The notes under the pieces are model-generated. The model did not search any database and was not told the DNA's origin. It saw only the letters and a list, made by a program, of their open reading frames with translations. From positions 1 to 44,045 of the forward strand of contig JAAYCF010000001.1 of the NCBI GenBank assembly GCA_012744415.1: a stretch of 44,045 nt of DNA, read 5' to 3'. This stretch comes from Thermotogaceae bacterium. GTDB taxonomy: Bacteria; Thermotogota; Thermotogae; MWEM01. Both the position numbers and the translations under genes were made by a program. Shown piece by piece: positions 1 through 44,045 of this stretch. Position 1 is the first letter of the stretch; each line of letters begins with the position of its first letter.

Positions 1-1
1 A

Positions 2-739
2 CCTTCTTCGTACGGAAAGTACGCGGTTCAGAAGATCATCAGCCAGTTGGCCGAACGAAAGGTGACGGTCGTGAGCGGGTTAGCCTATGGAATCGATGTA
101 ATGGCTCACCTCACGGCGATCGAGAGAGGCACGCATACGATCGGCGTGTTGGGTTTCGGCGTGGACCACATCTACCCCGTATCTAATACGATCGCCTTCC
201 GCAAAGTCGAAGAACAAGGCTGCCTGGTGAGCGAATACTTGCCCTGGCAAAAGCCTGAAGTATACTTTTTCCCGGAAAGGAACCGCATTATTTCGGGATT
301 AAGCCAGGGAGTCTTGGTGATCGAAGCCTCCAAAACGAGCGGATCGTTGATCACCGTTCAATATGCGCTGTCCCAGAATCGAGACGTTTTCGCCATACCC
401 GGATCGATACAAAGCGCCTTGTCCGAGGGGACGAACGGATTGATCAAGAAAGGAGCCAAGTTAGTGACCGATGCCGGTGACATTGTCGAGGAATATCCCT
501 GGCTTGTTTCCGACAAACCGGAAACCTCGGTTTTGAGAGCGGAAACCGCCTCCCTGTCTAGAGAAGAAAAATCCGTATACGACCTGATCGTAGAAGGGTG
601 TGACCAGTTCGACCGCCTGATCGAAAAAACCCGATTGCAGCCGGCGAACCTCAATCGTGTTTTAACCAGTTTGTCGTTAAAAGGTTTGGTTACGAACATC
701 GGCTCGCAGTACTTGCCTGGGCAGGAAGGATCCGCATGA
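2..739 (+). CDS. dprA: DNA processing protein DprA, 5' end outside window
   Basis: The reading frame is open to the left edge, so the start and the N-terminal part lie outside the window. The first residues visible read PSSYGKYA, which fits the DprA motif G-S-R-x-x-S-x-Y-G at the start of the Rossmann-like domain. It continues with SGLAYGIDVMAH, FPERNRIISGLS, EASKTSGSL and AIPGS, all family hallmarks. The last 60 or so residues form a winged-helix-like C-terminal domain. DprA binds single-stranded DNA and loads RecA during natural transformation. The stop codon overlaps the next start (ATGA at 736-739), which indicates translational coupling. An internal TTG at 47 is not the true start. Confidence 0.93.
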   Translation, partial: PSSYGKYAVQKIISQLAERKVTVVSGLAYGIDVMAHLTAIERGTHTIGVLGFGVDHIYPVSNTIAFRKVEEQGCLVSEYLPWQKPEVYFFPERNRIISGLSQGVLVIEASKTSGSLITVQYALSQNRDVFAIPGSIQSALSEGTNGLIKKGAKLVTDAGDIVEEYPWLVSDKPETSVLRAETASLSREEKSVYDLIVEGCDQFDRLIEKTRLQPANLNRVLTSLSLKGLVTNIGSQYLPGQEGSA

Positions 740-1401
740 AATCTTGCCTTTGTATTCTATTCCTCTTATCGGCACTCGGATTTTCCGTTTTCGGTATGTT
801 GTTCGAGATCGGAACGGGTTATCGATTCGCTCCGTTCAGTTTCGCCAACCACGGATGGAACCTTGATTTGGGACTGTTCAACCAGTTCAACGACATGCTT
901 TCTCTCGATGTCACCTACCATCCGCAGTTCTCCTTCAACGAATCCGGTGAACGGGAGGCGACTCCGACCAACTATCTCAATTTTGATCTGGACGCGATGA
1001 TTCCGTTGTTGGGGAGGCGGGAAACCAAGGAAGGATATCGCTTTGGACTGTTTGGCACCTTCGAGTTCGGCAATTTTTACGACACTTATAAAGATCCTTC
1101 CGAAACGTCGTCGGATTTCTCCAATTGGGAAGTCTGGCAAAACAGCAGTTATTGGTTGGGGGCGGGTTTGTATGCCCAGTACTACCTTAGGCCGTGGATG
1201 TTTCAGCTTGGTATCGGGTTTCCGATCATCCGCAGCCCGGACACGCTCAATACGATGGATTGGTTGCTGGGGACTGTGGAGTTCAAAACACGGTTTTTTA
1301 TCGAGAGCGAACGGCACGCGTTCAAAGACCATCTCACAGTGGAAATTGAGATATCGGCCCGAAAAGTGGGGATATCGGTATGCTTGATCGAACCCTTTTA
1401 A
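736..1401 (+). CDS. exported beta-barrel-like protein, function unknown
   Basis: This 221-residue protein begins with a signal peptide (charged K2, then a hydrophobic stretch to about residue 20). The mature part is rich in alternating aromatic and polar strands such as FEIGTGYRF, YRFGLFGTFEFGNFYD and YWLGAGLYAQYYL. It ends in Phe. This pattern fits a small outer-membrane beta barrel, and I do not recognise a named family. It overlaps dprA by four bases and ends one base before the pseudouridine synthase start, so it is part of the same transcription unit. Secretion is well supported; the barrel assignment is inference from strand pattern and C-terminal Phe. Confidence 0.7.
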   Translation: MKSCLCILFLLSALGFSVFGMLFEIGTGYRFAPFSFANHGWNLDLGLFNQFNDMLSLDVTYHPQFSFNESGEREATPTNYLNFDLDAMIPLLGRRETKEGYRFGLFGTFEFGNFYDTYKDPSETSSDFSNWEVWQNSSYWLGAGLYAQYYLRPWMFQLGIGFPIIRSPDTLNTMDWLLGTVEFKTRFFIESERHAFKDHLTVEIEISARKVGISVCLIEPF

Positions 1402-1402
1402 A

Positions 1403-2140
1403 ATGACGCTGCAGTACTACCTCCACCGCTGCGGATTGGCCGCCCGGCGAAAGGTCAACGCGATCATCGAGCGGGGGAGGGTGGCGGTAAACGGAACAGT
1501 CGTTCGCGAATTCTGGCTGAGTGTGAACCCTGATAAAGACAGCGTTACTGTCGATGGAGCGCCTTGCCGTTTGCCCCTCGGCCATCACTACTATCTGTTT
1601 CATAAACCGCGCGGGCTCATCACATCGGTATCGGATCCGCGTGGGCGGCAAACGGTCATCGATTATGTCAGAAAGGTTCACGGCTTGTCAGAGCCTTTGC
1701 ATCCGACCGGCCGGCTGGACAAGGATACTGAAGGATTGCTGATCCTGACGGACGACGGAGACTTCACGCAAAAAATCACTCATCCGTCCCATGAGATTCC
1801 GAAGGTGTATGTGGCGGTCTTGAAAAACGAGATTACGGACGAACAGAAGCGCATCCTGGAATCCGGAATACAGATCGACGGCGCGATGACGGCGAAAGCA
1901 AAACTGGCAAAAGTTCGTCTGGAAAAGAAAGGTTTGGAAGGTCAACCGTGTTGGCGGATCACGATACACGAAGGGAAGAAACGACAGGTACGCCGAATGT
2001 TCGAAGCGGTTGGCACCCGGGTGATGTACCTGCGCCGCGACCAAATCGGGTCTTTTACCCTTAAAGGAATAGAAAATCCCGGGCAAATGCGGGTAATTAA
2101 CGAAAGCGAATTGGATGATTTTAGAAGGGTTTATTTTTAA
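1403..2140 (+). CDS. rluB: pseudouridine synthase, RsuA/RluB family
   Basis: The protein has 245 residues. Residues 2-50 form an S4 RNA-binding domain (LQYYLHRCGLAARRKVNAII then GRVAVNG). The catalytic domain carries the family signature GRLDKDTEGLLILTDDGD with the catalytic Asp at about residue 106, followed by HPSHEIPKVYVAVL and the late motif GKKRQVRRMFEAVG. Such enzymes isomerise uridine to pseudouridine in rRNA; RluB-type members act on the large-subunit RNA. The exact target (23S versus 16S, RsuA-like) cannot be fixed from sequence. The start follows the previous stop by one base and has no clear Shine-Dalgarno, so translation probably depends on coupling. Confidence 0.88.
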   Translation: MTLQYYLHRCGLAARRKVNAIIERGRVAVNGTVVREFWLSVNPDKDSVTVDGAPCRLPLGHHYYLFHKPRGLITSVSDPRGRQTVIDYVRKVHGLSEPLHPTGRLDKDTEGLLILTDDGDFTQKITHPSHEIPKVYVAVLKNEITDEQKRILESGIQIDGAMTAKAKLAKVRLEKKGLEGQPCWRITIHEGKKRQVRRMFEAVGTRVMYLRRDQIGSFTLKGIENPGQMRVINESELDDFRRVYF

Positions 2141-2163
2141 GGTTGGATAAATGGGGGGGTTTG

Positions 2164-4398
2164 ATGAGAAAAATTCTCGCGCTCGTTCTGTTATGCACGT
2201 GTTTGACGCTAATGGCATTTACTCAAGATTTGTTCGAACTGAAAAGCGTCCAATCCAAGATTCTGTTAGCTTATGAACTCAACGACCATTCTTTGCTGGA
2301 TGCCGCGATCATGGACCTGCAAAAGATTATATTGGACCGAGGGTCGGATCCTTACGTTCTTTCGAAAGCCCATCTGCTCACTGGGGACGCCTACTTTTAC
2401 AAAGGTTTTTACAGTTTAGCCCTCGAATCTTATGACAAAGCGCTGCAATACACCGGAAAAGATGATCAGGACTATCCCTACGCGGTCTATTCAAAATGTT
2501 ACGCGACCTATCATATGGCGTTGGAAACCCAGCAGAGCAATCGCGATTCCCTGTTGAGCCAGGCGTTGATCCTGCTGGAACAACTGGTGAGTTTTTCTGG
2601 ATACCAGCAAGATTACTATTTGTTGAAAGGGATGATCCAAAAAGCGAAAGGGGATTATCTCGGGGCTTCCGCCAGTTTTGACGCGGTAACTGATCCGGAT
2701 GCTGTCGGCTTCGCCAGTTATTACAAAGGACTGATCTTTTTCGAGCAGGGGAACTATCCGTCTGCAATTTTGGCCTTTGAGCGGGCAAACCAGTTCGGAC
2801 AAAGTCCGGAACTGATGGCCGCCAGCATCTACCAGACGATCCGCGCGATGATGAACCTTCAAAACTATCGGGAAGCGCTACAATATTCTGAAAATCTAGT
2901 GCGCAATTATTCGACAACCCGTTATCGCGATGAGATTTTTATGCTGCACGTGGAACTGCTGTATCGAACCGGGGAATATGAAAACGCCGCCCGGTATATC
3001 GAATATATCATCGAAAGTGCCAATAGCACGCGTGAGCTGATTGATGCCTACAATGCGATGGGATGGTTGGCTTACAAGTCGGGCAATTATGAAACCGCCT
3101 TGAACAATTGGAACAAAGCGATCACCGTCGGCGCGGCCGAGTATCCGATAGAAACCTTTGAGATGGCCAAGCAGGCGATCGACATCCTGCGCAATACCGG
3201 CGATTCAGCCAAAATGGTAGCCTACCTGAACCAGATGAAGGCGACCTTCCCTTCTCAAGGTACGGCTTTGGATCTGGAGAGCGCGAAGGTGTACATTTCT
3301 TTGGGTCGGTACTCGGAAGCGGAGGTTCTGTTGCAGCGCGTCCTGTCGTCGGGCCTTTTTTACCAGGAGGCGAACTTCACCCTCGCCCAACTCTTTCAGA
3401 AAACAGGGGATATGAAGCGGGCCCAGGACTATGTTGATCGGGTCATCCGTTCGGGCAACCAAGCCGCGATCTATCAAGGATACACTTTCCAGGGCGACCT
3501 TTATCTCCAAACGGGAGATTACGCGAAGGCGAAGATTGCTTACGAAAACGCGATGAAGAATGCCTCCGACGCCGAGAGGAGCCAGGCAACCCTGAACCTG
3601 GGGATCGTCGCGCTGAACGCCAAAGACTACACAACGGCGCAGAAGCAGTTCGAAACATTGAAAAATGAGATCACAAAAGATCTCAGCGCGGCGTTGGATG
3701 CGGCCTTTTATCTGGCCGAAACCTATATCGCCCGCAACCTACCGACTTCGGCGTTGAGCGAGTACGATTGGATTTTACGAAACGACGTTTCGAAAAAGTA
3801 CGATAAAACGGTAACATTGAAAAAGTATACGGTGATGTTGGAGACGAATCAAGATCCTCTGGAGATCGCGCGGCAGATCGACGCCGCACTTCAAACCACG
3901 TCTGATTCGTCGCTTTCCGCGGAACTGAAATATCTGAGAGCGGAAGCCTTCTTGAAAAAAGGCGACCTTATCTCGGCCTTTGAAGCGCTGAGAGATGCGA
4001 ATTTCGATCAGCTGTCGACAGGATCGAAGGGCGGATATCTGTACATCCGCGGAAAATACTACGCCTCCCAGGGAAACGAAGGAGAGATGCGCGCTTCCTT
4101 TGAACAACTGATCGACCAATTCCCGCAGTCTCCCAAAACTCCGTGGGCGATCCAGGACTATGCGTTGTACTACTACAACAAGAACGATTACAACAACGCC
4201 AAGAATCTATTTTTTAAAATGATTACCTCCTATCCGGACTTTTCCAAAAATGACACCGCCTATTACTATATTGGCTTGTGCTATGAGAAGTCTGGGGAGA
4301 GGGACAAAGCCATAAAAATCTATCAGGACATGATCGCGAAATACCCCGCTTCTTCGCGGGTTTCGGAGGCAAAAAAACGGATAGAGGCTTTGCAATAA
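2164..4398 (+). CDS. exported TPR-repeat protein
   Basis: This is a 744-residue protein. I choose ATG 2164 rather than the TTG at 2143 because a run of seven G's lies just upstream as a ribosome site and because MRKILALVLLCTCLTLMAFTQ is then a clean signal peptide. The mature protein is almost entirely tetratricopeptide repeats, for example FYSLALESYDKALQY, NYETALNNWNKAI, DYAKAKIAYENAM, DYNNAKNLFFKMI and RDKAIKIYQDMIAKYP. The last repeats resemble YbgF/BamD-like TPRs that act at the periplasmic side of the outer membrane. A scaffold role in envelope assembly is plausible but unproven. It lies in the dprA-kbl operon, 23 bases after rluB. Confidence 0.85.
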   Translation: MRKILALVLLCTCLTLMAFTQDLFELKSVQSKILLAYELNDHSLLDAAIMDLQKIILDRGSDPYVLSKAHLLTGDAYFYKGFYSLALESYDKALQYTGKDDQDYPYAVYSKCYATYHMALETQQSNRDSLLSQALILLEQLVSFSGYQQDYYLLKGMIQKAKGDYLGASASFDAVTDPDAVGFASYYKGLIFFEQGNYPSAILAFERANQFGQSPELMAASIYQTIRAMMNLQNYREALQYSENLVRNYSTTRYRDEIFMLHVELLYRTGEYENAARYIEYIIESANSTRELIDAYNAMGWLAYKSGNYETALNNWNKAITVGAAEYPIETFEMAKQAIDILRNTGDSAKMVAYLNQMKATFPSQGTALDLESAKVYISLGRYSEAEVLLQRVLSSGLFYQEANFTLAQLFQKTGDMKRAQDYVDRVIRSGNQAAIYQGYTFQGDLYLQTGDYAKAKIAYENAMKNASDAERSQATLNLGIVALNAKDYTTAQKQFETLKNEITKDLSAALDAAFYLAETYIARNLPTSALSEYDWILRNDVSKKYDKTVTLKKYTVMLETNQDPLEIARQIDAALQTTSDSSLSAELKYLRAEAFLKKGDLISAFEALRDANFDQLSTGSKGGYLYIRGKYYASQGNEGEMRASFEQLIDQFPQSPKTPWAIQDYALYYYNKNDYNNAKNLFFKMITSYPDFSKNDTAYYYIGLCYEKSGERDKAIKIYQDMIAKYPASSRVSEAKKRIEALQ

Positions 4399-4421
4399 AC
4401 CCCACGAAGAAAACCGCCACC

Positions 4422-5351
4422 GTGTTGGAGGCGCGGGCGAAGATCAATCTCTATTTAGAAGTCTTCCCGCGTGTCTCGGAAGGGTACCATCCGATCCGGA
4501 CACTGTTCCAGACGGTCGCCCTGTCCGATCGGCTCGCCGCGGAAGAGATCGAAAGCCCGACTGTTTTTTCAGCCCATTACGATCCGGATTTAACGTTTCA
4601 CCCCGAATTGCAGTGGAGTGACGGCAACCTGCTGTATGAAGCCTTCGAAGCGATAGAAATGGCGATTGGTCATCCCTGTGGCCGCTGGAAATTCGATCTT
4701 CAAAAACGGATTCCAGCGCAATCGGGATTGGGTGGTGGCAGTGCCGATGCCGCCGCGCTGATTCGATGGTTAAGTCGGAAGTTCGGATTGAACCCCCGAA
4801 CCGAACAGGCTGTGGCAAAGCAGGTGGGAGCCGATGTCCCCTTCTTGCTGGAAAACGGGACAGCGCTCGGAGAAGGCAACGGTAGCGCTTTGTCCCCATT
4901 ACCGCTTTTGCCCCCCTTGCCGGTATTGATCGTCCAACCGCCTTTCACCATGAGTACCGCTAAGATGTACGAACAATACGATCACATCGTTTCGAAAAGC
5001 GCTCATGCCCTCAACGGAGAAGGCGAACAAAGCCCGCAGTCCCCGCTCCAAGTCTATGAAGCCTTGAAGAGCCAATATCCCGTGGATTCCCGCAATGATT
5101 TTGAAGCGGTGGCTTGGGAATACTATCCGGAATACCGCGTTTTTCTAAACTTCTTCTCGCGTCTGGGAAAAGACGAGGGATCAGAAGATCCGTCGATCCT
5201 GCTGAAACGGATGAGCGGATCAGGATCGGCCCATTATATCGTGTTCAGATCCGAAACGGACCGGGCGGTGTTGGCGCATTACGAAAGTGTGTGCCGGAAT
5301 CATCGTTGTTGGGCCGTATTGACACGGTTTTCAGGAGGCGTTATGGTATGA
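4422..5351 (+). CDS. ispE: 4-diphosphocytidyl-2-C-methyl-D-erythritol kinase
   Basis: The 309-residue protein phosphorylates CDP-methylerythritol in the non-mevalonate (MEP) isoprenoid pathway. It is a GHMP kinase: N-terminal RAKINLYL (residues 5-12, with the family Lys-Asn pair at 8-9), the phosphate loop PAQSGLGGGSADAAAL (about 98-113), the GADVPFLL motif with the catalytic Asp at about 138, and the C-terminal MSGSGSAHYIVF. Length is slightly above the usual 280-300. The start is GTG at 4422 with only a weak ribosome site. The stop overlaps the next ATG (ATGA at 5348-5351). Its presence implies the MEP pathway in this organism. Confidence 0.93.
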   Translation: MLEARAKINLYLEVFPRVSEGYHPIRTLFQTVALSDRLAAEEIESPTVFSAHYDPDLTFHPELQWSDGNLLYEAFEAIEMAIGHPCGRWKFDLQKRIPAQSGLGGGSADAAALIRWLSRKFGLNPRTEQAVAKQVGADVPFLLENGTALGEGNGSALSPLPLLPPLPVLIVQPPFTMSTAKMYEQYDHIVSKSAHALNGEGEQSPQSPLQVYEALKSQYPVDSRNDFEAVAWEYYPEYRVFLNFFSRLGKDEGSEDPSILLKRMSGSGSAHYIVFRSETDRAVLAHYESVCRNHRCWAVLTRFSGGVMV

Positions 5352-6541
5352 GCCAGCCGGATCGATCGCGCGTTGTTTGCGTGGACGGTTCTTCTCAGCC
5401 GCTTACCTCTTTTAGTATTGATAAGCAAAGATTATTAAAGATCGTTCATTATTGCGAGTTGATCGCGGGGTCCGAGAAGAAGCATGGGTTTTTGTGGCTC
5501 TTCTACAGTCAGGGACTTCGGTTCTTCGTGACCGATGGTTCCTTAAAAACGATCTTCCAGGCGAAGGGGGAGTTTCCTCCTTTTGAACGCGCCTATCAAT
5601 TTCCGATTCACCCTTTGAAGCTGTTTCTGCAGGAACGGTCGGCGGACGCCTCTGTGAATCTACTGCTTAGTCAGCGGTCGGTGGTTTTTCAATGCGATAA
5701 CGAGATCCTGTCTTTAAGGCAAGCAGAGGACAGGCGGATAGAAGAATTAGTTTTTCCGGATCCATTGTGTACGGTGCCTTTCAAGGCATTTTTAAACGGT
5801 ATTGACTTCGCGACGGTTTCTCTTCCATCTTTGGAGAGGGTTTTCTTAATTGACTATGACGGTTGTTTTTCTGTCGTTTCCGTGGAACAGGATAGTTTCG
5901 CGCTCTTCTGCAGCGACATACCGATTCGTCGTTTTGATGACGGAAGCTTTTTAGAAGTGCAGATCCCGTACGCCAGCATCCGCCATTTCGTGAAAGCGTG
6001 TTCGCTTATTGACGTCAACGAGCTTAAGATCGGCGTCTCTCAAGAAAAAGAGGAGATCTATTTCCAAACCGCCGGGGCGGTGACGGCCCTGTGTATGAAA
6101 GCGTTGGAAGAGAAAGACGCGACCGACCTCTTTCGGCTATTGCACGTCTACGAACAGATGGAACCAGTGGCGCGAGTCAATTCCGAGAAAACCCGGAAGC
6201 TCTTCTCGAAAGCGCTGCGACTTTCCGAAAACGGAGTCCTGAATCTATCCCGCTATCCCGAAGAACTGGAGTTCTGGATTTCGAAGAAATCACTTTACTA
6301 TTCGGTAAAAGACAGTGTTGAAGCATATTGGGAGAGCTCTGAAACCCCGCTTTCCATACAATTTTACGGAAAGATGATCAAGTCTTCTTTGAACCGTATC
6401 AAAACGAGGGATCTGTATCTTTTCCAATCCGACGAGTTCATCGGGTTTGGAGATGAAAAAAAACGGACGGTGGCAGTGGTTAGGGGAAAAAAAGTAGAAA
6501 GGAGCTGGAATCATGCAGGATTGGATGGAACTAACGAATGA
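5348..6541 (+). CDS. divergent DnaN-like sliding-clamp protein (putative)
   Basis: The protein has 397 residues from ATG 5348, which overlaps the ispE stop; the frame stays open upstream to 5114 but coupling supports 5348. It matches no family at first glance. Read against DnaN, it shows the same threefold architecture. Domain 1 (about 15-120) runs strand FSID, helix [15 protein letters not shown], strands [19 protein letters not shown], then [12 protein letters not shown]. Domain 2 (about 130-245) contains [10 protein letters not shown] and [27 protein letters not shown]. Domain 3 (about 265-385) contains [17 protein letters not shown] and [23 protein letters not shown], parallel to the DnaN stretch that ends in FNxxYLLDAL. 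The usual C-terminal M-P-M-R is absent. Assignment is by pattern and needs structure prediction. It sits in an operon with dprA. Confidence 0.55.
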
Positions 6542-7697
6542 AATGGAAGAGGCAAAAGAGAAGGGATTGTACACATGGATTAGAACATTGGAAGGACCGC
6601 AGGGCGCCTGGTTGACGATACAATCGAAAAAAGTGCTTAATCTGTCTTCCAACAACTATTTAGGATTGGCCAATCATCCGGCGATGAAACAGGCGGCGAT
6701 CGAAGCGATACAAAACTGGGGCGTCGGTCCGGGAGCGGTTCGTACGATCGCGGGGACGATGTCTTTACATACGCAGTTAGAAGAAAGACTGGCCGCTTTT
6801 AAAAAGGTCGAAGCCGTCATCATGCTCCAATCCGGCTTCACGGCGAATCAAGCCGTGCTTGCCCCCTTGGTCAATGAGCAAGACGCCTTGTTGTCGGATG
6901 AATTGAATCACGCCAGCATTATTGATGGGACGCGCTTGACGAAAGCGATGCGTTTTGTTTGGAAGCATAAGGATATGGAGGATTTGCGAGAACAACTTCG
7001 AAAAGCCTCATTGGAAGGCGCTCGGCGAAAAATCATCATCACAGACGGCGTTTTTAGCATGGATGGCGATATCGCGCCGTTGCCGGAGATCGTGGCTTTG
7101 GCGAAAGAGTATCAAGCGATCGTTCTGGTCGATGACGCTCACGGCGAGGGAGTTCTGGGCTCGCATGGACGCGGGATCGTGGACCATTACCATCTGCACG
7201 GGGAGGTCGACATCGAAGTCGGGACGCTCTCGAAGGCTTTCGGAGTGATCGGCGGGTTCGTTGCCGGAAAAAAACCGCTGATCGATTATCTGAAACAAAA
7301 AGCGCGCCCATTTTTATTCAGTAGTTCTTTGAGTCCTGCCGATACGGCGGCGGCGATCGAGTCGGTTAAAATTTTGGAGAGAAGCGACGAGTTGGTAAAA
7401 AAACTCTGGGAAAATGCCGAGTATTTTCGGTCAAATATGGCGCGTCTGGGATTCGACACTGGCCACACACAGACACCGATCACGCCCGTGATGCTCTATG
7501 AAGCGCCTTTAGCCAGTCAATTCAGCCGTACCCTCTTCGAAAAAGGGGTTTTCGCGCAATCGCTCGGATTTCCGACGGTTCCTAAAGGAAAGGCGCGTAT
7601 ACGGGTCATCATGAGCGCGGCCCATAGCAAAGAAGACCTCGATTATGGCATACGAGCTTTCGAAGAAGTTGGTAAAGAGCTTGGAGTATTGAAATAA
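6513..7697 (+). CDS. kbl: alpha-oxoamine synthase, glycine C-acetyltransferase type
   Basis: The protein has 394 residues and a good ribosome site (AAAGGAG at 6498-6504). It is a fold-type I PLP enzyme that condenses an amino acid with an acyl-CoA. Markers are [46 protein letters not shown], the cofactor-binding [11 protein letters not shown] (Asp207/208, His210) and [14 protein letters not shown] with the PLP lysine at about 241. It could be 2-amino-3-ketobutyrate CoA ligase (Kbl), which makes or cleaves the threonine-catabolic intermediate with glycine, or 8-amino-7-oxononanoate synthase (BioF). No tdh or bio genes adjoin it. It overlaps the clamp-like gene by 29 bases. Confidence 0.85.
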
Positions 7698-7711
7698 CCT
7701 CTTTGGAACGG

Positions 7712-7740
7712 GCTGGTCGTCGGTTACCCAGACGACCAGC
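7712..7740. terminator. hairpin between convergent kbl and permease genes
   Basis: A perfect 10-bp inverted repeat (GCTGGTCGTC at 7712-7721 and GACGACCAGC at 7731-7740, 9-base loop) lies between the 3' ends of two convergent genes. Only a short T run (GTTTG) follows on the plus strand, so it may act as a bidirectional but imperfect terminator. The right arm lies inside the permease C-terminal codons. Confidence 0.55.
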
Positions 7741-9574
7741 GTTTGCGTACTAAAGCGGGCAAGGGAATGGAGCAGACCGCCATGACCGCTACGGTCAGAA
7801 TCGCTCCGGCGGCGAAAATTCCCCATCGCGTATGGTGCAATCCCGGATCTCCTGCCCAATCATAGAGCCGCAAGGAGACGGGATATTTCTCCGGTGACGA
7901 TATCAGCAACAACGGCGCGATAAAACTCGACCATCCTTTAATAAAGATGTATAAAAACACAACCGACACCGTCGGTATTGAAAGCGGTAAGAGGATCTTC
8001 CAAAAAAGCTGCCACCGCGAAGCGCCATCGATTTGCCCCAGCTCCGTGTAGGTCCGATCGGTTTGCCGAAAAGCGAAATAGGCGGTCATAAATGCGATGG
8101 GAGCGCTTTGGTTCAAGACGGCGAACACGATAGGCAGAAATCGGTTCAATCCGTGTAGCGCTTCCAGCGTTTGAACGAGCGGCACGAATGTGTTCATACC
8201 CGCCATCACCAAAGTTATACTGATCAATCCTTTCGCGAAGGTGTAGTATTTTGGTTTTTTTAAAGCCGCATAAGCCGCCATCGAGAAGATGAGCACCCCC
8301 AACGCCCCACTCCCTAAACCCAACCAAAGACTGTTCTTCAAGTTGACGAGAAATCCGGAGTCGAAGAGATAGGCGTAATTATCCCAGCTGAGATTCTCTA
8401 AGGCCTTTCCGATCGTCGGAAAGGGGGGAAGATACTCGTAGCCGGAAAACGAAAGCCAAACCAGAAACCCCAAAGCGATTACGCTAACCGATATCCAAAG
8501 GGCAATCAGCGCGGTGTTGAAGAAAAAGAGAAGCCGATCGAAAACCTTCCGGAAGGGAAAGAAATGGTATAAAAGAAAAACCCACAGAATGACGGTGAAG
8601 GGAGAAAGATGCCCGAGGATGAGGGATGCCCCTGCGGCGATTCCGGCGCAAGCGTATGTATGCTCTTTTCGCTTCCAGTCCGTGAAGAAGAGGGCGGGTA
8701 AAAAAACCAGAGACCCAAGAAACAACCCCCATAACACTTCCAGTCCGAACCAAAGCCAAAAGGTCTTTTCCGGACGCCTGAACAACCGGTTCATAAACCA
8801 GAAGCTCGCTAAGAGCGTGGCGGTCACCAGCGCATTTTGCGACCATAAAAAGGTCCAGGAGTCCCCCGAGGTAAAGTCTACCAGGTTGTTTTTCAGAAAG
8901 AAGCCGAGCGTGGTTGTCGCGCCCGCAATCCCGTAAGGGGTAAAGCCTGCGATTAGCAAGGGGCGCCCTTCGGTAAGCATCATGGGAAGAGTGACATCGC
9001 GCATCTGGTCCAAAAAGGATATACAGAGATAGCCGACCAGACTTTTCCTCGCTATTTGAAAGAAGAGGGAAAAAAAGCGATCGATGGTTCCGGCGCCTTC
9101 GAGCCGCATGCTTTCGTCATAGGAAGGAGACAAGTCCTCAAAAAGTGCCAGAGCGATTAGGGTCATGATCGGAAGGTCCACCCAAAGTCGCCCCGTTAGA
9201 ACGGAAAGAAAAGCCTGTAATCCGGAAGCGATAGGGTTTTCTACCGTATTGAGAAGCATCGCCCGAAACACGGGCAGGGAAACGAAAGAAGGAAGCGCCC
9301 AAATTACGAATAAGAGAATAAAACCTGCTTTTCTAAAAAAACGTGGTAATCGGTAGAGAAGGTAAGCGGCCGTCGTCCCGCAAAAGAAAACCGATAGTGT
9401 GGTGAATATCGCGTATAGAGAGGAAACTTGCGCGGATATCCGGAAAGATCCGTCTCGGAACAATTCCCAAAAAAGATCGAATCGGATTCGCGTCCGGCCG
9501 GCAATCGCCGAAAACGCGGCCGGAAAGAGCGTCATGCCAGCCGTCAGCAGTAGAAACGGGAAAAAAAAGATCAT
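7724..9574 (-). CDS. ABC sugar permease, apparent MalF-MalG fusion
   Basis: The protein has 616 residues, about twice a normal sugar ABC permease. The N-terminal half (about 1-300) has several hydrophobic segments and an EAA-like loop, MRLEGAGTIDRFFSLFFQIA. A middle set of hydrophobic segments follows. The C-terminal half (about 350-616) has the typical MalG pattern, with SLWLGLGSGALG at its first core segment, then ELGQIDGASRWQLFWKILLPLSIPTVS. Two EAA loops in one chain mean that one polypeptide probably supplies both transmembrane subunits. The start ATG overlaps the stop of the binding-protein gene (9571-9574). No ATPase gene is nearby, so a shared MsmX/UgpC-type ATPase elsewhere is likely. 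Confidence 0.85.
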   Translation of the reverse strand: MIFFFPFLLLTAGMTLFPAAFSAIAGRTRIRFDLFWELFRDGSFRISAQVSSLYAIFTTLSVFFCGTTAAYLLYRLPRFFRKAGFILLFVIWALPSFVSLPVFRAMLLNTVENPIASGLQAFLSVLTGRLWVDLPIMTLIALALFEDLSPSYDESMRLEGAGTIDRFFSLFFQIARKSLVGYLCISFLDQMRDVTLPMMLTEGRPLLIAGFTPYGIAGATTTLGFFLKNNLVDFTSGDSWTFLWSQNALVTATLLASFWFMNRLFRRPEKTFWLWFGLEVLWGLFLGSLVFLPALFFTDWKRKEHTYACAGIAAGASLILGHLSPFTVILWVFLLYHFFPFRKVFDRLLFFFNTALIALWISVSVIALGFLVWLSFSGYEYLPPFPTIGKALENLSWDNYAYLFDSGFLVNLKNSLWLGLGSGALGVLIFSMAAYAALKKPKYYTFAKGLISITLVMAGMNTFVPLVQTLEALHGLNRFLPIVFAVLNQSAPIAFMTAYFAFRQTDRTYTELGQIDGASRWQLFWKILLPLSIPTVSVVFLYIFIKGWSSFIAPLLLISSPEKYPVSLRLYDWAGDPGLHHTRWGIFAAGAILTVAVMAVCSIPLPALVRKRWSSG

Positions 9575-10695
9575 TGAAACTGATCGATATAGGCTTGAGC
9601 CGTAGATAAAAGCGGTTGAAGTTCTCCCTCACCCCGCAGGTATAGTTCCAAACAGGCCTTCATCGCCGTCCAATAACCTTCCGAATAAGCGATGGTGGAC
9701 GGTTGGACAAGAGAGTTTTTCAACGATTTCTCAAATACCTCGCTGTATCGTTCGGTCGAAGGGATTCCCTCGATCAAACTTTGCTTCATATGCGCTGCGC
9801 ACAGTTCTTCCATCCGATCGAAGAGGAAAGAAAGGAAGGGGTAGACGAGCACTTCATTTTTGAAAACCACCCAGGCTTTTGTGTCGATGACTGATTTCCA
9901 GGGGTGAGGCAAAGGGACGGCGGTATAGGGGACTTCCATTTCGTCAAAATTGGGGATGAGATAGCTGCCCTGCGGGATCATCGCCACCTTTCCGGCGGAG
10001 AAGTCTTTGATCAGTCCCGGACGTTGCGGATAGTCTTTGAACCAACCGTTAACCACCCAAGAACGCAGCCTTCTCAGAACCCCTTGATTCTCTTCGGTCT
10101 TAACGCGGATGGTTCCATCCGGCATAAAGGATTGGCCAAAGCCTTCCTGCAATCCCTGAAAGATATACGGAGAGTTGAATCCCCATCCGATCGGCGTCAC
10201 GCCACAAGCGTGCAAACGGGTCATGAGCGCTTCAAGGTCGTCAACGGTCCAATCGGATTCCGGAAGAGGTATCTGATGTTTTTCAAAGACAGCCGTTTGT
10301 AAAAAAAGGACTTGCGTATCCGCATAAAAGGGAACCGCGCGCAACGCGCCGCCAGAAGTGTAAGTTTGTATTCCGATCTCCGCGAAACGCCCGGCATACC
10401 CAAGCAACCTCCCCGAGTCGACGGGAAGAGCGCTTGAGGCTACCAGCGGGAAGTAGTCACTCTTGATCAAACAGAGATCCGGGAGGGTATCCGGAGTTTT
10501 CATCCCCACTTGCAGTTTTTGGTCCAGAGCCGGTATCGGAACGATCTCCACGCGCACCTGCGCCGTTTCGGCATAGGCTTTCGCTACTGTTCGATACCAA
10601 TCTTCCCCTTCCCACGAAACCCATACGGTAAAAGAAAGGCCGACGGTTACCGAGATAAATAATAAGAAATATGAGAGGATCGCGCGTTTAGTCAT
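9571..10695 (-). CDS. sugar ABC transporter substrate-binding protein
   Basis: This 374-residue protein starts at ATG 10695; the TTG at 10701 is rejected because the ribosome site AAAGGAG would then touch it. The signal peptide (TKRAILSYFLLFISVTVGLSF) is followed by FTVWVSWEGEDWYRTVAKAYAE, the usual opening of family-1 (MalE-like) binding proteins. Later features are PDLCLIKSDYFPL, ALRAVPFYADTQVLFLQTAVFEKHQIPLPESDWTVDDLEALM and GKVAMIPQGSYLI, all typical. No lipobox cysteine is seen, so it is probably periplasmic. It is coupled to the fused permease. The sugar cannot be named. Confidence 0.87.
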   Translation of the reverse strand: MTKRAILSYFLLFISVTVGLSFTVWVSWEGEDWYRTVAKAYAETAQVRVEIVPIPALDQKLQVGMKTPDTLPDLCLIKSDYFPLVASSALPVDSGRLLGYAGRFAEIGIQTYTSGGALRAVPFYADTQVLFLQTAVFEKHQIPLPESDWTVDDLEALMTRLHACGVTPIGWGFNSPYIFQGLQEGFGQSFMPDGTIRVKTEENQGVLRRLRSWVVNGWFKDYPQRPGLIKDFSAGKVAMIPQGSYLIPNFDEMEVPYTAVPLPHPWKSVIDTKAWVVFKNEVLVYPFLSFLFDRMEELCAAHMKQSLIEGIPSTERYSEVFEKSLKNSLVQPSTIAYSEGYWTAMKACLELYLRGEGELQPLLSTAQAYIDQFQ

Positions 10696-10866
10696 TTTCA
10701 ACTCCTTTCAAATATACGAACCAACAAGGGGTTACGAATCTTAGCGAAAAAAGGTACAACGAAAGAAAGTCCCTTCAGAAGGAAAATCCGCTCAGCAATA
10801 AAACGGCTTGAACGCCGGGAAACCGATAATTTTGAAAAAACGCGAAAGAAAAACGCAACATAACGG

Positions 10867-11043
10867 CTATCGGTTGTGCGTCAACAGCCAACCGGCAACA
10901 AACCCCACGATGCCCATCACGTAAACCGTATTGATGATATCGTCGGCGCTTTGTATATACGAAACTGTATCCTGTATGAAGCAACCGGAGAAAAGAAAAA
11001 TCATCAACCCGATTGCGGCGATCCAAATTAGCGTTTTTTTCAT
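10867..11043 (-). CDS. small putative lipoprotein
   Basis: This 58-residue protein has ATG 11043, chosen over ATG 11049 because the ribosome site AGAGGGG sits six bases upstream of it. It begins MKKTLIWIAAIGLMIFLFSGC, a signal peptide with a lipobox-like F-S-G-C, followed by about 20 polar residues and a second hydrophobic segment (VYVMGIVGFVAGWLL). It would be a lipid-anchored or double-spanning membrane protein. I do not recognise a family. It is read from the minus strand directly after the cpgS terminator. Confidence 0.6.
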   Translation of the reverse strand: MKKTLIWIAAIGLMIFLFSGCFIQDTVSYIQSADDIINTVYVMGIVGFVAGWLLTHNR

Positions 11044-11068
11044 CGTCATCCCCTCTTGATTATATCAC

Positions 11069-11099
11069 AATAAAAACGCCGGGGAGTCCCCCGGCGTTT
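11069..11099 (-). terminator. rho-independent terminator of cpgS
   Basis: A perfect 11-bp stem (11074-11084 with 11089-11099, loop of four bases) made of AAACGCCGGGG and its complement. On the minus strand it is followed by TTTTTATTG, which gives the U-tract. It lies 20 bases past the cpgS stop. Confidence 0.85.
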
Positions 11100-11118
11100 C
11101 TTCCATCTGTTCTGCTTG

Positions 11119-12450
11119 CTATATGTTGTGTTTCTTCATGAATCCGTTCAGGATATCTTCCAAGTCAGGCTTTCCGATCTCTTGAAGCTCATATTGCACT
11201 CTGAGGGCCGGTTTGTTGATTTTAATGACGCGGGTTAGGTCGATCGGGGTTCCGATGATAACCAAATCGACCGGCGCGGCGTTGATGGAATCTTCGAGTT
11301 CCTTCATCTGTTTCGCCCCATAGCCCATCGCCGGCAAGATCTTGTCTAGATGATCATACTTTTTATAGGTCGAAACGATTGATCCTTTGGAGAAGGGTCT
11401 GGGATCGATTATTTCCGCGGCTCCGAATTTTTGGGCGGCCACAAAACCGGCTCCGTATTTCATTCCGCCATGGGTAAGGGTCGGACCGTCTTCAACCACG
11501 AGCACTTTTTTACCTTTGATCTGCTGGTAGTTTTCCACAAAGATCGGGGAAGCGGCGTCGATGACAGTCGCATTTGGATTCAGGCTCTGAACCTGCGATC
11601 GAACCTTTTGGATGTCTTCGGGATTGGCGGTCTCTTCTTTGTTGATGATGATAACATCTCCCGCGAGAGTGTTGACCGCGCCGGGATAGTAGGAATATTC
11701 GTGGCCGGGGCGGTGAGGATCGACAACGGTGATCCAAAGATCCGGTTTGTAGAAGGGGAAATCATTGTTACCGCCATCCCATAGGATGACGTCGGGATTC
11801 TCTTTTTCGGCTTCCCGAACGATGGCTTCGTAGTCGACGCCGGCGTAGATGACTGATTTTCGATCGATATGAGGTTCGTACTCTTCTCGTTCTTCGATGG
11901 TACAGTCGTGTTTATCCAAATCGGAGTAGTCCGCGAAACGTTGTACTTTCTGTTTAACCAGATCCCCGTAAGGCATCGGGTGGCGGATGGAGATTACTTT
12001 TTTTCCATGGTTGCGCAAGATATCCAGGACTCTGCGAGTGGTTTGGCTTTTTCCGCAGCCGGTTCTGATCGCAACGACCGCAATCACGGGTTTTGTGGAT
12101 TTGATCATAGTGCGATTCGGGCCCATAAGGACGAAATCGGCTCCACAAGCGTTGACTAAAGAGGACTTTTCCATCACGTAAGGGAAGGGAAGATCGCTGT
12201 AGGCGAGAACCACTTGGTCCACCTTATGTTTTTTGATGAGTTCTTTGAGATCCGCTTCCGCTTCTATAGGAATGCCGTTGGGATAGAGCGTTCCGGCCAA
12301 AGCCGCGGGGTAAAGCTTTCCTTCGATACCGGGGATTTGGGTGGCCGTGAATGCGACGACTTCATAATCCGGGTTGTCCCTGTAAAAAGTATTGAAATTG
12401 TGGAAATCGCGCCCGGCAGCGCCCATAATGAGAACTTTCGTTTTTGCCAT
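11119..12450 (-). CDS. cpgS: cyclic 2,3-diphosphoglycerate synthetase
   Basis: The protein has 443 residues with a strong ribosome site (GGAGGTG). The N-terminal part (about 1-115) is a Rossmann-like domain starting KVLIMGAAGRDFHNFN. A P-loop follows at about 129-137 (RTGCGKSQTTRRV), then IRHPMPYGDL, DYEAIVREAEKENPDVILWDGGNNDFPFY, DPHRPGHE and INKEETA, as in the CpgS family. The archaeal enzyme closes 2,3-diphosphoglycerate to the cyclic form with ATP, making a solute and phosphate store linked to heat stability. Bacterial homologues are widely annotated but their reaction is less established, so the product is inference. The gene has its own promoter and terminator. Confidence 0.85.
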   Translation of the reverse strand: MAKTKVLIMGAAGRDFHNFNTFYRDNPDYEVVAFTATQIPGIEGKLYPAALAGTLYPNGIPIEAEADLKELIKKHKVDQVVLAYSDLPFPYVMEKSSLVNACGADFVLMGPNRTMIKSTKPVIAVVAIRTGCGKSQTTRRVLDILRNHGKKVISIRHPMPYGDLVKQKVQRFADYSDLDKHDCTIEEREEYEPHIDRKSVIYAGVDYEAIVREAEKENPDVILWDGGNNDFPFYKPDLWITVVDPHRPGHEYSYYPGAVNTLAGDVIIINKEETANPEDIQKVRSQVQSLNPNATVIDAASPIFVENYQQIKGKKVLVVEDGPTLTHGGMKYGAGFVAAQKFGAAEIIDPRPFSKGSIVSTYKKYDHLDKILPAMGYGAKQMKELEDSINAAPVDLVIIGTPIDLTRVIKINKPALRVQYELQEIGKPDLEDILNGFMKKHNI

Positions 12451-12497
12451 TCATACACCTCCGAAAAATTTGAAAAAACTTCCTTTTTTTCCGATCG

Positions 12498-12527
12498 AGT
12501 ATAGCAAAGAGGCTACTGGAATCACAA
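12498..12527 (-). promoter_or_regulatory. promoter upstream of cpgS
   Basis: On the minus strand TTGTGA (12527-12522), an 18-base spacer and TATACT (12503-12498) with a TGC extension in front of the -10. The start codon of cpgS is 48 bases further on. Confidence 0.55.
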
Positions 12528-12642
12528 ACAGAAGTCCGAAAGAAAACAGCGACTGAGTCGAGCGGTTTGCTCAAATTACGAACCTATCTTGAGTATGCTT
12601 GCGTATACGAAGGAATACTTCGGTATGCGTCAGCAATCGCAT

Positions 12643-13680
12643 TTATTCCAGCAACGGTTTAATATCCACTTTCCAACCCGTTAGCTTTGCCGCCAATCGG
12701 GCGTTTTGGCCGCCTTTTCCAATCGCCAGCGACAACTGCGTCGGAGGCACCCAAACACGCGAGATACGATTGTCCGGATCGACAATTTCCACCTCCAGAA
12801 CCTCGGCGGGCGCTAAAGCGTTCTTGATGAGTTCTTTCACGTCGTCCGACCAATAGAAAACATCGATCTTCTCGCCTTTCAGTTCCCGCACGACCGGCGC
12901 GATCCGACCACCGCTTTCACCGATGCTGGCGCCGATCGGGTCCACTTGCGGGTGTTCGGAGACCAAAGCGATCTTTGTTCGTATGCCGGCTTCCCGAGCG
13001 ATGGCTTTGATTTGCATAATCCCATTTTCCAGTTCCGGCACTTCCAAGCTCAACAGTTGCTGCACGAATTGGGCGGACACGCGATCTACTTTGATTGCGG
13101 CGCCCCTGTTCCGGCGGTCGATTGATTCGACTAAAACTTTAACGAGATCGCCATTTTTAAAACGGTCATTCGGCAGCAGATGGTCGAAGGAGATCGTCGT
13201 ATCCAGCTTTCCGACCCGTATTTCATATCCATCGCGCGTTTCACGCATGATTTCGGCGGTGACGATTTTTCCATTCATATCTTTATACTGAGTAAAAAGG
13301 CTTTCTTTTTCCAGTTCCCGGATTTTTTGTATGAGGACTTGTTTTGCCGTTTGGGCGGCGATACGGTTGAATTTTTTAACGTTTACTTTTTGTCGGAGCA
13401 TATCGCCCGGAACGATCAGGTGTTCGATCTTTCGCGCTTCGTCCACATGAATTTTATTGATGTCTGTCACTTCAGAAAGCTCTTTGACCACTTCGAAAAT
13501 ACGAAAGACCGTGATTTCCCCATTGCGCTGGTCTATCTTCACTTCCACATTTTCTTCCTCTCCGAAAGACTTTTTATAGGCGACTTTGAGCGACTTTTCA
13601 AGCGCGTCAATAACCTCTTCTTTAGAGATTCCCCGATCTTCTTGCAGTTGTTCCAGGGCGTTGATCAATTGGATGTTCAT
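12643..13680 (-). CDS. nusA: transcription termination/antitermination protein NusA
   Basis: The protein has 345 residues, the short form without the C-terminal acidic repeats of E. coli NusA; T. maritima has a similar length. The N-terminal RNA-polymerase-binding domain spans about 1-125 (LEQLQEDRGISKEEVIDALEK), the S1 domain about 130-200 and two KH domains to the end (KIALVSEHPQVDPIGASIGESGG and LSLAIGKGGQNARLAAKLTGW). NusA binds RNA polymerase and modulates pausing, termination and antitermination. The ribosome site GGAGGT overlaps the last codons of rimP. infB does not follow it here, unlike in the common rimP-nusA-infB order. Confidence 0.95.
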   Translation of the reverse strand: MNIQLINALEQLQEDRGISKEEVIDALEKSLKVAYKKSFGEEENVEVKIDQRNGEITVFRIFEVVKELSEVTDINKIHVDEARKIEHLIVPGDMLRQKVNVKKFNRIAAQTAKQVLIQKIRELEKESLFTQYKDMNGKIVTAEIMRETRDGYEIRVGKLDTTISFDHLLPNDRFKNGDLVKVLVESIDRRNRGAAIKVDRVSAQFVQQLLSLEVPELENGIMQIKAIAREAGIRTKIALVSEHPQVDPIGASIGESGGRIAPVVRELKGEKIDVFYWSDDVKELIKNALAPAEVLEVEIVDPDNRISRVWVPPTQLSLAIGKGGQNARLAAKLTGWKVDIKPLLE

Positions 13681-13684
13681 ACCA

Positions 13685-14149
13685 TCATACCTCCAGGTAT
13701 AGGTTCCCTTTTTTTATCTGATCGAATCCTATGGTAAAGGCTCGGGTGGAGTCCCTCTCGACGATTTCGACCCGTCGCTCCTCAAGAGATACCTTGGATA
13801 GGCGGCCGATGAAGACACTTCGCTTCTCTAAGGGTTCCTTCAAAACGATTTTTACCGTTTCACCCGCGAAACGACGGTAATCTTCCGCGGTTTTCAGCTC
13901 TCGTTCGACTCCGGGAGAAGAGACTTCCAAGGTGTAAGGGAAATCAAACCAGTTTTCGAGATCAAAATACTCTCCCAAACGTTTGGATACCCTTTCACAA
14001 TCAGATAAGTCGATCTTTCGCTCCAGATGATCAATCGCGATGTAGAGTCGCGCGCTCTTCTTTCCCGGATAAAGGCGAAAGGCGTAGAGCTCAAAGCCTT
14101 CCCCTTTTACGAGCTTTCGGATGATTTCTTCTCTCTCTTTCTTTTCCAT
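13685..14149 (-). CDS. rimP: ribosome maturation factor RimP
   Basis: This 154-residue protein helps mature the 30S subunit. Family features are EGFELYAFRLYPGKKSARLYIAID, ISDCE-like LSDCERVSKRLGEYFD, and YTLEVSSPGVERELKTAEDYRRFAGETVKIVL, which contains the RimP hallmark E-V-S-S-P-G. The C-terminal part is an SH3-like domain. It precedes nusA by four bases, as in most bacteria. Its promoter and a terminator-like hairpin lie immediately upstream. Confidence 0.93.
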   Translation of the reverse strand: MEKKEREEIIRKLVKGEGFELYAFRLYPGKKSARLYIAIDHLERKIDLSDCERVSKRLGEYFDLENWFDFPYTLEVSSPGVERELKTAEDYRRFAGETVKIVLKEPLEKRSVFIGRLSKVSLEERRVEIVERDSTRAFTIGFDQIKKGNLYLEV

Positions 14150-14163
14150 CTATTCTCACCAGT

Positions 14164-14192
14164 AAAAAGTTTCGAGGGCGCAGCCCTCGAAA
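14164..14192 (-). terminator. terminator-like hairpin in the rimP leader (putative attenuator)
   Basis: A perfect 10-bp stem (TTTCGAGGGC at 14170-14179 and its complement at 14183-14192, three-base loop). On the minus strand it is followed by C and then five T's (14168-14164). It lies between the rimP promoter and the rimP start, 20 bases from the ATG. It would also stop any read-through from the PLP gene upstream. Confidence 0.75.
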
Positions 14193-14215
14193 CCGTTCTC
14201 GTATATTGTTTCCTT

Positions 14216-14244
14216 ATTGTACCAAATAAAAACGTCAACGTCAA
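14216..14244 (-). promoter_or_regulatory. sigma-70-type promoter of rimP-nusA
   Basis: On the minus strand TTGACG (14244-14239), a 17-base spacer and TACAAT (14221-14216). The expected start site is near 14209, giving a leader of about 60 bases before the rimP ATG. A second TTGACG at 14238-14233 has the wrong spacing. Confidence 0.75.
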
Positions 14245-14342
14245 GTATAAAAACAGGGAATAAACTCTCGTCCTAATTGACGCCCAGGGCGCTCCCCCGA
14301 ACGGTTACGATCGACTCTCAACAAAATCGGAAAAAGCGCTGG

Positions 14343-15749
14343 TTAAACTTGAAAGCCTCGTTTCGCGCGATAATCCAACAGCAGGGCATCCGTTTCCTCG
14401 ACCATTTTTTGCTGTTTCTGCCAAAAAACAGGGCTTCTCGTTTCGTTAAGCGCTTCGACCGTTTTTCCCTGTTGTTCCACCCACGTGTAATACTTGAGGT
14501 TGTGCCATCGTTTCCGCGCTTCGTAAGTGCCTTCCTGTAACCAATCGGTACGGACTCCCATAAAAGTTTTCTCAAAAAGAACCGCAGCGCGCGTCGGGTC
14601 CATTGTGCCGAACCGCTGGTTCAATGCTTCCATCACACTGTGATACCGATCAACGTTGTCGGTGGCAATCGTCACGATCGTATCTTCTGCGGTAAGGTCG
14701 TAGTACTTGGCTACCTTGATCGCGCTTAAAACGTTGCATACTCCGGAAATGCCGAAGATGTCAGCCATTCCTTCTACATCGGAAGACGAGATGCCGATGG
14801 ATCGCAGATAGGCTTTTCCGACGGGGTCGGTCAATAGCTGAAGCCCCAGTTTGGATTCCATATCATCGACCGCAACCATCGCATCCATATTCATCACGTT
14901 GTGGATCCAGGTGACGTGTTTATCCCCGATCCCTTGAATGTCGTGGCCACCGTACCCGTTTTGTATGACCGTGGGACATTGTATCGGTTCGGAACCCACG
15001 ATCCGGCACCGCGGAAAGACTTCTTTCAAACGATCGCCGCAGGCGATCGTGCCGGAGGAACCCATCGACGAGACGATAGAAGAGATTTCCCCGTTTCCGA
15101 TTCCCGACTTTCTCAGGACCTCGGCCAGTTCAATCAGGGTATTCCCGGTAACGTAGTAATGAAAACGGTAGTTGCCGAACTCTTCGAATTGGTTTAGGAT
15201 CCTCACTTTGTCGGGATCTTCCCGCTTCAGCTCTTTCGCTTTATCATAGATTTCTTTCACGTTGGACTCGCATCCAGGCGTCGCGATCACTTTCGCCCCA
15301 TAAGAATAGATGATGTCGAACCGCTCCTGGCTCATCAGTTCCGGAAGGATCACGAGAGAGTCGAAGCCCATCCTGCACCCTACCCAGGCGCCCCCGATCC
15401 CGTAATTCCCGGTGGATGGCCATACGAGTCGGTGGTAGAACGGGTCGACCTCCTCACGGATGACCTTTTCCATCAAGATCGAGTAAGTCGCCCCGACTTT
15501 ATGGGAACCGGTAGGGAAGTCTTTTCCGTAAAGAATGACAATATTGCAGGGAACACCGGTGATCTGTTTTGGGAGCACATAATAAGCGATCTCGTTTTTC
15601 TCATTTTTCCAGGTGATGTTGAAAAAGTTGATCGGATCCAACGGGTCACGTTGCTTCGCTTGAAGCGCGGCTTTTCTGAGTTCCTCCGGGATGGTTTCCG
15701 GATGCAGCATCTCGCTGAATGTGGGTCCTATGATTTTTTTGTCAGGCAT
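14343..15749 (-). CDS. fold-type II PLP-dependent enzyme, TrpB/cysteine-synthase-like
   Basis: The protein has 468 residues. The cofactor lysine sits in KDFPTGSHKVGATYSILM (Lys at about 84), close to the TrpB motif G-S-H-K and the threonine-synthase motif P-T-G-S-F-K. WPSTGNYGIGGAWVG and a glycine-rich phosphate loop SSMGSSGTIACG follow. It is not a standard TrpB, cysteine synthase or threonine synthase: flanking motifs and the long C-terminal region differ. It probably carries out a beta-elimination or replacement on an amino acid; the substrate is unknown. The start ATG has an unusual layout, with the GGAGGTG site 20 bases away across a hairpin. It follows the flavodoxin gene by 47 bases and may be cotranscribed with it. 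Confidence 0.75.
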   Translation of the reverse strand: MPDKKIIGPTFSEMLHPETIPEELRKAALQAKQRDPLDPINFFNITWKNEKNEIAYYVLPKQITGVPCNIVILYGKDFPTGSHKVGATYSILMEKVIREEVDPFYHRLVWPSTGNYGIGGAWVGCRMGFDSLVILPELMSQERFDIIYSYGAKVIATPGCESNVKEIYDKAKELKREDPDKVRILNQFEEFGNYRFHYYVTGNTLIELAEVLRKSGIGNGEISSIVSSMGSSGTIACGDRLKEVFPRCRIVGSEPIQCPTVIQNGYGGHDIQGIGDKHVTWIHNVMNMDAMVAVDDMESKLGLQLLTDPVGKAYLRSIGISSSDVEGMADIFGISGVCNVLSAIKVAKYYDLTAEDTIVTIATDNVDRYHSVMEALNQRFGTMDPTRAAVLFEKTFMGVRTDWLQEGTYEARKRWHNLKYYTWVEQQGKTVEALNETRSPVFWQKQQKMVEETDALLLDYRAKRGFQV

Positions 15750-15754
15750 TCAAA

Positions 15755-15776
15755 AAGGCTTGAAGCCTTCACCTCC
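15755..15776 (-). promoter_or_regulatory. ribosome site separated from its start by a hairpin
   Basis: On the minus strand GGAGGTG (15776-15770) is followed by a small hairpin, AAGGCTT, one base, AAGCCTT (15769-15755), then TTTGA and the ATG at 15749. The linear spacing of 20 bases is too long for normal initiation. The folded hairpin would bring the site to about five bases. An in-frame TGA just before the ATG rules out an earlier start. Confidence 0.5.
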
Positions 15777-15796
15777 TATTGACTTATTGCGGTATC

Positions 15797-16279
15797 TTAT
15801 CGTTTGATGGCGTCGACAAAGGCGGTGACCCATTGTTCGACGGGTTCTTTCCGATCGGCGTTGGTTTTTGTCATTTGTTCGAACATACTGCGCACCATCG
15901 CCCCTTCTTTTTCCGAACGGACCAGCGCGCCCGGAAACCGTCGGTGAGCGAAGGCGCTCGAAAGCACCGCCTCCGGGAAGGTTTTTTGAAAATACTTCTC
16001 GACCTCTTCTTCCTTGTTCTCCATGCAACAGAGGTAAAGAGCCACTTTTTTGCTGCGGAGTTCGTTTACCCGGTTCTTGCAAAAGTTGCGAACCTCCCTC
16101 CTTGCCCTTCCCATATACACCCCGCTGCCGATGACGACGCAATCGGCGGAGGAGATGTCCGGTTTTTTGTTGTCTCTCAGGTTGATAACGACCGCATCCT
16201 CTCCCAATTTGCTTTTGATCATTTTGGCGATATATTCTGTCGAACCGTATTTACCGGCGAATAAAATCGTTGTTTTCAT
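15797..16279 (-). CDS. flavodoxin-domain protein, HemG-like
   Basis: This 160-residue protein starts at ATG 16279, with GGGGGGAG upstream; the longer frame to 16351 lacks a ribosome site. The FMN phosphate loop is TTILFAGKYGSTEYIAKMI (residues 3-21), and CVVIGSGVYMGRARREVRNF and VALYLCCMENKEEEVEKYF follow. These are typical of the flavodoxin domain that includes protoporphyrinogen oxidase HemG. An electron-carrier or oxidoreductase role is likely; I see no heme genes nearby to support HemG itself. It is divergent from the acetyltransferase gene. Confidence 0.82.
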   Translation of the reverse strand: MKTTILFAGKYGSTEYIAKMIKSKLGEDAVVINLRDNKKPDISSADCVVIGSGVYMGRARREVRNFCKNRVNELRSKKVALYLCCMENKEEEVEKYFQKTFPEAVLSSAFAHRRFPGALVRSEKEGAMVRSMFEQMTKTNADRKEPVEQWVTAFVDAIKR

Positions 16280-16321
16280 GTGTTCTCCCCCCTTCCAGCA
16301 CGATTCTGAAAATGCTGATCG

Positions 16322-16327
16322 ATTATA
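16322..16327 (-). promoter_or_regulatory. extended -10 promoter of the flavodoxin gene
   Basis: TATAAT on the minus strand, preceded by TGC; no good -35. It lies 42 bases from the ATG at 16279. Confidence 0.55.
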
Positions 16328-16355
16328 GCATGAATCCCCGGACTCCCCCATCTGA

Positions 16356-16361
16356 TATAAT
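16356..16361 (+). promoter_or_regulatory. extended -10 promoter of the acetyltransferase gene
   Basis: TATAAT preceded by TGA on the plus strand, with no good -35. It lies 43 bases from ATG 16405 and only 28 bases from the divergent -10, so the two promoters share upstream DNA. Confidence 0.55.
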
Positions 16362-16404
16362 CGACAAAGAGACGGATAATAAAACGCGTTTCATGGGAGG
16401 AAGA

Positions 16405-17655
16405 ATGGAAGAGATCCGATTATTAACGGTGGATGAATCCAACACGTACCTCAAACTCAATCACATGGCCTACCCTCGATTCCCCATCACGCCGGAGCGA
16501 CGAGAAAAGCTTCAGACCCGTTTGCGGGATAACGGGCCGGACTCTCCGAGCCAACTATACGGGTATTTTTCTCAGGATCAGCTGTTGGGGTCGATGATCC
16601 TCTATTCGTACACGATAAATGTCTATGGGCATTTCATCCCGGCTTGCGGGATCGGGGGGGTAGCCGTTCATTTGATGCATAAGAAAGAGCATATCGCGAA
16701 AACAATGATCTCTTATGCCCACGACCTGGCGCATCGGCGGGGACAAAACCTCGTGTTGTTGTATCCTTTCCGACCGGATTTTTACGCGAAAATGGGATAC
16801 GGAATCGGGCCGAAACGCTTTCGGTATGTTCTAAAGCCTACGGCTTTCCCGTCCGATTCAAAGAAGACGCATCTGGAGACGCTAAACGAAGCCGACGTCC
16901 AACGGACGCTCGATAGTTATCACCGGGTCTATCAAAAAACACACGGACTTATTGCTAAATCCAAAAAAGAAATGACCATGCTCCTATCAAGTCCCGAGAA
17001 TTACGCGGTGGGGTTTTCCGAAAGCGGAACGCTCCGCGGATACCTGGCTTTTCAGTTTGAAAACGCTTCCGAAACGAACTTCGTGAAGAATAATATGGTG
17101 ATTCTTGAATGGGTGAACGAAAACAGATATGTTTTCGAGGAGATGTGCGCGTTTTTAAACAGCCAGAGCGACCAGATTCATCGCATCATCGTAGGAACTG
17201 AAGACGAGTCCTTTCATCTTTTACCGTCTGACCCAAGAGATGGCTCCGATGAACTCATTCCTTCGGTATACCATCAATGCGGCACCTTCGGAGTCGGGTT
17301 GATGTATCGCCTATTGGATCCGGCCGCTTTTATTGAAGCGACTGCGAAAGATACGATTCCCGAAACTCCTCCGACTGCGTTTATCCGATGGGAGATTCAA
17401 GATCCGTTTTTCTCAAATGGAAACCAAACGATCGCTACCGCGCTTCACGAAGGACGCCTGTATCTAACCAGCCGTCCCTCCTCAGTCACGATACGGATTG
17501 GGATCGCCGAATTCTCCTCGTTACTGATGGGATGCTGCGATTTACGCGCCTTGCAGGAGTATGGAAAGATAACGATCGACTCCCAGGAAGACTGCGAGAA
17601 AATTGCGCGTTCTTTCCGCGGAAACCCGAAACCGATTTGCAAGACGGATTTCTAA
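16405..17655 (+). CDS. Eis-like GNAT acetyltransferase
   Basis: The protein has 416 residues from ATG 16405 (ribosome site GGGAGGAAGA). The N-terminal GNAT domain holds the acetyl-CoA-binding region CGIGGVAVHLMHKKEHIAKTMISYAHDLAHRRGQNLVLLYPFRPDFYAKMGYGIG (about residues 74-130). A second GNAT-like domain follows and a sterol-carrier-like C-terminal domain ends the chain. This three-part layout and length match the Eis family. Eis ends in a Phe whose carboxylate acts as catalytic base, and this protein also ends in Phe. Family members acetylate amines, including aminoglycosides and peptides; the substrate here is unknown. Confidence 0.82.
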   Translation: MEEIRLLTVDESNTYLKLNHMAYPRFPITPERREKLQTRLRDNGPDSPSQLYGYFSQDQLLGSMILYSYTINVYGHFIPACGIGGVAVHLMHKKEHIAKTMISYAHDLAHRRGQNLVLLYPFRPDFYAKMGYGIGPKRFRYVLKPTAFPSDSKKTHLETLNEADVQRTLDSYHRVYQKTHGLIAKSKKEMTMLLSSPENYAVGFSESGTLRGYLAFQFENASETNFVKNNMVILEWVNENRYVFEEMCAFLNSQSDQIHRIIVGTEDESFHLLPSDPRDGSDELIPSVYHQCGTFGVGLMYRLLDPAAFIEATAKDTIPETPPTAFIRWEIQDPFFSNGNQTIATALHEGRLYLTSRPSSVTIRIGIAEFSSLLMGCCDLRALQEYGKITIDSQEDCEKIARSFRGNPKPICKTDF

Positions 17656-17656
17656 A

Positions 17657-18154
17657 TTAAAAATGAAAACGCACGCCGAGATCGACGGAGACGAAAAACC
17701 GATTATCCTCTCCGAAGAGACTAACGGACGGACGAACCTGCCCATAAATCTCCACATGGTTTTTCCCGTTTAGCGGAATCGGATAGTACAAGCCGATTGG
17801 AAATTCGATCGCGGTCAAAGAAGCGAGGGTCTTTTTTCCCTCTTCTTCTTCCGACAGCCATAAGACTTCACATAACCCGCCGCCTACGTAGATGGGCAGG
17901 TAGTTGCCCTTGCCGATCGGTAGAAGTTTCCTAAAAAAATAGACCAGATCCAGGTTGAGGTAGATACCCTTGGGATTCCACAAGAAGGCATACCCGGCTC
18001 CCCCTTGGAGCGACATCTCATAAGTCATTTCGTAGCGGAAATTGAGTCCGGAAGGCTGTCCGACGCCAACTCCGATACCAAAACTATCGGCGCTGACGGT
18101 GACGGCGCACAGCAGCGCGACCACAAAAAAAGCCGTTAGCAGTACTCTTTTCAC
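17657..18154 (-). CDS. small exported beta-barrel-like protein
   Basis: This 165-residue protein starts with GTG 18154, which overlaps the pyrG stop (18151-18153) and has GGGGGG seven bases upstream. The signal peptide MKRVLLTAFFVVALLCAVTVSA is followed by alternating beta strands (SFGIGVGVGQPSGLNFRYEM, VEIYGQVRPSVSLFG) and ends VDLGVRFHF. The C-terminal Phe and glycine and aromatic content suggest an outer-membrane barrel. No named family is recognised. It is translationally coupled to pyrG, and its 3' end meets the acetyltransferase gene with one base between. Confidence 0.65.
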   Translation of the reverse strand: MKRVLLTAFFVVALLCAVTVSADSFGIGVGVGQPSGLNFRYEMTYEMSLQGGAGYAFLWNPKGIYLNLDLVYFFRKLLPIGKGNYLPIYVGGGLCEVLWLSEEEEGKKTLASLTAIEFPIGLYYPIPLNGKNHVEIYGQVRPSVSLFGEDNRFFVSVDLGVRFHF

Positions 18155-19755
18155 AATGACCCCCCTTTAGATTCTCCATTGATGGAACGTATAAACGATA
18201 GGAATAGCGGGTGCGGATGACCCACTTTGGATTGGAATTCCGGATGATATTGCACGCCAATGAAAAACGGATGGTCTTCCAATTCGACGGATTCCACGAA
18301 CTCGCTCTTCGATCCAACGATCAAACAAGGATCGGGATCTTCGGGTCTCACTTCTTCCCTAAACTTCAAAAATGGTCGGCAAAGCTCCCAGTTCACCTCA
18401 TATCGGTGCCGATGTCGCTCATAGGCCTCTTCCTGGCGCCCGTAAACTTCGTAAAGCTTCGTATTCTTGAATATCGGCGTGCGTTGCGCCCCCAAACGCA
18501 TCGTGCCGCCCATTTGCAAGATCTTTTTCTGATCCTCCATCATATCGATGAGCGGAAGTTTGGTTTCCGGGTCAAATTCAGAGGAGTCGGCTTCTTTCCA
18601 TCCGATCTGGTTTCGCGCGAATTCCAGGATCATCAACTGCATTCCGAGGCAGATCCCGAGAAGAGGCTTTAGGCGCTCGCGCGCATAACGGATCGCTTTT
18701 AACTTCCCCTCGATGCCGCGCTTTCCGAACCCGCCCGGAATGATCAGCCCCCCGAATTCATTTAGGAGAAGGTGGATCTCCTCTTCATTCATTTCTTCCA
18801 ATTCTTGGGCATCCAGAAGGGTCGGTTTTTCTACCCCGCATAGAAAGATCGATTCGATGATGCTTTTATAGGCGTCATCCGTCCCCAAGTACTTTCCGAT
18901 AATGCCGATTTTTAGCGGTTTGAACATGGTCGGATAATCCCAATGGAAATCTTGGGAGGCGGTCAATTGAAGACGATCTAGTATGATCGTGTGGAAGCGC
19001 ATATTATGGAGATTCCGGGGAACCTCGTAGACGTTTTTGTTGTCCGGCAGATTGATCACCATCTCCGGCTTAATGCCGGCGAACAACGCGATCTTCCGTA
19101 TCTCGGGCGGTTCAATCGGCAATTCACTTCTGGCTGCGATAATGTCCGGTTGAATCCCGATTCTTCTTAAAAGTTGAATCGACTGTTGGGTTGGTTTGGT
19201 TTTGAATTCGCTCGTGACTTTCAGGTAGGGAACGTAGGTGATATGGATGAATAGGAAGTTGTCTTTTCCTTTTTCCAGAACCATCTCCCGAATGGCTTCG
19301 AGAAAAACCTCTCCCTCGATATCGCCCACCGTGCCGCCGATCTCTATGATCACAACCTCGGCGTCGATCTGATTCAGCCTTTCTTTGACTTCACCTGTTA
19401 CGTGCGGGACGATTTGAACGGTTGACCCAAGGTATTTTCCACCCCGTTCCTTGGCAATGACGGAAGAATAGACTTGGCCGGCGGTGATGTTGTTCTCTTT
19501 CCGCATATTGAGTCCGATAAAGCGTTCGTAATGCCCAAGATCCAAATCGGCTTCGTACCCGTCCTCAGTGACAAAAACCTCTCCGTGCTGGTTCGGGTTC
19601 ATCGTTCCGGCATCCACGTTCAAATAGGGGTCGATCTTAACCCCCAACACGTGTATTCCCAACTCCTTCAACAACCGTCCGGTAGAAGCGGACAGAATCC
19701 CTTTGCCGATACCGCTTAAGACGCCACCGGTCACGACGATATATTTTTTTGCCAC
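18151..19755 (-). CDS. pyrG: CTP synthase
   Basis: The protein has 534 residues and converts UTP to CTP with ATP and glutamine. I choose GTG 19755 (giving MAKKYIVVTGGVLSGIGKG) over TTG 19764 because GGGGGG sits nine bases before it. The synthetase domain shows GGVLSGIGKG, the Mg/nucleotide-binding region and TVGDIEGEVFLEAIREM. The glutaminase domain has the catalytic Cys in LLGICLGMQLM and the His-Glu pair in VQYHPEFQSK. It is preceded by an extended -10 promoter. Confidence 0.97.
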   Translation of the reverse strand: MAKKYIVVTGGVLSGIGKGILSASTGRLLKELGIHVLGVKIDPYLNVDAGTMNPNQHGEVFVTEDGYEADLDLGHYERFIGLNMRKENNITAGQVYSSVIAKERGGKYLGSTVQIVPHVTGEVKERLNQIDAEVVIIEIGGTVGDIEGEVFLEAIREMVLEKGKDNFLFIHITYVPYLKVTSEFKTKPTQQSIQLLRRIGIQPDIIAARSELPIEPPEIRKIALFAGIKPEMVINLPDNKNVYEVPRNLHNMRFHTIILDRLQLTASQDFHWDYPTMFKPLKIGIIGKYLGTDDAYKSIIESIFLCGVEKPTLLDAQELEEMNEEEIHLLLNEFGGLIIPGGFGKRGIEGKLKAIRYARERLKPLLGICLGMQLMILEFARNQIGWKEADSSEFDPETKLPLIDMMEDQKKILQMGGTMRLGAQRTPIFKNTKLYEVYGRQEEAYERHRHRYEVNWELCRPFLKFREEVRPEDPDPCLIVGSKSEFVESVELEDHPFFIGVQYHPEFQSKVGHPHPLFLSFIRSINGESKGGSL

Positions 19756-19783
19756 GCTCTTCAACCCCCCTCACAATACGGAA

Positions 19784-19789
19784 ATTATA
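19784..19789 (-). promoter_or_regulatory. extended -10 promoter of pyrG
   Basis: TATAAT preceded by TGC on the minus strand, with a poor -35. It lies 28 bases before the GTG start at 19755. Confidence 0.5.
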
Positions 19790-20145
19790 GCATAAAATAA
19801 CCCTTTCCAGAGGTTCGGACGGGAAACCGAAAACAAAAAAGGTTCCCGGATCACCAAGCTTTATTTTTGGCTTCTGAACTCGGGAGATTGAAAGGGTTTT
19901 CAGGCGGGACCGGTAAATCGAAACCTTCTCCCTGATTTACGCTGAGAACCAATCTGCCCTATTTGGAGCGTTCTACCCTCAAAACGGGGGCGCGTGTTCT
20001 AAGAAACCACCGTATACCGTGAATGCGTTCCTTAATTTACCGTTAGGAACTCAAGAACGGCCCGTAGGTAAACCCATCCCGTTCAAGCGGACGGATTCAG
20101 TATTGCCGATCTTTATCGAAACACACGGGCTATGAACGGTTATTC
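19790..20145. other. intergenic gap, nothing recognised
   Basis: About 356 bases between the pyrG promoter and the 3' end of the GH42 gene. I see no convincing ORF, RNA gene or U-tract terminator. Short inverted repeats are present, such as TTTACC/GGTAAA and CCGTT/AACGG around 20035-20075, but they do not form a clear terminator. Confidence 0.5.
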
Positions 20146-21885
20146 CTAGTCCTGCAGCCAATAGCGGAGGATCCCGCGCAAGGTTTCGGGTGGAAAGCAC
20201 GTGCCCGTATACAGTAGGCGTCGATCCTCGGAACTTACGATAGCGGGACCGGGATAAGGACCCGCCCATTGCCCCAGGACCCGCCCGGTTCTCAAATCTA
20301 TCTCCTCGTACCAAAGGGATCCTTCGAGGAGCTCTGGCAGCGGTTGGAGGGCGCCGTCGGGCGCTATCCAGCGTACGGGCTGTTTTGAGACCGCGCCGAA
20401 GTCCCGAATTTCAAAGGCGAGCGAGGGAAAGTTGAGACCGAGGCTTCGATCGGAATGGATATGGTTCTTTTCGTTTTTCAAGTCGGAAGCGCATGTCAGA
20501 AACACTTTGCCCGGGAAGGCGTTCAGTTGGCGTCGAATCGGTTCGGGAATACAAATGGCATAAGGCAGCAAAACTCTCTCATATTGCGACAGGTCGCTGT
20601 CCCGAAAGAAGAACTGGATATCATAACCGAGGTTTCTCATCGCGACATAGACTTCGAAAACCTTTTCGACGTAGTTCAAGTCTTTGGTAACCGTGTTAAT
20701 TTGGTGCATCCAGGCGTTTTCATAGTCAAAAAACAACCCGGTTTTTGCGGGTTTTTTTCGAGGTTTTAAATCTTCTGCGGCCAAGTCTTTAACAACGCTG
20801 ATTCGCGGGCTTTTTTCAGGATTTCCGGTATAGTCCAATAACCCGCTGTGGTATTGTTCTGCGCCGCTGTATAAGGGGCGATAACGGAAGTACACGACGT
20901 TTTCGGCTCCGAATGCAAAGGCTTGTTTCGTTGTAGCCCGGAGCCATTCAGGAGGATAGTATTGGTTCCGCTGTTGCCAGTTCACGCGCCCCGGTTGCTG
21001 TTCCATCACGGTAAACGGTTTTTCTTTGAGAGACCACATCAAATCGAAGTTGAATTCCGAAATTAGGGGATCGTACTGCTCCGTCGGTTGATAGTTGTCG
21101 TAAGAGATGAAGTCATATTGTTTCCTAAGCGTGACATAGTCGAGTTCGGTGAAACCAACCATGAAATTATGCGTGATCGGCGCTTCGGAGCCCGCACGAA
21201 TGACGTCGATCTGATCTTGCGCGAAAGTATCGGCAGAATGTGTCGAAAACCGGTAGAAATCCAATACGTGGGTAGGATTGAGCCGCGCATTCGTTCTCCG
21301 AGGGGTGCGGATTTCAGAAAAACTGCCGTATTCCTGTGACCAGAAAACCGTTCCCCAAGACTGATTCAGGGCGGAGACCGTTTGATACTTCCGCTCCAAG
21401 TAATGCTGGAAGGCTTGATCGCATTTCTCACAATAACAGTAGGTCGTATCCTCGCAACCGAATTCATTGTCTATTTGCCAGGCATATAAAGCCGTAGCGT
21501 GTCCGTAACGATTGGCCAAACGCTGGACGATGTCGCGCACGTAAGAGCGGTAGGTCACGCTGTTGAGACAATAATGCCGTCGACTTCCAAACGGTCTCTC
21601 ATGGCCCAAAGCGTCTTTTTGGAGCATATCCGGGTGTTTTCGGGTCAACCAGGCTGGTGGCGTAGCGGAAGGCGTTCCTAAGATAATCTTTAACCCAAGC
21701 GCATCGCAACGCGAGAAAAGTGTATCCAGAAGAGAAAAGTCGTAGACTTCCTCCTTCGGCTCGAGCTTCGACCAAAGGAATTCTCCGACGCGTATCAGCT
21801 CCAATCCGTTGTTTTTCATAATGGATAAATCGGTATCCATCCGCTCCAGCGGCCAATGTTCCGGGTAATAATCAACGCCTAACAT
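20146..21885 (-). CDS. beta-galactosidase, glycoside hydrolase family 42
   Basis: The protein has 579 residues with a strong ribosome site (AGGAGG). It opens LGVDYYPEHWPLERMDTDLSIMKNNGLELIRVGEF, as GH42 enzymes do. The acid/base Glu is E141 in WQIDNEFG and the nucleophile is E295 in VMEQQPGRVNW. The Zn-binding cysteines are present (C106, C150, C152, C155). It lacks a signal peptide, so it acts in the cytoplasm on imported galactosides or arabino-galacto-oligosaccharides. At 579 residues it is shorter than the usual 650-690, mainly at the C-terminal domain. It is the last gene of the lacI-transporter operon. Confidence 0.93.
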   Translation of the reverse strand: MLGVDYYPEHWPLERMDTDLSIMKNNGLELIRVGEFLWSKLEPKEEVYDFSLLDTLFSRCDALGLKIILGTPSATPPAWLTRKHPDMLQKDALGHERPFGSRRHYCLNSVTYRSYVRDIVQRLANRYGHATALYAWQIDNEFGCEDTTYCYCEKCDQAFQHYLERKYQTVSALNQSWGTVFWSQEYGSFSEIRTPRRTNARLNPTHVLDFYRFSTHSADTFAQDQIDVIRAGSEAPITHNFMVGFTELDYVTLRKQYDFISYDNYQPTEQYDPLISEFNFDLMWSLKEKPFTVMEQQPGRVNWQQRNQYYPPEWLRATTKQAFAFGAENVVYFRYRPLYSGAEQYHSGLLDYTGNPEKSPRISVVKDLAAEDLKPRKKPAKTGLFFDYENAWMHQINTVTKDLNYVEKVFEVYVAMRNLGYDIQFFFRDSDLSQYERVLLPYAICIPEPIRRQLNAFPGKVFLTCASDLKNEKNHIHSDRSLGLNFPSLAFEIRDFGAVSKQPVRWIAPDGALQPLPELLEGSLWYEEIDLRTGRVLGQWAGPYPGPAIVSSEDRRLLYTGTCFPPETLRGILRYWLQD

Positions 21886-21938
21886 GCGATGCCTCCTTAT
21901 GGTTTTTCGCGATCAGAACGATCCGTACTGGTACGGGG

Positions 21939-22778
21939 TTACCCTTTTACCGCCCCGACGGTCAATCCTTCGATAAAGTATCGCTGGAAAATCAGAAAGA
22001 CCGCTAACGGTACCGCGGCTGTTATCAGCGAGGCGGCGGCGATCAGATTCCAGCTGCTCACATACTGCCCCTGTAAACTGACTAATCCGACGGTGATGGT
22101 TTTTAATCGATCCGATTGTAGCAGAATCAGGGACCAAAGATAATCGTTCCAAATCCAAGTGAATTCCAAAATGCCCAGTGCGGCGACCGCCGGCACGGAA
22201 AGCGGGAGAGCGATTTTACGGTAGACGGTGAAATCTTTCGCCCCGTCTATCCGGGCGGATTCATAGAGGCTAACCGGGATGGATTTCATAAAATTCCTAA
22301 GAAAAAAAGTGCAAAAGCCCAATTGGAAGGCGATGTGAAACAGAATCAACCCCAAGTGGGTATTATACACTCCAATCGTCTGCGAGAATTTGAACACGGG
22401 GATCAGCAGCATTTGAAAAGGAATGAGCATACCGCCGATAAAAACAAATAGAATCACCTTTGAAAGGCGGAAGGAATAAAACGACAGCGCAAAGGCCGAG
22501 AGCGTAGAGAAGAGCAACGCGCCTAAAACGGACGGCACCGTGACGACGAAGGTATTCCAAAAATAGGTTTTCATGTTCCCGGTATGCCATGCCGAAGAGA
22601 AATTCTCCCAAACGGTCTTTTGTGGAGGCATCCACCAATAACGGCTGCTCATCAACTCATCCATCGATTTCATCGCCGTGAAGGTAGCGATGAAAAATGG
22701 AATCAGCCAGATCACCACGATCAATGTGGCGGTTATATAGAAAAAGCCGATCGTCAACGCTTTTCTTTTCTTGGTCAT
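21939..22778 (-). CDS. sugar ABC permease, MalG type
   Basis: The protein has 279 residues and six predicted membrane segments. The EAA loop is YESARIDGAKDFTVYRKIALPLSVPAVAAL, typical of MalG-family permeases in carbohydrate uptake transporters. It pairs with the MalF-type permease upstream: its ATG overlaps that gene's stop (22775-22778). The transporter probably uses a shared ATPase encoded elsewhere. Confidence 0.93.
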   Translation of the reverse strand: MTKKRKALTIGFFYITATLIVVIWLIPFFIATFTAMKSMDELMSSRYWWMPPQKTVWENFSSAWHTGNMKTYFWNTFVVTVPSVLGALLFSTLSAFALSFYSFRLSKVILFVFIGGMLIPFQMLLIPVFKFSQTIGVYNTHLGLILFHIAFQLGFCTFFLRNFMKSIPVSLYESARIDGAKDFTVYRKIALPLSVPAVAALGILEFTWIWNDYLWSLILLQSDRLKTITVGLVSLQGQYVSSWNLIAAASLITAAVPLAVFLIFQRYFIEGLTVGAVKG

Positions 22779-23881
22779 GACGCGTTCGCCTCCGTTCGAA
22801 GCACATTATTCAGGTAAACGGCGATGAAGCCGAAGGTGATGACGAATTGTATCACGGCGATCGCGGAACCGTATCCCATCCGATAGTTGTGGAAGGACTC
22901 GATATACATGAAATTCGCCAAGACGTTCGAAGAATTGAAAGGCCCCCCACGCGTCATGGAATAGACGATGTCAAAAGCGCGCAAAGAATCGATGATGCTG
23001 ATGGTCATCGCGACGATGGTCGCCGGCTTAAGCATCGGCAGCAAGACGTACCAAAAACGTTGACCCCAACTGGCGCCATCCACAACTGCGGCTTCCACCA
23101 GCTCGGGGGGCACATTTTTCAGGCCGGCCAAGAACAAAACCATCACGTAAGGGATCTGTCTCCAAATCGCGGCGAAGATCAAAGAAAAAGTAACGAAATC
23201 CGGATCGTTGATCCATGGAAAACCTCGTTTAGCGATTCTTGAAATCGTCAGTTGCGGATTCCAATACACCTTAAGCCACTGAGCGGCAGCGATCCAAACC
23301 GCGACGAATAGAAGGGTCACCCAGAGGGTTTTGAAGGCGGATGCCTGTCGGCGTAAAAAGAAGACTTTCGAACAGAATAAGCCGGCCAAGAGGGGGATCA
23401 GCACGAAACAGAAAGCGGAGAACGCCCACTGTTGCAACTCTCCCAGATTGTTGAAACCAAAGAGACGCACGAATGAAGTCAACGCGCCATATTGTGGCTG
23501 GTAGATCCATGACCAAATCTGTCCGATAACGACAAAAGACAAGGTCATCGAAAGATAAAAGAGCGTTTTGTAAACCTTCCCTCCGGGCAACTTCATATCG
23601 AAGAGCAATGCGATGAACAGGCCGCAGGGAACGGGAATGCCTAAAAAAAAGATCATCCAATAGAGATTGTTCCTGATAGAAGTCCAAAAGGTTGCGTCGC
23701 GAAACAACAGCGTAAAGTTATCGAACCCGATCCAGATCGGGTGGGCATCCATTCCATCCCATTTCGTAAAACTGGTCCCAAAGGTTTGGATAATCGGCCA
23801 GATCACCCATAAAACATACATCGTCAGCGGGAGCGCCAGGAAAGCCCAAGGTTTCCACCAGTGTTTTTTCGAAAGCGTCAC
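22775..23881 (-). CDS. sugar ABC permease, MalF type
   Basis: The protein has 368 residues from GTG 23881, with GGAGG ending six bases upstream; the longer frame to 23974 lacks a site. It begins TLSKKHWWKPWAFLALPLTMYVLWVIWP and has several membrane segments. The EAA loop is LVEAAVVDGASWGQRFWYVLLPMLKPATIVAM. An inserted region with extra hydrophobic segments (about 140-205) makes it longer than the usual 300. It sits between the binding protein and the MalG-type permease. Confidence 0.92.
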   Translation of the reverse strand: MTLSKKHWWKPWAFLALPLTMYVLWVIWPIIQTFGTSFTKWDGMDAHPIWIGFDNFTLLFRDATFWTSIRNNLYWMIFFLGIPVPCGLFIALLFDMKLPGGKVYKTLFYLSMTLSFVVIGQIWSWIYQPQYGALTSFVRLFGFNNLGELQQWAFSAFCFVLIPLLAGLFCSKVFFLRRQASAFKTLWVTLLFVAVWIAAAQWLKVYWNPQLTISRIAKRGFPWINDPDFVTFSLIFAAIWRQIPYVMVLFLAGLKNVPPELVEAAVVDGASWGQRFWYVLLPMLKPATIVAMTISIIDSLRAFDIVYSMTRGGPFNSSNVLANFMYIESFHNYRMGYGSAIAVIQFVITFGFIAVYLNNVLRTEANAS

Positions 23882-23982
23882 GGTCTTCCTCCTATACCAC
23901 GGGTTTGTCAACTCGATATCCGAAAAGAAACTGGGATCAAAGCGCCCGTAACGGAGCGCCTTGATCCCATGCAAACCGAATA

Positions 23983-25209
23983 CTATTGACCGAAGATGCG
24001 GCGCCTATCAGCTTCGAGATTCTTTAGAATACTATCGATCCGTTCGGGATAAAGCATGAATTCGACAAATCCGTTCATCCCTTTTTCAGCCATTTCGGGA
24101 TCGGAATCTCTGTCATAAAAACCCATGACGCCGGCTGAGTGCATAATCATCGTTAATCCCTTCTTGGCGTGAGCGTTGGGGGGGGCAACAAACTTGTTCG
24201 CTGCTAACCGTCCGAGCTCCTTCGCTGCAAAGGATTGGATCTCTTCGCTGGCTACGAACTTCAGCCATTCGACGGCTTCGGCTTTGTTTTTCGCATTCGC
24301 GGGGATCATCCAGCCATCGATGGGGGTCTCTTCGTAGAGGGGGATGTTGGCATCGATCACAGGGAAGCGGAAGAAATCGATATCCGCGTGGATCTCTTTG
24401 GGCGTGGAATCTTTTAAGAACTGACCCATCAGGTACATGCCGGCTTCCTTCGTAATAAGCGGATTCAATCCTTCTTGCCAGCTTAAGGAGCTGTGATTCT
24501 CCAGGAAATACTCGTTTTCTACAAGCACCTGCCAGTATTCAAAGACTTTTTTGATCTTCGGATCGGTGTAAGGGACTTTGCCGTCCAATACCGGGATGTA
24601 CCAATCGAGGCCGTTGACGCGCATATTGAGATAGTCGAACCAAGCGCCGGTGGTCCAGGAGTACTTCGTGCCGATCGTGATCGGGGTGATCCCTTTTGAC
24701 TTAAAGGTTTCGCAGACTTCTAGGAATTCTTCCCACGTCGTCGGAGGCATCACGCCATTTTCGGCGAAGGTCGATTTTCGGAAGTATACGGCCCACCAAT
24801 ACCAAGAATCGGGTATGAAATAGACGGAGTCTCCGAAAGAACAAGCGCTTTTAAAGGCGGCCGGGAACAACTCTTCGAACTCTTCCTCAAAAACTTCATT
24901 CACCGGATACAGCAGGCCTTTCTCCGCGAAATAGCGCATGCGTTCCCCCGCGAACCACGTGACAACGTCCGGGGCGTTGCTGGAAGGCAACCAAGTTCGA
25001 AGAAGGATCTTGAAATCCTCGTGAGCGAAAATATTCAGCGTGACATCAATGTCGGGGTGGGCGACTTTAAATTTTTCCACAATCAAGTTCAAAACTCTTT
25101 TCGGTTCGGGATCCCCCGTGTTGGAATTAATGACCAGCTGCCGTTTGGCGAATCCACAAACGGCGATCGTCAGAATCAACATGACGAGTACGACTGTTTT
25201 TAACTTCAT
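23983..25209 (-). CDS. sugar ABC transporter substrate-binding protein
   Basis: The 408-residue protein starts at ATG 25209, six bases after GGAGG; an upstream start gives no site. Signal peptide MKLKTVVLVMLILTIAVCGFA precedes a MalE/family-1 binding domain: NLIVEKFKVAHPDIDVTLNIF, APDVVTWFAGERMRYFAEKGLLYPVNEVF, PPTTWEEFLEVCETFKSKGITPITIG and ITKEAGMYLMGQFL. It captures a sugar in the periplasm for the two permeases that follow. The link to GH42 suggests a galactoside, by context only. Confidence 0.93.
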   Translation of the reverse strand: MKLKTVVLVMLILTIAVCGFAKRQLVINSNTGDPEPKRVLNLIVEKFKVAHPDIDVTLNIFAHEDFKILLRTWLPSSNAPDVVTWFAGERMRYFAEKGLLYPVNEVFEEEFEELFPAAFKSACSFGDSVYFIPDSWYWWAVYFRKSTFAENGVMPPTTWEEFLEVCETFKSKGITPITIGTKYSWTTGAWFDYLNMRVNGLDWYIPVLDGKVPYTDPKIKKVFEYWQVLVENEYFLENHSSLSWQEGLNPLITKEAGMYLMGQFLKDSTPKEIHADIDFFRFPVIDANIPLYEETPIDGWMIPANAKNKAEAVEWLKFVASEEIQSFAAKELGRLAANKFVAPPNAHAKKGLTMIMHSAGVMGFYDRDSDPEMAEKGMNGFVEFMLYPERIDSILKNLEADRRRIFGQ

Positions 25210-25228
25210 AACACACCTCCTCAAGGTT

Positions 25229-26197
25229 TTACGCGGTTTCGCGCAATATGATACTGGGTGAAAACTGAATCTTGCCTTCCTCTTTTTTCTCTATCATAAG
25301 GAACAACCGATGAACCATCTCTCGAATGGGGATCTTGATGGTCGTCAGGCCGAGGACTTCGGCTAAAGAAACATCGTCATAACCGATGAGCGGTATCTGT
25401 TTTCCCGGCGAGAGTCCCAGCCCGTGAAGCGCCCGAAGAGCCCCCATCGCCATCCAATCGTTATAGCAAAAGATACCGTCGTGTCGATCAGTCAGGAGGC
25501 GCTCGGCTACGTAGCGCGCCGAAACACGCCAGTCGACTTCGAGGTGAACGATTGAAACGTTATCGCGCGTTCCGCCGGCTTCCGTATACCCTTTGATAAA
25601 ACCGCCGATACGCGATAAGGTCGTGGTTTTTTTGGGATGGCCCATCAGAAGCAACGGGCGCACGATCCCCAGATCGGAGAACCGTTTTCCTGCCAACTCT
25701 CCGCCCAGAATGTCTTCTATCCAAATCTCGTTGTAGGGTTTTTTTTCAAAATGAACGCCGAAAGAGACGAAGGGGATCCCCTTCCTCAATAGATTGTCAA
25801 GGTGTTCCGTCCGATATCCTTCGGGCGCGATGATCAAGAGATCCACGAAAGTGGACAACAGGGATTGGATCGCCGCCCTTTCCCCCTCCATCCGTTTGTT
25901 GTTGTCCGCTACGACGACCGAAAGATTTCGGATTCCCGCCTGGTCTTCGATTTCGCCTACCAATTCCGAGTAAAAGGGGTTTTTAATATCGGAAACAACG
26001 ACCCCGATCCGGTTGCTTTGCCCGCCTTTCAAAACCCTTGCGTTTGTGTCGGGGATATATCCTAGTTCGGCGACGAGATCCTGGATTTTTTTACGCGTTT
26101 CAGGCTTGACATCCGGTCGGTTGTTCAGTACGCGGGAGACAGTCATCAGGGAGACATTGGCTTTGATTGCGATGTCTTTTAATGTAATCCGGTTCAC
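25229..26197 (-). CDS. LacI-family transcriptional regulator
   Basis: This 322-residue protein starts at GTG 26197 (GGAGGTGACC ahead), which removes an untypical 52-residue extension. The helix-turn-helix is NRITLKDIAIKANVSLMTVSRVLN, with the hinge-helix region following, and the rest is a periplasmic-binding-protein-like sensor (RIGVVVSDIKNPFYSELVGEIE, PFVSFGVHFEKK, GIFCYNDWMAMGAL, IPLIGYDDVSLAEVLGLTTIKIPI). It probably represses this operon and is relieved by a sugar. The gene that follows starts 19 bases after its stop, so the regulator and transporter are cotranscribed. Confidence 0.93.
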   Translation of the reverse strand: MNRITLKDIAIKANVSLMTVSRVLNNRPDVKPETRKKIQDLVAELGYIPDTNARVLKGGQSNRIGVVVSDIKNPFYSELVGEIEDQAGIRNLSVVVADNNKRMEGERAAIQSLLSTFVDLLIIAPEGYRTEHLDNLLRKGIPFVSFGVHFEKKPYNEIWIEDILGGELAGKRFSDLGIVRPLLLMGHPKKTTTLSRIGGFIKGYTEAGGTRDNVSIVHLEVDWRVSARYVAERLLTDRHDGIFCYNDWMAMGALRALHGLGLSPGKQIPLIGYDDVSLAEVLGLTTIKIPIREMVHRLFLMIEKKEEGKIQFSPSIILRETA

Positions 26198-26208
26198 GGT
26201 CACCTCCG

Positions 26209-26236
26209 ATGTTAACCTTAACGGTAACGTCAACAT
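26209..26236. promoter_or_regulatory. LacI-type operator at the lacI promoter
   Basis: A 28-bp imperfect palindrome centred between 26222 and 26223. The left half reads ATGTTAACCTTAAC and the reverse complement of the right half reads ATGTTGACGTTACC; 11 of 14 positions agree. The core TTAACGGTAA carries the central CG typical of LacI-family sites. It covers the expected transcription start, so bound repressor should block the operon and its own gene. Confidence 0.65.
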
Positions 26237-26240
26237 TATA
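26235..26240 (-). promoter_or_regulatory. -10 element of the lacI operon
   Basis: TATAAT on the minus strand, 37 bases before the GTG at 26197. The -35 is weak. It overlaps the edge of the palindromic operator by two bases. Confidence 0.55.
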
Positions 26241-26418
26241 CCGTTCTCCGGTGACGATACGGAAACGCGAAAATCGACGATGGGGAGAAACCATCGTTCG
26301 TTATGGCGGATATCGTCTGTTTTTCGAGCCGTAGGGTAAATATTTATATACAATGACCGAATGACCGCGTTTTATTCTCTTCTATACGGTTGAGAACAAG
26401 TTTTTCTCTTCGATCTTC

Positions 26419-26450
26419 ACTTTCCCGTGCGGAAAGTCTTTGACGCGTCA
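26419..26450. promoter_or_regulatory. two inverted repeats upstream of the opp-type promoter
   Basis: ACTTTCC (26419-26425) and GGAAAGT (26431-26437) form a perfect 7-bp inverted repeat with a five-base spacer. TGACGCGTCA (26441-26450) is a perfect 10-bp palindrome that abuts the -35. Both lie in the non-coding gap between lacI and the oligo-transport operon and may bind regulators. Confidence 0.45.
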
Positions 26451-26479
26451 TTGAATTTCTAGTTCAGATAGTTTATAAT
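26451..26479 (+). promoter_or_regulatory. promoter of the Opp-type operon
   Basis: TTGAAT (26451-26456), a 17-base spacer and TATAAT (26474-26479). The expected start is near 26486, about 109 bases before the binding-protein ATG, so the leader is long. Confidence 0.7.
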
Positions 26480-26594
26480 AATCTAAGGGAACGATACGGC
26501 GTTGTTCTGACGGAAATTTTTTTATCGATGAGAATGGCAAACTTCACATCATTTTCTTCTGAAGTAAAAACGAAAAAAGAAAGGGAGGAATGGC

Positions 26595-28247
26595 ATGAAA
26601 AAAGTAGGTGTAGTGGCTCTTTTATTGCTGCTGGTCCTGAGCAGTCTGTTTGGCGCTGAAGCGATCAAACGCGGGGGGATTCTGCGGGTGACACCGATGA
26701 AACAGGGGGTCTTGATCCAAAACTTCAACCCCTTCTCTCCGAATTCTCTGGAAGTGGCGGTTGGCTGTTTCTATGAAACTTTGGTATTCTACAACCAGGG
26801 CACCGGTAAGTTTCACCCTTGGCTGGCAAAATCCTATGAATGGTCTAGCGACCTGAAAGAGCTGACGTTCACGTTGAGAGAGGATATCGTCTGGAATGAC
26901 GGAACCCCCTTTACCATTCAAGACGTCCTTTTCACGATGGAATTGGGTAAAAAATTCCCAGGCCTCAATATCGCCCCGATCTGGAAGCAAGGCTTGGTTG
27001 ATGTCGTCGCGCGAACCTCCGATTCCGTGACCTTCATTTTCGATCGCGTCAACACGACCCTGATCTACCGCGTCGCAGATATCTTCATAGTCCCGAGACA
27101 CATCTGGAAAGATGTGGAAGATCCGTTGACCTGGACCGGAAACAACCTGCCGGTCGGAACCGGTCCCTTTGTTTTTGAAGCGGGATCCTTTACGGAACAA
27201 TCCTTTAAAGTCGTCAGGAATCCGAAATACTGGCAAATGGCGTCTGACGGAAAGCCGTTGCCCTATATCGACGGGATTCAGTACATATCGACCACCAACG
27301 AACAAGTCGGTCTTCGGATGGCACGCGGCGAATACGATTGGGCGGGTTATTTCGTGGCCAATATCGATGAAGTTTACGTCAAAGCCGATCCAGAACACCA
27401 TAAGTACTGGCTACCGGAAGGAAATTTGGTTTATTTGAACCTGAATAACCTCCGAGAACCCTTCGACAACTATAATATACGGTACGCCCTGAACTTCGCC
27501 CTGGATAACAAGGAAATCACGCGTATCATGGCGAGTGGCGCCGTGCCCTCTTCTCCCGGTTGGGTGAAAACGCCTTTCTTATACCTTGCGAAAGAAGCTC
27601 TGGATAAGGCCGCCATCGAGTATGACCCCGATTACACCAAAGAACTGTTGGAGAAAGAAGGATATCGGTTGAATGCGAAAGGTATCTACGAGAAGGCGGG
27701 CAAACCGCTTTCGTTCAACCTCTACGTTCCCACCGGATGGACGGACTGGATCACGGGATGTGAGGAAATCGCCAGACAACTGAAAGAAGTCGGTATCGAA
27801 GCCATCGTCACACAAGCCGCATGGCCTTCTCCTTACGTGGACAACTATCTTTATTTCGGCAACTACGAGATGTGTATGGGAATTTCCGTCACCGGCGCAG
27901 GCCCCTATTTCCAACTCGAATACATTGCGCACCCGAGAACCTGGGCGCCCTTGGGCGAACGGTCCGCGAACTACTACGGTATGCGTTACAAGAGCGAAGA
28001 GATCGGAAAGCTATTGGATAGCTATACCCAGGAACCGGTCGAGTCGAAACGCGACGAGATCATGAGGGAGGCGATCTCCTTATTCATCAAGGATTCTCCT
28101 TCTGTTCCTTTATTCTTCAACCCGACTTGGTTCGAGTACAACACCAAGTTCTTCATCGGCTGGCCGAATGAGGAAAATCCGTACTGCTTCCCCAGTCCGA
28201 ACGGGATGCACAAATTGCCGGTGTTGCTGAACGTTCATTTACGTTAA
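26595..28247 (+). CDS. OppA-type ABC transporter substrate-binding protein
   Basis: The protein has 550 residues with a good ribosome site (GGGAGG). A signal peptide (MKKVGVVALLLLLVLSSLFG) is followed by RGGILRVTP, FYETLVFYNQGTGKFHPWLAKSYEWSSDLKELTFTLREDIVWNDGTPFTIQDVLFTMEL, the standard opening of family-5 binding proteins, and VGTGPFVF with YNIRYALNFALDNKEIT later. This family binds oligopeptides, nickel or, in Thermotogota, oligosaccharides. No lipobox is seen. It is the first gene of a complete five-gene importer. Confidence 0.92.
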   Translation: MKKVGVVALLLLLVLSSLFGAEAIKRGGILRVTPMKQGVLIQNFNPFSPNSLEVAVGCFYETLVFYNQGTGKFHPWLAKSYEWSSDLKELTFTLREDIVWNDGTPFTIQDVLFTMELGKKFPGLNIAPIWKQGLVDVVARTSDSVTFIFDRVNTTLIYRVADIFIVPRHIWKDVEDPLTWTGNNLPVGTGPFVFEAGSFTEQSFKVVRNPKYWQMASDGKPLPYIDGIQYISTTNEQVGLRMARGEYDWAGYFVANIDEVYVKADPEHHKYWLPEGNLVYLNLNNLREPFDNYNIRYALNFALDNKEITRIMASGAVPSSPGWVKTPFLYLAKEALDKAAIEYDPDYTKELLEKEGYRLNAKGIYEKAGKPLSFNLYVPTGWTDWITGCEEIARQLKEVGIEAIVTQAAWPSPYVDNYLYFGNYEMCMGISVTGAGPYFQLEYIAHPRTWAPLGERSANYYGMRYKSEEIGKLLDSYTQEPVESKRDEIMREAISLFIKDSPSVPLFFNPTWFEYNTKFFIGWPNEENPYCFPSPNGMHKLPVLLNVHLR

Positions 28248-28270
28248 GCGGTAATTGGAAAAGAGTACAT

Positions 28271-28294
28271 AGAGACGCCCTTCAGGGCGTCTCT
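28271..28294 (+). terminator. intergenic stem-loop after the binding-protein gene
   Basis: A perfect 10-bp stem (AGAGACGCCC at 28271-28280 and GGGCGTCTCT at 28285-28294, loop TTCA). No U-tract follows, so it is more likely an mRNA-stabilising or partial termination element that raises binding-protein expression relative to the permeases. Confidence 0.55.
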
Positions 28295-28371
28295 ATCTTC
28301 AAAAAAGCCGTGTGTCCGCCAGGTTGAACGCAACCGGAATCAGAGTACTGCGTATTGGATGGGAGGAAATC

Positions 28372-29352
28372 GTGAAATATTTTTTACGCAAGATAGGCCT
28401 ATTGCTGTTTGCCCTGTTAGTAGCGATAACGTTGAATTTTTTCATACCCCGGTTGATGCCCGGAGACCCCGCCAGGGAATTGATCGATCGGATGCAGGGC
28501 ATTCCTCCTGAATCAATGGAGTCGATACGGATCGCCTTCGGGTTAGATACAAAAGACGCGTTGATCGTCCAATACGGCAAGTATTTGCTCAATTTGCTGA
28601 AGGGAGACCTCGGCATTTCGTTGTCCCGTTTCCCGACACCCGTTAAAGACGTTTTGAAGATCGCGATCCCGTGGACGCTTGGATTGATGGGGCTTGCGAC
28701 GATCCTTAGCTTTTTCATTGGCACGATACTTGGAATCGGCGCCGCGTGGTCTCGCAACAAACGCTGGGCAACGTTGACGGTAGGGACCTTCATCTTCATC
28801 CGTTCTTTTCCTTACTTCTGGCTGGGGTTGCTGTTCATCTACTTCTTTGCCTTTCGGATGCAGGTTTTCCCGATTGGAAACGCCTATTCCATCTATGTTC
28901 AGAGGGGGGGATGGGATTTCATCCTCTCGGTTCTCTACCACGGGTTCCTGCCCGCCGCCACCATCACGGTGAGTTCTCTCGGAGGCTGGATCTTAACGAT
29001 GAGAAACAATATGATCAATGTTTTAGCTGAAGACTATATCACCGTTGCCTTGGCGAAAGGATTGCCGTTACGTCGGATTAAGAACCTGTACGCGGCTAAG
29101 AATGCGATATTGCCCTCTATCACCAGTTTTGCGATGTCGCTCGGTTTCGTCGTCGGTGGCGGATTACTCACGGAGATGGTCTTTGCCTACCCCGGGGTGG
29201 GTTTGATGCTTTGGCAGGCTGTGCAAGCGAAAGATTACGCGATGATGCAGGCGATCTTTTTATTTATCTCGATCGCCGTTTTGATCGCGAACTTCATCGC
29301 CGATATCGCGATCCTCCTTCTGGACCCGCGCGTAAGGGACGGTGGCCGGTGA
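28372..29352 (+). CDS. Opp-type ABC permease, OppB family
   Basis: This 326-residue protein starts at GTG 28372 with GGGAGG ahead. The opening KYFLRKIGLLLFALLVAITLNFFIPRLMPGDPARELI is the OppB/DppB signature. The permease loop is DYITVALAKGLPLRRIKNLYAAKNAILP, and a second signature, TEMVFAYPGVGLMLWQAVQAKDYAMMQAIFLF, follows. It forms the pore together with the next gene, whose start overlaps its stop by one base. Confidence 0.95.
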   Translation: MKYFLRKIGLLLFALLVAITLNFFIPRLMPGDPARELIDRMQGIPPESMESIRIAFGLDTKDALIVQYGKYLLNLLKGDLGISLSRFPTPVKDVLKIAIPWTLGLMGLATILSFFIGTILGIGAAWSRNKRWATLTVGTFIFIRSFPYFWLGLLFIYFFAFRMQVFPIGNAYSIYVQRGGWDFILSVLYHGFLPAATITVSSLGGWILTMRNNMINVLAEDYITVALAKGLPLRRIKNLYAAKNAILPSITSFAMSLGFVVGGGLLTEMVFAYPGVGLMLWQAVQAKDYAMMQAIFLFISIAVLIANFIADIAILLLDPRVRDGGR

Positions 29353-30329
29353 TGTTCAAAGATATCGGAAAGCTCTTTTTGGGGAACAAAAAAGCGTTAT
29401 TCGGTCTCCTGTTGCTCACCTTCTTCGCATTGGTCGGTATCTTCGCGCCGTTTCTTGCTCCGTACGATCCTAAGAACAATCGCGTGGAAACGGTTACGGT
29501 GTTGAGCGAAGAACGTGATCGCTCCCGTACGATTAGCCGCGAGGATTTGGATGAGTCCACGGAGAAGCGGGTGTATTCGCAGAGCGTTCATACAACCTAC
29601 GAGCGCATCACGAAAAAACTGCCCCTGAAAGGAAAACCTTCGTCGGAACATCTGTTGGGCACAACCCATTCAGGACAGGATATCTTTTCTCAGCTGATCT
29701 GGGGAACACGCGTCAGTTTAACGGTGGGGTTGGTGACCGGGCTGTTCACCACTCTCCTATCCCTGTGTTTGGCGCTGATCGCCGGGTATTTGGGTGGTCT
29801 TGTGGATGATATTATTTCGCTCTTTACGAACGTTTTTTTGGTCATCCCCTCCCTCCCTTTGATGATCGTGATCGCGGCTTATGTGAGCGTACGCGGCGTG
29901 ATCCCTATTATCCTGATCTTGGGCTTGACGAGTTGGCCTTGGCCCACCCGTGTGCTCCGTTCGCAAGTCGTTTCTTTGAAAAACCGAGACTTCATCAAGG
30001 TTTCAAAATCGCTTGGGGAGAAGCCGGCATACGTTGTTTTTCGTGAAATTTTACCGAATATGATCTCTTTAGTGATGGCTTCGTTCTTCTCTTCCACGAT
30101 GGCGGCGATCATCGGGGAAGCCACCCTCGAGTTTATTGGGTTGGGGAATGTCTCGGTCGTCAGCTGGGGGACGATGCTGTATTGGGCGCAAGCAAACGGT
30201 GCCCTTCTCGCGGGCGCGTGGTGGTGGTTCCTTCCCCCCGGTATCTGTATCGCCCTTATTGGTACCTCCTTTGCGTTGATGAACTTTGCCATCGATGAAA
30301 TATCGAATCCGAAATTAAGAAAGAGATGA
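29352..30329 (+). CDS. Opp-type ABC permease, OppC family
   Basis: The protein has 325 residues. It has the N-terminal segment LFGLLLLTFFALVGIFAPFLAPYDP, then an extracytoplasmic stretch of about 70 charged residues (residues 45-100) longer than in most OppC proteins. HLLGTTHSGQDIFSQLIWGTRVSL is the family hallmark. The EAA-like loop is DFIKVSKSLGEKPAYVVFREILPNMI. The stop overlaps the next start (ATGA at 30326-30329). Confidence 0.94.
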   Translation: MFKDIGKLFLGNKKALFGLLLLTFFALVGIFAPFLAPYDPKNNRVETVTVLSEERDRSRTISREDLDESTEKRVYSQSVHTTYERITKKLPLKGKPSSEHLLGTTHSGQDIFSQLIWGTRVSLTVGLVTGLFTTLLSLCLALIAGYLGGLVDDIISLFTNVFLVIPSLPLMIVIAAYVSVRGVIPIILILGLTSWPWPTRVLRSQVVSLKNRDFIKVSKSLGEKPAYVVFREILPNMISLVMASFFSSTMAAIIGEATLEFIGLGNVSVVSWGTMLYWAQANGALLAGAWWWFLPPGICIALIGTSFALMNFAIDEISNPKLRKR

Positions 30330-31312
30330 ACGCGATGCAAGAATTCCTATCCGAAAACATTTTAGAGTGTCAGGAACTGGTAGCGGGATACGAGCTGAAG
30401 GCCGGCTTCGTCAGAGCTGTGGACGGCGTTTCCTTCTCTTTGAGAAGGGGAGAGTTTCTGGGGATCGCGGGTGAGTCCGGCTGCGGAAAAACCACCCTGG
30501 CCTACGCGGTGATGCGCTTGTTTCGGGATAACGCCAAGATTCGAAGCGGAAAGATACTCTATTCAGGGAAAGATATCGCCAACGCCTCCGAGGAAGAAGT
30601 CAAAAACTTGCGTTGGGAACATATATCAATGGTCTTTCAATCCGCAATGAACGCGCTAAACCCCGTTCTCCCTATCGGCGAACAGCTCACGGACGCATGG
30701 CTTGCCCACAAACACGGAGACCTTCGCGAAGCCAAAACGCGAGCCCTCGAGGTCCTGAAACTGGTCGATATTCCCGAAGATCGCTATAACGCCTATCCAC
30801 ACCAACTCTCCGGAGGAATGAAACAGAGGGTGATGATTGCCATGGCGTTGATGCTTCAACCGGAGATCGTGATTATGGACGAACCCACCACCGCTTTGGA
30901 TGTCGTTGTCCAGAGGACCATCATAGAAAAAATCCAAGAGTTGCGTAAAGAGCTCCAGTTCTCCGTCATCTTCATCACCCACGACCTGTCGCTTTTAGTG
31001 GAGATCAGCGATCAACTGGCGATCATGTATGCGGGGAAGATCGTCGAATACGGACCGGCTTCGGAGGTGTTTTTGAGCCCCTGTCATCCCTACACCCAAG
31101 GGCTGATGGCGTCCTTTCCCACGCTGAGCGGGCCAATCGCACGTATGGGAGGCATCGAGGGCAAACCGCCCGACTTGATCGATCCGCCTCCGGGGTGTCG
31201 ATTCTATCCGCGGTGCCGAAACAGACATAGCGGTTGCGATCTTAGCGCACCCCCACTTCGCCAGGTCAAACCCGGTCATTATGCCGCTTGCGACGGTGAA
31301 TACCATGGCTGA
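30326..31312 (+). CDS. Opp-type ABC ATPase, OppD family
   Basis: The protein has 328 residues. Walker A is GESGCGKTTLA, the Q-loop is VFQSAMNALNP, the signature is LSGGMKQRV and Walker B is VIMDEPTTALD. The C-terminal region, with YTQGLMASFPTLSG and CRFYPRCRNRHSGC, is the oligopeptide-transporter extension whose cysteines resemble an iron-sulfur site. It powers the importer as a heterodimer with the next gene. A second in-frame ATG at 30335 could also serve as start. Confidence 0.94.
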   Translation: MNAMQEFLSENILECQELVAGYELKAGFVRAVDGVSFSLRRGEFLGIAGESGCGKTTLAYAVMRLFRDNAKIRSGKILYSGKDIANASEEEVKNLRWEHISMVFQSAMNALNPVLPIGEQLTDAWLAHKHGDLREAKTRALEVLKLVDIPEDRYNAYPHQLSGGMKQRVMIAMALMLQPEIVIMDEPTTALDVVVQRTIIEKIQELRKELQFSVIFITHDLSLLVEISDQLAIMYAGKIVEYGPASEVFLSPCHPYTQGLMASFPTLSGPIARMGGIEGKPPDLIDPPPGCRFYPRCRNRHSGCDLSAPPLRQVKPGHYAACDGEYHG

Positions 31313-32315
31313 AGAGATATTGAGATTGCAGGGCGTATCAAAACACTTCCCCATCCGTTCGTTCCGCCGGTTCGGCGAGGTCGTCCACGCGATGGACGAT
31401 GTTTCATTTTCTTTGGGAAAGGCGGAGGTGTTGGCGCTGGTCGGAGAATCGGGCAGCGGAAAAACGACCACTGCCAGCGTGATTGCGCAGTTGTACCCCA
31501 TCACTTCCGGTCTGATTCGTTTGGCGGACCCGCAGGCTCCCGACGGGTTCCGATCGGTGAGTGGGAAGCTTTCGAGGAAAGCGTTGCTCGGTTACCGGAA
31601 AAGGGTACAAATGATCTTCCAGGATCCTTTCGGTTCTCTGAATCCGACGCATACAATCGAACATATCCTGTCCCGTCCATATGTAATCCACGATAAAGTG
31701 GTTTACCGGAGAGGGGAAGAGAGACGAAAAACCGCGCTAAAGGAGCAGCTGCACCAACTCTTGCGTAGTGTCGGGCTGGAACCGCCCCAACAGTATCTGG
31801 ACAAATTTCCGCACGAGTTATCCGGCGGGCAACGTCAACGGGTCAATATCGCCCGAACCTTCTCCATCGAACCCGAGATCGTCTTGGCGGACGAACCCAC
31901 CTCGATGCTGGACGTTTCGATCCGTATGAGCATTATGAATATGATGCTTGCCTTTCAGGAACAGAAACAGGTCAGTTTTTTATATATCACGCATGATTTG
32001 GCAGGAGCCCGGTATATGGCTCAGAGGATCGTGGTGATGTATGCGGGGATGATCATGGAGATCGGCACCTCCGATGAAGTGGTTCAGAGAGCCGTCCACC
32101 CTTACACGAAACTGCTTCGATCGGCAGCCCCCGCTCCCGAAGAGGGATTGAAGAGAAATCGGTTAATCACGCAAGGGGATATCCCTTCGCTGATCCATCC
32201 CCCCGCCGGATGCCGGTTTCATCCACGTTGCCCTTACGCGATGGCAGAGTGTTCGCGGCTGATCCCGCCGTTGAAAGAGGTCGAAGGCGGCCATTGGATC
32301 CGGTGTTATTTATAA
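31305..32315 (+). CDS. Opp-type ABC ATPase, OppF family
   Basis: This 336-residue protein starts at ATG 31305, overlapping the OppD stop by eight bases, with GGTGA upstream. Walker A is GESGSGKTTTA, the Q-loop MIFQDPFGSLNP, the signature LSGGQRQRV and Walker B VLADEPTSMLD. The C-terminal extension (HPYTKLLRSAAPAPEEG, CRFHPRCPYAMAEC) is typical. It completes the importer. Its last six bases overlap the 3' end of the convergent histidine kinase gene. Confidence 0.94.
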   Translation: MAEEILRLQGVSKHFPIRSFRRFGEVVHAMDDVSFSLGKAEVLALVGESGSGKTTTASVIAQLYPITSGLIRLADPQAPDGFRSVSGKLSRKALLGYRKRVQMIFQDPFGSLNPTHTIEHILSRPYVIHDKVVYRRGEERRKTALKEQLHQLLRSVGLEPPQQYLDKFPHELSGGQRQRVNIARTFSIEPEIVLADEPTSMLDVSIRMSIMNMMLAFQEQKQVSFLYITHDLAGARYMAQRIVVMYAGMIMEIGTSDEVVQRAVHPYTKLLRSAAPAPEEGLKRNRLITQGDIPSLIHPPAGCRFHPRCPYAMAECSRLIPPLKEVEGGHWIRCYL

Positions 32316-33917
32316 CGCTCCGTTGCCTTCCTTAACATAGATGCTGAATTCGAAGGTGGTCCCTTCGTTTTCCACGCTTCTCACCGAAATCGCGCCTCCC
32401 ATTTGCTCCACGAGTTCGCGGCAGATCGCCAGCCCTAACCCCGAACCGGAGACGATTGAACGGCTTCGTTTGGACGGTACCCGAAAGAATCGGTCGAAGA
32501 TGGCGGGAAGGTATTCGGATGGAATACCGATGCCCGTATCTGAAACGGCTACTTGCAGGTGTCCGCCCCTGTTCCTTCGTTGAGAGGGGCCGATTTCTTC
32601 TGGGGCATATTGGATCTCCAATCGAACAGACCCTTCAAGGGTGTATTTTACGGCGTTTTCCACGAGGTTGTTTAGAACTTTCAAAAACCTGTCCAGATCG
32701 AAGATAAGCGTTTTTGGAACATTTTGGGCGATCCTTTGTTCAAAAGAAAGGTTCTTTTCTTTTGCCAGTTGGGTATAGTTACTTTCGCAATCGTCGAAGA
32801 ATCTTTTTGTTCGGACGGTGCTTGGAGTTAGGATCAGCCTTCCCGATTCGATCTGGCTTATTTCTAAAAGGTTTCCAACCATCTTTTGGAGTCTTTTAGC
32901 ATTGCTTCGGATCATTTCCAGCATCGGCTTTGAAGCGTTCTCGCTCTCTAGCAATAAGGTTTCGGCCGCGCCTAAAATGACCGTGAGCGGGGTCTTTAAG
33001 TCGTGGTTTACGCTGGCTAATAGTTCCGTCTTTTGGCGACTCGCTTTCTCGGCAGCAGCTTTGGCACTCAAAAGTTCCGCTTGCGCCTCTTTCAGCGCGG
33101 TGATATCGACGATCGTCCCAACCATTCTCTTGGGAAGCCCCGATTCGTCGAAAGAAATGATCTTTCCCTGATCCCACACCCATTTCCAGTCTCCAGAGTT
33201 TGTCCGTACGCGGTATTCCATAAAAAATTGATCGGTTTTTCCTGAGAGATGGTCTTCGATCGCCCGAAGTGTCCGGTCCAGATCGTCAGGGTGTATGATC
33301 GACATCCAGAAAAACTCGTCGGTAGCGAATGTTCCGGGTTTGAATCCTAACATCCGCGTCCAAAACCCGTTGCCTGTATACCGTTTATTCGGGATATCCC
33401 AGTCCCACAGCCCCATCTGCGAAGCCATTAATGCCAGATTCAACTGTTCCTCACTCCCGATCAATCGTTCTTCGATCTTTTTACGTTCCGAAATTTCGTT
33501 GATGAAACCGAGGACCATCGCCTCTTTCGGATTCTCAGAGGATAAAACCGTTCCTTTCTCCTGTACCCACAGCGGCTGTCCAGAACCGTCGATTAGACGG
33601 TATTCGAGTACGTATTTCGGCGTTTTCAGCTCTTCAAAGAACCGGAAATACCTTTCTTTATCAGAAGGGGCGATGAAGTCGGTCCACCGATAGTCTTTAT
33701 TTCTCAACTCTTCCACCGGGAGGTTGAAGATCCTGGAAAAGTAGGCGTTCGTATAGGCAATGCGATGATCGGCGATCGAACGGTAGAAAATGAGGAAAGA
33801 AACGTTTTCGATCAGATCGAAGATTTTTTCTGAGAGCCCCTCTACCGATATCAAGTCGCTGAATCCGCAAATAACGGATTTTTGATTAGGAGACTCGGTA
33901 TTCTTTTTTTCTTTCAT
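32310..33917 (-). CDS. soluble PAS-domain sensor histidine kinase
   Basis: The protein has 535 residues from ATG 33917 (GGAGGG seven bases upstream). There is no membrane segment. Two PAS/PAC domains occupy about 35-150 and 160-275 (ending VLGFINEISERKKIEERL and MVGTIVDITALKEAQ). The HisKA domain has the phospho-accepting His at about 305 in LLASVNHDLKTPLTVILG. The ATPase domain shows NLVENAVKYT, VAVSDTGIGIPSEYLPAIFDRFFRV and SGSGLGLAICRELVEQMGG. No response regulator adjoins it, so it is an orphan kinase. It probably senses an internal signal; the signal is unknown. Confidence 0.92.
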   Translation of the reverse strand: MKEKKNTESPNQKSVICGFSDLISVEGLSEKIFDLIENVSFLIFYRSIADHRIAYTNAYFSRIFNLPVEELRNKDYRWTDFIAPSDKERYFRFFEELKTPKYVLEYRLIDGSGQPLWVQEKGTVLSSENPKEAMVLGFINEISERKKIEERLIGSEEQLNLALMASQMGLWDWDIPNKRYTGNGFWTRMLGFKPGTFATDEFFWMSIIHPDDLDRTLRAIEDHLSGKTDQFFMEYRVRTNSGDWKWVWDQGKIISFDESGLPKRMVGTIVDITALKEAQAELLSAKAAAEKASRQKTELLASVNHDLKTPLTVILGAAETLLLESENASKPMLEMIRSNAKRLQKMVGNLLEISQIESGRLILTPSTVRTKRFFDDCESNYTQLAKEKNLSFEQRIAQNVPKTLIFDLDRFLKVLNNLVENAVKYTLEGSVRLEIQYAPEEIGPSQRRNRGGHLQVAVSDTGIGIPSEYLPAIFDRFFRVPSKRSRSIVSGSGLGLAICRELVEQMGGAISVRSVENEGTTFEFSIYVKEGNGAL

Positions 33918-34003
33918 CAACGCCCTCCTTTCGCATCGCCCCGAATTTCCGAGGGTCCGTCAACAAACGCCTTCACACGGTGGAGGCTTCCGATGGGAGC
34001 CGC

Positions 34004-35350
34004 TCAGAAGAGATTTTGGATCGATTTGGCGATATTTTCTGCCAATAACGTTAATACTTCCGGTTTTTGCAATTCCCTTTCGAAATTGGGGTTCGAAATA
34101 TAGCCACACTCGATTAAAACCGCCGGTATTTCCGTATACGCGATAACGGCGAAGTCATCCGGCATCACCTTACGGATCGATAAGCCATACTTCAACAACG
34201 TGTCCCGGATATTCTCCGCGTACCTCCGGCTCTGGTTGGTTGCCAGCAATTTTTTCTGGACCTTGGCTTTGACCGTTTCTTCCGATAAGGCACCGTACAG
34301 TCTATTCAGACGGATTTTATAACTCTCTTCCGACCAATCGTAATAATAGAGTTCGACCCCTTGAACCGAAGCGTCTTCGAAAGAATTCAAGTGGATGCTC
34401 ACGAAGAGATCGGCTTCTTTGTTATTGGCAAAGATTGCCCTTTGTTTGAGCTCGACGAAGACATCGTTTTCACGGGTCAGATAGACGGTGTAATCGTTTT
34501 TTTCCAAAAGTGATTTAACGGCTTTAGATAGGGAAAGAACGACGTTTTTCTCATAGGTTCCGTGATTTCCGATCGCTCCGGGATCAATGCCTCCGTGCCC
34601 GGGGTCGATCACAATCTTCTTTTTGCTGTTGACGGCGGTATCGGTGACCACCCGTTTCTGGGTTCGTATCCAAAGGGTGCCGTTTTCTTGGGTTACGATC
34701 ACCTGTCTGTCTGGCTTGACGACGATTTCGAAGCGAATGAACTCTTTCAGCGTATCCTGAGTGGAATTGATGACCTGTATGCGCTCAATGCCCAAACGCG
34801 CATTGGTCAAAAACCAGTCTCTATTCGTCTTGGATCCGTAGACATCCAATAGAAGGCGTTCTTCACTTTGCTCTGAGATGACAAAGTTGACGGGTAGTTG
34901 GAAGTTGAAGGCATAGCCGTCTGGAATTCCAAAATAATAGAGCAGGTGAGAGATCTCAGAAAAAACGTGAACCTGTCCTTCACGGGTAACAATACGCAGC
35001 CCGAACAACTTGCATGTTTCCAAAAGGGGAAGGAAAAAGCGGTTATCCAAAATGAGCGGCTCGTTTGAGATATACCCGGGGGAGTTGTTGATCGATACCG
35101 TTTGAGAATTGTTGGAAAAGAGTATCGAGTTTTGATTCCAATTGACCACCAGGGTCTTACTGGCATTGTTCCACTCGTATCTCGCGCCAATGGCGTCCAA
35201 AAGCGTGACCGCGTGGACGTATAGAATATCTCCCAGGGTTTTGTACTTTTCGGACGGGGTCTTATTCTCCAACAAATAGACTTCCACGGAAAAGGATGAG
35301 ATACTGATACAGAGAAGGAGGGTCAATAGGATCCATTTTGTGTTTTTCAT
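34004..35350 (-). CDS. N-acetylmuramoyl-L-alanine amidase
   Basis: The protein has 448 residues from ATG 35350; GTG 35356 is an alternative. It has a signal peptide (KNTKWILLTLLLCISISSFS). Residues about 25-130 look like a copper-amine-oxidase-N-like stalk (LYVHAVTLLDAIGARYEW, FFLPLLETCKLFGLRI), then an AMIN-like stretch. The C-terminal Amidase_3 domain begins KKIVIDPGHGGIDPGAIG with the Zn-binding His, and continues with DLFVSIHLNSFEDASVQG and VLIECGYISNPNFERELQ, which holds the catalytic Glu. It cleaves peptidoglycan stem peptides in the periplasm. An extended -10 promoter lies upstream. Confidence 0.93.
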   Translation of the reverse strand: MKNTKWILLTLLLCISISSFSVEVYLLENKTPSEKYKTLGDILYVHAVTLLDAIGARYEWNNASKTLVVNWNQNSILFSNNSQTVSINNSPGYISNEPLILDNRFFLPLLETCKLFGLRIVTREGQVHVFSEISHLLYYFGIPDGYAFNFQLPVNFVISEQSEERLLLDVYGSKTNRDWFLTNARLGIERIQVINSTQDTLKEFIRFEIVVKPDRQVIVTQENGTLWIRTQKRVVTDTAVNSKKKIVIDPGHGGIDPGAIGNHGTYEKNVVLSLSKAVKSLLEKNDYTVYLTRENDVFVELKQRAIFANNKEADLFVSIHLNSFEDASVQGVELYYYDWSEESYKIRLNRLYGALSEETVKAKVQKKLLATNQSRRYAENIRDTLLKYGLSIRKVMPDDFAVIAYTEIPAVLIECGYISNPNFERELQKPEVLTLLAENIAKSIQNLF

Positions 35351-35413
35351 CGTCACTCACATTTCTATCTAAATAGATTTCATTTACGGGCCGTTATCTT
35401 TGCTTCTTCCTGA

Positions 35414-35419
35414 ATTATA
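35414..35419 (-). promoter_or_regulatory. extended -10 promoter of the amidase gene
   Basis: TATAAT preceded by TGG on the minus strand; no good -35. It faces away from the carbonic anhydrase promoter at 35465-35470. Confidence 0.5.
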
Positions 35420-35443
35420 CCATGTCATGGTGCGGATGGGTTG

Positions 35444-35470
35444 TTGAATTTGCCGGGGTTATTGTATAAT
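35444..35470 (+). promoter_or_regulatory. promoter of the carbonic anhydrase gene
   Basis: TATAAT at 35465-35470. TTGAAT at 35444 gives a short 15-base spacer; TTGTTG at 35441 gives 18. The start codon is 35 bases downstream. Confidence 0.5.
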
Positions 35471-35504
35471 AACGGGAAAAAATTATACTTTTTCGGAGGA
35501 TGGG

Positions 35505-36014
35505 ATGATGATCGTTGCGTATAGAGGAATAAAACCGAAGATCCATCCATCTGTCTTTATTGCGCCAACAGCCGTCATCGTAGGAGATGTGGAGATCGGA
35601 GAAGGCAGCAGCGTTTGGTTTGGCGCAGTGGTACGCGGGGATATGGCGGGCGTGAAAATCGGAAATTTTTCGAATATCCAAGATAATTGCACCGTTCATA
35701 CCGAAGCCAACCATCCGGTTACGGTAGGAGATTATGTAACGGTCGGTCACAACGCCATCGTCCACGGATGCGCCATAGAGGATGCATCATTGATCGGGAT
35801 AGGGTCGGTCTTGCTCAACGGGGCCGTCATCCGGACGGGGGCAACCGTGGCCGCCGGTTCAGTTGTGAGAGAAGACCAGCTGGTGGAAGCCCGGCAACTG
35901 GTGGCGGGGATCCCGGCGACATTAAAGAAACTTCAGGGTGAAGAAACGCTGTCGCGTCATCAAGAACACGCGCGAAAGTATTCCGAGTTGGCTCAGGCCT
36001 ACTTGGAAGGATAA
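35505..36014 (+). CDS. gamma-class carbonic anhydrase-like protein
   Basis: The protein has 169 residues and a ribosome site GGAGG. It is a left-handed beta-helix built of hexapeptide repeats (PTAVIVGDVEIGEGSSVWFGAVVRGDM and onward). Three His in the metal positions, H65 (VHTE), H82 and H87 (GHNAIVHG), have the spacing of the YrdA/CamH type. Members hydrate CO2 or act as metal-binding hexapeptide-repeat proteins; activity of YrdA-type proteins is not always proven. It is followed 21 bases later by the Cys-rich protein gene in the same direction. Confidence 0.88.
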   Translation: MMIVAYRGIKPKIHPSVFIAPTAVIVGDVEIGEGSSVWFGAVVRGDMAGVKIGNFSNIQDNCTVHTEANHPVTVGDYVTVGHNAIVHGCAIEDASLIGIGSVLLNGAVIRTGATVAAGSVVREDQLVEARQLVAGIPATLKKLQGEETLSRHQEHARKYSELAQAYLEG

Positions 36015-36035
36015 CAGTCGATAGAGGAGGTATCT

Positions 36036-36314
36036 ATGGTTTCAGCAACGAAAGAAATTATCGAAAAGGAGATGACGATCTCCGACATAGAAAAGCGATT
36101 TCACGTCAGTACGCAAAGGGCGGTTCAGTTGTTTTGCCAAGCCGCGAATGTATCCAGCCCGAACACAAGCCAATTGGAGGCATGGAGCAAACAGATCATA
36201 CGTCGGGTCCATGCAAAAGCCAAACAAGCGTCGGAAGCGCAGAAAGAAGCCTGCGACTCTGATTGCTGCGACAAATCCGGGGGATCCTGCGATCATTGCC
36301 CGGGATGCCACTGA
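36036..36314 (+). CDS. Cys-rich small protein, function unknown
   Basis: The protein has 92 residues with a strong site (GAGGAGG). The N-terminal 60 residues are helical (EIIEKEMTISDIEKRFHVSTQRAVQLFCQ), and the middle could be a helix-turn-helix-like fold. A charged linker precedes a Cys-rich tail, CDSDCCDKSGGSCDHCPGCH, with seven Cys and two His in 20 residues, probably metal binding. I do not recognise a family. The real gene is supported by its ribosome site, its position in the carbonic anhydrase unit and its exact 3-base gap to the convergent pgm gene. Confidence 0.65.
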   Translation: MVSATKEIIEKEMTISDIEKRFHVSTQRAVQLFCQAANVSSPNTSQLEAWSKQIIRRVHAKAKQASEAQKEACDSDCCDKSGGSCDHCPGCH

Positions 36315-36317
36315 CCT

Positions 36318-38012
36318 TTAAGGAATCCGTTTAAGCTCGGAATATACGCGCTCGTAGAAAAGATCAGCTATTTCTGCGGCGCGTTCTTTTCTTTCTGACC
36401 TGGCGTAGAGGTAAACTTTCAACTTCGGTTCCGTTCCGGAAGGCCTCAGGGCAAACCAGGTATCCTCTCCGTATTGGAACTTCAAACAGTTTGTTTTCAG
36501 AGCCGCTTCCGGGGGTTCTTCCGCATAGTCGACCCGGTGCGTTAAGCTTATATCCCCGACTTCGGCCAAGGGAACCACTCTGAAACGGTCCATGATGCGT
36601 CCGATCCGCTCCGATCCTTCCTTTCCTTCGAGAACGTAATTGATCATCCGTTCCTCATAATAACCATAGCGCTTAAAGAGTTCTTGCAACCATTCATATA
36701 AGGTAAACCCCGCTTTTTTATGGTAAGCGGCCGCCTCGATCATTAACAATCCTGAACTGACGGCGTCTTTGTCCCGAACCCGCGTACCATAGACGAAGCC
36801 GATGCTTTCCTCATATCCGAATAGAAACCGATGTTCTCCCGTTCGGTCGTATTCGTTGGCTTTTCCACAGATATTTTTAAACCCTGTGAGCGTATAAACT
36901 GTGGGAATGCCGAAAGAACGTGCGACATCCGGACCGAAGTCCGAAGTGACGATCGATGTGACAATGACGCTCTTTTCGGGTATCGCCCGCCTTTTAGAGA
37001 GGCTGTCCAGAATGTAATGCACCAAGATCGCGCCCGTCTGGTTGCCGGTCAACGGGATATAGGCTCCGTCAGGGGTTCGAACCATCGCACCCAACCGGTC
37101 GGCGTCCGGGTCGGTCGCCAACAGGAGCTCCGCATCGCGCTCTTTCCCTTTCTCAATGCTCAAAGCGAAGGCGTTCGGATCCTCCGGGTTGGGATAAGGG
37201 GCGGTCGTGAAATCCGGGTCTGGGATCTGCTGTTCGATCACCGTCCCGATATTCGTATACGCCTGCCTTTCAAGGATGGGGATCAAATGGACGGCACCGG
37301 TTCCGTGCAACGGCGTGTAGACCATCGACAAAGTCTTGTCAACTGCCCCGTTGAGGGAGCATGACTCCACGTACTGCCGGTACCGATCATCCATTTCCGA
37401 TGCGATTATCTCGATCAACCCGGCCGATATTCCGTTCTCGAAAGGAAGGCCTACCAAAGAGAGGTAATCTTCTAACGCCAGGTAATGGGCGGTAATACGG
37501 TCGGCTATAGTGTCCAATATCTGAGAGCCTTCCTGCCAGTAGACCTTGTATCCGTTGTATTCTTTTGGATTGTGGCTGGCTGTCACGACGACGCCAGCGA
37601 TGGTTCTTAATTCCCTCACCGCAAAAGAGAGCTGGGGGGTCGGCCGCGGTTCGCTGAATAAGTAGGTTTTAATCCCGTTTGAAGCAAAGATTTGAGCGGC
37701 AACCTTCACAAAAAAGTTGGAATTGCGTCGGGTATCATAAGCCATCACGATCCCTCGCGCTTTTGCCACCTCGCCCTCTTCCGAGATGACGGAGGCTAGC
37801 GCTTGGGAGATGCGTCGAAGGATATAGGGGTTCATGCGATTAGTACCCGCCGCCATCTTCCCGCGAAGGCCCGCTGTTCCGAAGGCCAGCTCTTTGTAAA
37901 AACGATCCTCGATCTCTTTGGGATCGTTAGAAATACCGGCCAGCTCTTCCTTCGTTTTGTTATCCACCTGGGGATGATTCAGCCATTCTTCGTACACCGC
38001 TCGATAGTCCAT
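36318..38012 (-). CDS. pgm: phosphoglucomutase/phosphomannomutase
   Basis: This 564-residue alpha-D-phosphohexomutase has the active-site Ser at about 146 in GVVVTASHNPKEYNGYK, the metal loop LLATDPDADRLGAMV, the sugar-binding loop GYEESIGFVYGTRVRDKDAVSSGL and the phosphate-binding loop LRPSGTEPKLKVYLYA. It interconverts hexose 1- and 6-phosphates. The length fits the PgcA-type group of larger phosphoglucomutases. It starts 28 bases after the meaB stop with AGGTG ahead, so it appears to belong to the methylmalonyl-CoA mutase operon. Confidence 0.93.
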   Translation of the reverse strand: MDYRAVYEEWLNHPQVDNKTKEELAGISNDPKEIEDRFYKELAFGTAGLRGKMAAGTNRMNPYILRRISQALASVISEEGEVAKARGIVMAYDTRRNSNFFVKVAAQIFASNGIKTYLFSEPRPTPQLSFAVRELRTIAGVVVTASHNPKEYNGYKVYWQEGSQILDTIADRITAHYLALEDYLSLVGLPFENGISAGLIEIIASEMDDRYRQYVESCSLNGAVDKTLSMVYTPLHGTGAVHLIPILERQAYTNIGTVIEQQIPDPDFTTAPYPNPEDPNAFALSIEKGKERDAELLLATDPDADRLGAMVRTPDGAYIPLTGNQTGAILVHYILDSLSKRRAIPEKSVIVTSIVTSDFGPDVARSFGIPTVYTLTGFKNICGKANEYDRTGEHRFLFGYEESIGFVYGTRVRDKDAVSSGLLMIEAAAYHKKAGFTLYEWLQELFKRYGYYEERMINYVLEGKEGSERIGRIMDRFRVVPLAEVGDISLTHRVDYAEEPPEAALKTNCLKFQYGEDTWFALRPSGTEPKLKVYLYARSERKERAAEIADLFYERVYSELKRIP

Positions 38013-38040
38013 AGCTTCACCTGCTTTTCAAAGGTGGCGA

Positions 38041-39249
38041 TCAAGTTTTGGTTTCATATAGAGCAATCAGCGTTTGCAGCGCGCTGGTGGCTGTAGTCCT
38101 TCCCGCCGCCATTTCTTCGGTTAAGTGGGTTAGGCTCTCCTTGATCGCGGGATGATGATAAAACTGTCGGCGCAGATACTCGCCGATCAGCGCATGCAAC
38201 CATTCCAACGATTGTTGATGCCGATTCTTTAGGAAAACTCCTTGCTCTTTCCGCAGGGCGATGTAGCGCGAGACGTGGTCCCATAATTCCCGGATGCCTT
38301 CCCCGCCGAGAGCCGAACAAAGCGCCGTCGGCACCTTCCAGCCACGGCTTGCCGGCGATAGGACGTGGAGAACATTGCGCATCTCTCGTTCAAAGGCTTT
38401 CGCGCGAAGAAGGTTTTCTCCGTCGGCTTTGTTGATGACGATAATATCTGCGAGTTCGACGATTCCCTTTTTGATGCCCTGCAATTCATCTCCCGCCCCG
38501 GCGATCATGAGCAGGATGAAGCAATCGACCATCGAATGGACCGTCGTTTCCGATTGTCCGACTCCGACAGTTTCGACAAAGACCACGTCGTATCCAAAGG
38601 CTTCGCAAAGCAACAAGGTCTCGCGACTTTTACGCGCGACACCGCCCAAGACACCGCCGCTCGGGGAAGGCCGAATAAAGGCGTTCGGATGTCTCACCAA
38701 TCTTTCCATGCGGGTTTTGTCTCCCAGAATGCTTCCTCCGGACAGCTGACTGCTCGGATCGATGGCTAAGACTGCAATATGATGGCCTTGCTCGCATAGG
38801 GAAAACCCCAGCGTATCGATCAAGGTGCTTTTCCCCGCGCCGGGGATACCGGTGAATCCTAAGCGGATCGATTCTCCCGTTCGAGGCAATAACCGACGGA
38901 TCAATTCCTGAGCGATATTCCTGTCGGTTTCGGCATTGCTTTCAACCAAAGTGATCGCCCGCGCAAAGACCGTTTTATCCCGCTGCTCGAAACCCTCGAG
39001 ATAATCCTCTAACGCCAACTTCCGTCTCCTCCCGACTCGCTTGTTTCCTTGCGCTGCGCTATCAAGGGCAGGGGGTGAGGCGGAAATGCCGAGCGGGGTG
39101 GGAATATCGACGGAAGAAGAACCAGTTCCTGAAACTACCCGCGTCGCAAACTGATCGGCTTTGTCTTCCTCGTACCATTCCGGAAGCGAAGATCGGTTTT
39201 CGTTCTTTTCGGGATGGCTTTTAGGGCCCTCTTTGGATCGTTTATTCAT
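38041..39249 (-). CDS. meaB: methylmalonyl-CoA mutase-associated GTPase MeaB
   Basis: The protein has 402 residues and is a G3E-type GTPase that guards B12 loading and reactivation of methylmalonyl-CoA mutase. The P-loop is GIPGAGKST (134-142), followed by [38 protein letters not shown] and [13 protein letters not shown]. About 80 N-terminal residues (charged, Ser/Pro-rich) precede the usual domain and have no obvious fold. Its ATG overlaps the end of mutB by eight bases, consistent with coupled translation. Confidence 0.95.
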
Positions 39250-41425
39250 ATCCCAAGCGTTCGTTCAATTCCTTCAAAATCTTGACCGCCGCGACGGGGA
39301 TTAAGGTGCCGGGTCCAAAGACTAAGGATGCGCCTTGCTCTTTCAAGAAGGCGTAATCCTGTGGTGGAATCACGCCCCCGGCAACGACGATGATATCCTC
39401 ACGCCCGCGTTTCTTCAGCTCTTCCACCAGCATCGGCAGCAACGTCTTGTGACCGCCGGCGAGCGAACTCATACCGATGATATGAACGTCGTTCTCGACA
39501 GCTTGGGCAGCCGTTTCGGCTGGGGTTTGGAACAACGGGCCGATATCGACATCGAATCCAAGGTCGGCGAAGGCGGTGGAAATCACTTTCGCGCCGCGAT
39601 CATGGCCATCCTGTCCCATCTTGGCGACCAGGATGCGAGGGCGCCTCCCTTCCGCTTTTTCAAAGTCCGCCACCATTCGGCGCACCTTTTCGATCTCTTC
39701 CTGATCCGAATACTCGGAACTGTAGATCCCAGAAATGCTTTTCACCAACGCTTGATGCCTCCCTGAAACTTTTTCGATCGCGTAGGAGATCTCGCCGAGC
39801 GTAGCCCGCGCGCGCGCGGCTTCGACGGACAACGCCAAAAGATTCTGGTCTTTTTTCTCCGTCGCCAGAGTAATCGCCTCCAACGCTTTCTGAACCTCAT
39901 CTTCGCGGCGGGTACGCTTCAAAGTTTGGAGCCTTTGAAGCTGATTTTGCCGCACGACGGTGTTGTCGACTTCCAAAATGTCGATCGGTCTTTCATCTTC
40001 CGGTTTGTATAGGTTTAATCCGATAATCGGTTCTTGCATCGAATCGATTTTCGCCTGTTTTCTCGCCGCGGCCTCTTCGATGCGCATCTTCGGCAATCCC
40101 GTTTCGATCGCTTTCGCCATGCCCCCCAACGATTCCACTTCCCGGATATGCGCCCAAGCTTTACGGACGAGTTGGTCCGTTAACCATTCCACATAGTACG
40201 AACCGCCCCAAGGATCCACAACGCGGCAGATCTCCGTTTCATTTTGAAGGTATAGCTGGGTATTGCGCGCAATGCGAGCCGAAAACTCGGTGGGTAAAGA
40301 AACCGCTTCATCCATCGCATTGGTATGGAGAGACTGGGTGTGACCGAAAGCGGCGGCCATCGCTTCGATACAGGTTCGGGCGATGTTGTTGTACGGATCT
40401 TGCTCCGTCAGGCTCCAGCCGGAAGTCTGCGAGTGAGTTCTCAGGGACATCGACTTCGGGTTTTTCGGATGGAAGGTTTTGATCAGTTTGGCCCACAAGA
40501 GCCTTCCGGCTCTCAATTTTGCCACTTCCATAAACAGATTCATACCAATTCCCCAGAAGAAAGAGAGTCTCGGCGCGAACGAATCGATATCGATTCCGGC
40601 TTTGATTCCGGTTTTCACGTATTCGTACCCGTCCGCCAGCGTATACCCCAGTTCCAGATCGGCTGTCGCCCCGGCTTCCTGCATATGGTAACCGGAGATG
40701 CTAATGCTGTTGAACTTGGGCATGTATTTCGCGGTGTATTCGAAGATATCCGCAATAATTCGCATGGAGGTTTCGGGCGGATAGATATAGGTATTGCGAA
40801 CCATATACTCCTTCAAAATGTCATTCTGTATCGTACCGGTGAGTTGATCCAAAGCAACGCCTTGCTCTTCCGCGGCAACGATGTAAAATGCCATGATTGG
40901 CAAAACGGCGCCATTCATCGTCATCGAGACCGACATCTTGTCGAGCGGAATGCGATCAAAGAGGATTTTCATATCCAAGATCGAATCCACCGCGACACCC
41001 GCTTTGCCGACATCACTTATCGCGCGTTCGTGATCGGAATCGTACCCGCGATGAGTCGGGAGGTCAAATGCGATCGAGAGCCCTTTTTGTCCTGCGGCAA
41101 GGTTTCTGCGATAGAAGGCGTTGCTCTCTTCCGCGGTCGAGAAACCGGCGTATTGGCGGATGGTCCATGGCTGCAGACTATACATGGTGGCATAAGGACC
41201 TCGCAGATAGGGAGGGATGCCGGCCGTGAACCTCAGATGGGAAAGAAGCGCGATGTCGTCATAGGTATAGAGCGGATGAAGAATAAACCCTTCGTTCGCT
41301 TTTACTTTTGCCTCTTCCGGGGTTCTCTCCATTTCCGATGTGAAAAGATCTTGCCATTTTTGGGACGTCGCCTGTTGTTTTTTCAAGACAAGCGGAATTT
41401 GGGTAAAATCAGGGTATTTAGGCAT
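39242..41425 (-). CDS. mutB: methylmalonyl-CoA mutase large (catalytic) subunit
   Basis: The protein has 727 residues. It isomerises (R)-methylmalonyl-CoA and succinyl-CoA using adenosylcobalamin. The TIM barrel includes [34 protein letters not shown] with the catalytic Tyr, [20 protein letters not shown] and [12 protein letters not shown] with the catalytic His. The C-terminal B12-binding domain holds the D-x-H-x-x-G motif (D606, H608, G611) in MGQDGHDRG. All parts for a functional enzyme are present. Its start overlaps the mutA stop by eight bases. Confidence 0.97.
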
Positions 41426-43556
41426 CCGGCATCACCTCGTTTTGTATCGACGTAAAACAATCGGCGAGATCGCATCCCATGTAGATCCAACGATCCAATC
41501 CGCTGTTTTTGTATGCTTGCCCTTGATCCGGCGCGGGTTTTCCGGCCAGTATCACTTGGCTTTTAGGGAAGATCGTTTTTATCTTTTTGGCGAGCGGCGG
41601 GACGATTTCGGGGTAGAGATCATCGGAAGAGCAAAGGATAAAAAGAGCGGCGCTCTCTTTCGGAACGGCGGAGAGTCCCTCTATCCCGTTCAAAGCTTCC
41701 TCCAGTGATCTGAAACCGGGCGTGCGTTCAGTTTGGAATCCGGCCACGTCGAAAAATCCCTCGGAAAAATCGGCCCGGGCTTTATATTGGCCGACGGTTC
41801 CGTAGTTGATTAAATAGAGCGGAAACGCCTTACCGTGTAGCCTTTCCCATTTTTCGGTCCGCTCGCGGATCCTTTCGAACCCTTCTGTGGCGCGGTAAGG
41901 CTTCAACCGTTCGATGGAGGTGGAGTCGGCGCCCGGAGCCAACAAACGTTTCAAAGCCCCGATCGTTCCCCCTTCGTTGAAAAATTGCACAATCGCTTCC
42001 ATCGCTTCGGGATCGCCTTTCTGTAAAGACTCGGACACTCCCTTCGACAGAGAAAAATGGGTGCGGTTCTTTACGTGTTGAAGGTAGCGATCGATAGAAC
42101 CCGAGACTTCGTGTTGACACGCGAAATCGGCTTTCTTCTCTTTGCGGTTGGCGAATAAGGTGGTGCCGATGAAGGGACGTTTGCGATTGCGGATATTTTT
42201 GTCTTTTTTCTCGCGGGAAGCTGTCACTGCTTTTTGTACCCATCCTTCTATCAGCGCCTCGCGGATGCCGCCCTTGGATTCAATCTCCTGGAATAGCGCC
42301 CACGCTTTTTTACAGAAGGATTCGGTGAGGGATTCAATATACCAGGATCCGGCGGCCGGATCAATCGGGTAGGTTAACCGGCTTTCCTTTTCCAAAATGT
42401 GGTGCAGGTTTCTCGACACTCTTTCCGAAAAAGCGTTCGAGGAACAATAGACCGTATCGTAAGTCGGGATCTCCAAGCTATCGACACCGCCTGTTATCGC
42501 GGAAAAGGCTTGCGAGGTATTCCGGAGAAGATTGACGTACGGGTCGTAGAGGGTTTTATCCCATAACGTCACCTTTCCATGCACATAAGCCTTCTGTTGG
42601 GAATCGGAAAGCCCGAAGGCTTCCTGAATCTTCTGTAGAAGGATGCGCAAACTGCGTATTTTGGCGATCTCCATGAAAAAGTTTGACCCGACTCCGACGG
42701 AACAAGCGATGGTTGAGGCAACGTCCGTTTCGCTTACTTCTCGGCGCATCAATTCCCGGAAATATTCGGTATAGAGACCCAGGATAATCGCGACTTCGAG
42801 CGCGGAATCGGCTCCTGAATCCTGGTAATAGTCTCCGCGTATAAGGACTGTTTTTATCGCCTGTTCGTGCTTCCGAGCCCATCGGATAAGAGCCGGAATG
42901 ATATCCAGCTGCCAGGAGGGGTCACCTAAGGAGAGGCCGTTGAAAATCCATTCAGAGAGAGGATCTCCTGCAACGATACCATGAACCTTCGGTTGATCGG
43001 CCTTATCGTATAAAACTGCGGCCAAAAGCCCCAGTGCGGCAACCGGGTTTTCTCCTGCGTAGAGATGAAGAGGGGTATGATCCAGCGGAACGTCTTCTAA
43101 GGTCTTTGCCAGGTCTTCTTTGCAGAAAAGGCTTAGTCCTTGGTAGCTTTCGGGGGGTAATAGATGCTCCGTTTCCGGATCGTCCCATTTTCTCGCGGAG
43201 CTGTCAATCTCCAGATGGATACAGTTTTGCCCGCCTTTTAACTGTTCGCGTATTCTCTCGTTCGCTTCGGCAGGATCGGCTATTCGCAACGCCTGTGAAA
43301 AATGCCAGGTGTTTTTCAGGTATCCGGTTGGTCTGCCTCCTCGTTCGAAGGTCTTTATACCCGGAAATTGCTCTGAAAGTTCATTCTTGAGGTAATCGTC
43401 TAAGTTATAGATCGGTTGTACCGGAATTCCTTCGTCTGTTTGGAAAATCAGTTTTTTGTCGAAAGGCGCCCCCTTGAGCGCTTCAATGGCTTGTTGTTTC
43501 CAATCTTCCGCTGCCGGAATGTCGAATTCGGTAAAAGAACACAGTTCCTCTTCCAT
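41418..43556 (-). CDS. mutA: methylmalonyl-CoA mutase small subunit
   Basis: The protein has 712 residues from ATG 43556 (GGGAGGG just upstream); the longer frame to 43640 runs through the promoter. It has the mutase barrel ([36 protein letters not shown]) but lacks the B12 D-x-H-x-x-G motif: the corresponding stretch reads [12 protein letters not shown]. It is the non-catalytic partner of the large subunit, as in Propionibacterium-type heterodimers. A clear promoter lies upstream and mutB, meaB and pgm follow. Confidence 0.93.
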
Positions 43557-43611
43557 AGTGATCCCTCCCTTATGAAAAGGGAACGAAACGCATCTTCCGT
43601 TCTCCGTTTCT

Positions 43612-43640
43612 ATTCTACCAAATATGGAACCGGAATTCAA
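43612..43640 (-). promoter_or_regulatory. promoter of the mutA-mutB-meaB-pgm operon
   Basis: On the minus strand TTGAAT (43640-43635), a 17-base spacer and TAGAAT (43617-43612), with TGG before the -10. The expected start is near 43605, about 50 bases before the mutA ATG. Confidence 0.7.
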
Positions 43641-43841
43641 TTGGAACGATTCTCGATGTGTTGAGCCTCGCCCTTATACACGCGAGGGATCCCCAATCTT
43701 TCGTTCGGATACTCTACGTTCGTGTCACAAGGTTTTCAAAACGCTTGGATCGGAATACTGCCTTCGTTTCTCATCGACCGGGGTGATGAATGGGGTGAGG
43801 ATTCAAAGTAAGGTTAGCGAATCATTATCCCGCATTTCTGG

Positions 43842-43847
43842 TATAAT
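43842..43847 (+). promoter_or_regulatory. extended -10 promoter of the right-edge unit
   Basis: TATAAT preceded by TGG on the plus strand; weak -35. Transcription would start near 43854 and run out of the window. Confidence 0.5.
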
Positions 43848-43856
43848 AACCGAGAA

Positions 43857-43960
43857 GGTTGCGGGGAACGCTTTGGGGGAAGAATCGCCAACATTTAATA
43901 AAGATATTTGTTGAGGAAAAGGAAGAGAGGTGGTCGCGGACTCGCGACTTAAAACCATCG
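43857..43960 (+). other. structured leader, possible regulatory RNA
   Basis: Downstream of the promoter, CCAAC (43888-43892) can pair with upstream GGTTG (43857-43861), and CAACA (43889-43893) with downstream TGTTG (43909-43913); the two pairings exclude each other. A perfect 6-bp hairpin GTCGCG/CGCGAC lies at 43933-43948. I do not recognise a known riboswitch class, tmRNA or SRP RNA. The unit may be an untranslated leader or a small RNA gene. Confidence 0.35.
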
Positions 43961-43964
43961 CTAA

Positions 43965-44045
43965 TCCTTAAAAAATGAAGGGACTGATCTGTCGCTGACA
44001 CGCTTTAGTGAAAAACTGCGCGAGACTTTTCCGGCTTTGAGAATC
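43965..44045 (+). CDS. possible start of a plus-strand gene, truncated by the window
   Basis: From 43965 to the window end one plus frame is open and reads TDLSLTRFSEKLRETFPALRI at its end. No ATG, GTG or TTG lies in this frame; the only ATG (43975) is in another frame and meets a stop after seven codons. One extra G in the run at 43980-43982 would place that ATG in frame, so a non-standard CTG start or a base error are both possible. No family can be named. Confidence 0.25.

Follow-up and report, generated by a model that had tools for sequence, protein, structure and literature searches.

The window analysed here is a stretch of 44,045 nucleotides from a Thermotogaceae bacterium (contig JAAYCF010000001.1 of assembly GCA_012744415.1). 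Its minus strand carries a two-gene cassette, consisting of a gene for a solute-binding protein and a gene for a permease in which two modules are joined in one chain. The relevant features are as follows.

9571..10695, minus strand: solute-binding protein gene, MalE-like (Pfam SBP_bac_8/SBP_bac_1), upstream of the permease gene
7724..9574, minus strand: fused permease gene, 616 aa (MalF-like module, linker, MalG-like module)
8789..9574, minus strand: N module, MalF-like, about residues 1-262 (profile match to MalF, E 8e-32; AlphaFold model of residues 1-270)
8525..8788, minus strand: linker, about residues 263-350, boundaries approximate (hydropathy; fastest-evolving part)
7727..8524, minus strand: C module, MalG-like, about residues 351-616 (profile matches to SugB, E 3e-40, and MalG, E 1e-28)
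Residues 152-163 of the chain: N EAA loop, YDESMRLEGAGT
Residues 509-520 of the chain: C EAA loop, YTELGQIDGASR
21939-22778 and 22775-23974, in the same window: split permease genes, MalG-like and MalF-like

The permease gene is a single frame of 616 codons with an ATG start and zero internal stops on the minus strand; on the plus strand of 7724-9574 stops are abundant. The initial annotation had described two permease modules with two EAA loops and no stop or restart between them. Clearly, the 616 codons run uninterrupted, both quoted loops were located in the chain, and Pfam BPD_transp_1 matches it in two stretches. That annotation did not give the strand, which is minus, or the 4-base overlap between the two genes of the cassette; it also missed the phylum-wide family and its second member on contig C88. 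Downstream of the permease gene, a convergently oriented gene encodes a member of the BioF/Kbl acyltransferase family, and scans of the window with Rfam and for tRNA returned no hits. The split permease pair that had been noted elsewhere in the window is present, but its second gene ends at 23974, not at 23881. The BPD_transp_1 match of this MalF-like permease is spread over residues 116-392, which suggests an insert of roughly 100 residues; its neighbours are a GH42 beta-galactosidase (20146-21885), the MalG-like gene, a binding protein and a LacI-type regulator.

When the halves of the fused chain were compared with MalF and MalG, as had been proposed from the sequence, the N half was assigned to MalF and the C half to MalG by profiles and, for the N half, also by a structural model. 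With the window protein alone as a query, the C half matched SugB (1e-10) and MalG (3e-10), and the N half matched MalF (4e-4). A profile of 27 fused relatives (A1) matched, among the PDB chains, SugB (3e-40), MalF (8e-32), MalG (1e-28) and a SugA chain (9e-26). We also scored 56 fused proteins (47 from Thermotogota and 9 from Chloroflexota) with profiles of split permeases (MalF-type, 30 rows; MalG-type, 33 rows; fragments L029, L136 and L137 left out): all N halves scored higher with MalF than with MalG (56/56), and all C halves higher with MalG than with MalF (56/56). The AlphaFold model of residues 1-270, built from 14 rows that included MalF relatives, had a mean pLDDT of 63, with several blocks above 80. 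MalF was ranked first for this model by both Foldseek and VIA-align 2 (Z 17.6, 3.2 A, 223 residues), while SugA, MalG and other importers scored below it. The full-length AlphaFold model of the fused chain (two rows) had a mean pLDDT of 34 and was not used, and the alignment of P0001 with split permeases (A3) was discarded because its MalF rows fell on the C half. The match of both halves to solved sugar permeases, with the frame kept in relatives, is far beyond chance.

A MAG of the same genus, Thermotogae bacterium ADurb.Bin062 (L037; also G001), contains a 616-codon frame with 79% identity and no indel. The differences between the two genes are concentrated at third codon positions, and dN/dS was 0.128 overall (0.144 in the N module, 0.199 in the linker and 0.091 in the C module); the binding-protein gene is intact in L037 as well (78% identity). 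Although the genome is a MAG-like assembly of 418 contigs, the conserved frame in relatives refutes an assembly slip, and the chance that an error in assembly or sequencing merged two adjacent permease genes is negligible, given the codon-like divergence without an indel over 616 codons in the same-genus MAG and the full-length single frames in dozens of genomes, some of them in one or few contigs.

Searching with A1 (E below 1e-60) revealed the fused-permease family in 53/103 Thermotogota genomes and 20/38 genera, a count that includes three genomes (G012, G061 and G094) with contig-end or broken pieces only; the initial search with P0001 alone had matched 27/61. As about half of the sampled Thermotogota genomes share the one-piece version, it is a real, old design and not a sequencing error. 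The natural fusion of two permease subunits, as it had been called in the initial annotation, is borne out by this spread over genera, by the MalF-like then MalG-like order in every scored fused protein and by the open frame in the same-genus MAG. One member, L137 (contig C33 of the f11 genome G094), has an in-frame TAA in the linker, at a contig end; it may be a gene that has split again, one that has decayed, or an error.

The end of the binding-protein gene overlaps the start of the permease gene by 4 bases (ATGA). The frame of the binding-protein gene is open from a TTG at 10701 onwards; the third codon, an ATG, is the more probable start, and L037 likewise has Met there. The best natural matches of the binding-protein family in the PDB are MalE1 and MalE2 of T. 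maritima. The subfamily, as defined by profile A7, was found in exactly the 53 genomes with fused permeases; the cut (E 1e-46) was chosen after viewing the list, and the next matches, at 5e-45 and weaker, were taken as other MalE-like proteins. The binding-protein gene was adjacent and on the same strand in 58 of 62 permease hits (47 upstream, 11 downstream), where ten hits were joined from two pieces and G012 was counted as two contig-end pieces. Three of the non-adjacent hits (G011 C96, G012 C19 and G066 C360) reach a contig end or stop just short of it; in G006, the fourth, the genes are on different contigs even though the permease has about 540 bases of upstream sequence. Among the cassettes measured in 12 relatives, the genes overlap by 4 bases in eight and by 11 bases in one, and are separated by 1, 1 and 5 bases in three. 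All 18 family rows keep W27, E31, G32, K62, D75, Y126, D128, Y179, D273 and K275. When the family is aligned to MBP, its PYYAD stretch lies opposite YPIAVE, and Y179 opposite the Tyr of EPYF, positions which we take to be the ligand-binding E111 and Y155 of MBP.

By simple hydropathy, the window protein has 13 segments and the relative with 79% identity has 14, which can be read as six, two in the linker, and six; the two predicted membrane segments of the window protein's linker span residues 280-298 and 317-335. Twelve segments were found in the compact relatives L053 and L054 (584 aa), and 11 to 18 across all 27 rows, these counts being rough. Measured over the same columns, the linker comprises 88-114 residues in 22/27 rows; in the five compact rows it is 9-42 residues long. 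With an even number of helices in the linker, both modules would keep their normal orientation. The linker is the fastest-evolving part of the chain (dN 0.24 vs 0.13 and 0.11 in the modules).

Quick trees were built from 81 rows for the C half and 78 rows for the N half. Both grouped all 47 fused Thermotogota rows, and the 'split' rows within that group proved to be fragments: L029 for the C half, L136 and L137 for the N half. Careful trees (67 and 69 rows), from which near-copies and the three fragments were dropped and to which Chloroflexota rows were added, placed the Thermotogota fused rows in one clade with a support of 100/100 for the N half and 99/94 for the C half. One clade in the trees of each half indicates that the Thermotogota fused permeases descend from an old, single fusion. 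Outside this phylum, A1 matched 8/301 genomes of Chloroflexota, the phylum of G109 (L045, Caldilineaceae), and seven of them contain nine fused MalF-MalG frames of 658-685 aa; the eighth match, G744, was rejected as a fusion, as it is a split pair. The nine fused rows were placed on the split-permease side of both trees. The AU test rejected a single fused clade common to both phyla with the C half (p 0.0079); with the N half it did not (p 0.081). As the Chloroflexota fused rows lie among split permeases in both trees, their fusion is likely, though not proven, to be separate from that in Thermotogota, which would make two fusions. At 1e-60, A1 found none in 398 genomes of the phylum of G108 (L044, Lachnospiraceae) and none in 299 genomes of the phylum of G106 (L041, Massilia), with about 3-4 candidates scored per genome in each case.

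The N EAA loop of the window protein is degenerate in that residue 173 is Q, where 20/27 A1 rows have P; Gly160 is retained. Altered EAA loops were seen in A1 rows L064, L065, L069, L080 and L070-L072. In the A1 alignment, the f7 g8 group has a C EAA loop without its Gly (LD-TT), and in the compact f10 group Ser replaces Gly in the N EAA loop; decay of one loop of the pair is seen in some fused permeases. It is conceivable, but doubtful, that the fusion and the two-helix linker let one ATPase-docking loop decay, so that two ATPases would couple asymmetrically in a phylum-wide single-chain CUT1 importer. We know of no such asymmetric-loop form from split sugar importers.

No ABC ATPase gene was found near the fused permease; the only ATPase-like frames that a motif scan found in the window are at 30326-32315. 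One OB_MalK-domain gene was identified in the genome; it lies on C86, and no permease was seen next to it. Two further ATPases, of the TOBE_2 type, are encoded on C312 and C121 alongside two-domain permeases that belong to a different kind and that we read as FbpB-like. The OB_MalK gene occurs in 53/53 cassette genomes and also in 48/50 genomes without the fusion; its presence therefore does not point to the cassette. An ABC-ATPase-like frame within four frames was found in 7/28 neighbourhoods, and, judging by cluster or size, we read most of these as OppD-like, in cluster c2 and about 335 aa long, or as UvrA-like, about 921 aa long. An operon without its own ATPase is also found in the Streptomyces importers of the MsiK type, whose permeases are encoded by two genes. 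There, CUT1 operons are stated to borrow this shared ATPase, and CUT1 ATPases to be interchangeable (PMC3924187).

We consider it very probable that the cassette encodes a CUT1 (MalFGK2-type) ABC importer with the permease heterodimer in one chain. In such an importer, the binding protein would catch an oligosaccharide outside the cell, and the two halves of the permease would pack together like MalF and MalG. The two linker helices would return the chain to the cytoplasmic side, keeping the topology of both halves, while a shared MalK-type ATPase from a gene elsewhere would dock in two copies, one on each EAA loop, and power transport. The fusion could provide a 1:1 ratio and force correct pairing amid many similar sugar permeases. 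Our best guess for the substrate is a sugar, with an oligosaccharide being probable. The term "sugar" permease of the initial annotation is well supported at the level of homology (the MalE-like partner and the MalFG/SugAB-like halves).

Fused permeases are known in FbpB-type importers, and fusion is ordinary in FbpB/SfuB/ThiP-like permeases, which likewise carry two modules per chain. The genome itself encodes two two-domain permeases, those beside the TOBE_2 ATPases of C312 and C121, as would suit a reading of the chain as a fused iron-type permease instead of a sugar permease. However, these systems represent another permease subfamily with another binding protein, A1 matched the fused iron permease chain (9j4r) at 1e-7 only, far below SugB (3e-40) and MalF (8e-32), and the partner of the window protein is MalE-like. 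Membership in the iron permease subfamily was rejected on these matches, and we regard the iron-type reading as highly improbable.

A cassette built of CUT1 parts could also import something other than a sugar, e.g., an osmolyte or a cofactor, and we consider this rather unlikely. No sugar-breakdown gene was recognised adjoining the cassette in the window, and, when neighbouring genes were examined for hints of the substrate, the binding protein was the only neighbour that different families had in common. The neighbours differ between families, including DUF4213/DUF364, adenine deaminase and, at the C88 paralogue, a molybdopterin-binding-like protein; moreover, the binding-protein family has invariant residues of its own. 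On the other hand, the nearest solved relatives of both proteins are maltose-binding proteins and sugar permeases.

This putative importer resembles MalFGK2-MalE (CUT1; T. maritima MalE1/MalE2) in both permease types, the EAA loops, the MalE-like protein and the genomic MalK-type ATPase. In contrast to that system, in which MalF and MalG are separate, it has one chain with a linker and no adjoining ATPase gene, and its N half is about 262 residues long vs 514 in MalF. In the LpqY-SugABC trehalose importer, SugB is the closest solved chain for the C half, but SugA and SugB are separate chains. The Chloroflexota fused permeases (L148-L155) have the same MalF-like to MalG-like order, and in L149 an SBP_bac_1 protein precedes the permease. 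No account of fused CUT1 permeases was recognised in the open-licence literature, as judged by titles and the beginnings of abstracts. Fused permeases are already known in other ABC importers; the single-chain MalF-MalG permease with its own binding protein is real and conserved, its family is ordinary and its architecture is uncommon. As MalF and MalG are an unlike pair, a natural fusion with fixed pairing and stoichiometry could make sugar importers easier to study structurally and mechanistically; it also offers two separately mutable ATPase-docking loops in a single chain. The cassette is also a clean marker for a Thermotogota transporter with a putative sugar substrate, and what appears to be a second fusion, in Chloroflexota, suggests that such a join can arise repeatedly.

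Two long chains of the same genome, L073 6120-8879 (919 aa) and L074 2946-5351 (801 aa), have a MalG-like module at the C-terminal end; in L073, Pfam gave no domain besides this permease module. The second fused cassette of the genome (L053 2873-8064, contig C88; counterpart L054 in G001) consists, in order, of a binding protein (494 aa), an Oxidored_molyb-domain protein (456 aa), the compact fused permease and a PF04018 undecaprenyl-phosphate-translocase-like gene. In nine loci of the f3, f5 and f9 families (L058, L061, L062, L067, L068, L077, L078, L081 and L082), the cassette is directly followed by a gene of cluster c3, which its L068 member identifies as DUF4213/DUF364 ('putative heavy-metal chelation').
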